From positions 3,147,001 through 3,211,000 of the forward strand of contig NZ_CP062222.1 in assembly GCF_017487405.1 (NCBI RefSeq): 64,000 nt of DNA, written 5' to 3'. A program made the translations under genes and the position numbers. The notes under the pieces are model-generated. The model was not told where the DNA came from. It searched no databases and worked only from the letters and a program-made list of their open reading frames with translations. Below, in pieces: positions 1 to 64,000 of this stretch; the stretch's first letter is position 1, and every line of letters starts with the position of its first letter. The stretch comes from Brevundimonas goettingensis (lineage in GTDB: Bacteria; Pseudomonadota; Alphaproteobacteria; Caulobacterales; Caulobacteraceae).

Positions 1-269
1 TCGCCCGCGACCTGGGTCCCAAGGGCATCCGCGTCAACGCCATCTCGGCCGGCGCCATGCGCACCCTGTCGCTCGCCGGCATCTCGGGCGGCCGCGGCAT
101 GATCGCCCAGGGCCGGGCCATGTCGGCGATGAAGGAGGACACCTCCATGGAAGGCGTCGCCGGCGCCGCCCTGTGGCTGTGCTCGGACCTCGGCTTCTCG
201 ACCACCGGCGAAGTCATCCACGTCGACGCCGGCTTCCACATGATGGGCCTCGCGGGCGACGAGGAGTAG
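1..269 (+). CDS. fabI: Enoyl-ACP reductase FabI, C-terminal part (5' end outside window)
   Basis: Translates from base 3 as the last ~88 residues of a short-chain-dehydrogenase fold enzyme. The signature GIRVNAISAGAMRTL followed by a substrate-loop segment and the end LCSDL...TGEVIHVDAGFHMMG is the classic FabI C-terminus (catalyses the NADH-dependent last reduction of fatty-acid elongation). The catalytic Tyr-Lys pair lies upstream, outside the window. The stop at 267-269 is followed after 9 bases by the next gene, so they may be co-transcribed. The family call is strong; FabI versus a close SDR paralogue rests on the ISAGAxRTL motif. Confidence 0.88.
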   Translation, partial: ARDLGPKGIRVNAISAGAMRTLSLAGISGGRGMIAQGRAMSAMKEDTSMEGVAGAALWLCSDLGFSTTGEVIHVDAGFHMMGLAGDEE

Positions 270-278
270 TCGCCGTCG

Positions 279-1481
279 ATGACGGAGTCCGCTGAACCTC
301 CAGCCCCGCCCGTCTCCGCCTTCACGGCCGCCGCCGTCGGGACCATCATCGGTTTCGGCGGCACCGTGGCCCTTGTCGTTCAGGCCGGGCAGACGATGGG
401 GGCCTCGCCGGTCCAGATCGTGTCGATGGTCACGGCCCTGTGCCTCGGCATCGGCCTGCCGGGACTGGTGCTGAGCTGGCGGCTGAAGATTCCAGTCATA
501 CTCGCCTGGTCGACGCCGGGCGCGGCCCTGCTGGCGGCCTCAACGCTGAATCACAGCTGGTCGACGGCGGTGGGCGCCTTCGTCATCGCGGGCGCCATGA
601 TGATGGTCGTCGGCCTGATCCCGGTGCTGGGCCGTCTGGCGGCGCGAATCCCGGCGGCGGTGGCCTCGGCCATGCTGGCGGGGGTGCTGCTGCCCTTCGT
701 GATCAAGCTGTTCCTCGTCTTCCCGACCGATCTGGCGCTGGCTGCGGGTCTGGTCGCGGTCTTCCTGATCGCGCGACGACTGGCCCCGACCTGGGCGCTG
801 CCTCTGGTGCTGGTCGGCGCCTTCGCGGCCCTGGCCGTCCGCGGACAGATCGCCCTGCCGCCGGGCACAGGCGTGTTCGGGACCCTGTCGCCGGTCGCTC
901 CCCACTTCGAGCTCAAGGCGGCGGTCAGCCTGGCCCTGCCCCTGTTCATGGTGACCCTGGTGTCCCAGAACCTGCCGGGTCTGGTGGTGCTGAGGACCGC
1001 CGGATACGCCCCGCCCGCCGGGCCGCTGCTGCTCTCCACCGGGGCCGCAACGGTGCTTCTGGCGCCATTCGGAGCCTATGGAATCAATCTGGCGGCCATC
1101 GTCGCGGCCATCTGCACCGGCCCGGAGGCCCATCCGGACCCGCAGCGCCGCTGGATCGTCGGCGTGATCTACGGCGGCCTCTATCTGGTCGTCGCCCTGT
1201 TGGCCGCGCCTCTGGCCGGGCTGTTCATCGCCATGCCGCACGGGACCCTGGCCCTGATCACCGGACTGGCGCTGGTCGGCCCACTGCTGGGCGCGCTGGG
1301 CGGGATGCTGGCGGAGCCGAAGGACCGGGAAGCGGCCGTCCTGACCTTCGCCGCCACCGCCTCGGGCCTGGCCCTGTTCGGTATCGGCTCGGCCTTCTGG
1401 GGGCTGGCCACGGGCTTCGTCGCCCTGGCGGTCGGACGCTGGGTGAAGCCGCCCCAACCTCGCGTGCGGCCCGCGCCTTAA
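279..1481 (+). CDS. BenE-family benzoate/H+ symporter-like membrane transporter
   Basis: A 400-aa, almost entirely hydrophobic protein with about 11-12 predicted membrane segments. The order and motifs (FGGTVALVVQAGQ near the N-terminus, then CLGIGLPGLVLSWRLKIPV and WSTPGAALL) match the BenE family, the proton-linked benzoate importers. Full length for the family (about 390-400 aa). The ATG lies just after the fabI stop, with GAGGAG overlapping the fabI end as ribosome-binding site. No benzoate catabolic genes are nearby, so the real substrate is unknown; the family call is confident, the substrate is not. Confidence 0.85.
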   Translation: MTESAEPPAPPVSAFTAAAVGTIIGFGGTVALVVQAGQTMGASPVQIVSMVTALCLGIGLPGLVLSWRLKIPVILAWSTPGAALLAASTLNHSWSTAVGAFVIAGAMMMVVGLIPVLGRLAARIPAAVASAMLAGVLLPFVIKLFLVFPTDLALAAGLVAVFLIARRLAPTWALPLVLVGAFAALAVRGQIALPPGTGVFGTLSPVAPHFELKAAVSLALPLFMVTLVSQNLPGLVVLRTAGYAPPAGPLLLSTGAATVLLAPFGAYGINLAAIVAAICTGPEAHPDPQRRWIVGVIYGGLYLVVALLAAPLAGLFIAMPHGTLALITGLALVGPLLGALGGMLAEPKDREAAVLTFAATASGLALFGIGSAFWGLATGFVALAVGRWVKPPQPRVRPAP

Positions 1482-1535
1482 ATCCAGCGCGATCTGTGGT
1501 ATAAGGCGGGCTCCCTTCGATCAGGATACCGCCCC

Positions 1536-2702
1536 TTGAGCATCACGCTCGATCTCTCGCGTGTTTCAACGCCCGCGCCTGCCGCCCCCGTCAACCTCGC
1601 CGGTCTGACGCGCGACGGCCTGCGCGAAGCCCTGATTTCGGGCGGGGTCTGTGCGCCCGAGAAGGCGAAGATGCGCAGCGTGCAGATCTGGCGCTGGATC
1701 CATCACCACGGGGTCACCGACTTCGCGGCCATGACCAATATCGACAAGGAGACCCGGGCGCGGCTGGAGGCCTCCTGCACCCTGGCCCGACCCGAGATCG
1801 TCGAGCGGCAGGTGTCGAAGGACGGCACCCGCAAATATCTGATCCGCACCGCCCCGGGCATCGAGATCGAGGCGGTCTACATCCCCGACGTCGGTCGCGC
1901 GGGCGCCCTGTGCGTCTCCTCGCAGGTCGGCTGCACCCTGAACTGCACCTTCTGCCACACCGGCACCCAGAAGCTGGTCCGCAACCTGACCGCGGCCGAG
2001 ATCGTGGCCCAGGTCCAGGTCTGCCGCGACGATCTGGAGGAATGGCCGTCGCCCTCCGAAGACCGCCGCCTGTCCAACATCGTCTTCATGGGCATGGGCG
2101 AGCCGCTGTACAATCTGGACGCCGTGTCGGACGCCATCGACATTATCTCGGACAATGAGGGCATCGCCCTGTCGCGCCGCCGGATGACCGTCTCGACCTC
2201 GGGCGTCGTGCCGCAGTTGCAGGCCCTCGGCGACCGCACCCAGGCCATGCTGGCGATCAGCCTGCACGCCACCAACGACGACCTGCGCAACGTGCTGGTG
2301 CCGCTGAACAAGAAGTACAACCTCGAACAGCTGATGGACGGCATCCGCGCCTATCCGGGCCTGTCCAATGCGCGCCGGGTGACGTTCGAATACGTCATGC
2401 TGAAAGGCGTCAACGACAGCCCGGCCGAGGCCCGCGCCCTGGTCAAGCTGATCGACGGCATCCCGGCCAAGGTGAACCTGATCCCGTTCAACCCCTGGCC
2501 CGGCACCGACTACGAATGCTCGGACTGGAAGACCATCGAGGTCTTCGCCGCCATTCTGAACAAGGCCGGCTTCGCCAGCCCCATCCGCACCCCGCGCGGC
2601 CGCGACATCCTCGCCGCCTGCGGCCAGCTGAAGTCCGAGAGCGAGAAGCTGCGGGCGAGCGCCCTCAGGACGGCGGAACAGGCTGGGGCTGAGGCGGCCT
2701 AG
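1536..2702 (+). CDS. rlmN: 23S rRNA/tRNA adenine-C2 methyltransferase RlmN
   Basis: Radical-SAM enzyme that methylates C2 of A2503 in 23S rRNA and A37 in some tRNAs. The 388-aa product has the cluster motif C133-x3-C137-x2-C140 (CTLNCTFC), the following [13 protein letters not shown]-binding stretch, and the methyl-carrying Cys near the C-terminus in DILAACGQL. The start is a TTG at 1536 (no upstream in-frame ATG), giving a ~30-residue N-terminal extension compared with short homologues. Full length, no damage seen. Confidence 0.96.
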
Positions 2703-2808
2703 GTTGCGAAAGCGCCATCCGGTGGACGACCGCGCCAGCGACCCCATGCCGGCCTGACGGCGGGCGAGCTCGCAGCGAAGAAGAAGGCCGGCGAGGACTG
2801 AGCGGCCT

Positions 2809-3129
2809 TCACAGGAACTGCGGCACGCGCGCCTTGAGCAGGCGGACGAGGTTCGGGTCCATGAACTCATAGTCGTCGGGAATGCCGAGGCAGATAACCC
2901 GCGCCCGCTTCAGACTGGCCTTGAACCGCTTTTGCAGCTTGCTGCGGTGAGCCTTCTCCATGACGAAGATGACGTCGGCCCATTCGACCAGTTCGGTCGT
3001 GACCACCTCTTCGGCGTCCTGATCGAGGCCCGCCGAGGCGGTCTCAAGTCCCGGCCAGTCGGCGAAGACCTGTTCGGCCGTCGGGGACCGCAGCTTGTTC
3101 TGCGAACAGACGAAGAGGACGTTTTTCAC
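2809..3129 (-). CDS. Low-molecular-weight protein tyrosine phosphatase-like protein
   Basis: Small 106-aa protein beginning [19 protein letters not shown]. The CX5R-S loop (C-SQNKL-R-S) at residues 8-15 is the P-loop of LMW tyrosine phosphatases, and the spacing to a later [12 protein letters not shown] segment fits the short (about 105-110 aa) bacterial members of the fold. Start is a GTG at 3127-3129 that overlaps the stop of the upstream gene (GTGA), implying translational coupling. The usual C-terminal DPY acid motif is only weakly represented ([11 protein letters not shown]). Phosphatase activity is inferred, substrate unknown. Confidence 0.75.
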
Positions 3130-3431
3130 GCCGGCAAGCCGCGCGACAGCCACCAGAGTTCGGACTGAAACTCCGCCGGCGCCTTGTCCACATCCGCTAG
3201 ACCGTTGATGAGCCCCATGGCCTCCAACGCGTCGAAAAAGACGTTTCGCAAGGAGGATGGCAGAGGCTTCCCACTGAACGGGCAGAAGGTCAGCCCTTGA
3301 ACGGCCGACGATCCCGGTTCGATCGCCAGATGGAATTCGCGAAACCGGGCGGAATAGCCGAGGCCGCATTCTCCCCTGTCGATGAAGCGGAACAGGTCGG
3401 GAAAGTCATCCCGGAGCGTGGACTCGATCAT
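3126..3431 (-). CDS. Small CPxxG-type hypothetical protein (resembles DUF6980)
   Basis: 101 aa starting [15 protein letters not shown] central [21 protein letters not shown] segment resembles the small zinc-knuckle-like proteins grouped as DUF6980, whose core is usually CPxCGxxLPxSLRDxxFDxLE; here the second Cys is a Ser, so a metal site is doubtful. Starts at the ATG at 3431, 8 bases after the argJ stop and overlaps the phosphatase-like gene by 4 bases. argJ, this gene and the phosphatase are probably one transcript. Function unknown; the family assignment is from memory of the motif. Confidence 0.65.
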
Positions 3432-3439
3432 GGCTCTCG

Positions 3440-4834
3440 TCAGCTTCTGTAATCCCCGTTGATCTCGATGTAGCCCTTGGTCAGATCGCAGGTCCAGACG
3501 GTGGCGGAGGCGCGGCCGGCGCCGACATCGACGGTGATGTCGATCTCGGGGTTCTTCATATAGGCCGTCATCTTGGCCTCGTCGTAGTGGGGCGAAGGGG
3601 CGCCGTCGATGGCCGCCTGATGAGGTCCGGAATTTGATCGCCAGGGCGTCGCGATTGACCGGCTCCTCGGTCTTGCCGACAGCCATGACCACCCGGCCCC
3701 AGTTGGCGTCCTGACCGGCGATGGCGGTCTTGACCAGGGGGCTGTCGGCGATCGACTTGGCCAGTTTCCGGGCCGAGGCCGGGCTGGCGGCGCCGTCGAC
3801 CATGACCTTGACGAATTTGGTCGCGCCCTCGCCGTCGCGGACCAGCTGGTGCGCGAGGTCCAGCATGACACGGTCCAGAGCGGCCGAGAACTCCTTCAGA
3901 CGCCGATCGCCGACGCGGCCGATGCGGGGCGCGGTCGAGGCGCCGGTGGCGAACATCAGACAGGTGTCGTTGGTCGAGGTGTCGCCGTCGACCGTCACCG
4001 AGTTGAAGGTGGTGCGCACGTGCAGGCTGAGCAGGGCGCGCAGCACGCTGGGATGGATGTCGGCGTCGGTGACGATGAAGGCCAGCATGGTCGCCATGTC
4101 CGGCGCGATCATGCCCGAGCCCTTGGCGATGCCGGCGATGCGGACCTTCTCGCCCTCGATCAGGGCCTCGGCATAGGCCCCCTTGGGGAAGGTGTCCGTG
4201 GTCATGATGCCGCGCGCGGCCAGGGCCCAGGCGTCGGTCCAGACGGCTTTCGACGGTCGGCAGCTGGGCCGCGATCTTGTGGTCGTCCAGCACCACCCCG
4301 ATGACCCCGGTCGAGGCCAGCATGACGTCGCGCTGGCGGCAGCCGAAGCGTTTGGCGACCTCGGAGGCGGTGCGGCGGGCGGCGTCGGCGCCGGCCTTGC
4401 CGGTGAAGGCGTTGGCGCAGCCGGCGTTGACCACCAGGGCCCGCACGTCCTTGCCGCCCTCGTCGGAATCCAGATGGCGCTTGCACCAGTCGACGGGGGC
4501 CGAGCCCACCTTGTGCTTGGTGAAGACCCCGGCGCAGGTCGTGCCGCGCGCGAAGCGGAACACCACCAGATCCTCGCGCTCATGCTTGTAGAAGCCGGCC
4601 CGGGCGGTGGCGATCTCGACCCCTGCGATGGGGGAATGGTCGGGAAGGGCACGGCCAGGGCGAGACCTTGAGGCCGGGCTTGCCGGGCGCCGCGGGTGCG
4701 GGGGCGGCCGTCGGGGCCGGGGTCGTCGCGCGCTTCAGGGCAGAGGCGAGCGGATCCAGCGCCTTTTCGATGGCGTGTTCGATCTTCTGGCCGGTCGAGG
4801 CCTTGCCTGCGGAAGTGACGGGAGGCTTGCTCAT
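3440..4834 (-). CDS. argJ: Bifunctional ornithine acetyltransferase/N-acetylglutamate synthase ArgJ (reading frame interrupted)
   Basis: Transfers acetyl groups between N-acetylornithine and glutamate in arginine synthesis; self-cleaves at a conserved Thr. Recognised by [74 protein letters not shown] (the cleavage Thr lies in MATMLAF) and [15 protein letters not shown]. The N-terminus has a ~55-residue Ala/Pro-rich extension. The frame is broken about four times: near 4659 and 4632 (one C missing in each C run, coding strand), near 4250, and near 3630. All motifs survive across the breaks, so sequence error is likelier than decay. The C-terminal end ([13 protein letters not shown]) is intact. 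Confidence 0.85.
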
Positions 4835-4859
4835 TGTCTGGACGCTCCAGCGGGAGCCG

Positions 4860-5800
4860 TCATCGGCGCCGTCGGGGAGAAGGATTGGCGGAAGGTGAGG
4901 GCGCGGATGCCGGCTCCTCCGCTCCGCTCGGCGCGGGTTCGTCGGCCAGCAGGATGTTCACCTTGGCCTTGCCGCGGAGCTGCTCCAGCAGCCTGCGCAC
5001 GCCTTCATAGGTCAGATAGCGCACGATCTGGGGCCGCGCCTGTTCCAGGGTCGGCGGACTTTCCTTGCGCCGGTCCTCGACCCGCAGCACGGCCCAGCCG
5101 CCGTCCGTCTGGAACGGACCGACGGTTGAACCCGCCGGGGCGTCGCGCAGAGCATTGGCATAGGCCTGGGGCATGACATCGACTGTCGAATAGCCGAGGT
5201 CGCCGCCCGAGAACCGGGTCGCCTCGTCGACCGACCGCTCCTGTGCCACCGCCGAGAAGGCCGCGCCCTGGCTCAGGATGCCGATCACCGCGTCGGCTTC
5301 CGGCTTCGTCCGCGACAGGATCAGCCGCACCCGATCTCTTCCGAGCTCTTCGCCAGCTTGAGCTGCTCCTGGTACAGGGTCTGGACGGCCTGGTCGTTGA
5401 TGCGGCCGTTGACCTCGTTCTCGACCAGCATGTCGCCCATGATCCGCTCCTGGGTCGCCTTGAGGCGGCGCTGGGCGAGGATCGAATTGTCGAGGCCGCG
5501 GCGCTCGGCCTCACGGGCCAGCAGCTTCTGGTCAATGACCTCGTCCAGCACGCGCCGGAACAGGTCCGAGGTGACGTCCAGCGGTTCACCCTCGCCGACC
5601 AACCCTTGCGCCACCGCCTCACGCTTGACGTCGGAGGCCCAGATGGTCTGGTCCTGCACCTTGGCCACGGCCTGATCACCGGGCTCGGGCGCGCGATCCG
5701 CATCATTGCCGCCACCGCAGGCGGCGACCGTCAAAAGCCCCGCGAAAGCGATCAAGGTCAGAGGGTTGCGCGAAAGACGCCTTGTACGAAAAACGGACAA
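4860..5800 (-). CDS. Parvulin-type peptidylprolyl isomerase, lipoprotein (one frameshift)
   Basis: Periplasmic PPIase of the PpiC/SurA class. The N-terminus has a signal peptide with lipobox (LLTVAACGGG); residues ~45-150 form a SurA-like N-domain (ASDVKREAVAQGL, LDEVIDQKLLAREAERRGLD). The parvulin core follows (FSAVAQERSVDEATRFSGGDLGY, GPFQTDGGWAVLRVEDRR). Start is a TTG at 5800 with GGAG upstream. The frame breaks near 5333, where one C is missing between SSEEI and RVRLILS; otherwise complete, ending in a Ser/Pro/Arg tail. It lies next to argJ and diverges from secA, an arrangement familiar from Caulobacterales, fitting a role in handling Sec-exported proteins. Confidence 0.86.
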
Positions 5801-5838
5801 AGGAGGCTGCTCCGTTCCGGACTGGAATGCCCCTCGCG

Positions 5839-5867
5839 TTGACAGGGGTAAGGCCGGTGCTTAAGTC
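5839..5867 (+). promoter_or_regulatory. Candidate housekeeping promoter for secA
   Basis: TTGACA at 5839-5844, 17 bases, then TAAGTC at 5862-5867; the overlapping GCTTAAGTC also resembles the Caulobacter sigma-73 -10 region (GCTANAWC). It lies in the gap between the divergent PPIase gene and secA and would give a leader of roughly 170 bases. Seen by eye only; no transcription start data. Confidence 0.45.
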
Positions 5868-6044
5868 CCGGCTGCGCCCAAGTCGAGGGGTTTTCGATCG
5901 TTCGCGCGGCCCTCGCGCGCGCCTTGTTCAGGCGCACCGGGCCGCCGTCGGGTCTGGCCCCTCTCGCGGCGTTGTCGCCGCCCGTCCGGAACCTTTCCGG
6001 ACCCTGTTCAGAGCCTTCAGACGCTCGACGCCTTCGGATCGCTT

Positions 6045-8897
<2,853 letters not shown>

Positions 8898-8901
8898 CGT
8901 C

Positions 8902-9727
8902 ATGTCGGGGCTGCCGTTCGATACGGACTACTGGAAGTCCACCGGTTCGAACGCCTGGGTGACCCTGCAGCCCCTGCTCGACCGGCTGTATCAGCCGATC
9001 AGCGACGCCATCCTGACGCAGGTTCCCTCGGCGCCCGACGCCCGGGCGCTGGACATCGGCTGCGGCCCCGGCGCGACCACGCTCCAGATGGCCCGCCGGC
9101 TGCCGGACGGTCTATGCCTCGGCGTCGACGTGTCCGAGCCGCTGCTGGCGCTCGCACGCCAGCGGGCGGAGGCTGAAAGCCTGGCCAGTGCAGATTTCCG
9201 GCTGGCCGACGCCCAGACCGCCGCCTTCGACCCGAATTCGACGCCCTGATCTCGCGCTTCGGGGTGATGTTCTTCCCCGATCCAGAAGTCGCCTTCGCCA
9301 ACCTGCACCGGGCGCTTCGCCCGGAGGGCCGCCTGAGTTTCGCCTGCTGGCGGGGCCCTGCGGACAATCCGCTGGCGGGCCTGCCCGACGCCGTCGCCCC
9401 CCCCTGATCCCGGACCTCCAGACCCCGCCGACCAGCGGCCCGGGCCGTTTCGCCTTCGCCGATCCGGATCTGGTCCGGGACGTTCTGCAGGGCGCAGGCT
9501 GGCGCGATGTCGAGATTACCTCTCTGGACGTCCCGACGCCGCTTTCGGTCGCCGAACTGGTCGAGATGTGCCTGAAGCTGGGTTCCGTGGGCGCCGCCGT
9601 GCCCCGCCTCGACGAAAATCATCAAATGCAGGTCCATGACGCGATGGTCCGAAGCGTGGAACAGGAAGCCCGCGACGGCGTCGTGCCGATGACGGCCGCC
9701 TGCTGGCTGGTGAGCGCAACCGCATGA
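8902..9727 (+). CDS. Class I SAM-dependent methyltransferase (two frameshifts)
   Basis: Methyltransferase_25/11-type fold: motif I ALDIGCGPGATTLQMARR (residues ~48-65), acidic motif II LCLGVDVSEPLLALARQRA, then FDALISRFGVMFFPDP and LRPEGRLSFACWRG. The C-terminal ~100 residues form a family-specific lid with AGWRDVEITSLDVP. Frame breaks: near 9236 (a T missing in AATTCG) and near 9400 (one C short in an eight-C run). The ATG at 8902 lies 4 bases past the secA stop, and the end overlaps the next start by 4 bases (ATGA). Substrate unknown; similar enzymes often methylate small molecules. Confidence 0.78.
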
Positions 9728-10887
9728 GCTTCAAACCCCTCTTCTCCCGCGCCCTCTCCCTCGACCCCGAGCGGCTGCATTTCGCGGCCCACAGCCACCA
9801 CCTCTGGCCCGACGCCTCCTTCGAGGGGCAGGTGCGCGCCTGGGAGGAGGCCAACCGGTTCGCGGACCGCAAATGGGACCTGATCTTCGGCGAGGTCGTG
9901 CCCGAGGCGCAGACGCATATCGCCAAAGAGCTGAACCTGCCGTCGCCCGATACGGTGGTCTTCGCGCCCAATACCCACGACTTTCTGGTTCGTATCCTGT
10001 CGGGCTTCGACAAGAAGCCCGTCCGCATCCTGACCAGCGACGGCGAGTTCCACTCGTTCCGCCGCCAGGCCGAGCGCTGGGAAGAGGCCGGAGAGGCCGT
10101 GGTGACCCGCCCTCTCCTGCCCTATGAGACCTTCGACGACGATCGCTTCGTGGAGGCCGCGCGGGCCGGCGGACACGACCTGATCCTGGTCAGCCAGGTC
10201 TTCTTCAAGACCGGCCTCGCCTTCAACCGCATCGCCGATCTGGCGGCCCTGGCCGATCCGGCGGGGCCCTGGGTGGTCGTCGACGGCTATCACGGCTTCA
10301 TGGCGACCCCGACCGATCTCTCGTCCGTGGCGGACCGGATCTTCTATGTCGCCGGCGGCTATAAATACGCCATGAGCGGCGAGGGCGCGGGCTTCCTCCA
10401 TGCCCCCGACGGCTATTGCCCCCGGCCGGTGATCACCGGCTGGTTCGCCGAGTTCGGCGATCTGATGGGTCGGCCCGAGGACGTCCAGTACCGCGCCGAC
10501 GCAGGCCGGTTCTGGGGCGCGACCTTCGACGGCACGCCGCTGTATCGCTTCAACGGAGTGCGGCGGATGCTGCAGGGGGCCGGCCTGACCACGGCCGAGG
10601 TCTCGGCCCATGCCCTGACGCTGCAGACCCGGTTCGCCGAAGCTCTGGCGTCAGGCGAATGCGGCGCTCCGGGCGATGCGGAAGTGCTCAATCCCGTCAC
10701 AGGCGACGGCCCCCGGGCGCGGTTCCTCGCTCTGAAGCATCCGGACGCCCAGGCCTGGCGCGCGGCCCTGCTGGCAGCCAATGTCGTCACCGATGTGCGC
10801 GACGACATCATCCGCTTCGGCTTCGGGCTCTATCAGGACGCAGACGACGTCGAGAGGCTGATCGCGGTCTGCAAACGGCTGTTCTGA
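9724..10887 (+). CDS. PLP-dependent class V aminotransferase-fold enzyme (kynureninase-like)
   Basis: 387 aa of the aspartate-aminotransferase fold, class V branch. The Schiff-base Lys is in AGGYKYAMSGEG, preceded by the cofactor Asp in WVVVDGYHGF; the N-terminus FAAHSHHLWPD and the HSFRRQAERWEEAG segment resemble kynureninase/selenocysteine-lyase relatives. It starts within the stop of the methyltransferase gene (ATGA), so the two are translationally coupled. No tryptophan-catabolism genes are near, so kynureninase activity should not be assumed; the fold is confident, the reaction is not. Confidence 0.8.
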   Translation: MSFKPLFSRALSLDPERLHFAAHSHHLWPDASFEGQVRAWEEANRFADRKWDLIFGEVVPEAQTHIAKELNLPSPDTVVFAPNTHDFLVRILSGFDKKPVRILTSDGEFHSFRRQAERWEEAGEAVVTRPLLPYETFDDDRFVEAARAGGHDLILVSQVFFKTGLAFNRIADLAALADPAGPWVVVDGYHGFMATPTDLSSVADRIFYVAGGYKYAMSGEGAGFLHAPDGYCPRPVITGWFAEFGDLMGRPEDVQYRADAGRFWGATFDGTPLYRFNGVRRMLQGAGLTTAEVSAHALTLQTRFAEALASGECGAPGDAEVLNPVTGDGPRARFLALKHPDAQAWRAALLAANVVTDVRDDIIRFGFGLYQDADDVERLIAVCKRLF

Positions 10888-10911
10888 CCGCCCCCGCCTA
10901 CCCCGGCCCGC

Positions 10912-11873
10912 TCAATAGAACTGGGTGTCTTCCTGCGGCGTCGGCCGGTTGGTCTGACGCGGACTGTTCTGGCGCGGCGCGGGACGCGGGCTGGTCTGGG
11001 GCGCCGGACGGCTGGTCGTCGTGTTCGACGGCGCGGGTCGGGCCGGCGCCGCCGGAGCCGTCTGGGCCGGGGCGGCAGGCGTCGGGGTCGCCGTCGGGGC
11101 GGGCTGTCCATTGACCGGCGGGATCGGCGGCAGGTTCGGATAGGGCAGGCCCTCGACTTGGGGCTGAACCGTCGGCGCCGGCGTCATGGGGACCTCGGGC
11201 GCCGGAGCCGGGACGGCCTCCACCGCTTCCGGCGCGTCCAGATCGTCACGGATGAAGGCCCAGGAGCGGCTGTCGGCGCAGGCGCAGGCCTTGAGGAAGC
11301 CCTCGCGGTCGCGCCAGATCACCAGGGGGAAGGTCGGCTTGACCCCCGCGTCGCGCATCAGGGCGTCGAGCCGGGACATGAACTGCCGCCCGGCCTCAAC
11401 CACGGCGCTGCGGGCCAGATTGCCGTCGGCCAGAGGAATGCCCGCCGCCGTCCAGTCCTTCGACGGGGTCGCCGTCCAGCGCTGATAGAGGCTCCAGTCG
11501 CGCGTCAGCCACAGCTCGGCCAGGGTGGCGCGCTCGGCCGGGGTCGACTGCGGCGCCCCTCCTTATCCGGGCGGGCGAAGAGGATGACGCGGACGTCGAC
11601 GCCCCCGGCTCTCAGCTTCTCGGCCTCCTGCTGCTCATAGGCCCGGGTCGGACCGCTGTCGCGATAGCCGATGATGTAGAGGGGCTGGTCGCCGCCGCCG
11701 CCCGGCGAGACCCAGGAGCTCTCGTCCAGCAGCCGCTGGATCTCACCCTGGTTCCGCGTGATCGTGACCGGCTGGAAGCGGGCGTAGAAATGGTCGTAGG
11801 CCAGATAGCCGCCGATGGCCAGGACGAGGCCAATCACAACCGCCAGGCCGGACCAGATCAGAAAGCGACGCAT
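10912..11873 (-). CDS. Membrane-anchored protein with Pro/Ala-rich C-terminal tail (one frameshift)
   Basis: Starts MRRFLIWSGLAVVIGLVLAIGGYLAYDHF, an N-terminal membrane anchor. A conserved central part follows (QPLYIIGYRDSGPTRAYEQQEAEKL...GGVDVRVILFARPDKEG, then LWLTRDWSLYQRWTATPSKDW and FPLVIWRDREGFLKACACADSRSW). This has the feel of a thioredoxin-like/DsbG-type extracytoplasmic domain, but without a clear CxxC. The last ~110 residues are Pro/Ala/Thr/Arg-rich and of low complexity. One G is missing near 11557. I recognise the type from Caulobacterales genomes but know no function. Confidence 0.65.
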
Positions 11874-12009
11874 ACGGCGGGGGCTCCAGCTTAAGCATTG
11901 GGCTCAGGGTAACGCTTAACACCGATTTGCGTCGCATCCGAACACCGGGCGGGCGAACTCATGCAACAGTCGCTGTTGCGGGGTCCGGCCGCCTCCCCAT
12001 ATCCCCGCC

Positions 12010-13011
12010 ATGACCAAGCTCTCCATCCTCGACCTCGCTCCCGTGCCGCAGGGCTCCGACGTGTCCCAGGCGCTGGCGAACAGCATCGACCTGGCGAAGG
12101 CGGCCGAGCGGCTGGGCTATCACCGCTACTGGCTGGCCGAGCATCACAATATGGCGGGCATCGCCTCGGCGGCGACCTCGGTGGTCATCGGGGCCGTGGC
12201 GGCGGCGACGAAGACCATCCGCGTCGGGGCCGGCGGGGTCATGCTGCCCAACCATGCGCCGCTGGTGATCGCCGAGCAGTTCGGCACCCTGAACGCCCTC
12301 TATCCGGGCCGGATCGACCTGGGTCTGGGCCGCGCACCGGGCTCGGATCAGGCGACGGCCCGGGCGCTGCGCCGCACGCTTCAGGGCGATGTCGACGCCT
12401 TCCCGCAGGACGTGATGGAGCTGCTGCACTGGTTCAAGCCGGCGGAGGCGAACCAGGCCATCCGCGCCAACCCCGGCGAGGGTCAGGCCGTGCCGGTCTG
12501 GATCCTCGGCTCCTCGACCTACGGCGCCCAGCTGGCGGCCCATCTAGGCCTGCCCTACGCCTTCGCCAGCCATTTCGCACCCGGCGATCTGATGAACGCC
12601 ATCCGCATCTATCGCGAGACCTTCCGCCCGTCGGAATATCTGTCCGAGCCCTATGTCATGGCCGGCTTCAACGTCTTCGCCGCCCCGACCGACGCCGAGG
12701 CCCAGCTGCTGTTCAGCTCGATGCAGCAGGCCTTCGTCAATCTGCGCTCGGGCCGTCCCGGAAAACTGCCCCCGCCGGTCGAGAACTATGAGGCCGGGCT
12801 GGACGCGGGGGCACGCGGCATGATCGCCCAGGCTCTGTCCTGCTCCGCCGTCGGCTCGCCCGAAACGGTGCGGCAGGGGCTGGAAGCCTTCATCGCCCGC
12901 ACCGGCGCCGACGAGCTGATGATCACCAGCCAGATCTGGTCGCACGCCGATCGGGTGCGGTCGCTGGAAATCCTGGCCGAGCTCGGGATGGGTCTGGCGA
13001 AGGCCGCCTAG
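12010..13011 (+). CDS. LLM-class flavin-dependent oxidoreductase (bacterial luciferase-like)
   Basis: 333 aa; F420/FMN-dependent luciferase-like monooxygenase fold. Diagnostic stretches: [14 protein letters not shown] at the start, [33 protein letters not shown] strand, [14 protein letters not shown] and the end-region [21 protein letters not shown]. Closest in type to E. coli YhbW and the MsnO8 group. Substrate unknown. Its stop (13009-13011) overlaps the stop of the convergent glycosyltransferase gene (13008-13010). Confidence 0.9.
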
Positions 13012-14279
13012 GTCCTGATCCCCAAGGGGTTCAGACCCAGCGTCCGGACGACCTGTTCGAAATGGTCGTCCCAGGTCGGGGCGCGATAGGCCGGGGCATC
13101 GGGCTTCTTCAGCGTGGCCCGCTCCAGGGCGGCCAGCCAGCCCAGACCGTCCAGCGGATCGATCAGCTCAGCCTGGGGCACCAGCTCGCGGTGCGCCGGA
13201 ATGTCCGAAGCGATCAGGGGCACGCCGAGCGCACAGGCCTCGACCGCGGGCAGGTCAAACCCTTCGACCGAGGACGGCGCCACCACCGCCTGGGCGTTCG
13301 ACATCAGGGTCGCCAATGTGGTGTCGGGCAGGTTCGAGGCCTGATGCACCAGACCCCGCAGATTGGGCGAGCGCTCAAGATGGTCCAGAACGGCCTCATT
13401 CTCCCAGCCGTAGCGGCCGACCAGCACCAGACGTGGCGCCCGGTCGCCCATCTTCTCCTCCAGCCGCCGCCAGATGGTCAGCAGGAAGGCGAGATTCTTG
13501 CGCGCCTCGATGGTGCCGACATGGACGAAATAGGGGCGCAGGGTCGGCGCCGTCGGCCGGGCCACCAGACCCGTTTCCAGCCCCAGGTGGATGGCGTCGA
13601 TGGGCGGCGCCTGCAGCCCCTCCTGATCCGCGAACCGCATCAGCTCCTGGGCCGTATAGTGGGAGTTCACCAGAATCCGCGAAGCGTGTTTGAGCGCGGT
13701 CAGGACCCGCACCCTGTGCTTGTCGCCGTCGCCCGGACGGCAGAACTCAGGGTGGGTTATCGGGATCAGGTCGTGCAGCAGCACCACCGTGTCCACCCCG
13801 TGCGCCTTCAGCGAGGCCAGGATGTCGGGGGTATTCAGACTGGTGTGGCCGACGTTGAAATAGTGGCGGCTGGCCGGGAGTTCGGAAATCCGGCGCGAAC
13901 GGAAGAACTGTTTCCAGACGCGCACGCGGCGGCCGGCGTTGCGATCGACCTCATCTGGCGCGGGAGGCGGGCTGAGCACTGACTGGGCCACCGATCCGTC
14001 ATCGTGCAGGGCGGCCAGGAGACGTTTCTCGCCCTCGCCTGCGGGCAGGGACGCGCTTCCGCTCCAGCGGGACCTCAGCTGTTTGACGCTGTCGCCAAAC
14101 CAGACCGGATCAACGGCCACCAGCTGGTCGTGCTTGCTGCGGACAGGGATCATGCGGATGTCGGGCCGTGCCAGCAGCCATTCGGCATAGGCCAGGCAGA
14201 CCCGGTCCACGCCCGTCGGCGCGCTGCGTTCGGTCCGGCTGACCAGCCGGCTGGCGTCGAACAGAATGTCGTCCGTCAT
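13008..14279 (-). CDS. GT4-family glycosyltransferase
   Basis: 423 aa; N-terminal half [15 protein letters not shown]...TGVDRV with a D-A-S-R-L start typical of GT4 enzymes of capsule/LPS clusters. The C-terminal nucleotide-sugar half has [29 protein letters not shown], and the EX7E region [19 protein letters not shown] followed by [13 protein letters not shown]. The start chosen is ATG at 14277-14279. It follows kdsD by 50 bases on the same strand, consistent with a role in a surface glycan that contains or is built on Kdo. Donor and acceptor unknown. Confidence 0.86.
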
Positions 14280-14329
14280 GACGTGATCACCGCGCCCGAA
14301 AGGCGCAGCCCCCGAAAGACCCGTCCTTC

Positions 14330-15339
14330 TTACGAAACATAACCGGCCTGCATCAGTTCGGCGATATGGACGATGGCGACCGGGCGCTCGTCCTCGACCA
14401 CGAACAGGGTGGCGATCTTGTTGGCCGAAAGAAGGTCGACGGCGTCGCTCATCCTCTGGTCGGGGCTCACCACCTTGGGATTGCGGCTCATGATATCGGC
14501 CGCCTTGATGGCGGAAATGTCCTGGGAGAAGGCGCGGCGCACGTCGCCGTCGGTGATGATCCCGGCCAGGCTCCCATCCGCATTGAGCACGGCGACCGCG
14601 CCCTTGCGGCCGGCGGTGATGGCCGAGACGACCTCGGAAAAGTCGGCGTCGAGCGACACATTGGCCGGCGGGGCGTGGTTGTCGCCCATCCATTCGCGCA
14701 CGCTCTGGAGGCTCATTCCCAGAGAGCCGCCCGGATGGTGCAGGCCGAAGTCGGTAGCGGTGAACTGACGCCGGTCCATCAGCACCATGGCCAGGGCGTC
14801 GCCCAGCGCCAGGGTCATCAGGGTCGAGGTGGTCGGGGCCAGGCCGTTGGGACAGGCCTCGGCGACATTGGGCATGACCAGCGGCACCGCCGACATCCGC
14901 GCCAGGAAGCTGGACTTGCGCTGGGTCATGCCGATGACCGGGATGTTGTTGCGCTGGCAGAAGATCAGCGGGTCGCGCAGTTCGCGGCTCTCCCCGAGGC
15001 CGAGATGGCCACAAGGGTGCAGTCCTCGCGCAACATGCCCAGATCGCCGTGGCTCATCTCGGCGGGGTGGACGAAGAAGGCGTTGGTGCCGGTCGAGGCC
15101 AGGGTGGCGGCGATCTTGCCGCCGATATGTCCGGACTTGCCCATGCCGGTGACGACGACATAGCCGGGGCGCGACAGGATGACGTCGCAGGCGCGCGCGA
15201 CCGCGCCGTCGATGGTCCGCTCCAGCGCCTGCAGGGCCTCGATATTGAGCTGGATGACCTCCCGCGCGCGGTCCGTCATGGCGGCGATCTGTTCGGGGGT
15301 CGAAGGCGCGTGTGAAGAAGGCTTGGGGTCGACGGTCAT
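14330..15339 (-). CDS. kdsD: D-arabinose-5-phosphate isomerase, KpsF/GutQ family (one frameshift)
   Basis: Interconverts ribulose-5-P and arabinose-5-P, the first step of Kdo synthesis for LPS. About 336 aa: an SIS domain (VVVTGMGKSGHIGGKIAATLASTGT, FVHPAEMSHGDLGM, LVAISASGESRELRD) and two CBS repeats near the C-terminus (DIMSRNPKVVSPDQRM..., EDERPVAIVHIAELMQAG). One G is missing near 14993 in a CCCC run, in the ISASG/ESREL loop; both halves are otherwise perfect. Starts at ATG 15339. Divergent from otsB with a 259-base gap in which I see no clear signal. Confidence 0.9.
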
Positions 15340-15598
15340 ACTGTATCCTTGCGCGGAACGCGGCGCCGCCGAAACAGCCCTTCGCGCCTCGCGATGTTGA
15401 CGGCGAATTGCCCCAATATGGGCGCGGGCACAATGCTACGGAAAGGCGTAGCCCGCCCCGAAGGGCTGACACCGGTAGCCAAAACCGGCGGCACGCGCCG
15501 TCGCGGGCCGGGTTCCGGATAAAACAGACAACGGGCCGCCAACCTTTGCCGTCGTGGCGCGTTATGGGCCACGGGGCTGCCAGACTGATCGAGAGTCC

Positions 15599-16390
15599 AT
15601 GACGTTCAACACCGGAACCGCGCCTCAAGCCCTGTCCCAGCCTCTTTCGACACCCCCGACGCAGGTGCGCGGACTGGCGCTGTTTCTGGACATGGACGGG
15701 GTTCTGGCCGGGTTCGCGCCCACGCCCGATCTGGTGATGCCCGATCCGCGTCGCACGGCGGTCCTGCGCCGCCTAGGGCCCCTGCTCGACGGGCGACTGG
15801 CCATCATCAGCGGTCGGACGCTGAGCGAGATCGACCGCATCACCGAGGCCGCCTCTCCCGCCGCCTCCGGCGTCCACGGCCTCGAAATCCGCACCCGACA
15901 GGGCGATGTCCGCACCCGCCCGGCGGCGCCGGCCATCCGCGCCGCCGTCGCCGCCTTCCAGACCTTCGCAGACGCCCATCCGGGCGCGATCGTCGAGGAC
16001 AAGGGCGTGGCGACCGGCCTGCATTTCCGTCAGGCGCCAGACGCCGCCGCCGCCGCCGAACGGCTGGCCCGCGATCTGGCAGCCGAGACCGGCCTGGTCC
16101 TGCAGCCCGGCCACATGATCTTCGAACTCAAGACCCCCGGTACGGACAAGGGCACGGCCCTGACCGCCCTGATGGCCGAGCCGCCGTTCAAGGGCGGCGT
16201 GCCCGTCATGTTCGGCGACGACCTGACCGACGAGCATGCCTTCCGCGCCGCCGAGGCCCTGGGCGGCTTCGGGGTGCTGGTCGGGCCGATGCGCGAGACC
16301 GCGGCCCGCTACCGGCTGGACGGAGTGCCCCAGGTGCTGGACTGGCTCGACGCCGTCGCCGCCACCCTCGGTCAGGAGGTCGAGGCATGA
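15599..16390 (+). CDS. otsB: Trehalose-6-phosphate phosphatase OtsB
   Basis: HAD-superfamily phosphatase releasing trehalose from trehalose-6-P. 263 aa with motif I LFLDMDGVLAGF (nucleophile first Asp), motif II IISGRTLSEID, the OtsB cap region VEDKGVATGLHFRQAPD and motif IV MFGDDLTDEHAF. The start chosen is the ATG at 15599; an in-frame ATG at 15554 would add 15 unlikely residues. The stop overlaps the start of the GH15 gene by 4 bases (ATGA). First gene of the otsB - GH15 - otsA unit. Confidence 0.93.
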   Translation: MTFNTGTAPQALSQPLSTPPTQVRGLALFLDMDGVLAGFAPTPDLVMPDPRRTAVLRRLGPLLDGRLAIISGRTLSEIDRITEAASPAASGVHGLEIRTRQGDVRTRPAAPAIRAAVAAFQTFADAHPGAIVEDKGVATGLHFRQAPDAAAAAERLARDLAAETGLVLQPGHMIFELKTPGTDKGTALTALMAEPPFKGGVPVMFGDDLTDEHAFRAAEALGGFGVLVGPMRETAARYRLDGVPQVLDWLDAVAATLGQEVEA

Positions 16391-18189
16391 CCGCCCTGCC
16401 GCCGCTCAAGCCCTCCGTTGATCTCGCCCCCATCGGCAACTGTTCGATCAGCGCCCTGATCGACCGCCGCGGCCGCTATGTCTGGGCCTGCGCCCCGCGC
16501 ATCGACGGCGACCCGGTGTTCTCGGCCCTGATGAACGGCGAGGATCCGGACCACGGCTTCTGGTCGATCGAGCTGGAGGGGCTGAGGCACGTTTCCCAGG
16601 CCTATATCCGCAACACCCCGGTGCTGCGCACCGTCCTGACCGCAGAGGACGGTGCCTCGGTCGAGATCATCGACTTCGCCCCGCGCCACCCCAAACATTC
16701 GCGCACCTATCGCCCCCTCGCCTTCGGCCGGACCGTGCGCCCGCTGGAGGGCTCGCCCCGGATCACCGTGCGGCTGAGGCCCTCGGCCGACTGGGGCGCG
16801 CGCCGGGCCGGAACGACCCACGGCTCCAACCACATCCGTTATCTGTGCGCCGACGTGACGCTGAGGCTGACCACCGACTGCCCGGTCTCGCACATCCTCG
16901 ACGAACGCACCTTCCGGCTGGAGAACCCGCTCTCCTTCTTCCTCGGGCCGGACGAGGGCTATGATCAGGAGGTCGGTCCCGGGGTAGCGGCGACGCTGGA
17001 CCGGACCGTGGCCTATTGGAAGAACTGGGTCCGCACCCTTTACATCCCGCTCGACTATCAGGACGCGGTCGTGCGCTCGGCCATCACCCTGAAGCTCTGC
17101 GCCTTCGAGGAGACCGGGGCCATCGTCGCGGCCATGACCACCTCCGTGCCCGAGTTCCCCGAGAGCGGCCGCAACTGGGACTACCGGTACTGCTGGGTCC
17201 GCGACGCCTATTACACGGTGCGCGCCCTCAACCGCCTTGGCGCCGTCGACATCCTCGAGAACTACCTGGTCTATCTGAGAAACCTCGTCGACCAATCGGC
17301 GGGTGGTCATGTCCAGCCGGTCTATGGCGTGGGACTGGAGGAGGATATCGACGAGCGGATCGTCACCTCCGTCGCCGGCTATCGCGGCATGGAGCCGGTC
17401 CGGGTCGGCAATCAGGCGCGAGAACATCTGCAGCACGACGTTTACGGACAGATCGTCCTGCCGCTGGTGCAGAGCTTCTACGACACCCGTCTGCTGCGGC
17501 CCGGCACACTCGACGACTTCTATGCGCTGGAGAAGGTCGGCGAACGAGCCTTCGCCATGCACGACCAGGTCGATGCGGGCCTGTGGGAGTTCCGCACCAT
17601 CGCCCGGGTCCACACCTATTCCTCGGTGATGTGCTGGGCCGCCTGCGACCGACTGGCCAAGGCCGCCGACCATTTACACCTGCCGGACCGGGCCAATACC
17701 TGGGCCCAGAGGGCGGCGATCATCCGGGAACGGATCGAGCGCGAGACCTTCATCCCCGAGGAGGGCCGCTTCGGCGCCAGCTTCGGCGGCGACGAGCTGG
17801 ACGCCTCTCTGCTGCAAATGGTCGATCTGGGCTTCCTCGAGCCGACGGATCCGCGGCAGGTGGCCACCTTCAACGCCATCGAGAGGGACCTGAAGAAGGG
17901 ACCCTACCTCTTCCGATACGTCATTCCGGACGATTTCGGCGAGCCGGAGACGGCGTTCAACTTCTGCACCTTCTGGTTCATTGAGGCCCTGCACCAGAAC
18001 GGCCGCGATGAAGAAGCGCGCGAGATCTTCGAACAGATGCTGTCCCGTCGCACCCATGCCGGCCTGCTCAGCGAAGACATCTCGCTGGGCGACGACGAGC
18101 TGTGGGGCAACTATCCGCAGACCTATTCTCTGGTCGGGATCATCAACTGCGCCATCCTGCTCAGCCGGTCGTGGACGGACGTTCGCTAG
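16387..18189 (+). CDS. Glycoside hydrolase family 15 protein (glucoamylase/trehalase type)
   Basis: 600 aa. N-terminal beta-sandwich (IGNCSISALIDRRGRYVW...) then an (alpha/alpha)6 barrel with hallmark GH15 segments: RNWDYRYCWVRDAYYTVRAL, VYGVGLEEDIDERIVTSVAGYRG, VRVGNQAREHLQHDVYGQIVLPL, GLWEFRTIARVHTYSSVMCWAA, and the end LLSEDISLGDDELWGNYPQTYSLVGIINCA, where the acidic residues fit the expected catalytic pair. GH15 includes glucoamylases and the actinobacterial trehalases. Lodged between otsB and otsA with a 4-base overlap to otsB, trehalose or a related alpha-glucoside is the likely substrate (inference). No signal peptide: cytoplasmic. Confidence 0.9.
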   Translation: MTALPPLKPSVDLAPIGNCSISALIDRRGRYVWACAPRIDGDPVFSALMNGEDPDHGFWSIELEGLRHVSQAYIRNTPVLRTVLTAEDGASVEIIDFAPRHPKHSRTYRPLAFGRTVRPLEGSPRITVRLRPSADWGARRAGTTHGSNHIRYLCADVTLRLTTDCPVSHILDERTFRLENPLSFFLGPDEGYDQEVGPGVAATLDRTVAYWKNWVRTLYIPLDYQDAVVRSAITLKLCAFEETGAIVAAMTTSVPEFPESGRNWDYRYCWVRDAYYTVRALNRLGAVDILENYLVYLRNLVDQSAGGHVQPVYGVGLEEDIDERIVTSVAGYRGMEPVRVGNQAREHLQHDVYGQIVLPLVQSFYDTRLLRPGTLDDFYALEKVGERAFAMHDQVDAGLWEFRTIARVHTYSSVMCWAACDRLAKAADHLHLPDRANTWAQRAAIIRERIERETFIPEEGRFGASFGGDELDASLLQMVDLGFLEPTDPRQVATFNAIERDLKKGPYLFRYVIPDDFGEPETAFNFCTFWFIEALHQNGRDEEAREIFEQMLSRRTHAGLLSEDISLGDDELWGNYPQTYSLVGIINCAILLSRSWTDVR

Positions 18190-18313
18190 GGCCAAGACCC
18201 TAACTCGCGGGTGAACAAGGCAAATCACGTCAACCCCCGGCGGCTCTAAAACAGCCCGTTCGGTTTCACGATGTTGCGTTGCATCCAAAGCGTGACGGCA
18301 GCGTTTGAGCGGC

Positions 18314-19759
18314 ATGTCACGTCTAATCGTTGTGTCCAACCGGGTGTCGGCTCCCTCCGACCCGGCCGCGGGCTCGGCCGGGGGTCTCGCCATGGCCCTG
18401 TCCGCCGCGCTCAGAAAATATGACGGCCTGTGGTTCGGCTGGTCCGGGAGACTGTCGAACAGTTCACGGGCGAGGCCAAGATGGAGGACCGGGCAGGCGT
18501 CACCGTCGCGCTCGTCGATCTGGAAGCCCAGGACGTCGACGAATATTATAACGGCTACGCCAACAAGACCCTCTGGCCCCTGTTCCATCACCGCGTGGAC
18601 CTGACCGCCTACGAGCGGTCCTATGGCGAGGGCTATGAGCGGGTGAACCGGCGCTTCGCCGAGGTGCTGGCGCCGCTGATCCAGCCCGACGACATCATCT
18701 GGATCCACGACTACCATCTGATCCCGATCGCAGGGACCTGCGCCGTCTGGGGATCACCAACCGGATCGGCTTCTTCCTGCATACGCCGTGGCCGGTGCGT
18801 CAGCTGCTCGTCACCCTGCCTCACCACCGCCGGCTGGTGGAATCCCTGTTCGCCTATGACCTGATCGGCTTCCAGACCGAGGAATGGCTGGATCTGTTCC
18901 GCGACTATGTGGTGTCCGAGGCGCGCGGCGAACTGGTCGGCGACGGCGGGCTGGAGGCTTTCGGCCGCACGGTCCATGCGGGCGTCTTCCCCATCGGCAT
19001 CGACGTCGACGGGTTCATCGCCGCGCGCAACTCGCCCCAGGGCAACCGCACCTACGACCGGATGGCGGCCTCGGCGGCCTTCCGCTCGATGATCGTGGGC
19101 GTCGACCGGCTCGACTACTCCAAGGGGCTGGAAGAGCGGATGCTCGGTTACGAGCAGTTTCTGCACGACAACGCGGCGATCCGCGGCGACGTCTTCCTGG
19201 TGCAGGTCACGCCGATCTCACGCGACGACGTCGACACCTATCAGGACATCCGCGCCCGCCTCGATGCGCTGGCCGGACGGATCAACGGCGAATACGCCGA
19301 CATGGACTGGCAGCCGATCCGCTATCTGAACCGGGGCTATCGCCGCGACCAACTGGCCGGCATCTATCGCGCCGCCCGGGTCGGTCTGGTGACGCCCCTG
19401 CGCGACGGCATGAATCTGGTGGCCAAGGAATATGTCGCAGCCCAGAACCCCGAGGATCCCGGCGTCCTCATCCTGTCGCGCTTCGCCGGGGCGGCGGAAC
19501 AGATGGGGGGGCCCTGCTGGTCAATCCGTTCAGCCGCGAGGAGCTGTCGGAGGCCATCCACAAGGCCCTGACCATGCCGATCGAGGAGCGGATCCGAAAA
19601 TGGACCGCACTGATGAAGGTGGTGCGTGACACCGACGTCTCGACCTGGCGCGACGATTTCGTCAGCTGCCTGACTTCCATCCCGATCAGTGGCGACGGCG
19701 ACGCCCCGTTTCATCAGGATCCCTTCCACCACGAAGGCCACGCCGCCAACGCCGCCTGA
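18314..19759 (+). CDS. otsA: Trehalose-6-phosphate synthase OtsA (three frameshifts)
   Basis: GT20 enzyme joining UDP-glucose and glucose-6-P. Motifs: MSRLIVVSNRVSAPSD, YYNGYANKTLWPLFHHR, IWIHDYHLIPIAG, RIGFFLHTPWPVRQLL, VGVDRLDYSKGLEERM, RAARVGLVTPLRDGMNLVAKEYVAAQ and SREELSEAIHKAL. ATG at 18314 is preferred over TTG at 18305. Frame breaks, each one missing G: near 18447 (GWSG/ETVEQF), near 18734 (PIAG/DLRRLG) and near 19508 (EQMG/GALLVN, seven G where eight are needed). The tail after SCLTSIPISGD is His/Pro-rich. Its stop abuts the stop of the convergent GST gene. Confidence 0.93.
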
Positions 19760-20377
19760 TCAGGCCGCCCGGTTCGAGGTCGTGGCGGCGATGTCGCCGT
19801 CCCGCGCCATGGCCCGCAGACGCGCCGGACGGTTCTCGATCCGGGCGATCCAGGCGTCCAGGGTCGGGCTTTCCGGCAGGTGACCGCGAGCCCAGATCAG
19901 GGTCGAGCCGATCATGACGTCGGCGGCCGAGAACCGGTCGCCCATCAGATAGGGCGCGCTCCACAGCCGGTCGAGCAGGCGGTCGACCACATCCTCATAG
20001 CGCCGCACCGAATAGGGATCGGTCGGAACATGACCGCCCAGTCTCGGCCCCAGTACCGGTTCCAGTTCGCCTGCGCCCCAGGCCAGCCAGGTCAGATACT
20101 CGCCCCGGTCGCGATGGCCGACCGGCGCGCCCATCCCGGCTTCCGGCAACAGGTCGGTCAGATACAGGGCCACAGCCGCGCATTCGGTGATCAGAGCGCC
20201 GTCGTGGATCAGGGCCGGAACCTTGCCGTCCGGGTGCGGATTGGCCGGATCGCGACCGCCCGACCCGTCCATCCGACGGATGTCGCAGTAGCGGATGTCG
20301 CAGTCTGCCCCCAGTTCCTCCATCAGCCAGACGAGGCGCGAGGACCGGGACATCGGAGCGTGGAACAGCGTCAGCAT
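19760..20377 (-). CDS. Glutathione S-transferase family protein
   Basis: 205 aa with the thioredoxin-like N-domain (LTLFHAPMSRSSRLVWLMEELG, then GKVPALIHDGALITECAAVALYLTD, the GSH-binding Pro and ES/EC turn) and an all-helical C-domain (YLMGDRFSAADVMIGSTLIWARG, the usual N-capping box SAADVMIG). Substrate not predictable. Starts at ATG 20377, divergent from a WYL regulator across a 239-base gap that holds REP-like elements. Confidence 0.88.
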   Translation of the reverse strand: MLTLFHAPMSRSSRLVWLMEELGADCDIRYCDIRRMDGSGGRDPANPHPDGKVPALIHDGALITECAAVALYLTDLLPEAGMGAPVGHRDRGEYLTWLAWGAGELEPVLGPRLGGHVPTDPYSVRRYEDVVDRLLDRLWSAPYLMGDRFSAADVMIGSTLIWARGHLPESPTLDAWIARIENRPARLRAMARDGDIAATTSNRAA

Positions 20378-20396
20378 AGAAAGACCCTCTCTCTTT

Positions 20397-20440
20397 GTGC
20401 GCTATCGCTCGCGACGCGGTCGCTCGCTGCTTGAGCGCGA
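20397..20440. repeat. REP-like palindromic element, copy 1
   Basis: GC-rich block GCGCTATCGCTCGCGACGCG...GCTTGAGCGCG. About 36 of its bases recur as the reverse complement at 20571-20612 (copy 3), and a diverged version lies at 22665-22725. It sits just upstream of the GST start. Outside any gene. Confidence 0.7.
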
Positions 20441-20522
20441 TCACCGCTGCGTCAGCGCGGTGGAACTTGACTACTGCCACCCTGCTGCCAGCATGCTGTC
20501 AGCAGCGGAGCCTTATGCACCG

Positions 20523-20559
20523 CCCTCAAGCAGCGAGGCTCGGCGAGCCGAACGTCAGG
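20523..20559. repeat. REP-like element, copy 2
   Basis: CTCAAGCAGCGAGGCTCGGC...GCCGAACG, the same core as the copies at 22829 and 29308 (AGCGAGGCTCCGCGAGCCGAGCG). Internally palindromic: GGCTCgGcGAGCC. Confidence 0.65.
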
Positions 20560-20570
20560 GTCCACACCGG

Positions 20571-20612
20571 GCCCTCAAGCAGCGAGCGACCGCGTCGCGA
20601 GCGTTAGGGCCC
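20571..20612. repeat. REP-like element, copy 3 (inverted partner of copy 1)
   Basis: CTCAAGCAGCGAGCGACCGC followed by GTCGCGAGCGTTAGGGC. It is the near-exact reverse complement of 20397-20440, so the two could fold into one long stem flanking about 130 bases, and it ends 4 bases before the ATG of the WYL regulator. Confidence 0.7.
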
Positions 20613-20616
20613 AAAG

Positions 20617-21354
20617 ATGAGACGCGCCGACCGCCTGTTCCAGATCGTGCAGATGCTGAGACGTTCGTCCCAGCCGGTGACGGCCGACATGATCGCGCTG
20701 GAGCTCGAAACGTCCAAGCGCAGCGTCTATCGCGACATCGCCGCCCTGATGGGCCAGCGGGTGCCGATCCGGGGCGAGGCCGGCATCGGCTATGTGCTGG
20801 ATTCCGGCTTCGACATGCCGCCGCTGATGCTGACCTCGGACGAGATCGAGGCGGCGGTGCTGGGGGCCCAGTGGGTGGCCTCACGCGGCGATCCGGCCCT
20901 GGCCCGCGCCGCCCGCGATCTCGTCGCCAAGATCGCCGCCAGTGTGCCGGAGCGGCTGCGGCCGGTGGTGCTGGAACCCTCGGTCACCTCGGGCCCGACC
21001 TGGGCCGGGGCCAAGGAGGACCGGCTGGACATGGGCCAGGTCCGCACCTGGATCCGCTCGGGCCGCAAGCTGACGCTCGACTATCGCGACGAACAGGACC
21101 GGGCGTCCTTGCGCACCGTCTGGCCCTTCCTGATCGGCTATCGCGAGACGGTGCGGCTGCTCATCGCCTGGTGCGAGACGCGGCAGGACTTCCGCACCTT
21201 CCGCACCGACCGGGTGGTCGAGGCGACCTTCCTCGACGACCGCTACCCCGAGCGCCCGGCGCGCCTGCGCACCCGCTGGCAGGCCAGGATGGACGAGGAG
21301 CACCGGCGATATCAGGCGGCTCGGGCTGACAGCTCGTCCGGTGACGAGTGCTAA
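20617..21354 (+). CDS. YafY-type HTH/WYL-domain transcriptional regulator
   Basis: 245 aa: N-terminal HTH_11 (RRADRLFQIVQMLRRSSQPVTADMIALELETSKRSVYRDI, residues 2-45) and a C-terminal WYL domain (RTWIRSGRKLTLDYRDEQDRASLRTVWPFLIGYRETVRLLIAWCETRQDFRTFRTDRV) where the ligand-sensing strand is found. WYL proteins sense small molecules or nucleic acids. The target is unknown; the divergent GST is the obvious candidate. ATG at 20617 is 5 bases after a palindromic element. Confidence 0.88.
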   Translation: MRRADRLFQIVQMLRRSSQPVTADMIALELETSKRSVYRDIAALMGQRVPIRGEAGIGYVLDSGFDMPPLMLTSDEIEAAVLGAQWVASRGDPALARAARDLVAKIAASVPERLRPVVLEPSVTSGPTWAGAKEDRLDMGQVRTWIRSGRKLTLDYRDEQDRASLRTVWPFLIGYRETVRLLIAWCETRQDFRTFRTDRVVEATFLDDRYPERPARLRTRWQARMDEEHRRYQAARADSSSGDEC

Positions 21355-21364
21355 TGAGCAAGGG

Positions 21365-21402
21365 GTGAGCAGCGAAGCAAACGCGGCATCAGCTTCGCTC
21401 AC
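21365..21402. terminator. Imperfect hairpin between convergent genes
   Basis: GTGAGC(a)GCGAAGC at 21365-21378 pairs with GCTTCGCTCAC at 21392-21402. It lies between the ends of the WYL regulator (plus) and the thiolase (minus), the right place for a shared terminator, but there is no T-run on either side. Confidence 0.4.
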
Positions 21403-21444
21403 TAACACGCCTCACTCCATCAACCGATGGTGAGCCAGGTCGGA

Positions 21445-22647
21445 TCAGTAAATCTCGAACAGGCCGGCCGCTCCCTGGCCGCCGCCGATGCACATGGTGA
21501 CCACGCCGTATTTGGCGCCGCGACGCTTGCCCTCGATCAGGACGTGGCCGGTCATCCGGGCGCCCGACATGCCGTAGGGGTGGCCGATGGAGATGGCGCC
21601 GCCCGAGACGTTCAGGCGATCCATCGGAATGCCGAGGGTGTCGGCGCAGTAGAGCACCTGCACGGCGAAGGCCTCGTTCAGCTCCCAGATGCCGATGTCG
21701 TCCATGGTCAGGCCGTGGCGCTTGAGCAGCTTGGGCACGGCGTAGATCGGGCCGATGCCCATCTCGTCGGGCTCGCAGCCGGCGACGACCATGCCGCGAT
21801 AAGCGCCCAGCGGCTGCAGGCCGTGACGCACGGCCTCGCCAGCCTCCATGATCACCGAGGCCGAAGCGCCGTCCGACAGCTGCGACGCATTGCCGGCGGT
21901 GATGAACTCGCCCTGCTGGATCTCCTCGCCGCCGCCGAAGACGGGCTTCAGTGACTGCAGCCCTTCCAGCGTCGTGTCGGCGCGATTGCCCTCGTCCTTC
22001 GACAGGGTCACCTCCTTCGAGGAGGTCTGGCCCGTCGCCTTGTCCATGACCAGCATGGTCGAGGTCATCGGCACGATCTCGGCGTCGAACCGGCCGGCTT
22101 CCTGGGCGGCGGCGGTGCGCTGCTGGGACTGCAGGGCGTATTCGTCCTGACGGTCGCGGCTGACGCCATAGCGGCGGGCCACCACCTCGGCGGTCTCCAG
22201 CATGGACATATAGATGTGGGGCGAGAGCTTGAGCAGCGCCTCGTCCTTCATCCTGTACAGGTTCATGTGCTGGTTCTGGACCAGCGAAATCGACTCCAGA
22301 CCGCCGCCGACGGCGACCTTCTGCTGATCGACGATGACCTGTTTGGCGGCGGTGGCGATGCCCATCAGGCCCGAGGCGCACTGGCGGTCGATGGTCATGC
22401 CGGGAACGCTGGACGGCAGGCCGGCGGCCAGGGCGATCTGGCGCGCCACATTGGTGCCGGTCGAGCCCTGCTGCAGGGCCGCGCCCATGACCACGTCCTC
22501 GACCTCGGCCGGATCGATGCCGGCGCGGGCCACGGCGTGCTTCACCGCATGGGCGCCCAGCTGCTGGCCCTGGGTATCGTTGAATGCGCCGCGATAGGCG
22601 CGCCCGATGGGGGTCCGGGCGGTCGAGACGATGACGGCTTCACGCAT
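21445..22647 (-). CDS. Acetyl-CoA C-acyltransferase (thiolase)
   Basis: 400 aa, full-length thiolase: active Cys in [13 protein letters not shown], His in [17 protein letters not shown] and second Cys in [16 protein letters not shown]. Intact. Together with the next gene upstream, a MFE-2-type dehydrogenase, this suggests fatty-acid beta-oxidation or polyketide-like degradation rather than PHB synthesis, since no phaB or phaC is near. ATG at 22647 with AGGAAAGAG about 12 bases upstream. Confidence 0.94.
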
Positions 22648-22664
22648 CGGAGATGCTCTTTCCT

Positions 22665-22725
22665 TTGGGCGCTATCGCTCGCGACCCACTCCTGCGGAAC
22701 GGGGCGCTTGCTACTTGAGCGCGGG
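22665..22725. repeat. REP-like element, copy 4
   Basis: GGGCGCTATCGCTCGCGAC ... GCTTGCTACTTGAGCGCGGG, the same ends as copy 1 with a replaced centre. Located directly upstream of the thiolase start. Confidence 0.65.
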
Positions 22726-22828
22726 TTTCCTCTGGGTTCGCCCCCGGCTTCTGTCGGCCGGTTCAGCAATCGGTGAATACTCTAGCCTCCTGCCGTCACG
22801 TCAACGCAAGCACCCGCGGAAATCCTGC

Positions 22829-22884
22829 GCCTCAAGCAGGGGAGGCTCCGCGAGCCGAGCGTAGGCGCCGCGCCGCGAGGCGCG
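22829..22884. repeat. REP-like element, copy 5
   Basis: GCGCCTCAAGCAGGGGAGGC followed by TCCGCGAGCCGAGCGTAGGC and a GCGCC-rich palindrome (GGCGCCGCGCCGCGAGGCGCG). Lies just past the stop of the SDR gene; could also serve as its terminator. Confidence 0.65.
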
Positions 22885-22889
22885 CCCCA

Positions 22890-23795
22890 TCAAGAATGAT
22901 GCTTCTGGGCCTTGGTCAATTCGATCATGCCCTGGGCGCCGCCCATTTCCGGCACGATCTCGCCCGTGCGGTCCGAGATGGCGTCGAAGCGGGCGGCGAC
23001 CTGTTCCAGGGCGTCAGGGCCGACGGCGAAGTCGCCCTGGGTGATCGTCACATAGGCGCGCTCGAAACCGCCGGCGCCGGCGCCGAGGATGACCCGGGTC
23101 GGGGCCTCTTCGGACACCAGGTACAGCAGGCCCGGCGAGACCAGCTCCGGCCCGAGGGCCTCGAGCGGCAGGGCGGCGCCCAGGTCCTCAGTCATGCGGG
23201 TGTGGGCGGTGGGGGCCAGGCAGTTCACCTTGATGTTGTTCTTGGCGCCCTCGATCGAAAGGGTCTGCATCAGGCCGACCAGGGCCATCTTGGCCGCGCC
23301 GTAGTTGGCCTGGCCGAAATTGCCGTACAGACCCGAGGACGAGGTCGTCATCACGATCCGGCCGTAGTTCCGCTCACGCATCCCGTCCCAGACCGCCTTG
23401 GTGCAGTTGACCGCCCCCATCAGGTGGACGTCGACGACGAAGCGGAAGTCTTCCAGCGTCATCTTGGCGAAGCTCTTGTCGCGCAGGATGCCGGCGTTGT
23501 TGATCAGGATGTCGACCGCGCCCCATTTGGCGATGGCTGCATCGACCATGGCCTGAACCGCGACCGGATCGGTGACCGAGGCGCCGTTGGCCATGGCCTC
23601 GCCGCCCGCGGCGATGATTTCCGCGACCACGGCTTCGGCCGCCGCCGAAGAGCCGCCCGAACCGTCCCGCGCCGCGCCCAGATCGTTGACCACAACCTTT
23701 GCGCCGCGCGCCGCAAGGGCCAGGGCGTGCTCGCGGCCCAGACCGCCACCGGCCCCCGTCACGATCGCTACCTTGCCGTCGAACCGGATCGCCAT
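22890..23795 (-). CDS. SDR-family dehydrogenase, MFE-2 3-hydroxyacyl-CoA dehydrogenase type
   Basis: 301 aa. NAD-binding VTGAGGGLGREHALALAARGAKVVVNDLG, NNAGILRDKSFAKM, catalytic Ser in MTTSSSGLYGNFGQANY with Tyr-x3-Lys in NYGAAK. The extended ND-L-G linker and the ~60-residue C-terminal extension match the dehydrogenase unit of eukaryotic-type multifunctional enzyme 2, which oxidises 3-hydroxyacyl-CoA. Start is taken at the second ATG (23795), which has GGGAG at better spacing than the ATG 6 bases upstream. Probably works with the thiolase. Confidence 0.87.
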   Translation of the reverse strand: MAIRFDGKVAIVTGAGGGLGREHALALAARGAKVVVNDLGAARDGSGGSSAAAEAVVAEIIAAGGEAMANGASVTDPVAVQAMVDAAIAKWGAVDILINNAGILRDKSFAKMTLEDFRFVVDVHLMGAVNCTKAVWDGMRERNYGRIVMTTSSSGLYGNFGQANYGAAKMALVGLMQTLSIEGAKNNIKVNCLAPTAHTRMTEDLGAALPLEALGPELVSPGLLYLVSEEAPTRVILGAGAGGFERAYVTITQGDFAVGPDALEQVAARFDAISDRTGEIVPEMGGAQGMIELTKAQKHHS

Positions 23796-23929
23796 AGTCA
23801 TTCTCCCGTGAATTTTCCGCTCATCTACGCCGGCGCCGTCGCGTAAGCCAAGAGTCCCCGTGGCGAAGCCGGGCGCCGGACTATGTGTTGAAACGGCGCC
23901 ACAGTGGCCACATTCCCGAACCAATGTGC

Positions 23930-23954
23930 GGAACCATCAGAGGTTGGCTTGGTT
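23930..23954 (+). promoter_or_regulatory. Possible EcfG/sigma-T-type stress promoter upstream of ompA-like gene
   Basis: GGAAC at 23930-23934, 16 bases, then GGTT at 23951-23954. The alphaproteobacterial general-stress sigma factor reads GGAAC-N16/17-CGTT; the first base of the -10 differs. It would give a leader of about 60-70 bases for the gene starting at 24024. Weak call. Confidence 0.3.
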
Positions 23955-24023
23955 TTGACCATCGAGCGCCGCACGGAACCGTACGGCTATCGGCATTTCA
24001 TTGAGAACGAGGGTCCTATAACC

Positions 24024-25180
24024 ATGAAGCTGAAACTTCTCGCCGGCGTAGCGATGGCAGGGCTGTTCGCAGCCGGCGCCGCTTCGGCTGAGCCCGACGG
24101 TTGGTACGGCGCGATCGACGCCGGCTTCCACACCATGGAAGACGGCATCAACGCCGAATCCCAGACCACCGGCAACAACTTCAACTTTGAAGTGAACGAC
24201 GGCTGGGCCGCGTTCGCGCGTCTGGGCTACCGGTTCAACCCGAACTGGCGCGTCGAACTGGAAGGCGGCTATCGCTCGGGCGACGTCGGCACCGTTCGCG
24301 CCGTCTCGGGCAACAACGGCGTCTGCAACCTGACGCCCGCGACCGGCGGCTGCTACTCGCCGGACGGCGACATCGAATCCACCACCCTGATGGCCAACGT
24401 CATTTATGACTTCGGCTGGTCGGGCTGGGGCCTGCGTCCGTTCGTCGGCATCGGCGCCGGTGTGAACCATGTCAACACCGACGTCGTCGGCCGCCTGCGC
24501 AACAACCGCGCCGTCGGCTTCGCCGCCGATGACAGCTCCACCAAGTTCGCCGCGCAAGCCATCGCCGGTCTGGCCTGGGCGATTTCGCCCCGCGCCAACA
24601 TCGACCTGACCTACCGCTACCTGACCGGCGACGCCGAGTTCGCCTCGACCACCTCGGTCGCGGCCTACAACCAGGGCACCTTCGAAGGCGACTACGACAA
24701 CAGCCACACCGTGACCCTGGGTCTGCGGTATGCCTTCGGTGCCGAGCCGGCCCCGCCGCCTCCGCCGCCTCCGCCGTACGTCGCACCGCCGCCCCCGCCG
24801 GTCGTGGCTCCCCGCCGCCGCCGCCGCCGGTCGCTCAGAAGCCCGCCGCTCGCCAGTTCGTCGTTTACTTCGACTGGGATCGCTCGGACCTGACCACGGA
24901 AGCGCGTTCGGTTATCACGGCCGCCGCCAACTACGCCAAGTCGGGTCAACCGACCCGCATCCTGGTCGTCGGCCACGCCGACACCTCGGGTTCGGCCGCG
25001 TACAACATCGGCCTGTCGAACCGCCGCGCCCGCACCACGGCTGACGCCCTGGTCGCTCAAGGCGTCGCCGGCGGCGTGATCTCGCTGGACGGCAAGGGCG
25101 AAACCCAGCTGGCCCGCGCCACCGCCGACGGTGTCCGTGAGCCGCTGAACCGCCGCGCCACCATCGACATCAACTTCTAA
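24024..25180 (+). CDS. OmpA-family outer-membrane protein with N-terminal beta-barrel (one frameshift)
   Basis: Signal peptide MKLKLLAGVAMAGLFAAGAASA, then an eight-strand OmpA/Lom-like barrel (GWYGAIDAGFHTM, WAAFARLGYRFNPNWRVELEGGYR, TLMANVIYDFG, HTVTLGLRYAFG), a Pro-rich hinge and a C-terminal OmpA peptidoglycan-binding domain (FVVYFDWDRSDLTTEA, VVGHADTSGSAAYNIGLSNRRA, and the closing NRRATIDINF). One C is missing in a C run near 24811 within the Pro hinge; restoring it joins the two halves (1157 bases observed, 1158 expected). A likely major porin-like tether. A strong terminator follows. Confidence 0.92.
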
Positions 25181-25236
25181 GTCCCGAGGGGTCTGCTCCG
25201 GCAGGCCCCGACGGTCTTCGGATGTCGAAGACTTCG

Positions 25237-25270
25237 AAACGCCGGCCCCGCGCAAGCGAGGCCGGCGTTT
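25237..25270. terminator. Bidirectional rho-independent terminator
   Basis: Perfect 11-bp stem AAACGCCGGCC / GGCCGGCGTTT with a 12-base loop, between the ends of the ompA-like gene (plus) and the aminotransferase gene (minus). The stem begins with A's and ends with T's, so it works both ways. Confidence 0.75.
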
Positions 25271-25282
25271 CTGCGTGGGAGA

Positions 25283-26413
25283 TCAGGCTTCGAGCGTCTG
25301 GCGGATCGCGGCGCAGACCCGGTCGATATCCGCATCGGTCAGGCCGCTGCCCGAGGGCAGGCACAGGCCCCGGTCGTAGATCCGCCCGGCGACCGCCCCG
25401 CCGATCATCGGCGCATCGGCGAAGACCGGCTGCAGATGCATGGGCTTCCAGGCCGGGCGACTCTCGATGTTCGCCGCCTCCAACGCCTTCATCAGCTCCA
25501 GCGGCCGCGTCGTCGCCGCACCCGGATCCAGCTGGATCACTGTCAGCCAGCGACTGTGCCGCCGTCCGGGCGCCTCGGGCGCGAACGACAGGCCGGGCAG
25601 GTCGCCGAGCGCCGCGACATAGCGGTCGAAGATGGCCCGGCGCCGCGCCACCCGCGCCTCCAGCGACTGCAGCTGGGCCACCCCCACCGCCGCCGACAGG
25701 CTGGAGAGGCGATAGTTGAAGCCGGCCTCGGTGTGTTCGTAGTGAACGGCCGGCTGGCGCGCCGCCGTGGCCAGATAGCGCGCCCGGGCGATCAGGGCCG
25801 CGTCGTCCGAGGCCAGCATCCCGCCGCCGCCGGTGGTGATGATCTTGTTGCCGTTGAACGAATAGGCGGCGGCCAGCGCCCCCTGCCCCGCCGGCCTTCC
25901 GTTCAGGGTCGCGCCCACGGCCTCGGCGGAATCAAGAATGACCGGAACGCCCCGGGCATCGGCGACGGCGCGGATGGCGTCGATGTCGCAGCACTGGCCA
26001 TAGAGGTCGGCGGGGACCACGGCGCGCACCGTCAGTCCCTGCGCCTCGGCCCGGATGAAGGCGTCATCGAGCAGGCGGGGATCGAGGTTCCAGCTGTCGG
26101 CCTCGACATCGACGAAGATGGGCGTCGCCCCCGCGTGCAGGATGGGGGCGACGCCGCCGATGAAGGTCAGGCTGGGCGCGATCACCGCATCGCCGGGCCG
26201 CAGATCCAGCATGGCGAGAGCCAGATGCAGGGCCGCCGTGCCCGAGGCGACCGCCGTGGCGTGGGCCAGTCCGACCGAGGCCGCGAATTCGCGCTCGAAC
26301 CGCTCGACCACCGGCCCGACCGAGGACACCCAGCCGGCGTCATAGGTCTCGAGCAACAGCCGGCGCTCGGCCTCGCCCATGTCGGGCGCGGAAAGGGGGA
26401 TGCGTTCGCTCAT
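25283..26413 (-). CDS. DegT/DnrJ/EryC1/StrS-family sugar aminotransferase
   Basis: 376 aa PLP enzyme that aminates nucleotide-linked keto-sugars. N-terminal IPLSAPDMGEAERRLLLETYDAGWVSS, PLP-phosphate GTAALHLAL, Asp-Ser in VILDSAEAVGA, Schiff-base Lys in YSFNGNKIITTGGGGML, end LCLPSGSGLTDADIDRV. Overlaps the acetyltransferase upstream of it by 4 bases, so the pair would act in sequence: aminate then N-acetylate a 4-keto sugar, as PglE/PglD or PerA/PerB do. The 4,6-dehydratase and the transferase are not in the window. Confidence 0.9.
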   Translation of the reverse strand: MSERIPLSAPDMGEAERRLLLETYDAGWVSSVGPVVERFEREFAASVGLAHATAVASGTAALHLALAMLDLRPGDAVIAPSLTFIGGVAPILHAGATPIFVDVEADSWNLDPRLLDDAFIRAEAQGLTVRAVVPADLYGQCCDIDAIRAVADARGVPVILDSAEAVGATLNGRPAGQGALAAAYSFNGNKIITTGGGGMLASDDAALIARARYLATAARQPAVHYEHTEAGFNYRLSSLSAAVGVAQLQSLEARVARRRAIFDRYVAALGDLPGLSFAPEAPGRRHSRWLTVIQLDPGAATTRPLELMKALEAANIESRPAWKPMHLQPVFADAPMIGGAVAGRIYDRGLCLPSGSGLTDADIDRVCAAIRQTLEA

Positions 26414-27039
26414 GATCTCGCCGTCACCCGAGCCGGGGCGCCCATGACCGTCTCACCCTCGCCGACCGACCGGGTGACCACCGCGCCGGCCCCGACCACG
26501 GCGCCTGCCCCGATGTGAAGGCCCGGCAGAATGACGGACCCCGCCCCGATCAGGGCCGCCTCGCCGACGACGACGTCTCCGGCCAGAACGGCGCCGGGCG
26601 CGACGTGGGAGAAGTCGCCGATGCGGTTGTCATGCTCGACCACGGCGCCGGTGTTGATGATGACGTGGCGACCGATGCGGGCGCCGGTCTGGACCAGGGC
26701 CCCCAAGCCGATCAGGGCGCCCTCGCCGATCTCGACCCCGGGGGCCAGCCGGGCGTCCGGATGGATCAGGCTCAGCCAGACGGCCCCGGCCCGCGCCGCC
26801 GCGATCCGGCGTCGCGTTCCGTTCGCACCGATGGCGATGTGCAGGGGAATATCCGTGCGCCCGGCGTCGGCGACGACCGGCGCCCCGCCCAGCAGGGTTC
26901 CGATCCGCGCCGGATCGGCGTCGAACACGGCTTCGAGCGACAGGCCCAGCCGGACCAGGGTCGCGGCGACGACGCGCGCATGGCCGCCCGCGCCGATCAG
27001 GGCGCATCCGGTGATGGAGGAGATGGGTTTGACGCTCAC
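26410..27039 (-). CDS. NeuD/PglD-family sugar O/N-acetyltransferase
   Basis: 209 aa. N-terminal Rossmann-like half (CALIGAGGHARVVAATLVRLG), then a left-handed beta-helix of hexapeptide repeats (IGEGALIGLGALVQTGARIGRHVIINTGAVVEHDNRIGDFSHVAPGAVLAGDVVVG...). The NTGAVVEHD-IGDFSHVAPG block with its His is the acetyl-CoA/catalytic site seen in PglD. Start is a GTG at 27037-27039; no better in-frame start is visible. Coupled to the aminotransferase gene (ATGA overlap). Confidence 0.88.
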   Translation of the reverse strand: MSVKPISSITGCALIGAGGHARVVAATLVRLGLSLEAVFDADPARIGTLLGGAPVVADAGRTDIPLHIAIGANGTRRRIAAARAGAVWLSLIHPDARLAPGVEIGEGALIGLGALVQTGARIGRHVIINTGAVVEHDNRIGDFSHVAPGAVLAGDVVVGEAALIGAGSVILPGLHIGAGAVVGAGAVVTRSVGEGETVMGAPARVTARS

Positions 27040-27087
27040 CGGGTCATCTGGACCCGCGGCCTTGATTCCCGCAAGGGTCGCGACGGC

Positions 27088-27270
27088 TCAGCCGGCGGTG
27101 CGGACCAGAACCGCCTGTTCGACCGGCGCGGTGGCGGAGGAGCTCTGGGCCGTGCGGGCCACCCAGACCTGGCCGACGCCGATCACGGCGACGGCGGTGA
27201 TCACGGCGGAAACGACGGCGACAGCGGCCAGCCGCAGTCCGTGCGCCATTTCTTCCAGATCAGACGGCAT
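27088..27270 (-). CDS. Small single-pass membrane protein
   Basis: 60 aa: MPSDLEEMAHGLRLA, then one long hydrophobic helix (AAVAVVSAVITAVAVIGVGQVWV) and a short Thr/Ser/Ala tail. A good ribosome-binding site (GGGGGAG, 4 bases before ATG) supports it being real. No homologue recognised; topology would place the C-terminus outside. It could cotranscribe with the amino-sugar pair 48 bases downstream. Confidence 0.6.
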   Translation of the reverse strand: MPSDLEEMAHGLRLAAVAVVSAVITAVAVIGVGQVWVARTAQSSSATAPVEQAVLVRTAG

Positions 27271-27350
27271 CGCGCTCCCCCGAGTCGATCGACACGGTTA
27301 ATGACCATGGTCGCCTGAATCGTTCAAGTCACGGAACGGTGTGAGGAATC

Positions 27351-27380
27351 AAAAAGGGCGACGCCTGGGCGCCGCCCTTT
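27351..27380 (-). terminator. Rho-independent terminator of the OmpA-like lipoprotein gene
   Basis: Stem AAAGGGCG / CGCCCTTT around a GC-rich loop; on the minus strand it is followed by TTTTT. It lies 24 bases past the stop of the gene at 27404-28078. Confidence 0.75.
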
Positions 27381-27403
27381 CGATCAGGTCGCCGAAGCCC
27401 GGA

Positions 27404-28078
27404 TCAGCCGCGGAACGGGCGGATCAGGATCTCGACGCGGCGGTTCTGGGCGCGGCCCTCCGGCGTGTCGTTGGAGGCCACCGGGGTGCGCGAGCTGTTG
27501 CCGGCGACATAGAGACGTTCGCGCTGCACGCCGTTGCGGATCAGGGCGTCGGCGACCGAGATGGCGCGGCGCTCGCTGAGCGGCTGGTTGATGGCGTCGC
27601 CGCCCGAGGAATCGGTGTGGCCCACGATGTCGACCAGCGACTGGTCATAGCGCTGCAGCACCGCCGCGACATCGGCCAGGGTGGCGTCGAAGCGCGGATT
27701 GATGGCCGACTGGTTTGTGGCGAAGGTCACGTCGGACGGCATGCGCAGGACCAGGTTGTCGCCCTGACGCGCCACCCCGACGCCCGAACCGGACAGCTGG
27801 CCTTCCAGATCGCGCTGCTGGCGGTCCATGTAGCTGCCGACGGCCGCGCCGCCCAGGGCGCCGATGCCCGCGCCGATCAGGGCGTTCTTGCGGCCCTGTT
27901 CGCCGTTCGAGGTGTTGGTCAGATAGCCGAGCACCGCCCCGCCCAGAGCCCCGGCGAGGATCCCAGTGCCGGTGTTGTTCCGCTGCGGCGTCGAGCTGTA
28001 CGGATCGGTGGTGGTGCAGGCGGTGGCGCCCAGCATGGCCAGAACGCCGACGCCGGCGACGATGAAATTGGTGCGCAT
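27404..28078 (-). CDS. OmpA-family lipoprotein with glycine-zipper (YiaD/Pal-like)
   Basis: 224 aa. Lipobox in VLAMLGATACTTTDPY, then a glycine-zipper segment (GILAGALGGAVLGYLTNTSNGEQGRKNALIGAGIGALGGAAVGSYMD) that inserts into the membrane. The C-terminal OmpA domain follows (VTFATNQSAINPRFDATLADVA, VDIVGHTDSSGGDAINQPLSERRAISVADALI, GRAQNRRVEILI). It tethers outer membrane to peptidoglycan. ATG at 28078 with AAGGA upstream. A near-perfect general-stress promoter lies about 45-70 bases upstream, so stress induction is likely. Confidence 0.9.
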   Translation of the reverse strand: MRTNFIVAGVGVLAMLGATACTTTDPYSSTPQRNNTGTGILAGALGGAVLGYLTNTSNGEQGRKNALIGAGIGALGGAAVGSYMDRQQRDLEGQLSGSGVGVARQGDNLVLRMPSDVTFATNQSAINPRFDATLADVAAVLQRYDQSLVDIVGHTDSSGGDAINQPLSERRAISVADALIRNGVQRERLYVAGNSSRTPVASNDTPEGRAQNRRVEILIRPFRG

Positions 28079-28121
28079 AGGGGAAAATCCTTCTTGTTCT
28101 TGCCCAACTCTTGGGAGCCGG

Positions 28122-28146
28122 AACGTGGCCTTACTGTGAAGGTTCC
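28122..28146 (-). promoter_or_regulatory. EcfG/sigma-T-type general-stress promoter
   Basis: Read on the minus strand: GGAAC (28146-28142), 16 bases, CGTT (28125-28122), an exact match to the GGAAC-N16/17-CGTT consensus of the alphaproteobacterial general stress sigma factor. The element continues to CC, so its ends form GGAAC...GTTCC and the plus strand reads GGAAC-N16-GGTT, one base off the same consensus; it could drive the divergent oxygenase too. Confidence 0.55.
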
Positions 28147-28249
28147 AAGGTGACACGGACATGAACGAAGCGGGCTTTCGGCGCCGCTCTGCCAATTTCG
28201 GGCGTTAGGGCGTATGGAACCGTCCGTATTTCGATCTGAAGGCCCGCCC

Positions 28250-29230
28250 GTGAGCTCCACACCTCTGACTTCCGACACCGCCGCCACCTCGACGCTCGGC
28301 GCCATCCAGCCGGTGTCGATGTCGCGCTACGACACCGACTTCCAGGGCTTAAGCGATGATCTGGGGAACTCCTTCAAGCGCTACGGCTTTGCCGTCATCG
28401 CCGACCACGGCCTGGACGAGGACGTCATCCAGGCCGCCATCGCCGACGCCAAGGCCTTCTTCGCCCTGCCCGAGGACGTCAAACGCGCCTACCATATGGC
28501 CGGCACCGGCGGCGCGCGTGGCCTGACCCCGTTCGGCACCGAGGCGGCCAAGGACGCCAAGACCGTCGACCTCAAGGAGTTCTGGCACACCGGCCGCGAA
28601 CTGCCCGCCGGCCACGCCTACGGCAAATATATGCGCGCCAACCTCTGGCCGACCGAGATCGAGGGCTTCCGCGACCACCTGTACGGCATGTTCGAGGCGC
28701 TGGACGCCCTGGGTCGCAAACTGCTCAAGGCCATCGCCCACTATCTGGACCTCGGCGACGACTTCTTCGAGGACAAGGTCCAGCTCGGCAACAGCGTCCT
28801 GCGCATGCTCCACTATCCGCCCGTGCCGCTGGACGCCCCGGGCGTGCGCGCCGGCGCCCATGAGGACATCAATGTCATCACCCTGCTGCTCGGCGCCGAA
28901 GAAGCCGGCCTGCAGCTCAAGGACGCCGAGGGCCAGTGGCTGGCCATCGCCCCGCCGCCCGGCGCCCTGGTGGTCAACATCGGCGACATGCTGCAGCGGC
29001 TGACCAACCATGTCCTGCCCTCGACGACCCACCGGGTGGTCAATCCGGCGCCCGAGCGTCGCGGCTTTGCCCGCTATTCGACGCCCTTCTTCCTGCACTT
29101 CAACCCGGACTATGTGATCGAGACCCTGCCCTCGACCATCACGCCCGAGAACCCCGACCGCTACGCCGGCAAGTCCATCATGGCCGAGGACTTCCTGATG
29201 GAACGGCTGAAGGAAATCCGGTTGATCTGA
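28250..29230 (+). CDS. Isopenicillin-N-synthase-like Fe(II)/2-oxoglutarate oxygenase
   Basis: 326 aa. N-terminal DIOX_N segment (RYGFAVIADHGLDEDVIQAAIADAKAFFALPEDVK), then the double-stranded beta-helix with iron ligands H and D in AGAHEDINVITLLLG, the distal His in STTHRVVNP and the 2OG-binding Arg in RYSTPFFLHF. Bacterial members hydroxylate small molecules or act on hormones/antibiotics; the substrate here is unknown. Start is GTG 28250 (SSTPLTSD...); the ATG at 28214 would add 12 residues without a visible RBS. A terminator follows at once. Confidence 0.85.
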   Translation: MSSTPLTSDTAATSTLGAIQPVSMSRYDTDFQGLSDDLGNSFKRYGFAVIADHGLDEDVIQAAIADAKAFFALPEDVKRAYHMAGTGGARGLTPFGTEAAKDAKTVDLKEFWHTGRELPAGHAYGKYMRANLWPTEIEGFRDHLYGMFEALDALGRKLLKAIAHYLDLGDDFFEDKVQLGNSVLRMLHYPPVPLDAPGVRAGAHEDINVITLLLGAEEAGLQLKDAEGQWLAIAPPPGALVVNIGDMLQRLTNHVLPSTTHRVVNPAPERRGFARYSTPFFLHFNPDYVIETLPSTITPENPDRYAGKSIMAEDFLMERLKEIRLI

Positions 29231-29256
29231 GCCTCGGAAAACCTTTCGGACAGAAG

Positions 29257-29290
29257 AACGGCGCGCCCCCCGGGACGCGCCGTTTTCGTT
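29257..29290 (+). terminator. Rho-independent terminator of the oxygenase gene
   Basis: Stem AACGGCGCG / CGCGCCGTT (29257-29265 with 29276-29284) followed by TTTCGTTT, 26 bases past the stop. Confidence 0.75.
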
Positions 29291-29304
29291 TAACCACCGA
29301 TCAT

Positions 29305-29380
29305 CGCGCTCAGGCAGCGAGGCTCCGCGAGCCGAGCGTTAGTGCGTCGCGAAGCGACCGAGGAGCGCGCCTCGCTACTT
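29305..29380. repeat. REP-like element, copy 6
   Basis: CGCTCAGGCAGCGAGGCTCC then GCGAGCCGAGCGTTAG and an inverted GCCTCGCTAC end, the same family as the copies at 20.4-20.6 and 22.7-22.9 kb. It overlaps the last codon or two of the TadG-like gene, whose stop (CTA on plus, 29375-29377) sits in the element's conserved CTACTT. Confidence 0.65.
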
Positions 29381-31312
29381 CGAGATTCTCAATCTGGTGA
29401 TGTCGCGGCCGATGGCGGCGAAGTCGTCGGTGAGGTCGGCGCCCGAGGCCGGCAGGAAGGCGTAGTCGGGGCTGGTGGCGCAGTCCTTCAGGATCTCCGC
29501 CGCGTCGCTGCCCGCGGTCACGGCGAACCCGACGGTATAGACCACGATGTTCTGGGCCTTGATGGCGGTGCAGAGCGCGGCCGCCTGGGTGAAGGGATCG
29601 CCGTTGGTGGCGTTGCAGTTGATGTGGTCGGCCGTGCTGCCCGAACCCGAGCCCGAGTCGCCCGCCAGCACTCCGGTGCAATAGGGGGAGTTGAAGTCGC
29701 CGTCGGTCATCAGGATGACGGCCTTCAAGGTGTCGCGCGGCACGTTGGCCCCGGCCGGGTTGGACGACCACAGGGAGTTGAAGTTCGGCGACACCGTGTA
29801 CCAGCCCCAAGCCAGGCCGATCTGACCCGCGGTCGATCCGGTCACGGTCAGGCCGCTGATCAGGTTCTTCAGCGTGGTCTTGTTGTCGGTCAGCGGCTGG
29901 ATGGTCGCCGAGGGGCAGGGGTTGTTGGTCGAGGCGTAGTTGCGGCCGACCTTGTAGGACGCCGGGCTGGCGTCGGTGTATTTCTGCGACCCCGTCCGTT
30001 CCGACACGCAGGTGCTGGTCTGGAAGGTGGTCAGGGTCCCGCCGTTGTCGTTGCGGAACACGCGATACTGGCAGCCGTCCATGCCGCACCAGGCCTTGCC
30101 GCCCGAGGAATAGGCCGAATAGTTCGCGCCATTGACCCCAATCGAGAAGGTGTTGGTCGTGACGTTGTCGATCTCGAACCCCTGATTGTTGACCAGGGAG
30201 TTGCCGCCGTTCGTTAGGCCGCTCACGTCGGTCAGATAGACGGTGGTCGGGCGGGTGTCGCCGGTGTCGGTGGTCGTGGCCTGCAAGCCATGGCCGTTCG
30301 CGGTGACCACGATCGAGCAGTCCGAGACCAGGCATTTGGTCACCGTGCCGCCCGACGCCCAGCTGCGCCAGCTCGAGGAGGTGTTGACCGCCGAGCCGCT
30401 CGAGGTCTTCAGCGAGAAGGTGTTGTTGTTGATCTTGGTGACCACATAAGCCTGGTCGTTCAGGGTCGTGAACCGGGTGCCGCTGCCCGAGCCGCTGGCC
30501 AGACCGGTGACCCAGACAAAGTCGCCGGTGCTGAAGCCGTGCGCGCTTGAGGTGATCACCCCGGGGCTGGCGTTGCTGAAGCCCGTGATCGTCTTGGCCG
30601 TGCCCGTGCTCCAGGCCGCGCCGCTGATGCTCACATTGGTCGCCGGCGTGCCGCGCGCCCCGGCGGCGTAGGACCCCATGTTCACCCCGATCGAATAGGG
30701 CACGATGGCCATTCGGGTGTAATAGGGCGTCTGCTGGGCCTGGACGACGATGTCGACCAGTTGGGCCGCGGCGGTCTTCAGATCGGCGATGCGCTGGCCG
30801 GCCATGGAGCCGGTGATGTCGAGCACCAGCCCGACCTCGATATTCTTGGACGACCGGTTGACTTCGGAATGGGCCCCGACCGGCAGGGTGTCGTCCAGCA
30901 GCTTGCCGTAGGGCGGCAGGACGATGTTGGCGACCAGGGTCTTCACATTGACCGTGGCATTGGCGATGACGATCTGGTCCGCGCTCAGGGTGAAGGTCGC
31001 GTTGGCCAGGTTGATGTCGGGATAGTTCTGTAGATTGGCCTTCAACGCCTTTGTGCCGATGGTCGTCAGGTCGGCGGTCGACGTCGCGCTGGACCGGGCG
31101 GCGGCCAGGGTGGCGGCGTCCAGGGCGTCCTGCAGGTTCACCCGCACGGTCGCTGCGCGATTGATGTCGACCCCGCCCATGGTGATCATCACCAGGACCG
31201 GCAGGCTGATGGCGAAGATCATCGCCACGTTTCCGCGCGTGGATTGGCCGAACCGCTGGACGAATGTCCGCGCAGCCTGTCCCTGCCGCCTGATCCAGTT
31301 TCCGACGCCCAT
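29375..31312 (-). CDS. TadG-like pilus-assembly protein with split von Willebrand A domain
   Basis: 645 aa. N-terminal TadE/G anchor (RGNVAMIFAISLPVLVMITMGGVDINRAATVRVNLQDALDAATLAAAR) places the protein in the Tad/Flp secretion system or its relatives. A vWA domain begins at IEVGLVLDITGSM (MIDAS, DxTxS-like) and resumes at LKAVILMTDGDFN; between them lies an insert of roughly 300 residues rich in Ser/Thr/Asn/Gly with several Cys, probably an extracellular domain. The start is ATG 31312; a TTG at 31333 is the alternative. A Flp pilin lies far away at 62.6 kb. Confidence 0.83.
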   Translation of the reverse strand: MGVGNWIRRQGQAARTFVQRFGQSTRGNVAMIFAISLPVLVMITMGGVDINRAATVRVNLQDALDAATLAAARSSATSTADLTTIGTKALKANLQNYPDINLANATFTLSADQIVIANATVNVKTLVANIVLPPYGKLLDDTLPVGAHSEVNRSSKNIEVGLVLDITGSMAGQRIADLKTAAAQLVDIVVQAQQTPYYTRMAIVPYSIGVNMGSYAAGARGTPATNVSISGAAWSTGTAKTITGFSNASPGVITSSAHGFSTGDFVWVTGLASGSGSGTRFTTLNDQAYVVTKINNNTFSLKTSSGSAVNTSSSWRSWASGGTVTKCLVSDCSIVVTANGHGLQATTTDTGDTRPTTVYLTDVSGLTNGGNSLVNNQGFEIDNVTTNTFSIGVNGANYSAYSSGGKAWCGMDGCQYRVFRNDNGGTLTTFQTSTCVSERTGSQKYTDASPASYKVGRNYASTNNPCPSATIQPLTDNKTTLKNLISGLTVTGSTAGQIGLAWGWYTVSPNFNSLWSSNPAGANVPRDTLKAVILMTDGDFNSPYCTGVLAGDSGSGSGSTADHINCNATNGDPFTQAAALCTAIKAQNIVVYTVGFAVTAGSDAAEILKDCATSPDYAFLPASGADLTDDFAAIGRDITRLRISK

Positions 31313-31407
31313 GGCCTTTTCGCACGTCCCCAAACGGGCGCACTGGCCCGCAATCGCGAAGCCATACCGTGGAGGCAGTTAAGGGAAGCCGTACCGCGCA
31401 GGGTTAA

Positions 31408-31434
31408 CGCCGCCGGAATCGCGTTCCGGCGGCG
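31408..31434 (-). terminator. Strong hairpin downstream of the M2 peptidase gene
   Basis: Perfect 11-bp stem CGCCGCCGGAA / TTCCGGCGGCG with a 5-base loop (TCGCG), 25 bases past the stop of the M2 peptidase. Only a short TT follows on the minus strand, so termination is likely but not textbook. Confidence 0.55.
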
Positions 31435-31458
31435 TGACTTAGGTTACAAGACCGGGGC

Positions 31459-33378
31459 TCAGGTTTCCGACCAGCCGCAGTCCTTGCCGCGGTTCTGCTC
31501 GGTCAGCCAGGCGTTCAGCGGGGCGAAATAGTCGATGATGGCGGTGGCGTCGTTGCCGGTCTCGCCGGTGAAGGCCTGCATGGCCTCGGGCCAGGGCTTG
31601 GACTGTCCCATCTCCAGCATGGCGTTGAAGCGGCGTCCGACCTCTTCATTGCCATAGGTCGAACAGCGATGCAGCGGCCCGGTCCACCCTTCCATCTTGC
31701 AGGCCGCGCGCTGGAACTGGAACTGGTAGATCGCCGCCAGGAAGTAGCGGGTGTAGGGCACCGCGGCCGGCACGTGATATTTGGCGCCCGGATCGAAGGC
31801 GTCGGCGGGACGCGGCCCCGGCGCGACAAGGCCTTGATATTTCAGCATGTCCGCGTTCCAGGCGACGTTATACTGATCCGGCGTCGTCTCGCCCGAGAAC
31901 ACGCCCCAGCGCCAGCGGTCGACCATCAGGCCGAACGGCAGGAAGGCGATCTTGTCCAGCGCCATCTTGAGCAGGAAGGGGATGTCCTCATCCGCGCCCG
32001 GCGTCGTCTTCAGCAGCCCGATCTGGTTCAGATAGGTCGGCGTCAGGGCCGACAGGCCGATGAAGTCCCCGATCGCCTCGTGGAAGCCGTCGTTGGCCCC
32101 GTTGCGGAACAGCATGGGCTGATCCTTGTAGGCGCGCTGATAGTAGTTGTGCCCCAGCTCGTGGTGCACGGTGTAGAAGTCGTCGGCATTGACCTGGGTG
32201 CACATCTTGATGCGCACGTCTTCGAGGTTGTCGACGTCCCAGGCCGAGGCGTGGCAGACCACTTCGCGGTCGCGCGGCCGCACGATCTGGGACCGCTCCC
32301 AGAAGGTCTGGGGCAGGGGCGCGAGGCCCAGCGATTTGTAGAAGCCCTCGCCGGTCTGGACCATTTTCGTGGCGTCATAGCCGGCGTCGGTCAGCAGTTT
32401 TGTCAGGTCGTAGCTGCTCTGGCCGCCCGTCGCCGGGGCGACGACGTCATAGATGTTGCCCCACTGCTGCGACCACATATTGCCCAGCAGGTCGGCGCGG
32501 ATCGGGCCGGTCTTCGGCTGGACCGCATCGCCGTATTTCGCGTTGAGCCGCGCCCGGACATAGCAGTGCAGGTTCACATAGAAGGGCTTCACCTGGGCCC
32601 AGAGACGGTCCGTCTCCTTCGCGAAATCGTCGGGCGCCATATCATAGCCGGCGCGCCACATGGCCCCGGTGTCGGCGAAGCCCAGCTCGCGCGAGCCCTC
32701 GTTGGCGATCTCGACCATCCGGGCGTAGTCCGGCTTCATTCCCGGCGAAACGGTGCGCCAGCCTTCGTACAGGGCCTTGGTCTCGGCCGGGTCGCGGCTT
32801 TCGGCGATCAGGACATTGGCGTCGTCGAGGGTGATCTCCTTGCCCTTGAACGCGAACTTGCCGGTCGAATAGGTCGAGTCCAGCCGGGTGGTGATCTGGG
32901 CCAACTCGGCCGCCGCGCCCGGGCGGTTCGGCGCCGGCAGGACGATGCCGAGGCGCAGCAGGTTCAGCTTGCGCCGCACGTCGTCGGGAACCTGGACGTC
33001 ATTGAACCGGGCGGCCTCATTGGCCAGCTGGACCTGCAGCTCGGTCACCTCGGCATTGACCTTGGCCTCAAGCCACATGGTGTCGAAGGTGATGTTGGTC
33101 GCCCGGGTCCAGGCGACGCGCTGCTGATATTCGCTGATGGTCGCCAGCCTGGTCTCAGCCTCGGCGATGAAGGCCGTCGCGCCAGCGGCGGTCACGGGCT
33201 GTTCGGCGACGGCGGCGGCATCGGCGGCGGCGGGAGCCGCTTCCCCTGCAGCGGCGGCGGCGTCCGCCGCGGCGGCATCGGCCAAGGCGGCGGCGTCAGC
33301 GGCGCGATCGGCGGTGGTCGCGCAGCCGGCGAGACCCAGGGCGCCGGCGGCGACGGCGGCCAAGAGATATGATTTCAT
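31459..33378 (-). CDS. M2-family zinc metallopeptidase (ACE-like peptidyl-dipeptidase), lipoprotein
   Basis: 639 aa. Lipobox in LAAVAAGALGLAGCATT, then an Ala-rich linker of ~60 residues (poly-Ala/Asp/Glu). The catalytic domain has the HExxH motif in TVHHELGHNYY with the third zinc ligand Glu in GFHEAIGDFIGLSA, the arrangement of angiotensin-converting-enzyme (M2) peptidases. YTRYFLAAIYQFQFQRA near the C-terminus is also ACE-typical. Acts outside the cytoplasmic membrane on peptides. ATG at 33378 has GGAGAGGG 4 bases upstream. Intact. Confidence 0.93.
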   Translation of the reverse strand: MKSYLLAAVAAGALGLAGCATTADRAADAAALADAAAADAAAAAGEAAPAAADAAAVAEQPVTAAGATAFIAEAETRLATISEYQQRVAWTRATNITFDTMWLEAKVNAEVTELQVQLANEAARFNDVQVPDDVRRKLNLLRLGIVLPAPNRPGAAAELAQITTRLDSTYSTGKFAFKGKEITLDDANVLIAESRDPAETKALYEGWRTVSPGMKPDYARMVEIANEGSRELGFADTGAMWRAGYDMAPDDFAKETDRLWAQVKPFYVNLHCYVRARLNAKYGDAVQPKTGPIRADLLGNMWSQQWGNIYDVVAPATGGQSSYDLTKLLTDAGYDATKMVQTGEGFYKSLGLAPLPQTFWERSQIVRPRDREVVCHASAWDVDNLEDVRIKMCTQVNADDFYTVHHELGHNYYQRAYKDQPMLFRNGANDGFHEAIGDFIGLSALTPTYLNQIGLLKTTPGADEDIPFLLKMALDKIAFLPFGLMVDRWRWGVFSGETTPDQYNVAWNADMLKYQGLVAPGPRPADAFDPGAKYHVPAAVPYTRYFLAAIYQFQFQRAACKMEGWTGPLHRCSTYGNEEVGRRFNAMLEMGQSKPWPEAMQAFTGETGNDATAIIDYFAPLNAWLTEQNRGKDCGWSET

Positions 33379-33453
33379 GAGACCCTCTCCAGCAAGGCCG
33401 GCATCGGAGGCCTCGTCGCCGGTTCCGTCAACCCCGGCTGGCGGGGCCCGCCT

Positions 33454-34152
33454 TCACTTCGGATAGACGCAGGTCCCCAGACCCTGAACGCGCACGGCCC
33501 GCGCCGCCGCCTGGATGCGCGCCGCGCGGCGGCGGACATAGGGTCCCGGCCTGGCGGCGTCATAGCGGCGGGGACTGGGCAGGATGGCCGCCAGCCGGGC
33601 CGCCTGCTGCGGCGTCAGGTCACGCGCCGACTTGCCGAACCAGTGCCGCGAGGCGGCTTCCGCGCCATAGACGCCCGGCGCCCATTCGGCGACGTTCAGA
33701 TAGGTCTCCATGATCCGGCGCTTGCCCCAGACACCCTCGATCAGGATGGTGTAGCCCGCTTCCAGACCCTTCCTGACCCAGTCGCGCGACGGCCAGAGGA
33801 AGACGTTCTTGGCGGTCTGCTGGCTGATGGTCGAGCCGCCGCGGATTTTTCCGCCGTCGTCGTTGTGATCCAGCGCCTTCTGGATGGCCTTGAAGTCGAA
33901 GCCGCTGTGCGAACAGAAGCGCGCGTCCTCGGCGCCGATGGCCGAATAGACGAGGTTGGGCGAGATGTCGTCGAGGCCGCGCCAACGGTAGTCCATGCCC
34001 TTTCCGCCCACCAGCTGCTGCAGCATCAACACCGTCATCGGCGGCGGCAGGACGGCGTGAACCAGCACTCCGCCGATGGGCAGGAAGCACAGCACCAGAA
34101 AGACGATCAGAAACGGACGGCTGCGCCGCCCCAGTTTTGGAACCCCGAACAT
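33454..34152 (-). CDS. mtgA: Monofunctional biosynthetic peptidoglycan transglycosylase
   Basis: GT51 enzyme that polymerises lipid II. 232 aa: a membrane anchor (PFLIVFLVLCFLPIGGVLVHAVL) then the GT51 motifs IGAEDARFCSHSGFDFKAIQKAL (catalytic Glu in AEDARF), RGGSTISQQTAKNVFLWPSRDWVRKGLE and RIMETYLNVAEWAPGVYGAEAASRHWFG. The usual length for MtgA. ATG at 34152 overlaps nothing; neighbours are unrelated. Confidence 0.94.
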   Translation of the reverse strand: MFGVPKLGRRSRPFLIVFLVLCFLPIGGVLVHAVLPPPMTVLMLQQLVGGKGMDYRWRGLDDISPNLVYSAIGAEDARFCSHSGFDFKAIQKALDHNDDGGKIRGGSTISQQTAKNVFLWPSRDWVRKGLEAGYTILIEGVWGKRRIMETYLNVAEWAPGVYGAEAASRHWFGKSARDLTPQQAARLAAILPSPRRYDAARPGPYVRRRAARIQAAARAVRVQGLGTCVYPK

Positions 34153-34201
34153 GGCCCCATGTTCGTCATCCCTGCCCCCAAGGCAAGAGTGCTGGCAAGG
34201 C

Positions 34202-34366
34202 TCACTCCGCGTTGACGTCCCACAGGAAGACCACCGCCAGTCCGACGACCAGCACCGCCCCGATGATGGCCACGACCAGACAGCCGAGGGCGAACACCGG
34301 CGTCGGCGCGGGCTTGCGGGCCTGGGTTCGGGTCTTGGGCGGACGCTCGCCAAATCGAGGGCTCAT
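34202..34366 (-). CDS. Small C-terminally anchored membrane protein
   Basis: 54 aa from ATG 34366 (MSPRFGERPPKTRTQARKPAPTP, then hydrophobic VFALGCLVVAIIGAVLVVGLAVVFLW). An ATG at 34441 would add 25 Pro/Ser-rich residues but overlaps the WD40 gene. The basic N-terminus implies cytoplasmic N, membrane C-tail. No ribosome-binding site stands out. Function unknown. Confidence 0.5.
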   Translation of the reverse strand: MSPRFGERPPKTRTQARKPAPTPVFALGCLVVAIIGAVLVVGLAVVFLWDVNAE

Positions 34367-34406
34367 TCCCCGACGATGCGGCCGAATCTCCGGGGCTGTC
34401 GAGGAG

Positions 34407-35375
34407 TCAGGCTTCGGCGACCCCGGCGTTTCCGTCTTCATCGGCCCAGGCGACGCGCTGGCCGTTCGGGCTCATGGCCAGGGCGCAGATGGCCGCGCCG
34501 CGCTCGGCCTTGAGGAACCGCAGCCCTTGGCCGGCCGGGTCGGCCCACCAGACGCGGCCGTCGCTGAGGCCGGCGGCCATGACCCCCTGCTTCGGCTGGC
34601 CGGCGACCAGGGTCACCAGACTGCCCTCGTCATAGCCGATCTCGGTCGCCTCCTTGCCCATCGGCCCAGTGGCGCCGACGAAGGGCCAGAGCACCGCCCC
34701 TTGCGCCCCCGAGGTGGCCATCAGCCGCCCGTCGGACAGGAAGGCCACGCTGCGCACCTTGGACGGATAGCCGCCCATCCGCATGTCCCTGGAATCCTTC
34801 AGTCGCCAGCCATGCAGCTGCGCGTCCTGCATGGTTGAGATGAGGAAGGCGCCGTCGGGCGAGAAGGCGATGCCGGTGTGCGATCCGGCCCATTTCAGCA
34901 GGGTCGGCTTCTGCTGGGCGATCCGGGCGTACCAGAGGGCCGCGCCGCCGTAGGTCGAGGTCGCGATCCGGCGGCCCTTGGGATCGAAGGCCACGCCGGA
35001 CACCGTCCGCTCATGTTCGAAGTCACGGCGGAAGCCCATGTCGGTCGCATCGATCACCGACAGGGTCTTGCCCGAGGAAAAGGCGATCAGCTTCGTCTCG
35101 GCCGAGGCGTCGATGGCGTCGATCCACTGGCTCTTTGCCGAGGTGGCCAGCACCCCGGCCTCCATCTTCCGGCTCCAGATCACCCGGCCGTCGTCGCCGC
35201 CGGTGACGATCCCGTCGCCCGAGGGATGCAGGGCCGCGCACAGGATCGCCCCGTCGTGGACCGCGTTATACGACCCGTCCTCGAACCGCACCGATCCATC
35301 ACCCAGGGCGAAGACGGCGCCGTCCCTGTCGAACAGGGCGGCGGTGATCTGGGCGTCGAAGGCGAACTGGCTCAT
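34407..35375 (-). CDS. WD40-repeat protein
   Basis: 322 aa composed of beta-propeller blades: LCAALHPSGDGIVTGGDDGRVIWSR, VSGVAFDPKGRRIATSTYGGAALWY, GIAFSPDGAFLISTMQDAQLHGWRL, VRSVAFLSDGRLMATSGAQGAVLWP, ICALAMSPNGQRVAWADEDG. No signal peptide: a cytoplasmic scaffold or chaperone-like protein. ATG 35375 is chosen; one 12 bases earlier (35387) is possible. It is close to cobW, and I recall the two genes as neighbours in Caulobacter relatives, hinting at a metal-related role (inference). Confidence 0.82.
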   Translation of the reverse strand: MSQFAFDAQITAALFDRDGAVFALGDGSVRFEDGSYNAVHDGAILCAALHPSGDGIVTGGDDGRVIWSRKMEAGVLATSAKSQWIDAIDASAETKLIAFSSGKTLSVIDATDMGFRRDFEHERTVSGVAFDPKGRRIATSTYGGAALWYARIAQQKPTLLKWAGSHTGIAFSPDGAFLISTMQDAQLHGWRLKDSRDMRMGGYPSKVRSVAFLSDGRLMATSGAQGAVLWPFVGATGPMGKEATEIGYDEGSLVTLVAGQPKQGVMAAGLSDGRVWWADPAGQGLRFLKAERGAAICALAMSPNGQRVAWADEDGNAGVAEA

Positions 35376-35470
35376 GGCGTGTGACATAGAGGTCCGGACG
35401 CCGGGGTCAACGCCGGACCTTGACGCCGAAGCCGGGCTTGGCGAGGTTTCCGAAAACGGGGGAAGCCATC

Positions 35471-35881
35471 ATGAACACGTTCAAACGTCGGATCCGCGCG
35501 GCGGCGCTGATCGCCGCAAGCGTCGGAGCCGCCGGCGCCGCCTCGGCCCAGACCCTGACCAACCGCGACACCGCCGGTTGGACCGAAGTCGGTCCGGTCG
35601 AGCACGTGACCTATTTCGTCCTGCCGTCCAGCATCGCGCGCGACGGCCAGACGGTGCGCTTCCTCATGAAGGCGGATATCCCGTCGGGGATGGGGGAAGA
35701 CGCCCCCAACACCGTCGTCGCCGAGATCGTCGTCGATTGCGCGACCCGGACGATCGGCAGGGGGACCACCGAAATCTACAGCGCCGCGCGTTTCCTGGCG
35801 ACAGAGCCACACGACGCCGCGCTGGGCCCGGCGTCGGACCCCGGCCAGACCCTGCTGATCGAGCACGTCTGCAAGGCCTGA
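35471..35881 (+). CDS. Secreted protein, adhesin-E-like
   Basis: 136 aa. Signal peptide MNTFKRRIRAAALIAASVGAAGAASA; the mature part WTEVGPVEHVTYFVLPSSIARDGQTVRFLMKADIP ... VVAEIVVDCATRTI has the W-x-V, Y-x-LxxSI, VRFLMK pattern and single Cys pair (with the C-terminal HVCKA) of the small surface-adhesin-E-like domain. Convergent with cobW, whose stop is 8 bases away. Function unknown. Confidence 0.62.
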   Translation: MNTFKRRIRAAALIAASVGAAGAASAQTLTNRDTAGWTEVGPVEHVTYFVLPSSIARDGQTVRFLMKADIPSGMGEDAPNTVVAEIVVDCATRTIGRGTTEIYSAARFLATEPHDAALGPASDPGQTLLIEHVCKA

Positions 35882-35888
35882 CCCAAGG

Positions 35889-37058
35889 TCAGGCGGCGCA
35901 ACTCTCGAACCCGGCGCGGATCGCGGCCTCGTCGAGGTCGCGGCCGATGAAGACGGCGCGGGACCAGCGGCGTTCGGTCGGACCCCATTCGCGCTGAAGG
36001 TCGCCCTCCAGGATCATGTGCACGGCCTGGAAGACCAGACGGCGCTCCTCGCCCTCGACATTGATGATGCCCTTGGCGCGCAGGATGTTCTGGCCCTGCT
36101 CGCCCAGCAGCCGGTCCAGCCAGGCGGTGAATTTCTGACCGTTCAGCGGGCCGTCGACCGAGACCGAGATCCCCTTGATGTCGTCGGCATGATCGTGCCC
36201 ACGGGCCCCGGAAACGGACCCCGAAACATGGTCCGACCCGTCCGATGAGTCCGGATGGTGCGCATGGTCATGCCCATGATGGTCGTGGTCGTGGCCATGA
36301 TCGTGCCCGTGATGGTCGTGGCCGCAGTGTTCGTCATGGACGTGGCCAGCCTCCCCATGGGCAGGGTTGGCGAACTCCGGATTGACGTCGAGGATCCGCT
36401 CCAGATCGAAGCCGTGCAGGCCCAGCACCTGATCAAGCGGCACATTGGCCCGTTCGGCGCGGGTGATGGGGGCCAGCGGGTTCAGCTTCCTCAGCCGCTG
36501 CTCGACCGCCGTCAACTCGGCCTCCGAGGCCAGGTCGGTCTTGTTCAGGATGATGCGGTCGGCGAAGGCCACCTGCTCGCGCGCCTCTTTCGAGTCGTCG
36601 AGACGGGCCATGACGTGTTTGGCGTCGACCAGGGCGGTGACGCTGTCCAGCCGGGTCTTGGCCTTGACGTCCTCGTCGACGAAGAAGGTCTGGGCCACCG
36701 GGCCGGGATCGGCCAGACCCGTGGTCTCCACGATGATGGCGTCGAAGGCCGGCTTGCCGGGACGCTGGCGCTTCATCAGGCCGGCGACGACGCGGATCAG
36801 GTCGCCGCGCACCGTGCAGCAGACGCAGCCGTTGTTCATCTCGAACACGTCCTCGTCCGCGCCGACGACCAGATCGTTGTCGATGCCGATCTCGCCGAAC
36901 TCATTGACGATGACGGCGTAACGCTTGCCGTGATCCTCGGTCAGAATCCGGTTCAGCAGGGTCGTCTTGCCCGCCCCCAGATAGCCGGTCAGGACGGTGA
37001 CGGGGATCTTGCCGTTGGCGGCGGCGGCAGAGGCGGGGGCGTCGAGGGTCGAGGTCAT
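35889..37058 (-). CDS. CobW/COG0523-family GTP-dependent metallochaperone with His-rich linker
   Basis: 389 aa. Walker [16 protein letters not shown], the metal-binding CxCC motif in [13 protein letters not shown], Walker B-type [14 protein letters not shown] guanine motif, and a C-terminal CobW_C domain ([12 protein letters not shown]...EWGPTERRW). Residues ~240-290 form a His/Asp-rich run ([15 protein letters not shown] and more) that should bind Zn, Ni or Co. These proteins load metals into target enzymes, often under zinc limitation; the linker suggests storage or buffering. I see no clear Zur box upstream. Confidence 0.92.
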
Positions 37059-37085
37059 AGGCCGCTAGATGGCGGCTCCGACCCG

Positions 37086-37114
37086 CGAAGGGAAGAGGCG
37101 CCCCCTTCCCTTCG
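37086..37114 (-). terminator. Hairpin between aguB and cobW
   Basis: Perfect 10-bp stem CGAAGGGAAG / CTTCCCTTCG, 9-base loop, just past the aguB stop. No T-run follows, so it may be an attenuator or transcript stabiliser rather than a terminator. Confidence 0.45.
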
Positions 37115-37126
37115 TCAGTTCGTGGC

Positions 37127-37998
<872 letters not shown>

Positions 37999-37999
<1 letters not shown>

Positions 38000-38997
38000 C
38001 AGGCAGGCTCCTGCTGGGAGATGCAGTGGAAGGACCCGCCGCCGGTCAGGATGGCCTTGGACGGCAGGGGGATGATCTCGTGGTCCGGGAAGACGGTGGC
38101 CAAGGCCTCGCAGGCCAGACGGGCGGCCATGGCGTTGCCATAGGTGGGGACGATCACGGCGCCGTTGGCGATGAGGAAATTCATGTGGCTGGCCGGGACC
38201 GGACGCTCGTCGGCGTCGACGACCATGCCCGGCGAGGGGATGCGCAGGACCTTGAGGGGCGTTCCCTCGGCGTCGGTCGAGGCGGTGATCGCGGCGGCGC
38301 AGGCGTCATAGGCCTCGGCGTTGGGATCATTGGTCCCGAAGGCGATCGGACAGGCGACGACGCCCGGCGCGACGAAACGGGCCAGATTGTCGACATGGCC
38401 GTCGGTGTGGTCGTTGAGCAGGCCGTCGCCCAGCCAGATGATCTTGCGCGCGCCCAGCGCCTCTTCCAGCACGATGCCTGCGGTGTTTTCCTGCCAGCCC
38501 TTGTTCCGGTTCGGATTCAGCAGGCACTGGCGCGTGGTCAGGATGGTGCCCAGACCGTCGTGGTCCAGCGATCCGCCTTCCAGAATGGCGCTGTGCCGCG
38601 TCAGGGGCACGCCAGAGAACGCGCCGATCTGCGCGGCGACCTCGGTGTCGTGCTCATAGATATATTTCTCGCCCCAGCCGTTGAACTCGAAGGCGGCGGC
38701 GGTCTTCGAGCCGGGGCCGAAGATCGGACCGGTGTCGCGCAGCCAGATGTCGCCGAACAGGGCCGGGACCACGGTCACGTTCTCGACGCCCGCGAAACGC
38801 CCCTGCGTCCCCACCAGGGCCTCCTCGGTCCCGACCATGAGTCTGACCTGTTCGCGACCGGGGCCGGCGAGGGCCAGGACCAGACCCTCGACCTCGTCGC
38901 GTGCCTGTTCCAGGTCGTCCCACAGCTCGGGATGGCTCGGCCAGCCGACCCACATGGCCCGGTGCGGAGCCCATTCGGCGGGAATGACTTGCGACAT
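37999..38997 (-). CDS. aguA: Agmatine deiminase
   Basis: Guanidino-group-modifying enzyme producing N-carbamoylputrescine from agmatine. 332 aa: PAEWAPHRAMWVGWPSHPELW at the start, LRDTGPIFG, LEGGSLDHDGLGTILTTRQCLLNPNRN, WLGDGLLNDHTDGHVDN and the catalytic Cys in TGGGSFHCISQQEP. Operon with aguB gives a two-step route from arginine-derived agmatine to putrescine; no arginine decarboxylase is in the window. Confidence 0.95.
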
Positions 38998-39086
38998 GGG
39001 CGGCGAAATCCTGAGACGGCGCAGGGGGCGCCGGAAAGCGGGTCCAGATAGACATCCGGTCCTGTCGTTTCAATGACAACGGGCCT

Positions 39087-41249
39087 TCAAAGGAAGCTGT
39101 ACGGGTCCACGTCGATGGTCAGCCGCACCGAGGCCGGCACCTTCACCCGGCCCAGCCAGGCGCGCAGGAAGCCCTGCAGATCGACGTCGCGGTCGGCCCG
39201 GACCAGCAGCCGCTTGCGCCGCCGTCCCCGGATGAGGGCCAGGGGGGCGTCGGCGGGGCCATAGACCTCCAGCCGTTCGGCATTGGGAATGGACTGGGCC
39301 AGGGCTTCGGCCGTCTTCTCCACCGCCACCGCGTTCTCGCCCGACAGGATCAGGGCGGCCAGCCGTCCGAACGGCGGCAGGGAGGCCGCCTCCCGCTCGT
39401 CCATCTCGGCCTCGACGAAGCCGTCGCGGTCGCCCGCCGCCAGGGCCCTGAGCACCGGATGTTCGGGCGTCCACGTCTGCAGCAGGGCGCGCCCGGGGAT
39501 CTCCGCCCGCCCGGCCCGTCCGGTCGCCTGGGTCAGGAGCTGGAAGGTCCGCTCGGCCGCACGCAGGTCGCCGCCGCGCAGACCCAGGTCGGCGTCAACC
39601 ACCCCGACCAGGGTCAGCTTGGGGAAGTTGTGCCCCTTGGCCGCCGCCTGGGTGGCGACGAGGATGTCGATCTCGCCGTCGATCATCGACTGGATCAGGG
39701 CGCGAGCCGCCCTGGCGTCCGGCACGGTGTCGGAACTGAACACCGCCGTGCGCGCCTCGGGGAAGAGCTGCCGCACCTCCTCCTCGACCCGCTCGACGCC
39801 CGGCCCCACGGCGACGAGCGAATCCGACGCACCGCAGGACGGGCAGGTCTTCGGCCGGGCCATGGAGAAGCCGGTCAGGTGGCAGACCAGACGGCCGGTG
39901 TAGCGATGCTCGACCAGCCAGCTGTCGGTGTCCGGCGCCGTCAGCCGGTGCCCGCAGGCGCGGCACAGGACCACGGGGGCATAACCGCGCCGGTTGAGGA
40001 ACAGCAGGGTCTGTTCGCCCTTCAGCAGGGTCTCGCCGATGGCTTCGCGCAAGGGGACGGACAGCCAGGTCTGGGGATCGGGCGGGTTCTGGCGCAGGTC
40101 CAGCAGGCGGATGTCTGGCAGGACCGCCGTGCCGTGCCGCGCGCCCAGCTTCAGCCAGCGATAGCGGCCCTGTCCGGCGTTGAAGAGGGTCTCCAGCGAC
40201 GGCGTCGCCGAGGCCAGGACGACCGCCGCCCCCTCGATCCGCGCCCGGGCCACGGCGAGGTCGCGGCCGTGATAGACGAGCCCCTCCTCCTGTTTGAACG
40301 AACTGTCGTGCTCTTCATCGACGACGATCAGCTTCAGGTTCACGAAGGGCAGGAACAGGGCCGAACGCGCCCCGACCACGATGTTGCAGCGGCCGGCGAC
40401 CACCGCCTCCCAGACCTGACGTCGACGCGGCGGGGCGATGCCCGAATGCCATTCGGCCGGGTCGGCGCCGAAACGGTCGGAAAGGCGCGCGATCAGGGCC
40501 TGTGTCAGGGCGATTTCGGGCAGGAGGATCAGGATCTGGGCCGTCGGATCGGCCCTCAGCGCCCGCGCCACGGCCTCCAGATAGGCCTCGGTCTTGCCCG
40601 AGCCCGTGACCCCGTCCAGCAGGAAGGGGGCGAAGCCGCCGGCCTCTACCGCTTCCGCGATGGCCGATGCCGAGGCCGCCTGATCTGCGTTGAGGATCGA
40701 GGGCGCATGGTCCGGATCGGGTGTGTCGAAGGCGGCGACGGCCTCGATCTCGATGACCTCCAGCACCCCGTCGTCGACCAGTCCCTTGACCACGCCCGAC
40801 GACACTCCGGCCGCACGCGCCAGATCCGCACCCGGCATCGAGCGCCCCTCCAGCGTCTCCAGCACCGCCGTGCGCGACGCCGTCGGCCGGGCGGGCTCCC
40901 GCCCCTCGACCCGGCGGACGCGACGTTCGGGCTTCGGGCGCGGCGCGCGCAGCCCCTTAAGGGCGGTCGAGGCCATTTCGCCCGGCGCGCTCAGGGTCCA
41001 GCGGGCGGCCCATTCGACGAAGTCCACCGTGCCGGGCGGCAGGCGCGGATCGTCCAGCACCATCTCCACGGCCTTGAGCCGCCGGTTCGAGCCCGTGGTC
41101 TCGCGCACCTCGGACACGATGCCGCGCATCAGCCGGGGACCGAGGGGCACGGCGACCTGATCGCCACGCTCCACCGCCATCTCGGCGGCGACCTCATAGT
41201 CGAAGGCTTCCGGCACCGGCAGGGGAATGAGGACGGATGCGACTTTCAA
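39087..41249 (-). CDS. priA: Primosomal replication-restart helicase PriA with reduced zinc site
   Basis: 720 aa superfamily 2 DNA helicase that reloads the replisome. 3'-DNA-binding N-domain ([18 protein letters not shown]), Walker [38 protein letters not shown] box [32 protein letters not shown], and [22 protein letters not shown]...[13 protein letters not shown]. The zinc region keeps CRAC, one lone Cys in LVCHLTG and CPSC but lacks three of the eight usual Cys. TTG at 41249 (KVASVLIP) is the only reasonable start. Intact. Confidence 0.95.
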
Positions 41250-41279
41250 GACCGGCCCGCCTCGGCTAGAAACCCCGCC

Positions 41280-41933
41280 ATGAAACTCTTCCTCGACACC
41301 GCCGACGTCGCCGTCATCAAGGACATGCTGCCCACCGGGATGGTGGACGGCGTGACCACCAATCCGTCGCTGATCGCCAAGTCGGGGAGGAACATCGCCG
41401 AGGTCATCGCTGAAATCTGCGCACTGGTCGAGGGGCCGATCTCCGCCGAGGCCGTGGCGACCGATTTCGAGACCATGGTCAAGGAAGGCGACAAGCTGGC
41501 CGCCATCGCCCCGAACGTCGTGGTCAAGCTGCCCCTGACCTGGGACGGGCTGCGCGCCGCGCGCAACTTCTCGGACAAGGGCATCAAGACCAACGTCACC
41601 CTGTGTTTCTCCGCCGCCCAGGCCATGCTGGCCGCCAAGGCCGGCGCGACCTTCATCTCGCCCTTCGTCGGCCGTCTGGAAGACCACGGCGCCGACGGCA
41701 TCGGCCTGCTGGAGGAAATCCGCGTCCTCTATGATCTGCATGGTTTCGAGACCCAGATTCTGGCCGCATCGCTGCGCAACCCGAACCACGTATCCGCCGC
41801 CGCTGTGGCGGGATCGGACGCAGCCACCCTGCCGGCCGACGTTTTCAAGGCCCTCGTCAAGCACCCCTTAACCGACAAGGGTCTTGATCAATTCCTGGCG
41901 GACTGGGGCAAGACCGGTCAGTCGATCCTGTAG
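41280..41933 (+). CDS. tal: Transaldolase / fructose-6-phosphate aldolase, TalC/FSA type
   Basis: 217 aa, the small transaldolase subfamily. [31 protein letters not shown], the Schiff-base Lys in [14 protein letters not shown], and [35 protein letters not shown]. Works in the non-oxidative pentose phosphate pathway (or cleaves fructose-6-P); sequence alone does not separate the two activities. ATG at 41280, divergent from priA with only ~30 bases between the starts. Confidence 0.93.
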
Positions 41934-41967
41934 CATACGGCCCGGCGTTTCCGGGAGGAGACGACCG

Positions 41968-42690
41968 TTGAGCGGCACCCGAGACCTTTTCGCCGAGCTG
42001 GAGACCAGTTCCGAGCCGCATTGGCCGGAGGTGCGCGCCTGGCTTCAGGCCAATCCCCAGATCCTGCTGGACGACCGTTCCCTGCTGGAAGAGATCGGGC
42101 TGAAGCCGCACGGCCGTAACGTCGTGGAATTCGGCGCCGCCGCCCTCACCCGGCTGGAAGCCGTGGCCAACCGCGAGGCGGACGCCCGCAAACAGATCGA
42201 GACGGTCGCCCGCGCCAATTTCGCCGCCCAGACCCAGACCCATGTGGCGGCGCTGGACCTGCTGGAGGCCCGCAACCATTCCGACCTGGCCCGCCGTCTG
42301 GATGCGGCCGCACAGGGCCGCTTCGGTCTGGCGGGCGCCGCCATCGCGCTGGAGAAGCCGGGCGGCGTGCCCTTCGGCTGGCGCGCCCTGGAGGTCGGCG
42401 GGGTCGATTCCCTGCTTGGCGACCACGGCCTGACCTGGCTGGGTCCGAATTTCGAAGGGCTGGACCTGTTCGGCGCGGCCGATGAGCAGGTGAGGTCCGT
42501 CGCCCTGATCCGCATGGCACCGGTCTTCGGCGGCGATCCGGCCGGCGACCTCGGCGGCGCCCGCCACGCCATCTGCGCCTTCGGCTCGCCCGAGGAAGAG
42601 GGCTTCACGCCCCAGATGGGCTGCGAGCTCGTCGCCTTCATCGCCCGGGTCGTCGAGCGCACGGCCGAACGCTGGCCGATACTCAATTGA
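41968..42690 (+). CDS. DUF484-family protein upstream of xerC
   Basis: 240 aa, cytoplasmic, with a short N-terminal helix domain (PEVRAWLQANPQILLDDRSLLEEIGL), a coiled coil (LTRLEAVANREADARKQIETVARANF) and a GAF-like C-domain (DEQVRSVALIRMAP, CAFGSPEEEGFTPQMG). This is the DUF484 layout, which is widely found just before xerC. Start is TTG 41968 behind an excellent GGGAGGAG. The stop overlaps the xerC TTG start by 4 bases (TTGA). Confidence 0.87.
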   Translation: MSGTRDLFAELETSSEPHWPEVRAWLQANPQILLDDRSLLEEIGLKPHGRNVVEFGAAALTRLEAVANREADARKQIETVARANFAAQTQTHVAALDLLEARNHSDLARRLDAAAQGRFGLAGAAIALEKPGGVPFGWRALEVGGVDSLLGDHGLTWLGPNFEGLDLFGAADEQVRSVALIRMAPVFGGDPAGDLGGARHAICAFGSPEEEGFTPQMGCELVAFIARVVERTAERWPILN

Positions 42691-43604
42691 AAACCTCGGG
42701 CGAGGTCCTGCTCGCCTGGCTCGAGCATCTGGCGCATGAGCGGCGGCTGTCGCCCCGCACGCTGGAAGCCTATGGCCATATCGGGCGGCACTATCTCGGC
42801 TTTCTCGAACGCCATCGCGGCGACCCCCAGTCCCTGTCCGATCTGGGCACGGTGACCGCCGCCGAGGTCCGCGCTCATCTGGCCGAGCGGCGCAGCGGGG
42901 ACCATCCGCTGAACGCCCGATCGCTGGGCCAGACCCTGGCCGCCATCCGGGGCTTTCACGACTTCCTCGACCGGCGTTGCGATACGCCCGCGCCTCAGCT
43001 GGCGCTCGTGCGGGGGCCGAAGATCAAACCCTCCCTGCCCCGCCCCGTCACCGCCGATCAGGCGCGCGGCCTGATGCAGGAGCCCGAGGCCGATCCCGAC
43101 GCCGAGCCGTGGGAGGCCGCGCGCGACCGGGCGGTCCTGACCCTGCTCTACGGCTGCGGCCTGCGGATTTCCGAGGCCCTCAGCCTGATCCGCGCCGACG
43201 CCCCTTTCCCAGAGACCATTCGCATCGTCGGCAAGGGCTCCAAGACCCGCATCGTCCCCATACTGCCCGCCGTACGCGAGGCGGTGGATGCCTATCTTGC
43301 GTTGCAGCCCTTCCCGCCGGAGCCGCGCGACGCCCTGTTCCGGGCCAAACGCGGCGGGCCCTTGAGCCCCCGCCACGTGCAGGCGACGGTGCAGACACTC
43401 AGGGGCCGGCTGGGCCTGCCGGCCAGCGCCACGCCCCATGCCCTGCGCCACTCCTTCGCCACCCATCTGCTGGGCGCCGGGGCCGACCTGAGGTCGATCC
43501 AGGAACTGCTGGGCCACGCCAGCCTGTCGACGACCCAGAAATACACCGCCGTCGACGCCGCCCGGCTGCTCGGCGCCTATGCCGCGGCCCATCCCCGGGC
43601 CTAG
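42687..43604 (+). CDS. xerC: Site-specific tyrosine recombinase XerC
   Basis: Resolves chromosome dimers at dif with XerD. 305 aa: SAM-like N-domain (LLAWLEHLAHERRLSPRTLEAYGHIGRHYLGFL) and catalytic domain with R in LYGCGLRISEAL, K in GKGSKTRIVPIL, HALRHSFATHLL (H-x2-R), LLGHASLSTTQKYT (H and nucleophile Tyr). Start TTG at 42687, coupled to the DUF484 gene. Confidence 0.94.
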   Translation: MKTSGEVLLAWLEHLAHERRLSPRTLEAYGHIGRHYLGFLERHRGDPQSLSDLGTVTAAEVRAHLAERRSGDHPLNARSLGQTLAAIRGFHDFLDRRCDTPAPQLALVRGPKIKPSLPRPVTADQARGLMQEPEADPDAEPWEAARDRAVLTLLYGCGLRISEALSLIRADAPFPETIRIVGKGSKTRIVPILPAVREAVDAYLALQPFPPEPRDALFRAKRGGPLSPRHVQATVQTLRGRLGLPASATPHALRHSFATHLLGAGADLRSIQELLGHASLSTTQKYTAVDAARLLGAYAAAHPRA

Positions 43605-43613
43605 AAGGGGCGG

Positions 43614-44546
43614 ATGTCCCTCCCCCACATTCTCGTCCTGCCCGGCTTGCCTGAACTGGCCGCCGAGCAACTGAAGGCCGGAGCGTGGGTCCTCCATCCG
43701 CCCCAGGCCGTCGGGTCTCCGCCTGCAGGCGCGCCGATCGTCGGTCTCGTCGCCTCGGGCGGGACGGCGGTTCCGAACAGTCTGATCGACGCCCTGTCCG
43801 ATCTGAAGATCATCGCCGTCCACGGAGTCGGCTATGACCGGGTCGACGTCGCCCATGCCCGGAGCCGGGGCGTGGTCGTCACCAATACCCCCGATGTGCT
43901 CAGCGCCGACGTCGCCGATCTGGCCCTCGCCCTGACCCTTTCCACCCTGCGTCGCCTGCCCGCCGCCGAGCGCTGGCTGAGGGCAGGCGACTGGGCGGCC
44001 GGCGGCAAGTTCCCGCTGGCCCGCAGCGCGACCGGCCTGAGGTATGGGGTCCTCGGCCTCGGCCGGATCGGGCGGGAGATCGCCCGACGACTGGAGCCCT
44101 TCGCCGGAGAGCTGGCCTATCACAGCCGCAAGCCGGTCGCGGACGTCGCCTGGCGTCATGCCCCCGATCCGGTCGCCCTCGCCGCCTCGGTCGACGTCCT
44201 GATCGTCGCGGTCCCGGGCGGCCCGGCGACGAAGGGGCTGGTCGACGCCCGGGTTCTGGAGGCGCTCGGCCCCGACGGGGTCCTGATCAACATCGCCCGG
44301 GGCGAGGTGGTCGATGAGGAGGCCCTGATCGCGGCCCTGGCCGAGGGCCGGCTGGGCGGCGCGGGTCTCGACGTCTTCGCCCGTGAACCGAACGTCCCGC
44401 AGGCCCTGCTGGACTCGGACCGCTGCGTGCTGGCGCCCCACATCGGCTCGGCGACGGTCGAGGCGCGGACGGCGATGGCGGCGCTGATGATCGCCAATCT
44501 GGAAGCCGCCCTCGCCGGAGAGGCCGCGCCGACACCCGTTGCCTGA
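43614..44546 (+). CDS. D-isomer-specific 2-hydroxyacid dehydrogenase
   Basis: 310 aa NAD(P)-dependent enzyme: VHGVGYDRVDVAHARSRGVVVTNTP, Rossmann GVLGLGRIGREIARRLEPF, catalytic Arg in INIARGEVVDEEAL, Glu in FAREPNVP, His in VLAPHIGSATVEAR. Resembles hydroxypyruvate/glyoxylate reductases; the exact keto-acid is unknown. RBS AAGGGG overlaps the xerC end. Confidence 0.9.
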   Translation: MSLPHILVLPGLPELAAEQLKAGAWVLHPPQAVGSPPAGAPIVGLVASGGTAVPNSLIDALSDLKIIAVHGVGYDRVDVAHARSRGVVVTNTPDVLSADVADLALALTLSTLRRLPAAERWLRAGDWAAGGKFPLARSATGLRYGVLGLGRIGREIARRLEPFAGELAYHSRKPVADVAWRHAPDPVALAASVDVLIVAVPGGPATKGLVDARVLEALGPDGVLINIARGEVVDEEALIAALAEGRLGGAGLDVFAREPNVPQALLDSDRCVLAPHIGSATVEARTAMAALMIANLEAALAGEAAPTPVA

Positions 44547-44631
44547 TGCATCCTGACCCTCCGTGGGCGGACCTATGCAGATCGGCGTTTTCGGCTCAGA
44601 CTGAGGCCATAACACCGCTGGGGAGGCGGTC

Positions 44632-45690
44632 ATGAGGTCTTCAGCCGAACACGGCGACGCCTTCACACCGACGCAGCCGCACAGGCGCGCCCTGACCCTT
44701 GGACTCTGCGCGGCCGGTTTCGGCCTGATCGCCGGTCCCACCCTCGCCCAGACGACGTCAGCGCCGCCGCCGGTGGCGCCCGGCCCCGATCCGTTGGCGC
44801 CGCCGCCCGATGTCGGCGAAGAGGCGCGGCTGCTGGCCAATCTGTTCACCCGGATGGCGGTCAAGACCGAGCTCAACGGCCGCCCCGGCTTCGCCTTCGT
44901 CATGGACACCGGCGCGGGACGGACCGCCATCGCCCGCGATGTGGCCGAGGCCATGGCCCTGCCGCCCGGGCCGCCCATCCTGGTCCACGGCCTGACCTCG
45001 GCCGAACTGACCCCGACGGTGAAGATCGCCCGGCTGAGCTTCGGCGGTCGACGGTTCAACGACATCTATGCCGGGGTCTATCCGCGCGAACTGCTCGGCG
45101 CCGACGGCCTGATGGGGCTGGACGTGCTGTCGCGGTTCGAGCTGGAGTTCAACCTCGACCGCCGCTCCATGAAGCTGACCCCGTCCGGCCCCGACAGGAT
45201 CGAGGTGGGCACGGCCTTCTACACCCCCAGCCACATCCGACGCGACAGCTGCGGCCGGACCCGCATCGGGCGGTTCGGCCAGCTGATCCTTGTCAACGCC
45301 CGCGTCGAAGGGGTTCAGGTCGACTGTTTCGTCGACAGCGGCGCCCAGTATTCGATCGGCAATATGAGCCTGTTCCAGGCCATCGCCTCGGGCGGCGACC
45401 GGCCGACCCAGCGGACCCTGATCCCGATCTATGGCGTCACGGGCCAGACCATCCTGGCCGAGCACGCCAATGTCAGCCAGCTGACCATCGGGACGCGGCG
45501 TCTGGGGCCGGCCTCCCTGCTGTTCGCCGATCTCCACGCCTTCGAAACCCTGGAGCTGAACCAGCGCCCCGCCCTGCTGCTGGGCGCCGACGTCCTCTAT
45601 CGCTTCCGGCGGGTGTCGCTCGACTTCGGTCGCTCACGTATGGAGTTCGGGCCGCTGAGACGCACGCCCGAGACGATGACGCGCCGCTAG
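44632..45690 (+). CDS. Secreted retropepsin-like aspartyl protease with two active-site motifs
   Basis: 352 aa. Signal peptide with Tat-like HRRALTLGLCAAGFG, a Pro linker, then two homologous-looking halves. The first has FAFVMDTGAG (Asp92-Thr-Gly) and the flap-like LMGLDVLSRFELEFN. The second has CFVDSGAQYS (Asp235-Ser-Gly) and LLLGADVLYRFRRVSLDF. Retropepsins are normally single-motif and dimeric; two motifs in one chain would let it form a pepsin-like pseudodimer. Periplasmic; substrate unknown. Confidence 0.78.
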   Translation: MRSSAEHGDAFTPTQPHRRALTLGLCAAGFGLIAGPTLAQTTSAPPPVAPGPDPLAPPPDVGEEARLLANLFTRMAVKTELNGRPGFAFVMDTGAGRTAIARDVAEAMALPPGPPILVHGLTSAELTPTVKIARLSFGGRRFNDIYAGVYPRELLGADGLMGLDVLSRFELEFNLDRRSMKLTPSGPDRIEVGTAFYTPSHIRRDSCGRTRIGRFGQLILVNARVEGVQVDCFVDSGAQYSIGNMSLFQAIASGGDRPTQRTLIPIYGVTGQTILAEHANVSQLTIGTRRLGPASLLFADLHAFETLELNQRPALLLGADVLYRFRRVSLDFGRSRMEFGPLRRTPETMTRR

Positions 45691-45701
45691 GGGGACGGGG
45701 G

Positions 45702-46493
45702 CTAGATCGCCCGCACCGATCCGCCGTCCAGCCGCACCAGCGACCCGGTGACATAGGCGGCCAGAGGGCTGGCGAGGAAGGCGGCGACGGCGCCGAACTC
45801 TTCCGTCGTGCCGATGCGGCCCACGGGGATGGAGGTCACGGAGGCGGCGCGCGCTTCTTCCGGCGTCTTGCCCGTGCGTTCGGCGGCGGCCTTGTCGAGC
45901 CGCTCGATGCGTGGGGTGTCGATCCGGCCTGGCAGCAGGGTGTTGACGGTGATCCCGTCGGCGGCGACCTCGTTCGACAGGGTCTTGGCCCAGGCGGCGA
46001 TGGAGGCGCGCAGGGTGTTGGACACGCCGAGCGTCCCGATGGGCTCGATCAGGGAGACGGAGGCGACGTTCAGGATCCGGCCCCAGCCCGCCGCCCGCAT
46101 GGCCGGCAGGACCCGGTCGGTCAGGCGGAAGACAGACAGGACCATCATCTCGAACTGGGCGCGCCACAGCTCGGGACCGAGACCGACCACGCCCGAGGGC
46201 GGCGGTCCGCCGGTGTTGTTGAGCAGGATCTCGATAGGTCCGCCCAGCGCGGCTTCCGCCACATCCACGGCCGCCAGAAGGGCGGCGTGATCCGCCAGAT
46301 CCGCCGGGGCGATGACCGCCCTACCGGGCCCCATGGCGTTCAGCTCATCCGCCGCCGCCTGAAGCTTCGCCGCATCACGGGACAAGAGGGCGACATGAAC
46401 GCCCTCCTTCACCAGAGCCGTCGCCACGGCGAGACCCAGACCGCTGGACCCGCCGCAGACCAGGGCGCGTTTTCCGGCGATCCTCAGGTCCAT
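45702..46493 (-). CDS. SDR-fold oxidoreductase lacking the Tyr/Lys catalytic pair
   Basis: 263 aa. Good cofactor site (GKRALVCGGSSGLGLAVATALVKEG) and LLNNTGGPPPSG, ending YVTGSLVRLDGGSVRAI. At the catalytic position the sequence reads GVSNTLRASIAAWAKTL: the canonical Y-x3-K is S-N-T-L-R. I recall such a divergent SDR subfamily with SN-LR at this site, so this is lineage-wide rather than random damage. Lies 5 bases past the lpdA stop. Reaction unknown. Confidence 0.82.
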   Translation of the reverse strand: MDLRIAGKRALVCGGSSGLGLAVATALVKEGVHVALLSRDAAKLQAAADELNAMGPGRAVIAPADLADHAALLAAVDVAEAALGGPIEILLNNTGGPPPSGVVGLGPELWRAQFEMMVLSVFRLTDRVLPAMRAAGWGRILNVASVSLIEPIGTLGVSNTLRASIAAWAKTLSNEVAADGITVNTLLPGRIDTPRIERLDKAAAERTGKTPEEARAASVTSIPVGRIGTTEEFGAVAAFLASPLAAYVTGSLVRLDGGSVRAI

Positions 46494-46498
46494 CGGTC

Positions 46499-47911
46499 TT
46501 ACGCCTGCATGGTCCAGCCCTCGACGCCCATGGCCGCCTGTTTGACGGCTTCGGAGCGGGTCGGGTGGGCGTGGCAGGTGCGGGCGATGTCTTCCGAGGC
46601 GCCGCCGAAGGCCATGGCGATACAGGCTTCCGCGATCATCTCGCCGGCCGAGGGGCCGTAGATGTGGACGCCCAGAACCTTGTCGGTGGTCGCATCGGCC
46701 AGGACCTTCACGAAGCCCTCGGTCTCATGGTTGATCTTGGCGCGCGAGTTGGCGGTGAAGGGGAATTTGCCCTTCTTGAACTCGACGCCGGCGGCCTTGA
46801 GCTGTTCCTCGGTCTTGCCGACCCAGGCCACTTCGGGACCGGTGTAGATGACGCTGGGGACCAGGTCGTAGTCGACGTGGCCGGCCTTGCCCGCGATGTA
46901 CTCGATGACCGCGACAGCCTCTTCTTCCGCCTTGTGCGCCAGCATCGGACCGTGGGTCACGTCGCCGATCACCCAGACGCCGGCCGCGCCGGTCTTCAGG
47001 TGGTCGTTGTTGAGGAAGCCGCGCTTGTCGGTCTCGATGCCGACAGTCTCCAGACCCAGGCCGGCGGTGTAGGGGCGGCGGCCGATGGCGACCAGAACCA
47101 CATCGCCCGTCAGGGTCTCGACCTCGCCGCCGGCAGCGGGTTCCAGGGTCAGGACGACGCCGTCCTTGGCGACCTTGGCCGAGGTGACCTTCGTGCCCAT
47201 CTTGAAGGTCATGCCCTGTTTGGTCAGACCGCGCTGGAAGGCGGTGGCGACCTCGGCGTCCATGCCGGCGCCGACCTTGTCGAGGAACTCGACCACGGTG
47301 ACCTCGGCGCCCAGACGACGCCAGACCGAGCCGAGCTCAAGGCCGATGACGCCGGCTCCGATGACGATCAGCTTCTTCGGGATGGCCGGCAGCGACAGGG
47401 CGCCGGTGGAATCGATGATCTTGCCCTCGACGAAGTCCACGCCCGGCAGGGGGGTGGGCTCCGAACCGGTGGCGATGACGATGTCCTTGGCGGTCAGAAT
47501 GGTGACCGTGCCGTCGGCGGCGGTGACCTCGACCTTGCCGGCGCCGGCGATCTTGCCCTTGCCCTTGATCCAGACGGCCTTGTTCTTCTTGAACAGGAAT
47601 TCGATGCCCTTGGTCAGGGCGCCGACGCTGTCGGCCTTCTGCTTCATCATCTGCGGCAGATTGACCTTGGGCGTGCCGACGTCGATGCCGAGCGTGCCGA
47701 ACTCCTTGTTGGCGATCTCGAACAGCTCGGAGGCGTGCAGCAGGGCCTTGGAGGGCATGCAGCCGACGTTCAGGCAGGTGCCGCCGAGGGTGTCGCCCTT
47801 CTCGACGCAGGCGACGGTCAGACCCAGCTGGCCGGCGCGGATCGCGGCGTTATAGCCGCCGGGACCGCCGCCGATGATGACGACGTCGTATTGGGCGGTG
47901 GCTTCGGCCAT
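46499..47911 (-). CDS. lpdA: Dihydrolipoyl dehydrogenase (E3)
   Basis: 470 aa flavoprotein that reoxidises lipoamide of 2-oxoacid dehydrogenases. FAD GGGPGGYNAAIRAGQLG, redox disulphide Cys46/Cys51 in GGTCLNVGCMPSK, NAD site VIGAGVIGLELGSVWRRLGAEVTVVE, IGDVTHGPMLAHKAEEEA, and the C-terminal catalytic His-Glu in HAHPTRSEAVKQA. No E1/E2 genes are adjacent within the window; upstream (plus side) is a kinase-like gene. Confidence 0.96.
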   Translation of the reverse strand: MAEATAQYDVVIIGGGPGGYNAAIRAGQLGLTVACVEKGDTLGGTCLNVGCMPSKALLHASELFEIANKEFGTLGIDVGTPKVNLPQMMKQKADSVGALTKGIEFLFKKNKAVWIKGKGKIAGAGKVEVTAADGTVTILTAKDIVIATGSEPTPLPGVDFVEGKIIDSTGALSLPAIPKKLIVIGAGVIGLELGSVWRRLGAEVTVVEFLDKVGAGMDAEVATAFQRGLTKQGMTFKMGTKVTSAKVAKDGVVLTLEPAAGGEVETLTGDVVLVAIGRRPYTAGLGLETVGIETDKRGFLNNDHLKTGAAGVWVIGDVTHGPMLAHKAEEEAVAVIEYIAGKAGHVDYDLVPSVIYTGPEVAWVGKTEEQLKAAGVEFKKGKFPFTANSRAKINHETEGFVKVLADATTDKVLGVHIYGPSAGEMIAEACIAMAFGGASEDIARTCHAHPTRSEAVKQAAMGVEGWTMQA

Positions 47912-48061
47912 GGGATCCTCGGGGTCTATGTCGGGCGTGGGAGCGCGCCCGCCGTACCTAACGCCCGGTTCCGCCGGGTCAACCGCCGAACCGCCGTTTC
48001 TGCGTCAGATATGGTGTCGTTCGGTTACGCTTCCAAGGATCGGAAGGACCGACAACCTCGA

Positions 48062-50017
48062 TCAGGCCGCTTCGGCCGGCAGGGTCACGGCCACCTCGGC
48101 GCCCTCGCCGGGCGCGCTGTCGATGGTCAGGGTCCCGCCCGACTGGCGGGCGAAGGCGCGCGCCTGGGCCAGACCCAGACCGGCGGCGCCGGTCTTGGTG
48201 GTGAAGAAGGGCTCCTGGGCGCGGGCGATGACGTCGCGGTCCATGCCCGGGCCGGTGTCGCGCACCGACAGACGGGCGCCGGCCTCGGTGGTCTCCAGCC
48301 GCACGGCGACGGAGCCGGACCCGCTGACGGCCTCGACCGCATTGGCGACCAGGGCCCGCACCGCGCCCTCGAAGGCCACGGGATCCAGACGCACGATGGC
48401 CGGAGCCGACGGCCCCTCGATCATCAGGTCGACGCCGGGGCCGGCCAGGGCGCGCAGACGGCTTTCCATGGCGCGCAGCAGGACGCCGGCGTCGAGGGTC
48501 CTGGGCGCATTCTCGTCGTCCATCGACAGGGCCGACAGACGCGCGGTCATGGCCTCGCCGCGCTGACCGGCGGCGAGCGCCGCCTGCCCGAGACGGCGCA
48601 CCTTCGCGGGGTCCTCGGCCTGTTTCAGCATCATGTCGAGCGCGCTGGTCATGACGCCGAGCAGGGCGTTGAAGTCCTGGGCCATGCCGCCGGTGACACG
48701 GCCGATGCCCTCCAGACGGCGGACATTGTCTTCCTCGGCGCGGGCCCGGGCCTCGATCCGGTCGGCCTCGGCCATGGCCGTCTCGGCCTCCGCGCGGGCG
48801 GCCTCGGCCTGACGCAGGGCGGCGTCGCGTTCGCGGCGCAGGGCGTCGAGCTCGGCCGAGTCAGACGCAGGCTCCACCGTCGGCATGTCCTCGTCGAGCG
48901 CGTCGGGACCGGGCACGGGGCCAGAAGCGGGTCCGTCGAACGCGGCGTCGAAAGCCGGGGCTTCCGCCGGGATGGGTTCGGGTTCGAACGCGGGCTGGAC
49001 CTCCGGCTCGGGGATGTCCGCAGTGACGAAGGCCGGCTCGACCATCGCTTCCGGTTCGGGAACGATTTCCGGCTCGACCGCCACTTCCGGCTCAGGGACG
49101 TGCTCGTCCCCGGCCAGCAGCAGGGCGTCGACCACGCCCTCGGAATTGGTCAGCGGCAGGATGCGCCAGGCCACGATCGCGCCGTCGGCCTGGGTCGCGA
49201 TGATAACATCAGCGGCGCCCGCCGGGGCCTGAAGGGCCGCGCGCAGGGTCTGACGGCCCTCGACCCTCTGGCCGTCGGCCAGGAAGGTCTCGGCGAAGTC
49301 TGCGCCGATCACGCCCTCGGTGCGGCCGAGACGGTCCAGGGCCACCGGGTTGGCCTCGCGCACCACGCCGTGGGTCGAAACGACGACCAGGCCGCTGGTC
49401 GCGCTGTCGAACACCCGGCGGGTCAGGTCGGCGTCGGGATGGACGATGGCCGGCTCGGGCGCGGGCGGCGCCTCTGGCGTGGTCAGCCCCTCGGTCTCGA
49501 CCACGGCGGCGGTGGAGCCGATGATCTGGCCGTATTCGTTCTCGATGGGCATGGCCGTGACCGAGACCAGCATCTTCCGCCGCGACGACGGGTTGGCGAG
49601 GATATGCTGGAAGCCCCGCACGGTCTGGCCCCGAAGCGCGCGGGCGCTGGGCAGCATGTCGGGCGGGATGGGCCGTCCGTCCGGGAAGGTGATGCCCCAG
49701 GTCGCCGAATGGAAGCGCAGGCCCAGCAGCTCGGCGTCACGACGCCCCATCAGCTGGTGCGCGGCCTTGTTGGCGAAGGTGAACTTGCCCTGGGTGTCGG
49801 TCTGGACAATGGCGACGGGAATGGCGTTCAGGGTCTCGAACAGCCGCTTGTCGGTCTCGGCGGCGACCTTCTGGACCTGGTTCAGCTCGCCCGAGGCGCT
49901 GGCGTGCCGGATGCGGTTGCGCAGGGCGAACCAGATGGCGATGAGCGCGACAACATGGCCCGCGACGGCGAGCACGGCGAACACCACCGTCCAGTTGACC
50001 TCGCCTTCCAGCAGCAT
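48062..50017 (-). CDS. PAS-domain histidine-kinase-like protein lacking the phospho-accepting His
   Basis: 651 aa. One N-terminal membrane segment (8-32), PAS domain ~58-175 (FETLNAIPVAIVQTDTQGKFTFANKAAHQLMGR), a second PAS ~200-300, an acidic/Pro-rich linker ~305-390, a coiled coil ~390-435, then a dimerisation-like helix and an ATPase domain (N-box LVANAVEAVSGSG, G1 VRDTGPGMD, G2 GAAGLGLAQARAFARQSGG). Where CckA-type kinases read GGxAHDFNNLL this one has GGMAQDFNALL: Gln447 replaces the phospho-His. Probably a regulatory pseudokinase (inference). Confidence 0.83.
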   Translation of the reverse strand: MLLEGEVNWTVVFAVLAVAGHVVALIAIWFALRNRIRHASASGELNQVQKVAAETDKRLFETLNAIPVAIVQTDTQGKFTFANKAAHQLMGRRDAELLGLRFHSATWGITFPDGRPIPPDMLPSARALRGQTVRGFQHILANPSSRRKMLVSVTAMPIENEYGQIIGSTAAVVETEGLTTPEAPPAPEPAIVHPDADLTRRVFDSATSGLVVVSTHGVVREANPVALDRLGRTEGVIGADFAETFLADGQRVEGRQTLRAALQAPAGAADVIIATQADGAIVAWRILPLTNSEGVVDALLLAGDEHVPEPEVAVEPEIVPEPEAMVEPAFVTADIPEPEVQPAFEPEPIPAEAPAFDAAFDGPASGPVPGPDALDEDMPTVEPASDSAELDALRRERDAALRQAEAARAEAETAMAEADRIEARARAEEDNVRRLEGIGRVTGGMAQDFNALLGVMTSALDMMLKQAEDPAKVRRLGQAALAAGQRGEAMTARLSALSMDDENAPRTLDAGVLLRAMESRLRALAGPGVDLMIEGPSAPAIVRLDPVAFEGAVRALVANAVEAVSGSGSVAVRLETTEAGARLSVRDTGPGMDRDVIARAQEPFFTTKTGAAGLGLAQARAFARQSGGTLTIDSAPGEGAEVAVTLPAEAA

Positions 50018-50189
50018 GAACCCGAACGTCCCAATCTGGCGCCTTGCGGTCGCGAGGCCATCGCACCGCGCAAGGAGCGCACCACTTCGCCCACAATTGT
50101 AAAATGGCGGGCGCCACTCTCCTTCCCGGCGGATCGAACGCCGTCAAGCACAGCGTTGAGCATTAACCATCCTGATGTGAACCGGGCGT

Positions 50190-50223
50190 GAAAAAGGGGC
50201 CGGACGTCGCCGTCCGACCCCTT
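50190..50223 (-). terminator. Rho-independent terminator of the TonB-receptor gene
   Basis: GGGGcCGGACG / CGTCCGaCCCC stem with a short TCGC loop, followed on the minus strand by TTTTT, 24 bases past the receptor stop. Confidence 0.78.
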
Positions 50224-50246
50224 CTTCGTCAGGTTTTTGGTCGGCC

Positions 50247-52511
50247 TCAGAAGGCGACGCGGGCGACCAGCTGATAGACCGGGCCGGCCGACTCGGTTTC
50301 CAGCTCGTACTCGTCGTAGTCGCGGGCTTCCTGGTCGTCGAGGTTGGCGAACTTGTCGAAGGCCTCGTCCTTGGACGAGTTCAGCAGGTTCGAACCCGTC
50401 AGGCGGATCACGACGTTCTCGGCGACGCGCTTCTCGATGAAGGCCTCCAGGTCGGCGCCGTAGGAGGTCTTGACCTCTTCCGAGATGACCCGGCTGTGGG
50501 CGTCGCCCTGTTTGCGGTAGGTGGCGCCGAAGGCCGCGCCCCAGGTCGGGATGTCGTGGGTGAAGCCGAAGTTCAGGACATAGTCCGACTGGCCGTTGAA
50601 GCGGCGCTCGCCCATGAAGTCGTCGATCTTGGAATCCAGCCAGGAGTAATTCAGGAAGACGCCGGTCGTTTCCATGCCGATGAAGTCCAGCGGCGTCGAC
50701 AGGTCGAACTCAACGCCCCACACCTGACCGTTGCCGACGTTGTCGACGGTGTAGATGAAGGTTCCGGCGCCGGCGCTGCCTTCGGCGCCGGTGTTGACGT
50801 TCTCGATCAGGTCGGTGACGTCGCGGTAGAAGGCGTTGATGCCGACCACGCCACGGTGGCCCAGACGACGCTCGAAGCCCAGGTCCGCGCCCCAGGCCGT
50901 TTCCGGCTCCAGGTCCGGATTACCGAGGAAGTCGCTGTCGCCGACCTCTTCTTCCAGGGTCGCGGGCGACAGCTGGTCGAAGTTCGGACGGCGCACAGTG
51001 CGCGCCACCGAGACGGTCAGGCGGTCGGTGTCGGACAGGCTGTAGCGCAGGCTGGCCGAGGGCAGCAGGACGCCATAGTCGCTGTCGCTCACCCGATCCG
51101 CGGCCGGGGCGGTCTGGTCGGTGATGGTGGTGTCGGTCGTCTCATAGCGCAGACCGGCTTCCCACTTCAGGTTCGACTGCTCGCCCGAGAACATGACGTA
51201 CGGGTCGACGCGGGTTTCCTCGATCGTGTTGACGCCGCCCGGGATGGGCAGGTTCGGACCAAAGGCCGGCTGGGTCGGACGCGGGGCCGGGGCGTTCGGA
51301 ATGGTGAAGCGCACGCGGGCCGGGGCGGTGATGCTGGTTTCGCGATCCTTGTCCACGAACTGGACGCCGACCTCGACCTTCATCGTTTCCGTCAGGCGAC
51401 GCTCGTGCTCGATCGCGCCGGAGACCTCTTCGTCGCTCAGATCCGTATAGGTCCGGTCGGCGGTGTAGCGGTCCTCGTCCGGCAGGGCGTCGCGCAGATA
51501 CTCGGCCTCATTCTCGAACTCGAACTGGTTGTCGTCGAACGAGGCGTAGCCGAGCTTGAAGCGCGTCTTGCCGCCGAACATGTCGTGCGAATATTTCGCG
51601 TTCAGCGACAGGTTGTCGGTGCGGATGTCGACGTCGTTGTCGTTGATCGTCGACAGGTGAGCCGCGTCGCGAATTCCCTGGTTGTACTCGATCGAGTCCT
51701 CGTCCTGGTAGCGGTCGGTGCGGACGAACACGCCGGACAGGTCCAGATCGCCGCCGCCGACCTCGACCTCATAGGCGGCATTGAACGAATAGTCGGTGCC
51801 GTCGCGGACGTCGGTCTGGTCCTCGATATTGACCAGGCTGCCGCCGGGCTCGTCATAGCGGGCGCTGAACTTGTCCTTGGGATTGCGACGATCCTGGACG
51901 TTGGCGCCGATCAACAGACGGCCGGGGCCGACACGGCCGCCCCAGACGGCGCCGTAGGTTCCGCCCCACTGGCCGTACTCGCTGTCGTTCCAGTGCAGGG
52001 TGCCGAGACGGACATAGCCGCCGTCCAGAGCCAGGGCGTCACGCAGCACGATGTTGATGGCGCCGGCGACCGCGTCGCCCGAGCGGTTGGCCGAGGACGA
52101 GCGGACGACCTCGACCCGCTCGATCAGTTCGGCGGGGATGCGGTCGACGAAGAAGGAGCGGTCGACGCCGGCGCCGGGCACCCGCTCGCCGTTGATCAGG
52201 ACCTGGGTGTAACCCGGATCCAGGCCGCGCAGGCGGGCGCCGTCGGATTCGAGGACGTCCGACAGAAAAGTCACCGAAGGCACGCGCTTCAGGGCGTCAC
52301 CGACGGTCAGGGGTTCGAAGCGCTGGAAGTATTCCAGATCGTAGGACAGGGTCGGAACGACATCGTCGGTGCGGTTCCGCATCTGCGGCTGGCCGGTGAC
52401 GATGACCTCTTCCACGGCCGTTGCGGGCCCGGTCTCGACGGTCTGGGCTGCGGAAGCCCCGGCGAAAGCCAACGGCGCGATGGCGGCGCCGAGCAGAAGG
52501 TTCAGTCTCAT
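50247..52511 (-). CDS. TonB-dependent outer-membrane receptor, probably for phytate/phosphorylated ligands
   Basis: 754 aa: signal peptide MRLNLLLGAAIAPLAFAGASAAQ, TonB-box-like EEVIVTG at ~34, plug domain (VGDALKRVPSVTFLSD...RLRGLDPGYTQVLINGERVPGAG...ELIERVEVVRSSSANRSGDAVAGAINIVLRD), then a long beta-barrel ending in Phe (YQLVARVAF). The receptor lies head-to-head with a beta-propeller phytase, an association reported for Caulobacterales, so its ligand may be inositol phosphates or iron-phytate. ATG at 52511. Confidence 0.9.
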   Translation of the reverse strand: MRLNLLLGAAIAPLAFAGASAAQTVETGPATAVEEVIVTGQPQMRNRTDDVVPTLSYDLEYFQRFEPLTVGDALKRVPSVTFLSDVLESDGARLRGLDPGYTQVLINGERVPGAGVDRSFFVDRIPAELIERVEVVRSSSANRSGDAVAGAINIVLRDALALDGGYVRLGTLHWNDSEYGQWGGTYGAVWGGRVGPGRLLIGANVQDRRNPKDKFSARYDEPGGSLVNIEDQTDVRDGTDYSFNAAYEVEVGGGDLDLSGVFVRTDRYQDEDSIEYNQGIRDAAHLSTINDNDVDIRTDNLSLNAKYSHDMFGGKTRFKLGYASFDDNQFEFENEAEYLRDALPDEDRYTADRTYTDLSDEEVSGAIEHERRLTETMKVEVGVQFVDKDRETSITAPARVRFTIPNAPAPRPTQPAFGPNLPIPGGVNTIEETRVDPYVMFSGEQSNLKWEAGLRYETTDTTITDQTAPAADRVSDSDYGVLLPSASLRYSLSDTDRLTVSVARTVRRPNFDQLSPATLEEEVGDSDFLGNPDLEPETAWGADLGFERRLGHRGVVGINAFYRDVTDLIENVNTGAEGSAGAGTFIYTVDNVGNGQVWGVEFDLSTPLDFIGMETTGVFLNYSWLDSKIDDFMGERRFNGQSDYVLNFGFTHDIPTWGAAFGATYRKQGDAHSRVISEEVKTSYGADLEAFIEKRVAENVVIRLTGSNLLNSSKDEAFDKFANLDDQEARDYDEYELETESAGPVYQLVARVAF

Positions 52512-52658
52512 GATGTGATCCCCAACAGGCCGGGCGTTGCGCCTCTGGCCGGATTGGGGGCGCATAACGGCGCGCGTTGACGCGTCGGCGACTGTTCGAC
52601 GACAGGGAAAATGCGGTTTGGCCTCTGCGATGTGACGATCGGTTCCCACACGGATCAG

Positions 52659-52687
52659 CTGTCGCAAAACCGCAATCGCTGCGTCAT
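52659..52687. promoter_or_regulatory. Possible Pho-box-like direct repeats in the receptor/phytase gap
   Basis: Three 7-mers at 11-base spacing: CTGTCGC (52659), CCGCAAT (52670), GCGTCAT (52681), with AAAA between the first two. The PhoB consensus repeat is CTGTCAT with 11-base period; matches are 5/7, 4/7 and 5/7. Its position between a phytase and its receptor makes phosphate control plausible, but the match is weak. Confidence 0.28.
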
Positions 52688-52754
52688 CAGGCCGCCGTTG
52701 ACCCCGGCGTCGACCTCATGGTCTGGCGGCCCATCCCGACCTCCCGGAGCCCCC

Positions 52755-53855
52755 ATGCGCCGCACCCTGACCACCCTTCTGACCGCCGCCTCGCTGATAG
52801 CCCTGGCCGCCTGCGCCACCCATGAGGTCGACTTCCAGGGCGAGGGCGCGGGGCTCATCGGCGAAGGGACGACGGTGCACGCCGTGCTCGAAACCCCCTC
52901 GGTGGGCGCCCCGGGCCAGGATGCCGCCGACGATCCGGCGGTCTTCGCCTCCGCCAAGCCGGTTCTGGTAGAAGGTCATACGGTTCAAGGCTTTGTGGCG
53001 GGCACGGACAAGAAGTCGGGCCTCTACATCTACGGCCTTGAAGGCGAGATTCTGCAGTTCCTGCCCGAGGGGCTGCTCAACAACGTCGACCTGATCGACG
53101 GCCTGATGGTCGACGGCCGGCGCCAGATCGTCCTGGGAGCCAGCGACCGGACCCCGGGCAAGGTCGGCGTGACCCTCTATCTGTTCGATCCGGCCGGAAC
53201 CGGCGCCAATGCGGTGCGCCTGTGGGGTCGCATCCCGACCGACGTCGTCGAACCCTATGGCTTCTGCTTCGCCAGACGCGGCGAAACGATCGACGCCATC
53301 CTCGTGGGCCATGAGGGGGAGGTGCGACAATTTGACCTGACCGCCTCCGCCGACGGTCAGCCGGTGGCGCGGGAGCTGCGCCGGTTCGGGATCGGCTCCA
53401 TCTCGGAAGGCTGCGCGGCCGATCCGGAGACCGACGCCCTGTATCTGAACGAGGAGAACGTCGGCCTGTGGCGCTATGGGCTGAACCCCGCTTCGGGCGC
53501 CACGCGCACCCTGATCCAGCCGATCGCGCCGGGCCTGCTGGTCGCCGACGCCGAGGGGCTGACGACCCTGGCCGACGGGGAGAAGCGCTATCTGATCGCC
53601 TCCAGTCAGGGCGATTCGACCTTTCCCATCTGGCGCATCGACGGCGCGACGCCGGCCTATGTGGGGCGGATCGTGGTGCGGGATGGGGCTGTCGACGGCG
53701 TCACCGGCACAGACGGGGTCGCGGCCCTCGGCGGCCGGGTCGGCGATCGCTTCCCCGAGGGGGTCGTGGTGGTTCAGGACGACGTCAACGAGGGCGGGAC
53801 CCAGAACTTCAAATACATCGACTGGCGCGACATCCGGACGGCGCTGGGTCTCTGA
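52755..53855 (+). CDS. Beta-propeller phytase (3-phytase), lipoprotein
   Basis: 366 aa. Lipobox in SLIALAACATHEV. Six-blade propeller typical of BPP phytases: DDPAVFASAKPVLVEGHTVQGFVAGTDKKSGLYIYGLEG, NNVDLIDGLMVDGRRQIVLGASDR, SEGCAADPETDALYLNEENVGLWRY, ADAEGLTTLADGEKRYLIASSQGDSTFPIW, RFPEGVVVVQDDVN; the DDPA, DGR, E-E and QGD acidic residues are Ca2+/phosphate ligands. Releases phosphate from phytate in the periplasm. ATG 52755. Confidence 0.93.
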   Translation: MRRTLTTLLTAASLIALAACATHEVDFQGEGAGLIGEGTTVHAVLETPSVGAPGQDAADDPAVFASAKPVLVEGHTVQGFVAGTDKKSGLYIYGLEGEILQFLPEGLLNNVDLIDGLMVDGRRQIVLGASDRTPGKVGVTLYLFDPAGTGANAVRLWGRIPTDVVEPYGFCFARRGETIDAILVGHEGEVRQFDLTASADGQPVARELRRFGIGSISEGCAADPETDALYLNEENVGLWRYGLNPASGATRTLIQPIAPGLLVADAEGLTTLADGEKRYLIASSQGDSTFPIWRIDGATPAYVGRIVVRDGAVDGVTGTDGVAALGGRVGDRFPEGVVVVQDDVNEGGTQNFKYIDWRDIRTALGL

Positions 53856-53866
53856 CGAGGGGTTCG

Positions 53867-54607
53867 TTACTCGACCTCGTCGGGCCCGGCCTGTTTGCTC
53901 TTGCCGACCGGGCCGTGGCCGATGCCGCGGCGCTGGAACAGGTTCATGAGCAACAGGCCCAGCGGGATCAGCCAGTAGGCGAAGCCGGGGGCCCAGGGCG
54001 TGATGCGAAGCGGCAGGACCCAGGCCAGGAGGGCCGAGAACAGCCCCGCGAGGGTGATCAGGCCCCAGACGGCGCGCGATTCCCGCGCCTCGTCCCGGTC
54101 CGCCTCGGCCAGCCCCGCCACCGCGCCCCGCTTCAGGGCGTGACCGTAGAGCAGGAAGTAGAGCCAGCACAGCAGGGCGAAGCCGATGCCGTAGACGGTA
54201 TAGACATCGCGCAGCTGGGCCAGGGTCTGGATCAGCCCCCGCCCCGGCAGGACGCCGCCGGTGAACCAGGCCGCCCCCGCCTCGGTCAGAAGCCGCAAGG
54301 GGAAGACGTAGATCAGGATCATGAAGACGATGGCCAGGCTCAGCGTCGCCGACCAGCTGTCGCGGATCGGGGCCAGCCGGCCGAAATTCCGGTGCGCCAG
54401 CCAGAACATGACCACGAGACCGAACCCCGCCGCGAAGGCCGGGATCCGCCCCAGGGCCCGCATCAGGTCGCCGAAATCGTTCAGCGGTTCGGCCCCGGCT
54501 ATGATCAACAGGGTCACGGCGAAGGCGAAGGAGGCGTCGACGAAGGCGTCCAGCCGCGCGGTCTCCACCGGCCTGACCGATGATCGCCCCTTGTCCCCGT
54601 CCGCCAT
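53867..54607 (-). CDS. TMEM175-like (DUF1211) membrane protein
   Basis: 246 aa with six to seven hydrophobic segments. The N-terminal RLDAFVDASFAFAVTLLIIAG aligns with the selectivity-helix motif RxxAFSDgVfAIaiTLL of bacterial TMEM175 potassium channels, but FSDG is FVDA here, so K+ conduction is not assured. ATG 54607 is chosen because AGGGAGG sits 5 bases upstream; the ATG at 54643 lacks one. C-terminus is basic and cytoplasmic. Confidence 0.8.
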   Translation of the reverse strand: MADGDKGRSSVRPVETARLDAFVDASFAFAVTLLIIAGAEPLNDFGDLMRALGRIPAFAAGFGLVVMFWLAHRNFGRLAPIRDSWSATLSLAIVFMILIYVFPLRLLTEAGAAWFTGGVLPGRGLIQTLAQLRDVYTVYGIGFALLCWLYFLLYGHALKRGAVAGLAEADRDEARESRAVWGLITLAGLFSALLAWVLPLRITPWAPGFAYWLIPLGLLLMNLFQRRGIGHGPVGKSKQAGPDEVE

Positions 54608-55308
54608 CTCGTCCTCCCTCGACGCGGCCGAACGATGGGCCATCGGCGGACATTGAACAACCGCCGTTTCCTGACGCTGCCTGTGACACAGCCTGCCCCG
54701 ACGCTGCGACCGCGTCTCATGTTCGGGACATGGTGCGGCGACAAGCCACTAGCCATTTCCACCCAAGCTGGTCTAACGTCGTTCGTCCATCGCGTGACGT
54801 CCGCGTTCGACAGACGGCCCGCCCCGAACCTCGCTGGTTGAACCTCACGGTTTCAATTTTGCCGGTTGAACCTCCGCTGGCTCCGGGACGGGCCGTCAAT
54901 CGCCCTGCCCCGACATAAGCAGCTCCAAGATCAGACGGCTTTGAGAAAAGCGTCCAGACTCGCTGAGCTCAGTCCTTCTCGTCCCTTGTCAGAGCATTGC
55001 ACGGACACCTGCGCTACCGCAGGTATTTGTCTCCGCCTGAGCATAAGCAGGACTTGTGAGTGTTGCAGACAATTCACTTGAGGCCGCGGTCGATTGGTGG
55101 CGTTTCACCCTTGGGCGACCTCTGTTTCCCATTTGCCGTTCGGGGGAACGGCCGATCCTTCCAGATCGGGAGGGTCCGGCGTTCCAGCACCGGGCCCTCC
55201 GTACCCATCCCTATGAAATCTCAACCTCCGGCATCATTGACGGCGAGCGCTTTCGGGCGCTCACTTCCGGAGAACGGCGTTGTCAGCGTCGACCCGAGGG
55301 GGCGGCTT
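54608..55308. other. Gene-poor intergenic stretch with hairpins and a repeated 11-mer
   Basis: About 700 bases with no convincing coding frame on either strand. It holds two copies of GGTTGAACCTC (54836-54846 and 54864-54874, 28 bases apart), a hairpin ACCTGCGctacCGCAGGT near 55006-55023, and a strong stem GGAGGGtCCGG / CCGGgCCCTCC at 55169-55179 with 55190-55200. Base composition is less GC-extreme than the neighbouring genes. It could encode an sRNA or be a remnant of an insertion; I cannot match it to tmRNA, SRP RNA, RNase P or 6S RNA. Confidence 0.5.
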
Positions 55309-55425
55309 ATGATGTATGTGATGTATCTGGTCGTCGGCGTGGCCGTCGTCGGCCTGTTCTATCTGGTCATCCGCGATGCGCTCGACCGCCGCCGTGTCGC
55401 CGTCAAACGCCGCAAGGATCGCTGA
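55309..55425 (+). CDS. 38-aa single-pass membrane protein
   Basis: MMYVMYLVVGVAVVGLFYLV followed by IRDALDRRRVAVKRRKDR: one hydrophobic helix and a strongly basic cytoplasmic tail. RBS-like GAGGGGG lies about 8 bases upstream of the ATG at 55309. It lies directly before the 136-bp tandem repeat, which starts one base after its stop. No homologue recognised; small size limits confidence. Confidence 0.5.
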   Translation: MMYVMYLVVGVAVVGLFYLVIRDALDRRRVAVKRRKDR

Positions 55426-55436
55426 AGCCTGAAAAC

Positions 55437-55464
55437 AGAAAAGCCCGATCCTTGCGGATCGGGC
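55437..55464 (-). terminator. tRNA-Gly terminator, distal copy
   Basis: GCCCGATCC ttgc GGATCGGGC stem with TTTT on the minus strand; the copy nearest the 38-aa gene, which it may also terminate on the plus strand. Confidence 0.6.
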
Positions 55465-55572
55465 CTTCGGTTCGACTGGAGCGGGCGAGGCGATTCGAAC
55501 GCCCGACCCCAACCTTGGCAAACTCACGCCGCCCGGGGCGAAGACAGGAAAACAAGGGCTGGGCCTGAAAAC

Positions 55573-55600
55573 AGAAAAGCCCGATCCTTGCGGATCGGGC
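55573..55600 (-). terminator. tRNA-Gly terminator, middle copy
   Basis: Identical hairpin, 136 bases from each of the other two copies. Confidence 0.6.
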
Positions 55601-55708
55601 CTTCGGTTCGACTGGAGCGGGCGAGGCGATTCGAACGCCCGACCCCAACCTTGGCAAACTCACGCCGCCCGGGGCGAAGACAGGAAAACAAGGGCTGGGC
55701 CTGAAAAC

Positions 55709-55736
55709 AGAAAAGCCCGATCCTTGCGGATCGGGC
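55709..55736 (-). terminator. tRNA-Gly terminator, native copy
   Basis: Same 9-bp stem with tetraloop, 13 bases past the CCA end of the tRNA; TTTT follows on the minus strand. Confidence 0.75.
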
Positions 55737-55748
55737 CTTCGGTTCGAC

Positions 55749-55823
55749 TGGAGCGGGCGAGGCGATTCGAACGCCCGACCCCAACCTTGGCAAGGTTGTG
55801 CTCTACCACTGAGCTACGCCCGC
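55749..55823 (-). tRNA. tRNA-Gly (anticodon GCC)
   Basis: 75 nt with encoded CCA. Acceptor stem GCGGGCG / CGCCCGC, D-arm GCTCAGTGGTAGAGC, anticodon stem-loop with CCTTGCCAAGG (loop TTGCCAA, anticodon GCC), T-arm GCGTTCGAATCGC, discriminator T. All arms pair. The 3' half is repeated twice downstream. Confidence 0.96.
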
Positions 55824-55927
55824 ACTCCGTAACGGCCCCTTCGGAAAGGCGATCCGTCTCGTCGAGAGGCGGCCGTATAGCGGACCCTCGCGGGATACCG
55901 CAAGGGTCTTTTTCGACTCTTTTCAGA

Positions 55928-56710
55928 TTATCTCGGCGCCAGACGGATCGCGCCGTCCAGACGGATGCATTCGCCGTTGATGTAGACGTTGCGGGCCAGC
56001 TCCAGCACCAGGGACGCATAGTCGGCCGGGCGGCCCAGACGCGACGGGAAGGGGATGGCGGCGGCGAGGGCGTCCTGGATCTTCTGGTCCATGCCGGCCA
56101 TCATCGGGGTCCACATGATGCCGGGCAGGATGGTGTTCACCCGCACGCCTTCCTGGGCCAGGTCGCGGGCGATCGGCAGGGTCATGGCGTAGACGCCGCC
56201 CTTGGACGCCGAATAGGCCGCCTGACCGATCTGGCCGTCCTGGGCCGCCACCGAGGCCGTGTTGACGATCAGGCCGCGTTCGCCGTCCTCCATCGGGTCC
56301 AGGCTCACCATGCCCAGGGCCGACTGCGACAGGACGCGGAAGGTGCCGAACAGGTTGATGCGCACGGTGCGCTCGAACGAGGCCATGTCGTGGGCGCGGA
56401 TCTCGCCGGTGTCCTTCTTGCGCGACACGGTCTTCTGACCCGTGGCGATGCCGGCGCAGTTGACGGTCAGCCGCTCCTGGCCGTGGGCGGCGCGAGCCTT
56501 GGCGAAGGCGGCGGCGACCTCTTCGTCGGAGGTGACGTCGACCTTGCAGAAGACCCCGCCGATCTCTTTCGCGATGGCCTCGCCCTTCTCCTCGTTCATG
56601 TCGAACAGGGCGACCTTTGCGCCCGTGGCGGCGATGGCGCGGGCCGTGCCTTCGCCGAGGCCGGAAGCGCCGCCGGTGACGACCGCGGCGATGGAGCTGT
56701 CGAGTTTCAT
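55928..56710 (-). CDS. SDR-family 3-hydroxyacyl-CoA dehydrogenase (HSD17B10/type II-like)
   Basis: 260 aa. VVTGGASGLGEGTARAIAATGAKVALFDMNEEKG, LTVNCAGIATGQKTVSRK, catalytic Ser in VNTASVAAQDGQIGQAAYSASKGG with Y-S-A-S-K, and the end GRPADYASLVLELARNVYINGECIRLDGAIRLAPR, all typical of bacterial homologues of type II 3-hydroxyacyl-CoA dehydrogenase. Likely in fatty-acid or branched-chain degradation. Divergent from the YkvA-like gene. Confidence 0.88.
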   Translation of the reverse strand: MKLDSSIAAVVTGGASGLGEGTARAIAATGAKVALFDMNEEKGEAIAKEIGGVFCKVDVTSDEEVAAAFAKARAAHGQERLTVNCAGIATGQKTVSRKKDTGEIRAHDMASFERTVRINLFGTFRVLSQSALGMVSLDPMEDGERGLIVNTASVAAQDGQIGQAAYSASKGGVYAMTLPIARDLAQEGVRVNTILPGIMWTPMMAGMDQKIQDALAAAIPFPSRLGRPADYASLVLELARNVYINGECIRLDGAIRLAPR

Positions 56711-56764
56711 GCGAAGAGTCCCTATCTTGTCTGAACCGATGAATGTGCGAGGGGTTTAGCGGCG

Positions 56765-57163
56765 ATGCCGACCGGATCACAACCTGTTACGCCAGAGGAT
56801 GTTCTGGATCCCGCCAAGGCGCTGGTCCCGTCGGTCCAGAAGGTCAACGAGATGCGGGTCCAGCGCGGCTTCTGGCCCAAGATCGTCTCGACCGCCGCCC
56901 GCATCCCCTTCGCCGATCAGGCCCTGAGCGTCTGGTATGCGGCCCGCGATCCGCAAACGCCCGCGGCGGCCAAGGGGATGATGCTGGGAGCGCTGGCCTA
57001 TTTCGTCCTGCCGATCGACGCCATTCCCGACATCTTCGCCGGCATCGGCTTCACCGACGACGCCGCTGTCTTCGCCGCCCTGATCGCCACCCTGGGCGCC
57101 AATATCAAACGCCGCCACCGCGACGAGGCCGCCCAGACCGTCGAGCGGCTGAAGGATCGCTAG
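56765..57163 (+). CDS. YkvA/DUF1232-family membrane protein
   Basis: 132 aa. The family core is present: AKGMMLGALAYFVLPIDAIPDIFAGIGFTDDAAVFAALIATL, with the conserved Y-x-x-x-P-x-D-x-I-P-D motif. Two membrane segments. Function unknown in the family. Its stop overlaps the stop of the convergent oxygenase gene by 4 bases. Confidence 0.87.
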   Translation: MPTGSQPVTPEDVLDPAKALVPSVQKVNEMRVQRGFWPKIVSTAARIPFADQALSVWYAARDPQTPAAAKGMMLGALAYFVLPIDAIPDIFAGIGFTDDAAVFAALIATLGANIKRRHRDEAAQTVERLKDR

Positions 57164-57936
57164 TACGCCTGACGCGCCTCCTCGCGCGTCTGGGGCCCGA
57201 CCTTCTGGTGCGAGCGCACCCAGCCGACGATCGACAACCGGTCCTTCGCGGCGAAGGAGGCCACCTGGGTCACCGCATGGCGGGTCGGGACCACGAACAG
57301 GTTCAGGGCGTTGAAGGCCGGCACCCAGCCGTGCTCGATGTGACCGTCGGCGCCGTAGAAGACCAGATTGCCGCCCCAGTCCGCCCGCCATTCGCGCGTC
57401 ATGTTGAGCACATAGCCGTAGAGCCGGTTCTTGCCCGCCGAGACGTCGTTATGGGCCGTCAGCACATGGCCGGGGCGATAGCGGCTGGCCTGTCCATCGA
57501 CCAGATCGACCCGGTCGTCGCCGGTGAGGGCCCGCAGAAAGCTGATGAAGGCCTCCGAGTTCATGAAGTCGAGCGCGGCGTCGGCGGCGTCCCGATGACC
57601 CTCCTCGTGGCCTTCGCGCTGGTCCAGCCGGCGGGTGTCGAAGATGTACTGGGTCAGGGGGCTGGCCCCATCGACCTTCGCGTCGTCCAGCCAGGACTGT
57701 TTGCCCGGATCCTCGGCGAGCCGGCCGTTCAGCGGCATCTCGAAGAAGGCGCCGCCGGCCGCCACCGTGGTCTTCCAGCGGGTCTCCGCCTCCAGAACCC
57801 CCGCCACGGCGTCGGCGGCCTCAGCGGCGAAGATGTTCGGGATATGCAGCCGCCCGCCGCGCGCGAAGGCCCCGGCCAGGGCGGCCAGGTCCAGGTCAGG
57901 GTTCAGGCGGATCGGGGAGGATGGGGTGTCGGTCAT
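57160..57936 (-). CDS. 2-oxoglutarate/Fe(II) oxygenase (second of a tandem pair)
   Basis: 258 aa with a prolyl-hydroxylase-like core: iron ligands H-x-D in VLTAHNDVSAGKNRLYGYVLNMTREWRADWGGNL, distal His in VPTRHAVTQVASFAAKDRLSIVGW with the 2OG-binding Arg a few residues on. Shares its architecture and motif spacing with the next gene, so the two are paralogues. Coupled to it by an ATGA overlap. Targets unknown; possibly protein or peptide hydroxylation. Confidence 0.82.
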   Translation of the reverse strand: MTDTPSSPIRLNPDLDLAALAGAFARGGRLHIPNIFAAEAADAVAGVLEAETRWKTTVAAGGAFFEMPLNGRLAEDPGKQSWLDDAKVDGASPLTQYIFDTRRLDQREGHEEGHRDAADAALDFMNSEAFISFLRALTGDDRVDLVDGQASRYRPGHVLTAHNDVSAGKNRLYGYVLNMTREWRADWGGNLVFYGADGHIEHGWVPAFNALNLFVVPTRHAVTQVASFAAKDRLSIVGWVRSHQKVGPQTREEARQAY

Positions 57937-58676
57937 TCCGCCTTCCGGCGCGGTTCGGGCGGTGGCGCTGAGCGCCACCAGCCGGTGATCGAATAGCGCG
58001 GCGCCCCGGCGAACGGGGCGACCATCGAAACACAGTGGCTCTGAGGCACCCTGAACACGTTCAGCGTCCCGAAGCTGGGGGTGAAGGTCTCGGTGACCGC
58101 CCCCTCCTCGTTGAGGAACATCAGGAGGCCGCCCCACTCGGCCCGCCATTCGGGCGAGACGTTCAGCACATAGGCGTAGAGCCGCCCCGCGTCCTCATGC
58201 TCATCCGTATGGCGGTTGAGGAAATGGCCGGGCAGGTAGCGGGTCGGCTGGGCGTCGGCATAGGCGATACGGTCGTCGCCGGTCAGTCGTCGCGCGAACG
58301 CCAGAAAGGGCTCGGAGTTGAACAGGTCGTGCAGGTCGTAGAGAGCTTGGGGGATCGGCAGACCCATGGCCCTGGCCCGTCCGAGCCGGAGCCGGTCGAA
58401 GATGAACTGGAAGCCGTCGACGGCCTCTTCATGGGCCATGGCGATCAGCCGCGCCTGTTCCGCCGGTGGCTCGGCCTCGAACAGGGCCACCGGCACGTCT
58501 TCGTTGTAGGGGTTCTCGATGGCGCGCATCCAGACCATGTCCGGATCAAGAACAGCGGCATGGATCGCCGCCGCCCCCTCGCCGATCAGACCCGACAGGC
58601 GGGTGCGGCCGGTCCGCGCCAGCCGCTCCGCCGCCTCCTCGACCTCCAGACCGTCAGCGAGCCTCAGGTCGCTCAC
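57933..58676 (-). CDS. 2-oxoglutarate/Fe(II) oxygenase (first of a tandem pair)
   Basis: 247 aa. H-x-D in FLNRHTDEHEDAGRLYAYVLNVSPEWRAEWGG, distal His in VPQSHCVSMVAPFAGAPRYSITGWW (Arg within APRYSI). The N-half (ERLARTGRTRLSGLIGEGAAAIHAAV) is like the SM-20/EGLN-type N-domain. Overlaps the quinone reductase gene by 4 bases and the second oxygenase by 4 bases: a three-gene coupled operon. Confidence 0.82.
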   Translation of the reverse strand: MSDLRLADGLEVEEAAERLARTGRTRLSGLIGEGAAAIHAAVLDPDMVWMRAIENPYNEDVPVALFEAEPPAEQARLIAMAHEEAVDGFQFIFDRLRLGRARAMGLPIPQALYDLHDLFNSEPFLAFARRLTGDDRIAYADAQPTRYLPGHFLNRHTDEHEDAGRLYAYVLNVSPEWRAEWGGLLMFLNEEGAVTETFTPSFGTLNVFRVPQSHCVSMVAPFAGAPRYSITGWWRSAPPPEPRRKAE

Positions 58677-59674
58677 GACTCGACCGTCACCACGATCTTG
58701 CCCATGGCCGTGCGATCGCCCAGGGCCTTGATGGCCTCATGGGCGCGCTCCAGCGGGAAGGTCTGGAAGATGCGCGGCTTGATCTTGCCCTCGGCGTAGA
58801 ACTTGAGCAGGTCAGCCATATTGGCGGCGTGACCGGCCGGGTCGCGGGCGACGGCGGCGCCCCAGAAGACCCCGATCACCGACACGGACTTGAGCAGCGT
58901 CAGGTTCAGCGGCAGGGACGGGATACCCGCCGGGAAGCCGACGACCAGATAGCGCCCGTTCCAGTCCATGGCGCGCAGGGCCGGCTCGCAATAGTCGCCG
59001 CCGACGCCGTCATAGACCACGTCCGGACCGTCGCGGCCCGAAGCCAGCTTCAGTTCGCCCGACAGCTCCTTCTGGGCCGCCTTGTCCATCTTGCCCGAGG
59101 GATAGATCAGGCCGTTGTCCGCGCCGAGCTCCAGCGCGAACTGGACCTTGTCATTGGTCGAGGCGGCGGCGATGACATGGGCGCCCATGGCCTTGCCCAG
59201 TTCCACGGCGGCGGCGCCCACACCACCCGCGGCGCCCAGCACCAGCAGCGATTCCCCCGCCTTCAGCTGGGCCCGGTCCTTCAGGGCGTAGTAGGAGGTG
59301 CCGTAGGTCATGACGAGGGCGGCGGCCTCCTCGAACGACATCCCCTCGGGCATCTTGATGACGCTGGCGGCCGGCACGGCCAGCCGCTCGACCAGACCGC
59401 CCCAGCCGGGCACGGCGATGACCCGGTCGCCCTTGAAGATCCCCTTGACCCCCTCGCCCACGGCCTCGACCACGCCGGAGACCTCGCCACCCGGGGCGAA
59501 GGGGCGTTCGGGGCGGAACTGGTATTTGTCCTCGATGATCAGGGTGTCAGGGAAGTTGATGCCCACCGCCTTGACCTCGATGATCACCTGACCCGGCTTG
59601 GGGGTCGGATCAAGGATGTCCTCGACCACAAGGGCCTCGGGACCGCCGACGGTCTTGGACAGGACTGCGCGCAT
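58673..59674 (-). CDS. NADPH:quinone oxidoreductase-like MDR protein
   Basis: 333 aa, zinc-free medium-chain dehydrogenase/reductase. MRAVLSKTVGGPEALVVEDI start, GVNFPDTLIIEDKYQFRPERPFAPGGEVSGVVEAVGEGV, cofactor motif [30 protein letters not shown]. No zinc-ligand set. First gene of the operon with the twin oxygenases; may supply or recycle a redox partner, but that is inference. Confidence 0.9.
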   Translation of the reverse strand: MRAVLSKTVGGPEALVVEDILDPTPKPGQVIIEVKAVGINFPDTLIIEDKYQFRPERPFAPGGEVSGVVEAVGEGVKGIFKGDRVIAVPGWGGLVERLAVPAASVIKMPEGMSFEEAAALVMTYGTSYYALKDRAQLKAGESLLVLGAAGGVGAAAVELGKAMGAHVIAAASTNDKVQFALELGADNGLIYPSGKMDKAAQKELSGELKLASGRDGPDVVYDGVGGDYCEPALRAMDWNGRYLVVGFPAGIPSLPLNLTLLKSVSVIGVFWGAAVARDPAGHAANMADLLKFYAEGKIKPRIFQTFPLERAHEAIKALGDRTAMGKIVVTVES

Positions 59675-59820
59675 CTGGAAGTTTCCCTTACGACGGCTTT
59701 TTCGCCGTTTGATTGGCGGTTTTGGCGCCGCCCCCGTGGCATGCGCGTCCCGGGAACGCTAATCAGCCCCCCACGATAAGAAAAGGCCCGATCGAACGCG
59801 GCCGGAAAGCGGAGACCCCC

Positions 59821-60720
59821 ATGCCCCTCGGCAAGACTCGCCCTGCCCTCATCCTTCACGGCGGCGCCGGCGCCCGGCGCGAGCGCGACTACAGCCGCGA
59901 AGTCGTCCATATGCGCGAGGTGGTCGAGGCCATGAAGGCGCGGCTCGACGCCGGCGCCCCGGCGATCGACGTCGCGGTCGAGGCGGTGGTGCTGCTCGAG
60001 GACTCGGGTCTCTATGTCGCCGGCAAGGGCGCCTCGCCCAATCTCGCCGGGGCCTATGAGCTGGACGCCAGTCTGATGGACGGTTCGACCCGCAAGGCCG
60101 GCGCCGTCGCCGCCCTGCAGGGCTTCCGCAGCCCGGTCCGCGCCGCCCGGGCGGTGATGGACCATACGCCGCACGTCATGCTGGTCGGCGAGGGCGCGGC
60201 CCTCTTCGCCCATGATCAGGGACTGGAGGCCATCGCCGACGAGCCCAGCTGGTTCACCCACGCCGGCAAGGGCGAGGACAACCATCCGCCCGGCACGGCG
60301 CCTGACGCTCTCAGCCACGGCACCGTCGGCTGCTGCGTGCTGGACAGCGAAGGCCGTCTCGCCGCCGCGACCTCGACCGCGGGCGTGTTCGGCAAGATGC
60401 CCGGACGGGTCGGCGACACCCCCATCCCCGCCGCCGGAACCTGGGCCGACGGCCGCGTCGCCGTCTCGGGCACCGGCCAGGGCGAATATTTCATCCGCGT
60501 CGCCGCCGCCGCCCAGGTCGGCTGGCGCGTCGGGGCGGGTCAGACGATCACAGACGCCGCGCGCGCGGTCATCGACGACATCGGCGGACTGGGCGGCGAC
60601 GGCGGCCTGATCGCGCTCGACGCCGACGGCAACATCGCCCACCCCTTCAACAGCCAAGGCATGAAGCGCGCCTGGCTGACGACGGACGGCGACATCGGGG
60701 TCGAGGTCTTCGGGGTCTGA
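59821..60720 (+). CDS. Isoaspartyl peptidase / L-asparaginase (Ntn hydrolase)
   Basis: 299 aa asparaginase-2 family. ALILHGGAGARRERDY at the start, AGKGASPNLAGAYELDASLMDG, and the autocleavage nucleophile Thr in SHGTVGCCVLDSEGRLAAATSTAG, with the glycine-rich PGRVGDTPIPAAGTWAD and VSGTGQGEYFIR. Matures by self-cleavage before that Thr; hydrolyses isoaspartyl dipeptides or asparagine. ATG 59821 behind GGAGA. Confidence 0.92.
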   Translation: MPLGKTRPALILHGGAGARRERDYSREVVHMREVVEAMKARLDAGAPAIDVAVEAVVLLEDSGLYVAGKGASPNLAGAYELDASLMDGSTRKAGAVAALQGFRSPVRAARAVMDHTPHVMLVGEGAALFAHDQGLEAIADEPSWFTHAGKGEDNHPPGTAPDALSHGTVGCCVLDSEGRLAAATSTAGVFGKMPGRVGDTPIPAAGTWADGRVAVSGTGQGEYFIRVAAAAQVGWRVGAGQTITDAARAVIDDIGGLGGDGGLIALDADGNIAHPFNSQGMKRAWLTTDGDIGVEVFGV

Positions 60721-60730
60721 CCGGCCCCGA

Positions 60731-61561
60731 TCAACCCGCCAGACAGACCACCTGGGCCACGCGCAGGTCGCGCCTCAGGGTGTCGGAGACCCGGCCATAG
60801 TTATCGACCGTGATCGGCTCGCTCAGCGGCGCCTGTTCGGCGCCCGACTGACCCCGGATGGTCGGGGCGAAGGTCTCCGGCGAGGTGGTGTAGATTCGGC
60901 CCCGACGCGGCGCCTCGGCGATGGTCACGCCCAGGACCCTGCCCTGGCGGTCGAGGGCGGGCGCCCCGGACAGGCCCGCCAGCGTTCCTTCCAGTCCTTC
61001 GGTGCGGCCGACCTCGGCCCAGGCCAGAACCGGCTCGTCATGGGCGCCGCGGCCGTGACCCTTCAGGGTCTCGCGGCCCAGCAGGCGGCTGGACACTTCC
61101 CCGACCCGGCCTTGCGGGAAGCCCGGATGAAAGGCGCGCTGGCCGTGTTTGAGCTGCGGCCGCGTCAGGACCGGCAGGCCGGGCGGTCCGCCGTCGGTGA
61201 TCAGCAGGGCGACGTCGGCGCCGCGCGCCAGCCGCAGGTCCGCCGCCACAGCCCGGCCTCCGCCCACGACGAGGGCAGGCTTGCGGCAGCCGTCGACCAC
61301 ATGGCGGGCGGTGATCCAGCGGCCGTCGGCGGCGATGGAGAAGGCGGTCCCGGCCGAGGGCTGGAACGGGCCATCGGGCGCCTCCACCGTCACCGCGGGA
61401 TCGAAGGGGGTGATGGGCCCCAGCAGCGCGCCCTCGGCCTCGTCCGGCGGGGTCGGGGCGGGCGGGGCGTCGGCGTTCTCGCGCCGGCTCAGCGACAGGC
61501 CGATGATGGCCGCCAGGACCACCGCATAGACGCTCCAGTCCGGGATACGGAAGCCGGCCAT
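60731..61561 (-). CDS. Membrane-anchored trypsin-like serine protease
   Basis: 276 aa. N-terminal signal anchor (WSVYAVVLAAIIGLSLS), Pro-rich spacer, then a chymotrypsin fold: His in GRWITARHVVDGC, Asp in LARGADVALLIT, Ser in LAGLSGAPALDRQGRVLG. The Gly-Leu-Ser-Gly variant (usual GNSGGP) is seen in short trypsin_2 proteins. Periplasmic. A DUF350 gene lies 17 bases upstream on the same coding strand side. Confidence 0.82.
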   Translation of the reverse strand: MAGFRIPDWSVYAVVLAAIIGLSLSRRENADAPPAPTPPDEAEGALLGPITPFDPAVTVEAPDGPFQPSAGTAFSIAADGRWITARHVVDGCRKPALVVGGGRAVAADLRLARGADVALLITDGGPPGLPVLTRPQLKHGQRAFHPGFPQGRVGEVSSRLLGRETLKGHGRGAHDEPVLAWAEVGRTEGLEGTLAGLSGAPALDRQGRVLGVTIAEAPRRGRIYTTSPETFAPTIRGQSGAEQAPLSEPITVDNYGRVSDTLRRDLRVAQVVCLAG

Positions 61562-61578
61562 CGGTCAGCCCGCCCCTC

Positions 61579-62019
61579 TCAACCCGTCAGGGCGGCGGCG
61601 AGAACCAGCGCGGTCGCCAGCTTGGCCGCGACCAGCAGAACGGCGGCCGAGATCTCGCCCTCCTGGATCCGCTGCGGCAGTCCGGTCAGAACGGCGTCGA
61701 CGACACGGAAGGCCAGCAGCTGCAGCACCAGGGTGGCGATGCCCCACAGGATGATATCCCTGAGCGAGGTCGACACCGACAGGGACACCGCCAACGGAAT
61801 GGCCAGACCCAGCAGCACCCCGCCAAAAGCCACACTGGCCGCCGAATTGCCCTCGCGGATCAGGGAAATCTCCTTCCACGGCGTCAGCAGGCCGTAGATC
61901 ACGGCCCCCGCGACGAGCAGGACGAAGGTCGCGACCAGGTGCAGCACCATAACCGGGAATCCGCTGGCGAAGGCCTGGATCTCGGGGCTGGAAAGGATAT
62001 CGGAGAAGGTCGAGCCCAT
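61579..62019 (-). CDS. DUF350-family membrane protein
   Basis: 146 aa with four hydrophobic segments in the DUF350 pattern: VLHLVATFVLLVAGAVIYGLLTPWKEISLIREGNSAASVAFGGVLLGLAIPL and a second half DIILWGIATLVLQLLAFRVVDAVLTGLPQRIQEGEISAAVLLVAAKLATALVLAAALTG. The two halves repeat each other, and REGNSAAS / QEGEISAAV are the family's paired loops. ATG at 62019 chosen. Function unknown; probably cotranscribed with the serine protease. Confidence 0.85.
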   Translation of the reverse strand: MGSTFSDILSSPEIQAFASGFPVMVLHLVATFVLLVAGAVIYGLLTPWKEISLIREGNSAASVAFGGVLLGLAIPLAVSLSVSTSLRDIILWGIATLVLQLLAFRVVDAVLTGLPQRIQEGEISAAVLLVAAKLATALVLAAALTG

Positions 62020-62185
62020 GCCCTTGAAGAATCTGGTCGAATGCGCGGATGCGAACGGCCCGGCCGGGGCCCCGGTGTATGAGCCCTTGCCCGAATCTCG
62101 CCCCAATCCGCAAGCGCCGCCGCGCCACACTGTGTGACGAAAGATTGCAGTCGCGAGGGCGCACAGGGAAATGTAGAGCCACGGG

Positions 62186-62599
62186 ATGACCGAATCCGTC
62201 CTGCCCACCGTCCTTGTGGTCGCCGTCGCCCTGATCGACGTCGACGGCCGGGTGCTGATCGCCAAACGGCCCGAGGGCAAGCAGCTGGCCGGCCTGTGGG
62301 AGTTCCCGGGCGGCAAGGTCGAGCCGGGCGAACGGCCGGAGGCCGCCCTGATCCGCGAACTGCGCGAGGAGCTGGGCATCGAGGTGACCGAGAGCTGCCT
62401 CGCCCCCTTCGTTTTCGCCAGCCACGCTTACGAAAGCTTTCACCTTCTGATGCCACTTTACCTGTGCCGACGCTGGTCGGGCGTGGTCGTGGCTCACGAA
62501 CACGCCGCCCTGGCCTGGGTGAAGCCGGACAAGCTGCCGGACTATCCCATGCCGCCCGCCGACGCTCCGCTGGTCGCCTGGCTGCGCGACCTGCTCTGA
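62186..62599 (+). CDS. mutT: 8-oxo-dGTP diphosphatase MutT (Nudix)
   Basis: 137 aa. Full Nudix box GGKVEPGERPEAALIRELREELGIEV (Gx5Ex7REUxEExGU) after LAGLWEFPGG; the short C-terminal half with WVKPDKLPDYPMPPAD fits MutT. Cleans oxidised dGTP from the nucleotide pool. No neighbour link. Confidence 0.92.
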   Translation: MTESVLPTVLVVAVALIDVDGRVLIAKRPEGKQLAGLWEFPGGKVEPGERPEAALIRELREELGIEVTESCLAPFVFASHAYESFHLLMPLYLCRRWSGVVVAHEHAALAWVKPDKLPDYPMPPADAPLVAWLRDLL

Positions 62600-62635
62600 A
62601 GCGACGCCAGAAGGCGTCAGAGGCAGGAGGACCCG

Positions 62636-62830
62636 ATGCGCAAGCTGAGCGCCCGCTTTCTGCCCGGTTTCTGGCGTGACGATTCCGGCGCCACCGCCAT
62701 CGAATACGGCCTGATCATCTCGCTGATCTTCGTGGTCATCGTCAGCGCCGTGACCGCCTTCGGCAACAAGGCCAGCGCCATCTTCAACACCGCCTTCATC
62801 GCCATCTCCGGCGGAATGACGGGGGGCTGA
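62636..62830 (+). CDS. Flp/Fap-family type IVb pilin
   Basis: 64 aa. Prepilin motif: basic leader ending ...RDDSGATAIEYGLIISLIFVVIVSAVTAFG, with the conserved Glu-Tyr (IEYG) after a Gly-Ala cleavage site, then a single hydrophobic helix. Strong RBS AGGAGG 5 bases before ATG. Stands alone here; the other Tad genes must lie elsewhere, apart from the TadG-like gene at 29.4 kb. Confidence 0.93.
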   Translation: MRKLSARFLPGFWRDDSGATAIEYGLIISLIFVVIVSAVTAFGNKASAIFNTAFIAISGGMTGG

Positions 62831-62836
62831 GCCTTT

Positions 62837-63721
62837 TCAGTCCTTGTGTTCGGTCACCCCGAGCACATCCGCCAGCCGGGCCTTGGCCGAGCCGCGCGGC
62901 AGGGGCTTCTGCTGGCTCTCGTGCGGGGCCCAGCCGGCCAGATTGACGATCTCGAAGGTCGCGGGAATCCGCCCGTCGGCCTCGCCGTACTTCTCGGAAT
63001 AAAGGGCGGCGGCGCGCATCAATATGCCGCGCGTCAGGGGGCGGATGGTCCCGGCCAGCTGATTGGTCTCGCCCATGGCGCGCAGATCGCGGATCAGGGC
63101 GAAGAGGTGGGGATAGCGAACCGTGACCCGGTCGACGTCCGACACCGGCAGGGTGAATCCCGCCCGCTGCAGCAGGGCCGCGCCGTCATAGCCGTCGGCG
63201 AAGGGCGAAACCCGGGCCTGGGCCCCGCCGCGCTCGGCCAACTCAGCCTCGGTCAGGACGGCGCGCAGCTCCTTCAGGGTGGCGGCGCCCAGAAGCGTGC
63301 CGAGGAACAGGCCGTCGGGCTTCAAGGCGCGGCGGATCTGGCTGAGCGCGCCCGGCAGGTCATTGGCCCAGTGCAGGGTCATCAGGGAGACGATCAGGTC
63401 GGCGGACTGGTCCTCAAGCCCCAGCGCCTCCGCGCCCGGGGCGGCGGCCCCGGCGTTGATGACGCGGACCGGGCCGACCCGCTTCGCCGCCGGACTGTCG
63501 GCCAGCAAATCTCCGAACGCCTCGGGTCGCGCGGAGAGGTCGACGGCGACGGGAAAGTCGCGCAGGATCGCCTCAAGGCTGTCAACAGCGCCGTCCGCAG
63601 CCCTGACGTGCAGGAAGTCGGCCTCGCGGAAACGCGGCGCCGATCGCCTCAGCCGGGCGGCCCGGCGGATGGCGTCGAAGATTTGAGGAGGGCCGGAGGG
63701 GCCAGAACTGGGGGAAGTCAT
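62837..63721 (-). CDS. SAM-dependent methyltransferase-fold protein, NDUFAF5-like
   Basis: 294 aa. QIFDAIRRAARLRRSAPRFREADFLHVRAADGAVDSL start, LEDQSADLIVSLMTLHWANDLPGALSQIRRALKPDGLFLGTLLG, and end ATFEIVNLAGWAPHESQQKPLPRGSAKARLADVLG. These are hallmarks of the alphaproteobacterial/mitochondrial NDUFAF5 family, which acts on a complex I subunit. Motif I is reduced. Its start ATG (63719-63721 on minus) overlaps the comF start on the other strand. Confidence 0.85.
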   Translation of the reverse strand: MTSPSSGPSGPPQIFDAIRRAARLRRSAPRFREADFLHVRAADGAVDSLEAILRDFPVAVDLSARPEAFGDLLADSPAAKRVGPVRVINAGAAAPGAEALGLEDQSADLIVSLMTLHWANDLPGALSQIRRALKPDGLFLGTLLGAATLKELRAVLTEAELAERGGAQARVSPFADGYDGAALLQRAGFTLPVSDVDRVTVRYPHLFALIRDLRAMGETNQLAGTIRPLTRGILMRAAALYSEKYGEADGRIPATFEIVNLAGWAPHESQQKPLPRGSAKARLADVLGVTEHKD

Positions 63722-64000
63722 GGACGCAGAGGATGGGGATTCAAGGGACGGATTGGAAGCGGCGACGGCCGCGCGACGCCCCCTACTCCGCTTTCCCCGC
63801 CCTGTCCCGCCTTGGCCTGTCCTGCCCCGGCTCTCGGATGTGGGGCGGGGCCTCGCCGACCTGATCCTGCCGCCGGTCGCGCATGACAGCCGCGAAGCCA
63901 CGGCGGCTGCGGGCCTGAGCCCGGACGCCTGGAGCCGGGTGATCTTTCTGGAGGCGCCCGTTTGCGACGGCTGTGGCGCGGCCTTCGAGTTCGACGGCGG
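63720..64000 (+). CDS. ComF-family phosphoribosyltransferase-like protein, N-terminal part (truncated by window end)
   Basis: About 93 residues visible. A Pro/Arg-rich start, then LSDVGRGLADLILPPV and the zinc-knuckle beginning VCDGCGAAFEFDG, the ComF N-terminus. The second half of the zinc site and the phosphoribosyltransferase domain lie beyond the window. The NDUFAF5-like gene and comF are usually divergent neighbours in alphaproteobacteria, which supports the call. Confidence 0.8.
   Translation, partial: MDAEDGDSRDGLEAATAARRPLLRFPRPVPPWPVLPRLSDVGRGLADLILPPVAHDSREATAAAGLSPDAWSRVIFLEAPVCDGCGAAFEFDG

Follow-up and report, generated by a model that had tools for sequence, protein, structure and literature searches.

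How does an intact tRNA-Gly gene of Brevundimonas goettingensis come to be followed by two further copies of its own 3′ half, each preceded by a 41-base spacer and followed by a terminator? A displaced piece of a tRNA gene is usually taken for the lone scar of a large island. We analyzed the locus in a window of 64,000 nucleotides, by which the whole stretch of DNA under analysis is meant, as well as in the complete 3.98-Mb single-contig genome and in relatives.

The half array of B. goettingensis

The features of the locus, all located on the minus strand, are as follows.

55928..56710, minus strand: SDR-type gene (named by reading alone) upstream of tRNA-Gly, used as tree marker
55427..55834, minus strand: whole locus (tRNA and two 136-bp units), which served as search query
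55749..55823, minus strand: intact tRNA-Gly with anticodon GCC and encoded CCA (ARAGORN; Rfam tRNA, 68.7 bits)
55749..55793, minus strand: the 45 nt that are repeated, the 3′ half of the intact tRNA-Gly from anticodon loop to CCA
55711..55740, minus strand: terminator 1, a 13-pair hairpin with T-run
55658..55698, minus strand: spacer 1, 41 bases, of which the last ~20 (55677-55658) are referred to as the arm
55613..55657, minus strand: 3′-half copy 1, 45/45 identical to tRNA-Gly
55575..55604, minus strand: terminator 2
55522..55562, minus strand: spacer 2, 41 bases, identical to spacer 1
55477..55521, minus strand: 3′-half copy 2, 45/45 identical to tRNA-Gly
55439..55468, minus strand: terminator 3

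An earlier note on this DNA had described a 136-bp tandem array with two extra 3′ halves, a repeat of 95 bases running from the anticodon loop to CCA and on through the native terminator, and three successive terminators, all of which was borne out. TRF reported the interval 55427-55793 with a period of 136, 2.7 copies, 100% matches, 0% indels, and a score of 734, and a repeat search showed that 55427-55562 and 55563-55698 are identical 136-nt copies in the assembly. Repeat comparison resolved the 95 repeated bases into the 45-nt half (TTGCCAA...TCCA) and 50 nt containing a 13-pair terminator-like hairpin. The three hairpins are located at 55740-55711, 55604-55575, and 55468-55439, and five terminator-like sites were detected in 55300-56000 compared to a mean of 0.7 in shuffles. 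When copy 1 was compared with the tRNA, identity began at base 1 of the anticodon loop (7 nt), 0 nt in front of the loop being shared. The full tRNA was called by ARAGORN (64-kb window) and by the Rfam tRNA model (genome); the halves were not. A pattern for the tRNA-Gly half yielded three matches in the genome, all at this locus, and a single tRNA-Gly(GCC) half-array locus was found in the whole 3.98 Mb. The two extra halves were read from the assembly, on which the copy number itself rests, and the layout of tRNA, spacer, and half recurs independently in relatives.

No integrase gene lies between tRNA-Gly and the halves, where the spacers measure 41 bases. The nearest PF00589 gene, which is XerC-like and located ~12 kb off (42687-43604), had its best NCBIfam match in TIGR02224, below the cut-off. 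Directly behind the array, at 55410-55421, a 12-nt inverted match to the terminator was observed. Further downstream, the search for another decayed unit gave only a weak match resembling a terminator, at 55170-55147 (p = 0.02 for the block, 0.09 for the half, and 0.09 for the whole unit).

Second halves within Brevundimonas

A near-intact second half, defined by an alignment score of at least 38 of 45 and a distance of 108-136 bp, was present in 26 of the 122 Brevundimonas genomes examined; these cover 131 genomes of the genus except for nine that were not placed. The 26 comprise 22 of the 119 oriented genomes (120 rows, with G061 entering twice, its second tRNA-Gly contig being counted apart) together with G110, G038, G041, and G128. 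In G038, the array sits on a contig that begins with the right end of an island, and G110, G041, and G128 were read by eye outside the 119, the tRNA of G041 lying off the contig and that of G110 containing an N. Decayed second halves were found in G010, G046, G116, G094, and G121. Judged from these genomes, the second half is shared within Brevundimonas and no private accident of one strain. On a separate contig, G061 (L287) has one more complete tRNA-Gly(GCC), with a different 3′ flank, representing either contamination or a true second copy.

The SDR-type gene occupies the same position in most Brevundimonas tRNA-Gly loci. On its tree, which has 104 rows and weak support for 34 of its 101 inner branches, 13 changes of the array label were required compared to 19.5 expected from shuffled labels, with none of 500 shuffles as low; G121 carried the array label despite its decayed second half, and 18 of the 122 loci, one of them an outgroup and including the arrays of G063, G066, G072, and G038, lacked an SDR gene usable for the tree. 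The 13 changes against 19.5 suggest that the array is either old or often regained, and that it has often been lost.

Break position and large islands at the same tRNA gene

In all 22 arrays, identity with tRNA-Gly begins exactly at base 1 of the anticodon loop (TTGCC), where the search patterns begin as well, so that halves breaking nearer the 3′ end would be missed. The arrays of G063 (L223) and G072 (L224) share an altered 3′ half, TTCGATCAGCC, which is 1 nt longer and is also the displaced island half of G049 (L288).

The earlier note had seen in this break the crossover point of tyrosine integrases, and the genus provides the matching case, since most large integrase islands at Brevundimonas tRNA-Gly break the loop at the same place. 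The displaced halves of nine of 11 large islands start at loop base 1 (0 nt; for G019, the common tRNA type was assumed in this scoring), and those of G104 and G090 start 3 nt and 5 nt earlier, respectively. A right-end arm GATCCCCAAC(A/C) was found in nine of the 11 island halves, with G104 and G049 carrying other arms. The six islands on one contig range from 34 to 238 kb. An integrase-like frame with the HxLRH motif starts 138-161 bp inside the right end in all five islands fetched, and the two island integrase frames tested by profile both match PF00589 and PF13356. A single contig of G121 shows a 76-kb island separating tRNA and array, and from two contigs of G038 we infer the same arrangement there. 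Segments of intermediate size, 1.2 kb in G090 (half to half) and 1.4 kb in G249 (tRNA to half), bridge the size range.

Short units outside Brevundimonas

Very short units were also detected in other genera. G146 (L384), which belongs to another genus of the family, carries a 53-bp unit in which the tRNA-Gly 3′ half is duplicated in tandem together with 8 nt from downstream, and in G170, which belongs to a third genus, the unit measures 99 bp and contains another insert; both break 1 nt before loop base 1. In Prevotellaceae (L058), a pattern with two bases fixed at positions -3 and -2 retrieved a 66-bp unit behind the tRNA-Gly(GCC) at 5737-5810 on the minus strand, with 43 identical nt, a break at 0 nt, and an insert that is not repeated after the second copy. 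In G158, a displaced half precedes a decayed one, the arm of which resembles the Brevundimonas arm by eye.

Halves following the tRNA allele and order of terminators

The second half is identical to that of its own tRNA in 17 of the 22 arrays, among which three alleles of the tRNA 3′ half occur. Distances of own pairs sum up to 30 over 22 pairs, and none of 20000 permutations, which ignore relatedness, was as low. The terminators behave as modules: G044 carries a G098-like terminator followed by a G046-like one, and G117 has the reverse order. The first terminator of G117 is 98% like that of G014, with third codon positions of the SDR gene agreeing only at 0.73, and its second terminator agrees better with the close relative G060 (0.88) than its first does (0.75). 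Among terminator pairs at 0.70-0.75, only 0.3% of 2166 reach 0.92 (genomes with the 780-nt SDR gene, G117 lying outside this set). Near relatives with a single tRNA resemble the first terminator (T1) in nine and the second (T2) in nine of 21 chosen pairs, with three ties, and this balance speaks against a simple one-way gain. By reading, T1 resembles host terminators more than an island end. The patchy presence, the following of alleles, and the order of modules suggest that the 45-nt direct repeats recombine by unequal exchange and gene conversion.

The 41 bases and the arm

The last ~20 of the 41 spacer bases, the arm, recur among Brevundimonas arrays. Arms agree at 0.77-0.80 between arrays with the same tRNA allele (one close pair 1.00) and at ~0.6 between arrays with different alleles (66 pairs from genomes with the 780-nt SDR gene; pairs with G117 are outside this set). 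For comparison, the flank further off agrees at ~0.45-0.56, the 16 bases before the arm at 0.62-0.70, and the 5′ leader of the tRNA at 0.67-1.00, so that conservation of the arm is not exceptional in view of the leader.

Behind single tRNAs, the arm was clear just in G032 (score 19) and weaker in G122 (13), and was otherwise seen in decayed arrays; among 82 single or decayed loci, scores of at least 15 were obtained for G032 and the decayed G094, G046, and G116 only. The best arm score averaged 8.9 at the 82 loci, 8.6 in control windows lying further downstream, and 7.9 in shuffled sequences. Across the order, the arm motif was detected in three of 398 genomes, all of them Brevundimonas, in a sample that included part of the genomes of the genus. 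The possibility that the 41 bases are the usual sequence behind the terminator found little support when the 82 loci were compared with the 22 arms, which gave 11 loci at p ≤ 0.05 with ~4 expected (60 simple shuffles each). An assignment of the arm to an island end found no support either, the Brevundimonas islands read carrying different arms.

Searches of IMG/VR viral contigs yielded no match to the arm. The plasmid search returned 208 records and the phage search 33; no record covered 80% of the query, and the matches listed for each search, 10 in number, were tRNA-sized. The earlier note had regarded the 41 bases as foreign. This holds insofar as they are largely not an ordinary sequence of relatives behind single tRNAs; it has to be modified insofar as the last ~20 bases, which are rare behind single tRNAs, recur among arrays and were found as the end of no island, plasmid, phage, or viral contig.

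Origin of the array

Based on the sequences compared, we judge it marginally probable that the two halves are old attachment-type scars of 3′ halves, made by an integrase at a hot spot of integration, stripped to terminator and arm, and later homogenised and amplified. A tyrosine integrase crossing over in the anticodon loop would first have displaced a 3′ half of the tRNA, and the element would then have been lost save for the terminator and a short end, the arm. Recombination between the 45-nt direct repeats would have homogenised the halves with the resident tRNA, and the unit of half, terminator, and arm would finally have doubled, two identical tandem copies being seen in the assembly. 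The array break, which coincides with that of most large islands at the same tRNA, counts for this account, and the main reason for preferring an integrase-type origin is that tiny units with an anticodon-loop break recur elsewhere. It counts against the account that no element bearing the arm was found in IMG/VR, plasmids, phages, or islands of the genus, and that T1 has, by reading, the look of a host terminator. The earlier note had proposed stacked attachment-site remnants amplified in tandem, and this is the best of the readings tested once three corrections are made: the scar is shared by 26 of 122 genomes of the genus, the halves appear homogenised with the tRNA, and no foreign element bearing the arm was found. 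The loop break and the perfect tandem speak for that proposal, in which the source element is putative.

The main rival, which we hold to be possible if rather doubtful, is a decayed tandem tRNA-Gly(GCC), in which a second gene would have lost ~14 nt from the D-loop to the 5′ anticodon stem, leaving the arm as a GGGC..AG(T/A) remnant and a 3′ half refreshed by gene conversion. Intact pairs do exist, at 120-126 bp in all 14 g22 genomes fetched (picked for two matches) and at 257-266 bp in three Brevundimonas, and in G302 two full copies enclose, by eye, a hairpin resembling a terminator. In a shuffled-arm test, the arm resembled tRNA bases 2-16 with p = 0.012 in B. goettingensis and with p ≤ 0.05 in 10 of 22 arrays (median 0.07) compared to none of three island arms, which favours the decayed gene, as does the fact that 8 of the 11 TTGG-type arrays pass this test. 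However, 2 of the 11 TGAG-type arrays pass, which argues against it, as do the position of the break on the edge of the anticodon loop, in common with islands and unrelated tiny units, and the inserts of those units, which by eye are unlike a tRNA 5′ half. Moreover, none of the oriented loci of the genus showed a complete second gene at ~110 bp.

We regard it as unlikely that gene-less units of ~110 bp, consisting of half, terminator, and arm, are actively gained and exchanged at the Brevundimonas tRNA via an integrase or via recombination of the 45-nt half. Species would in that case exchange terminators behind an essential tRNA gene, the tRNA being kept intact, and site-specific recombination would repeatedly give rise to loop-bounded units of 53-136 bp in different phyla.

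A plain tandem duplication would require replication slippage at the hairpin of the anticodon stem-loop, copying the DNA from the loop to past the terminator without an integrase. The array in the window is perfectly tandem, and the 53-bp unit of G146 looks like a tandem duplication including 8 nt of downstream sequence, in favour of this explanation. We nevertheless consider it quite improbable, as in 18 of the 22 arrays identity ends 0-8 nt past CCA (for G063 and G072 among these the value is not comparable, since their half is longer by 1 nt); in G000, G098, and G027 the terminator is repeated too, and in G100 the value is 13 nt. In addition, the rarity of the arm behind single tRNAs indicates that spacer and arm are more than a plain copy of the DNA downstream, and the Prevotellaceae insert is unrepeated past its second copy.

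It is highly improbable that arm and half constitute a selected tRNA-like RNA, transcribed and folded as a decoy or regulator: arm and half do recur across the genus and the GGGC of the arm could pair with the acceptor GCCC, but acceptor GCCC was computed to pair with the arm at a probability of 0.00-0.04 in all 22 arrays, giving no acceptor stem, a terminator lies upstream of each half, loss is patchy, and the T-arm is altered in G063 and G072. With each half behind a terminator, routine transcription of the halves, which the earlier note had assumed, is doubtful. A sigma-70 promoter scan detected no promoter-like site and was uninformative, since it missed the tRNA's own promoter too. Most likely, the half copies are passengers without a function of their own. 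Retroposition of anticodon-cleaved tRNA halves was also considered as an origin.

Relation to known systems

CIMEs are decayed elements that keep attL and attR but have lost their integration genes, and they occur with tandem accretion (PMC5704250, which cites Pavlovic 2004). The array would be similar to these systems in being a decayed element that keeps att-type ends and is stacked with others at one site; it differs in that no gene is left and the arm was matched to no element, and mobilisation in cis by a related element would be hypothetical here. Its half copies lie in register without a gene, and the arm was matched to no attP found.

Islander (PMC4383910) collects islands in tRNA genes, with the anticodon loop as crossover subsite A and a filter of 2-200 kb. 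The array shares with such islands an intact tRNA, a displaced 3′ fragment broken at a known integrase crossover subsite in the anticodon loop, and a tRNA that hosts large islands in the genus. In contrast to them, its unit of 136 bp lies outside the size range (short units in general measure 53-136 bp, islands 2 kb or more), an integrase in between is lacking, and several fragments stand in a row. The length and integrase filters would discard short half arrays, which represent a warning for island finders and for tRNA annotation. Fragments of tRNA genes beside insertions of ~9-23 kb are described for Thermococcaceae in PMC9897764; there, too, a partial tRNA copy marks an integration, whereas here short tandem units follow the tRNA allele. 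Tandem actinobacterial elements form arrays that are called unstable in PMC3218068. Tandem tRNA genes and pseudogenes are comparable in that relatives carry two full tRNA-Gly(GCC) in tandem, unlike the present locus, where the 5′ half is absent and the break lies at the anticodon loop.

No title or abstract on such short arrays was found, and none on genomic islands at Brevundimonas tRNA-Gly, which does not prove absence from print. Short scars that persist genus-wide, track the allele of the working tRNA, and multiply would provide a natural system for studying concerted evolution and exchange over a 45-bp repeat. If the units were indeed actively exchanged, terminators of an essential tRNA gene would be swapped by recombination.

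Left ends of the islands

A common left end was observed in six of the seven island left ends read, namely, in G038 (L299/L007), G121 (L297/L290), G020 (L294/L282), G090 (L295/L283), G091 (L296/L286), and G104 (L293/L280), but not in G049. All of these islands except that of G104 carry the right-end arm GATCCCCAAC(A/C). The genes near the left ends vary and are, by reading, of efflux type in G121 and of TonB-receptor type in G038. In G065 (L338, L285), the tRNA has an AGAG-type T-arm and the displaced half, located on another contig, is of the GGGC type; apparently, the island changed the allele of the tRNA 3′ half in this genome.
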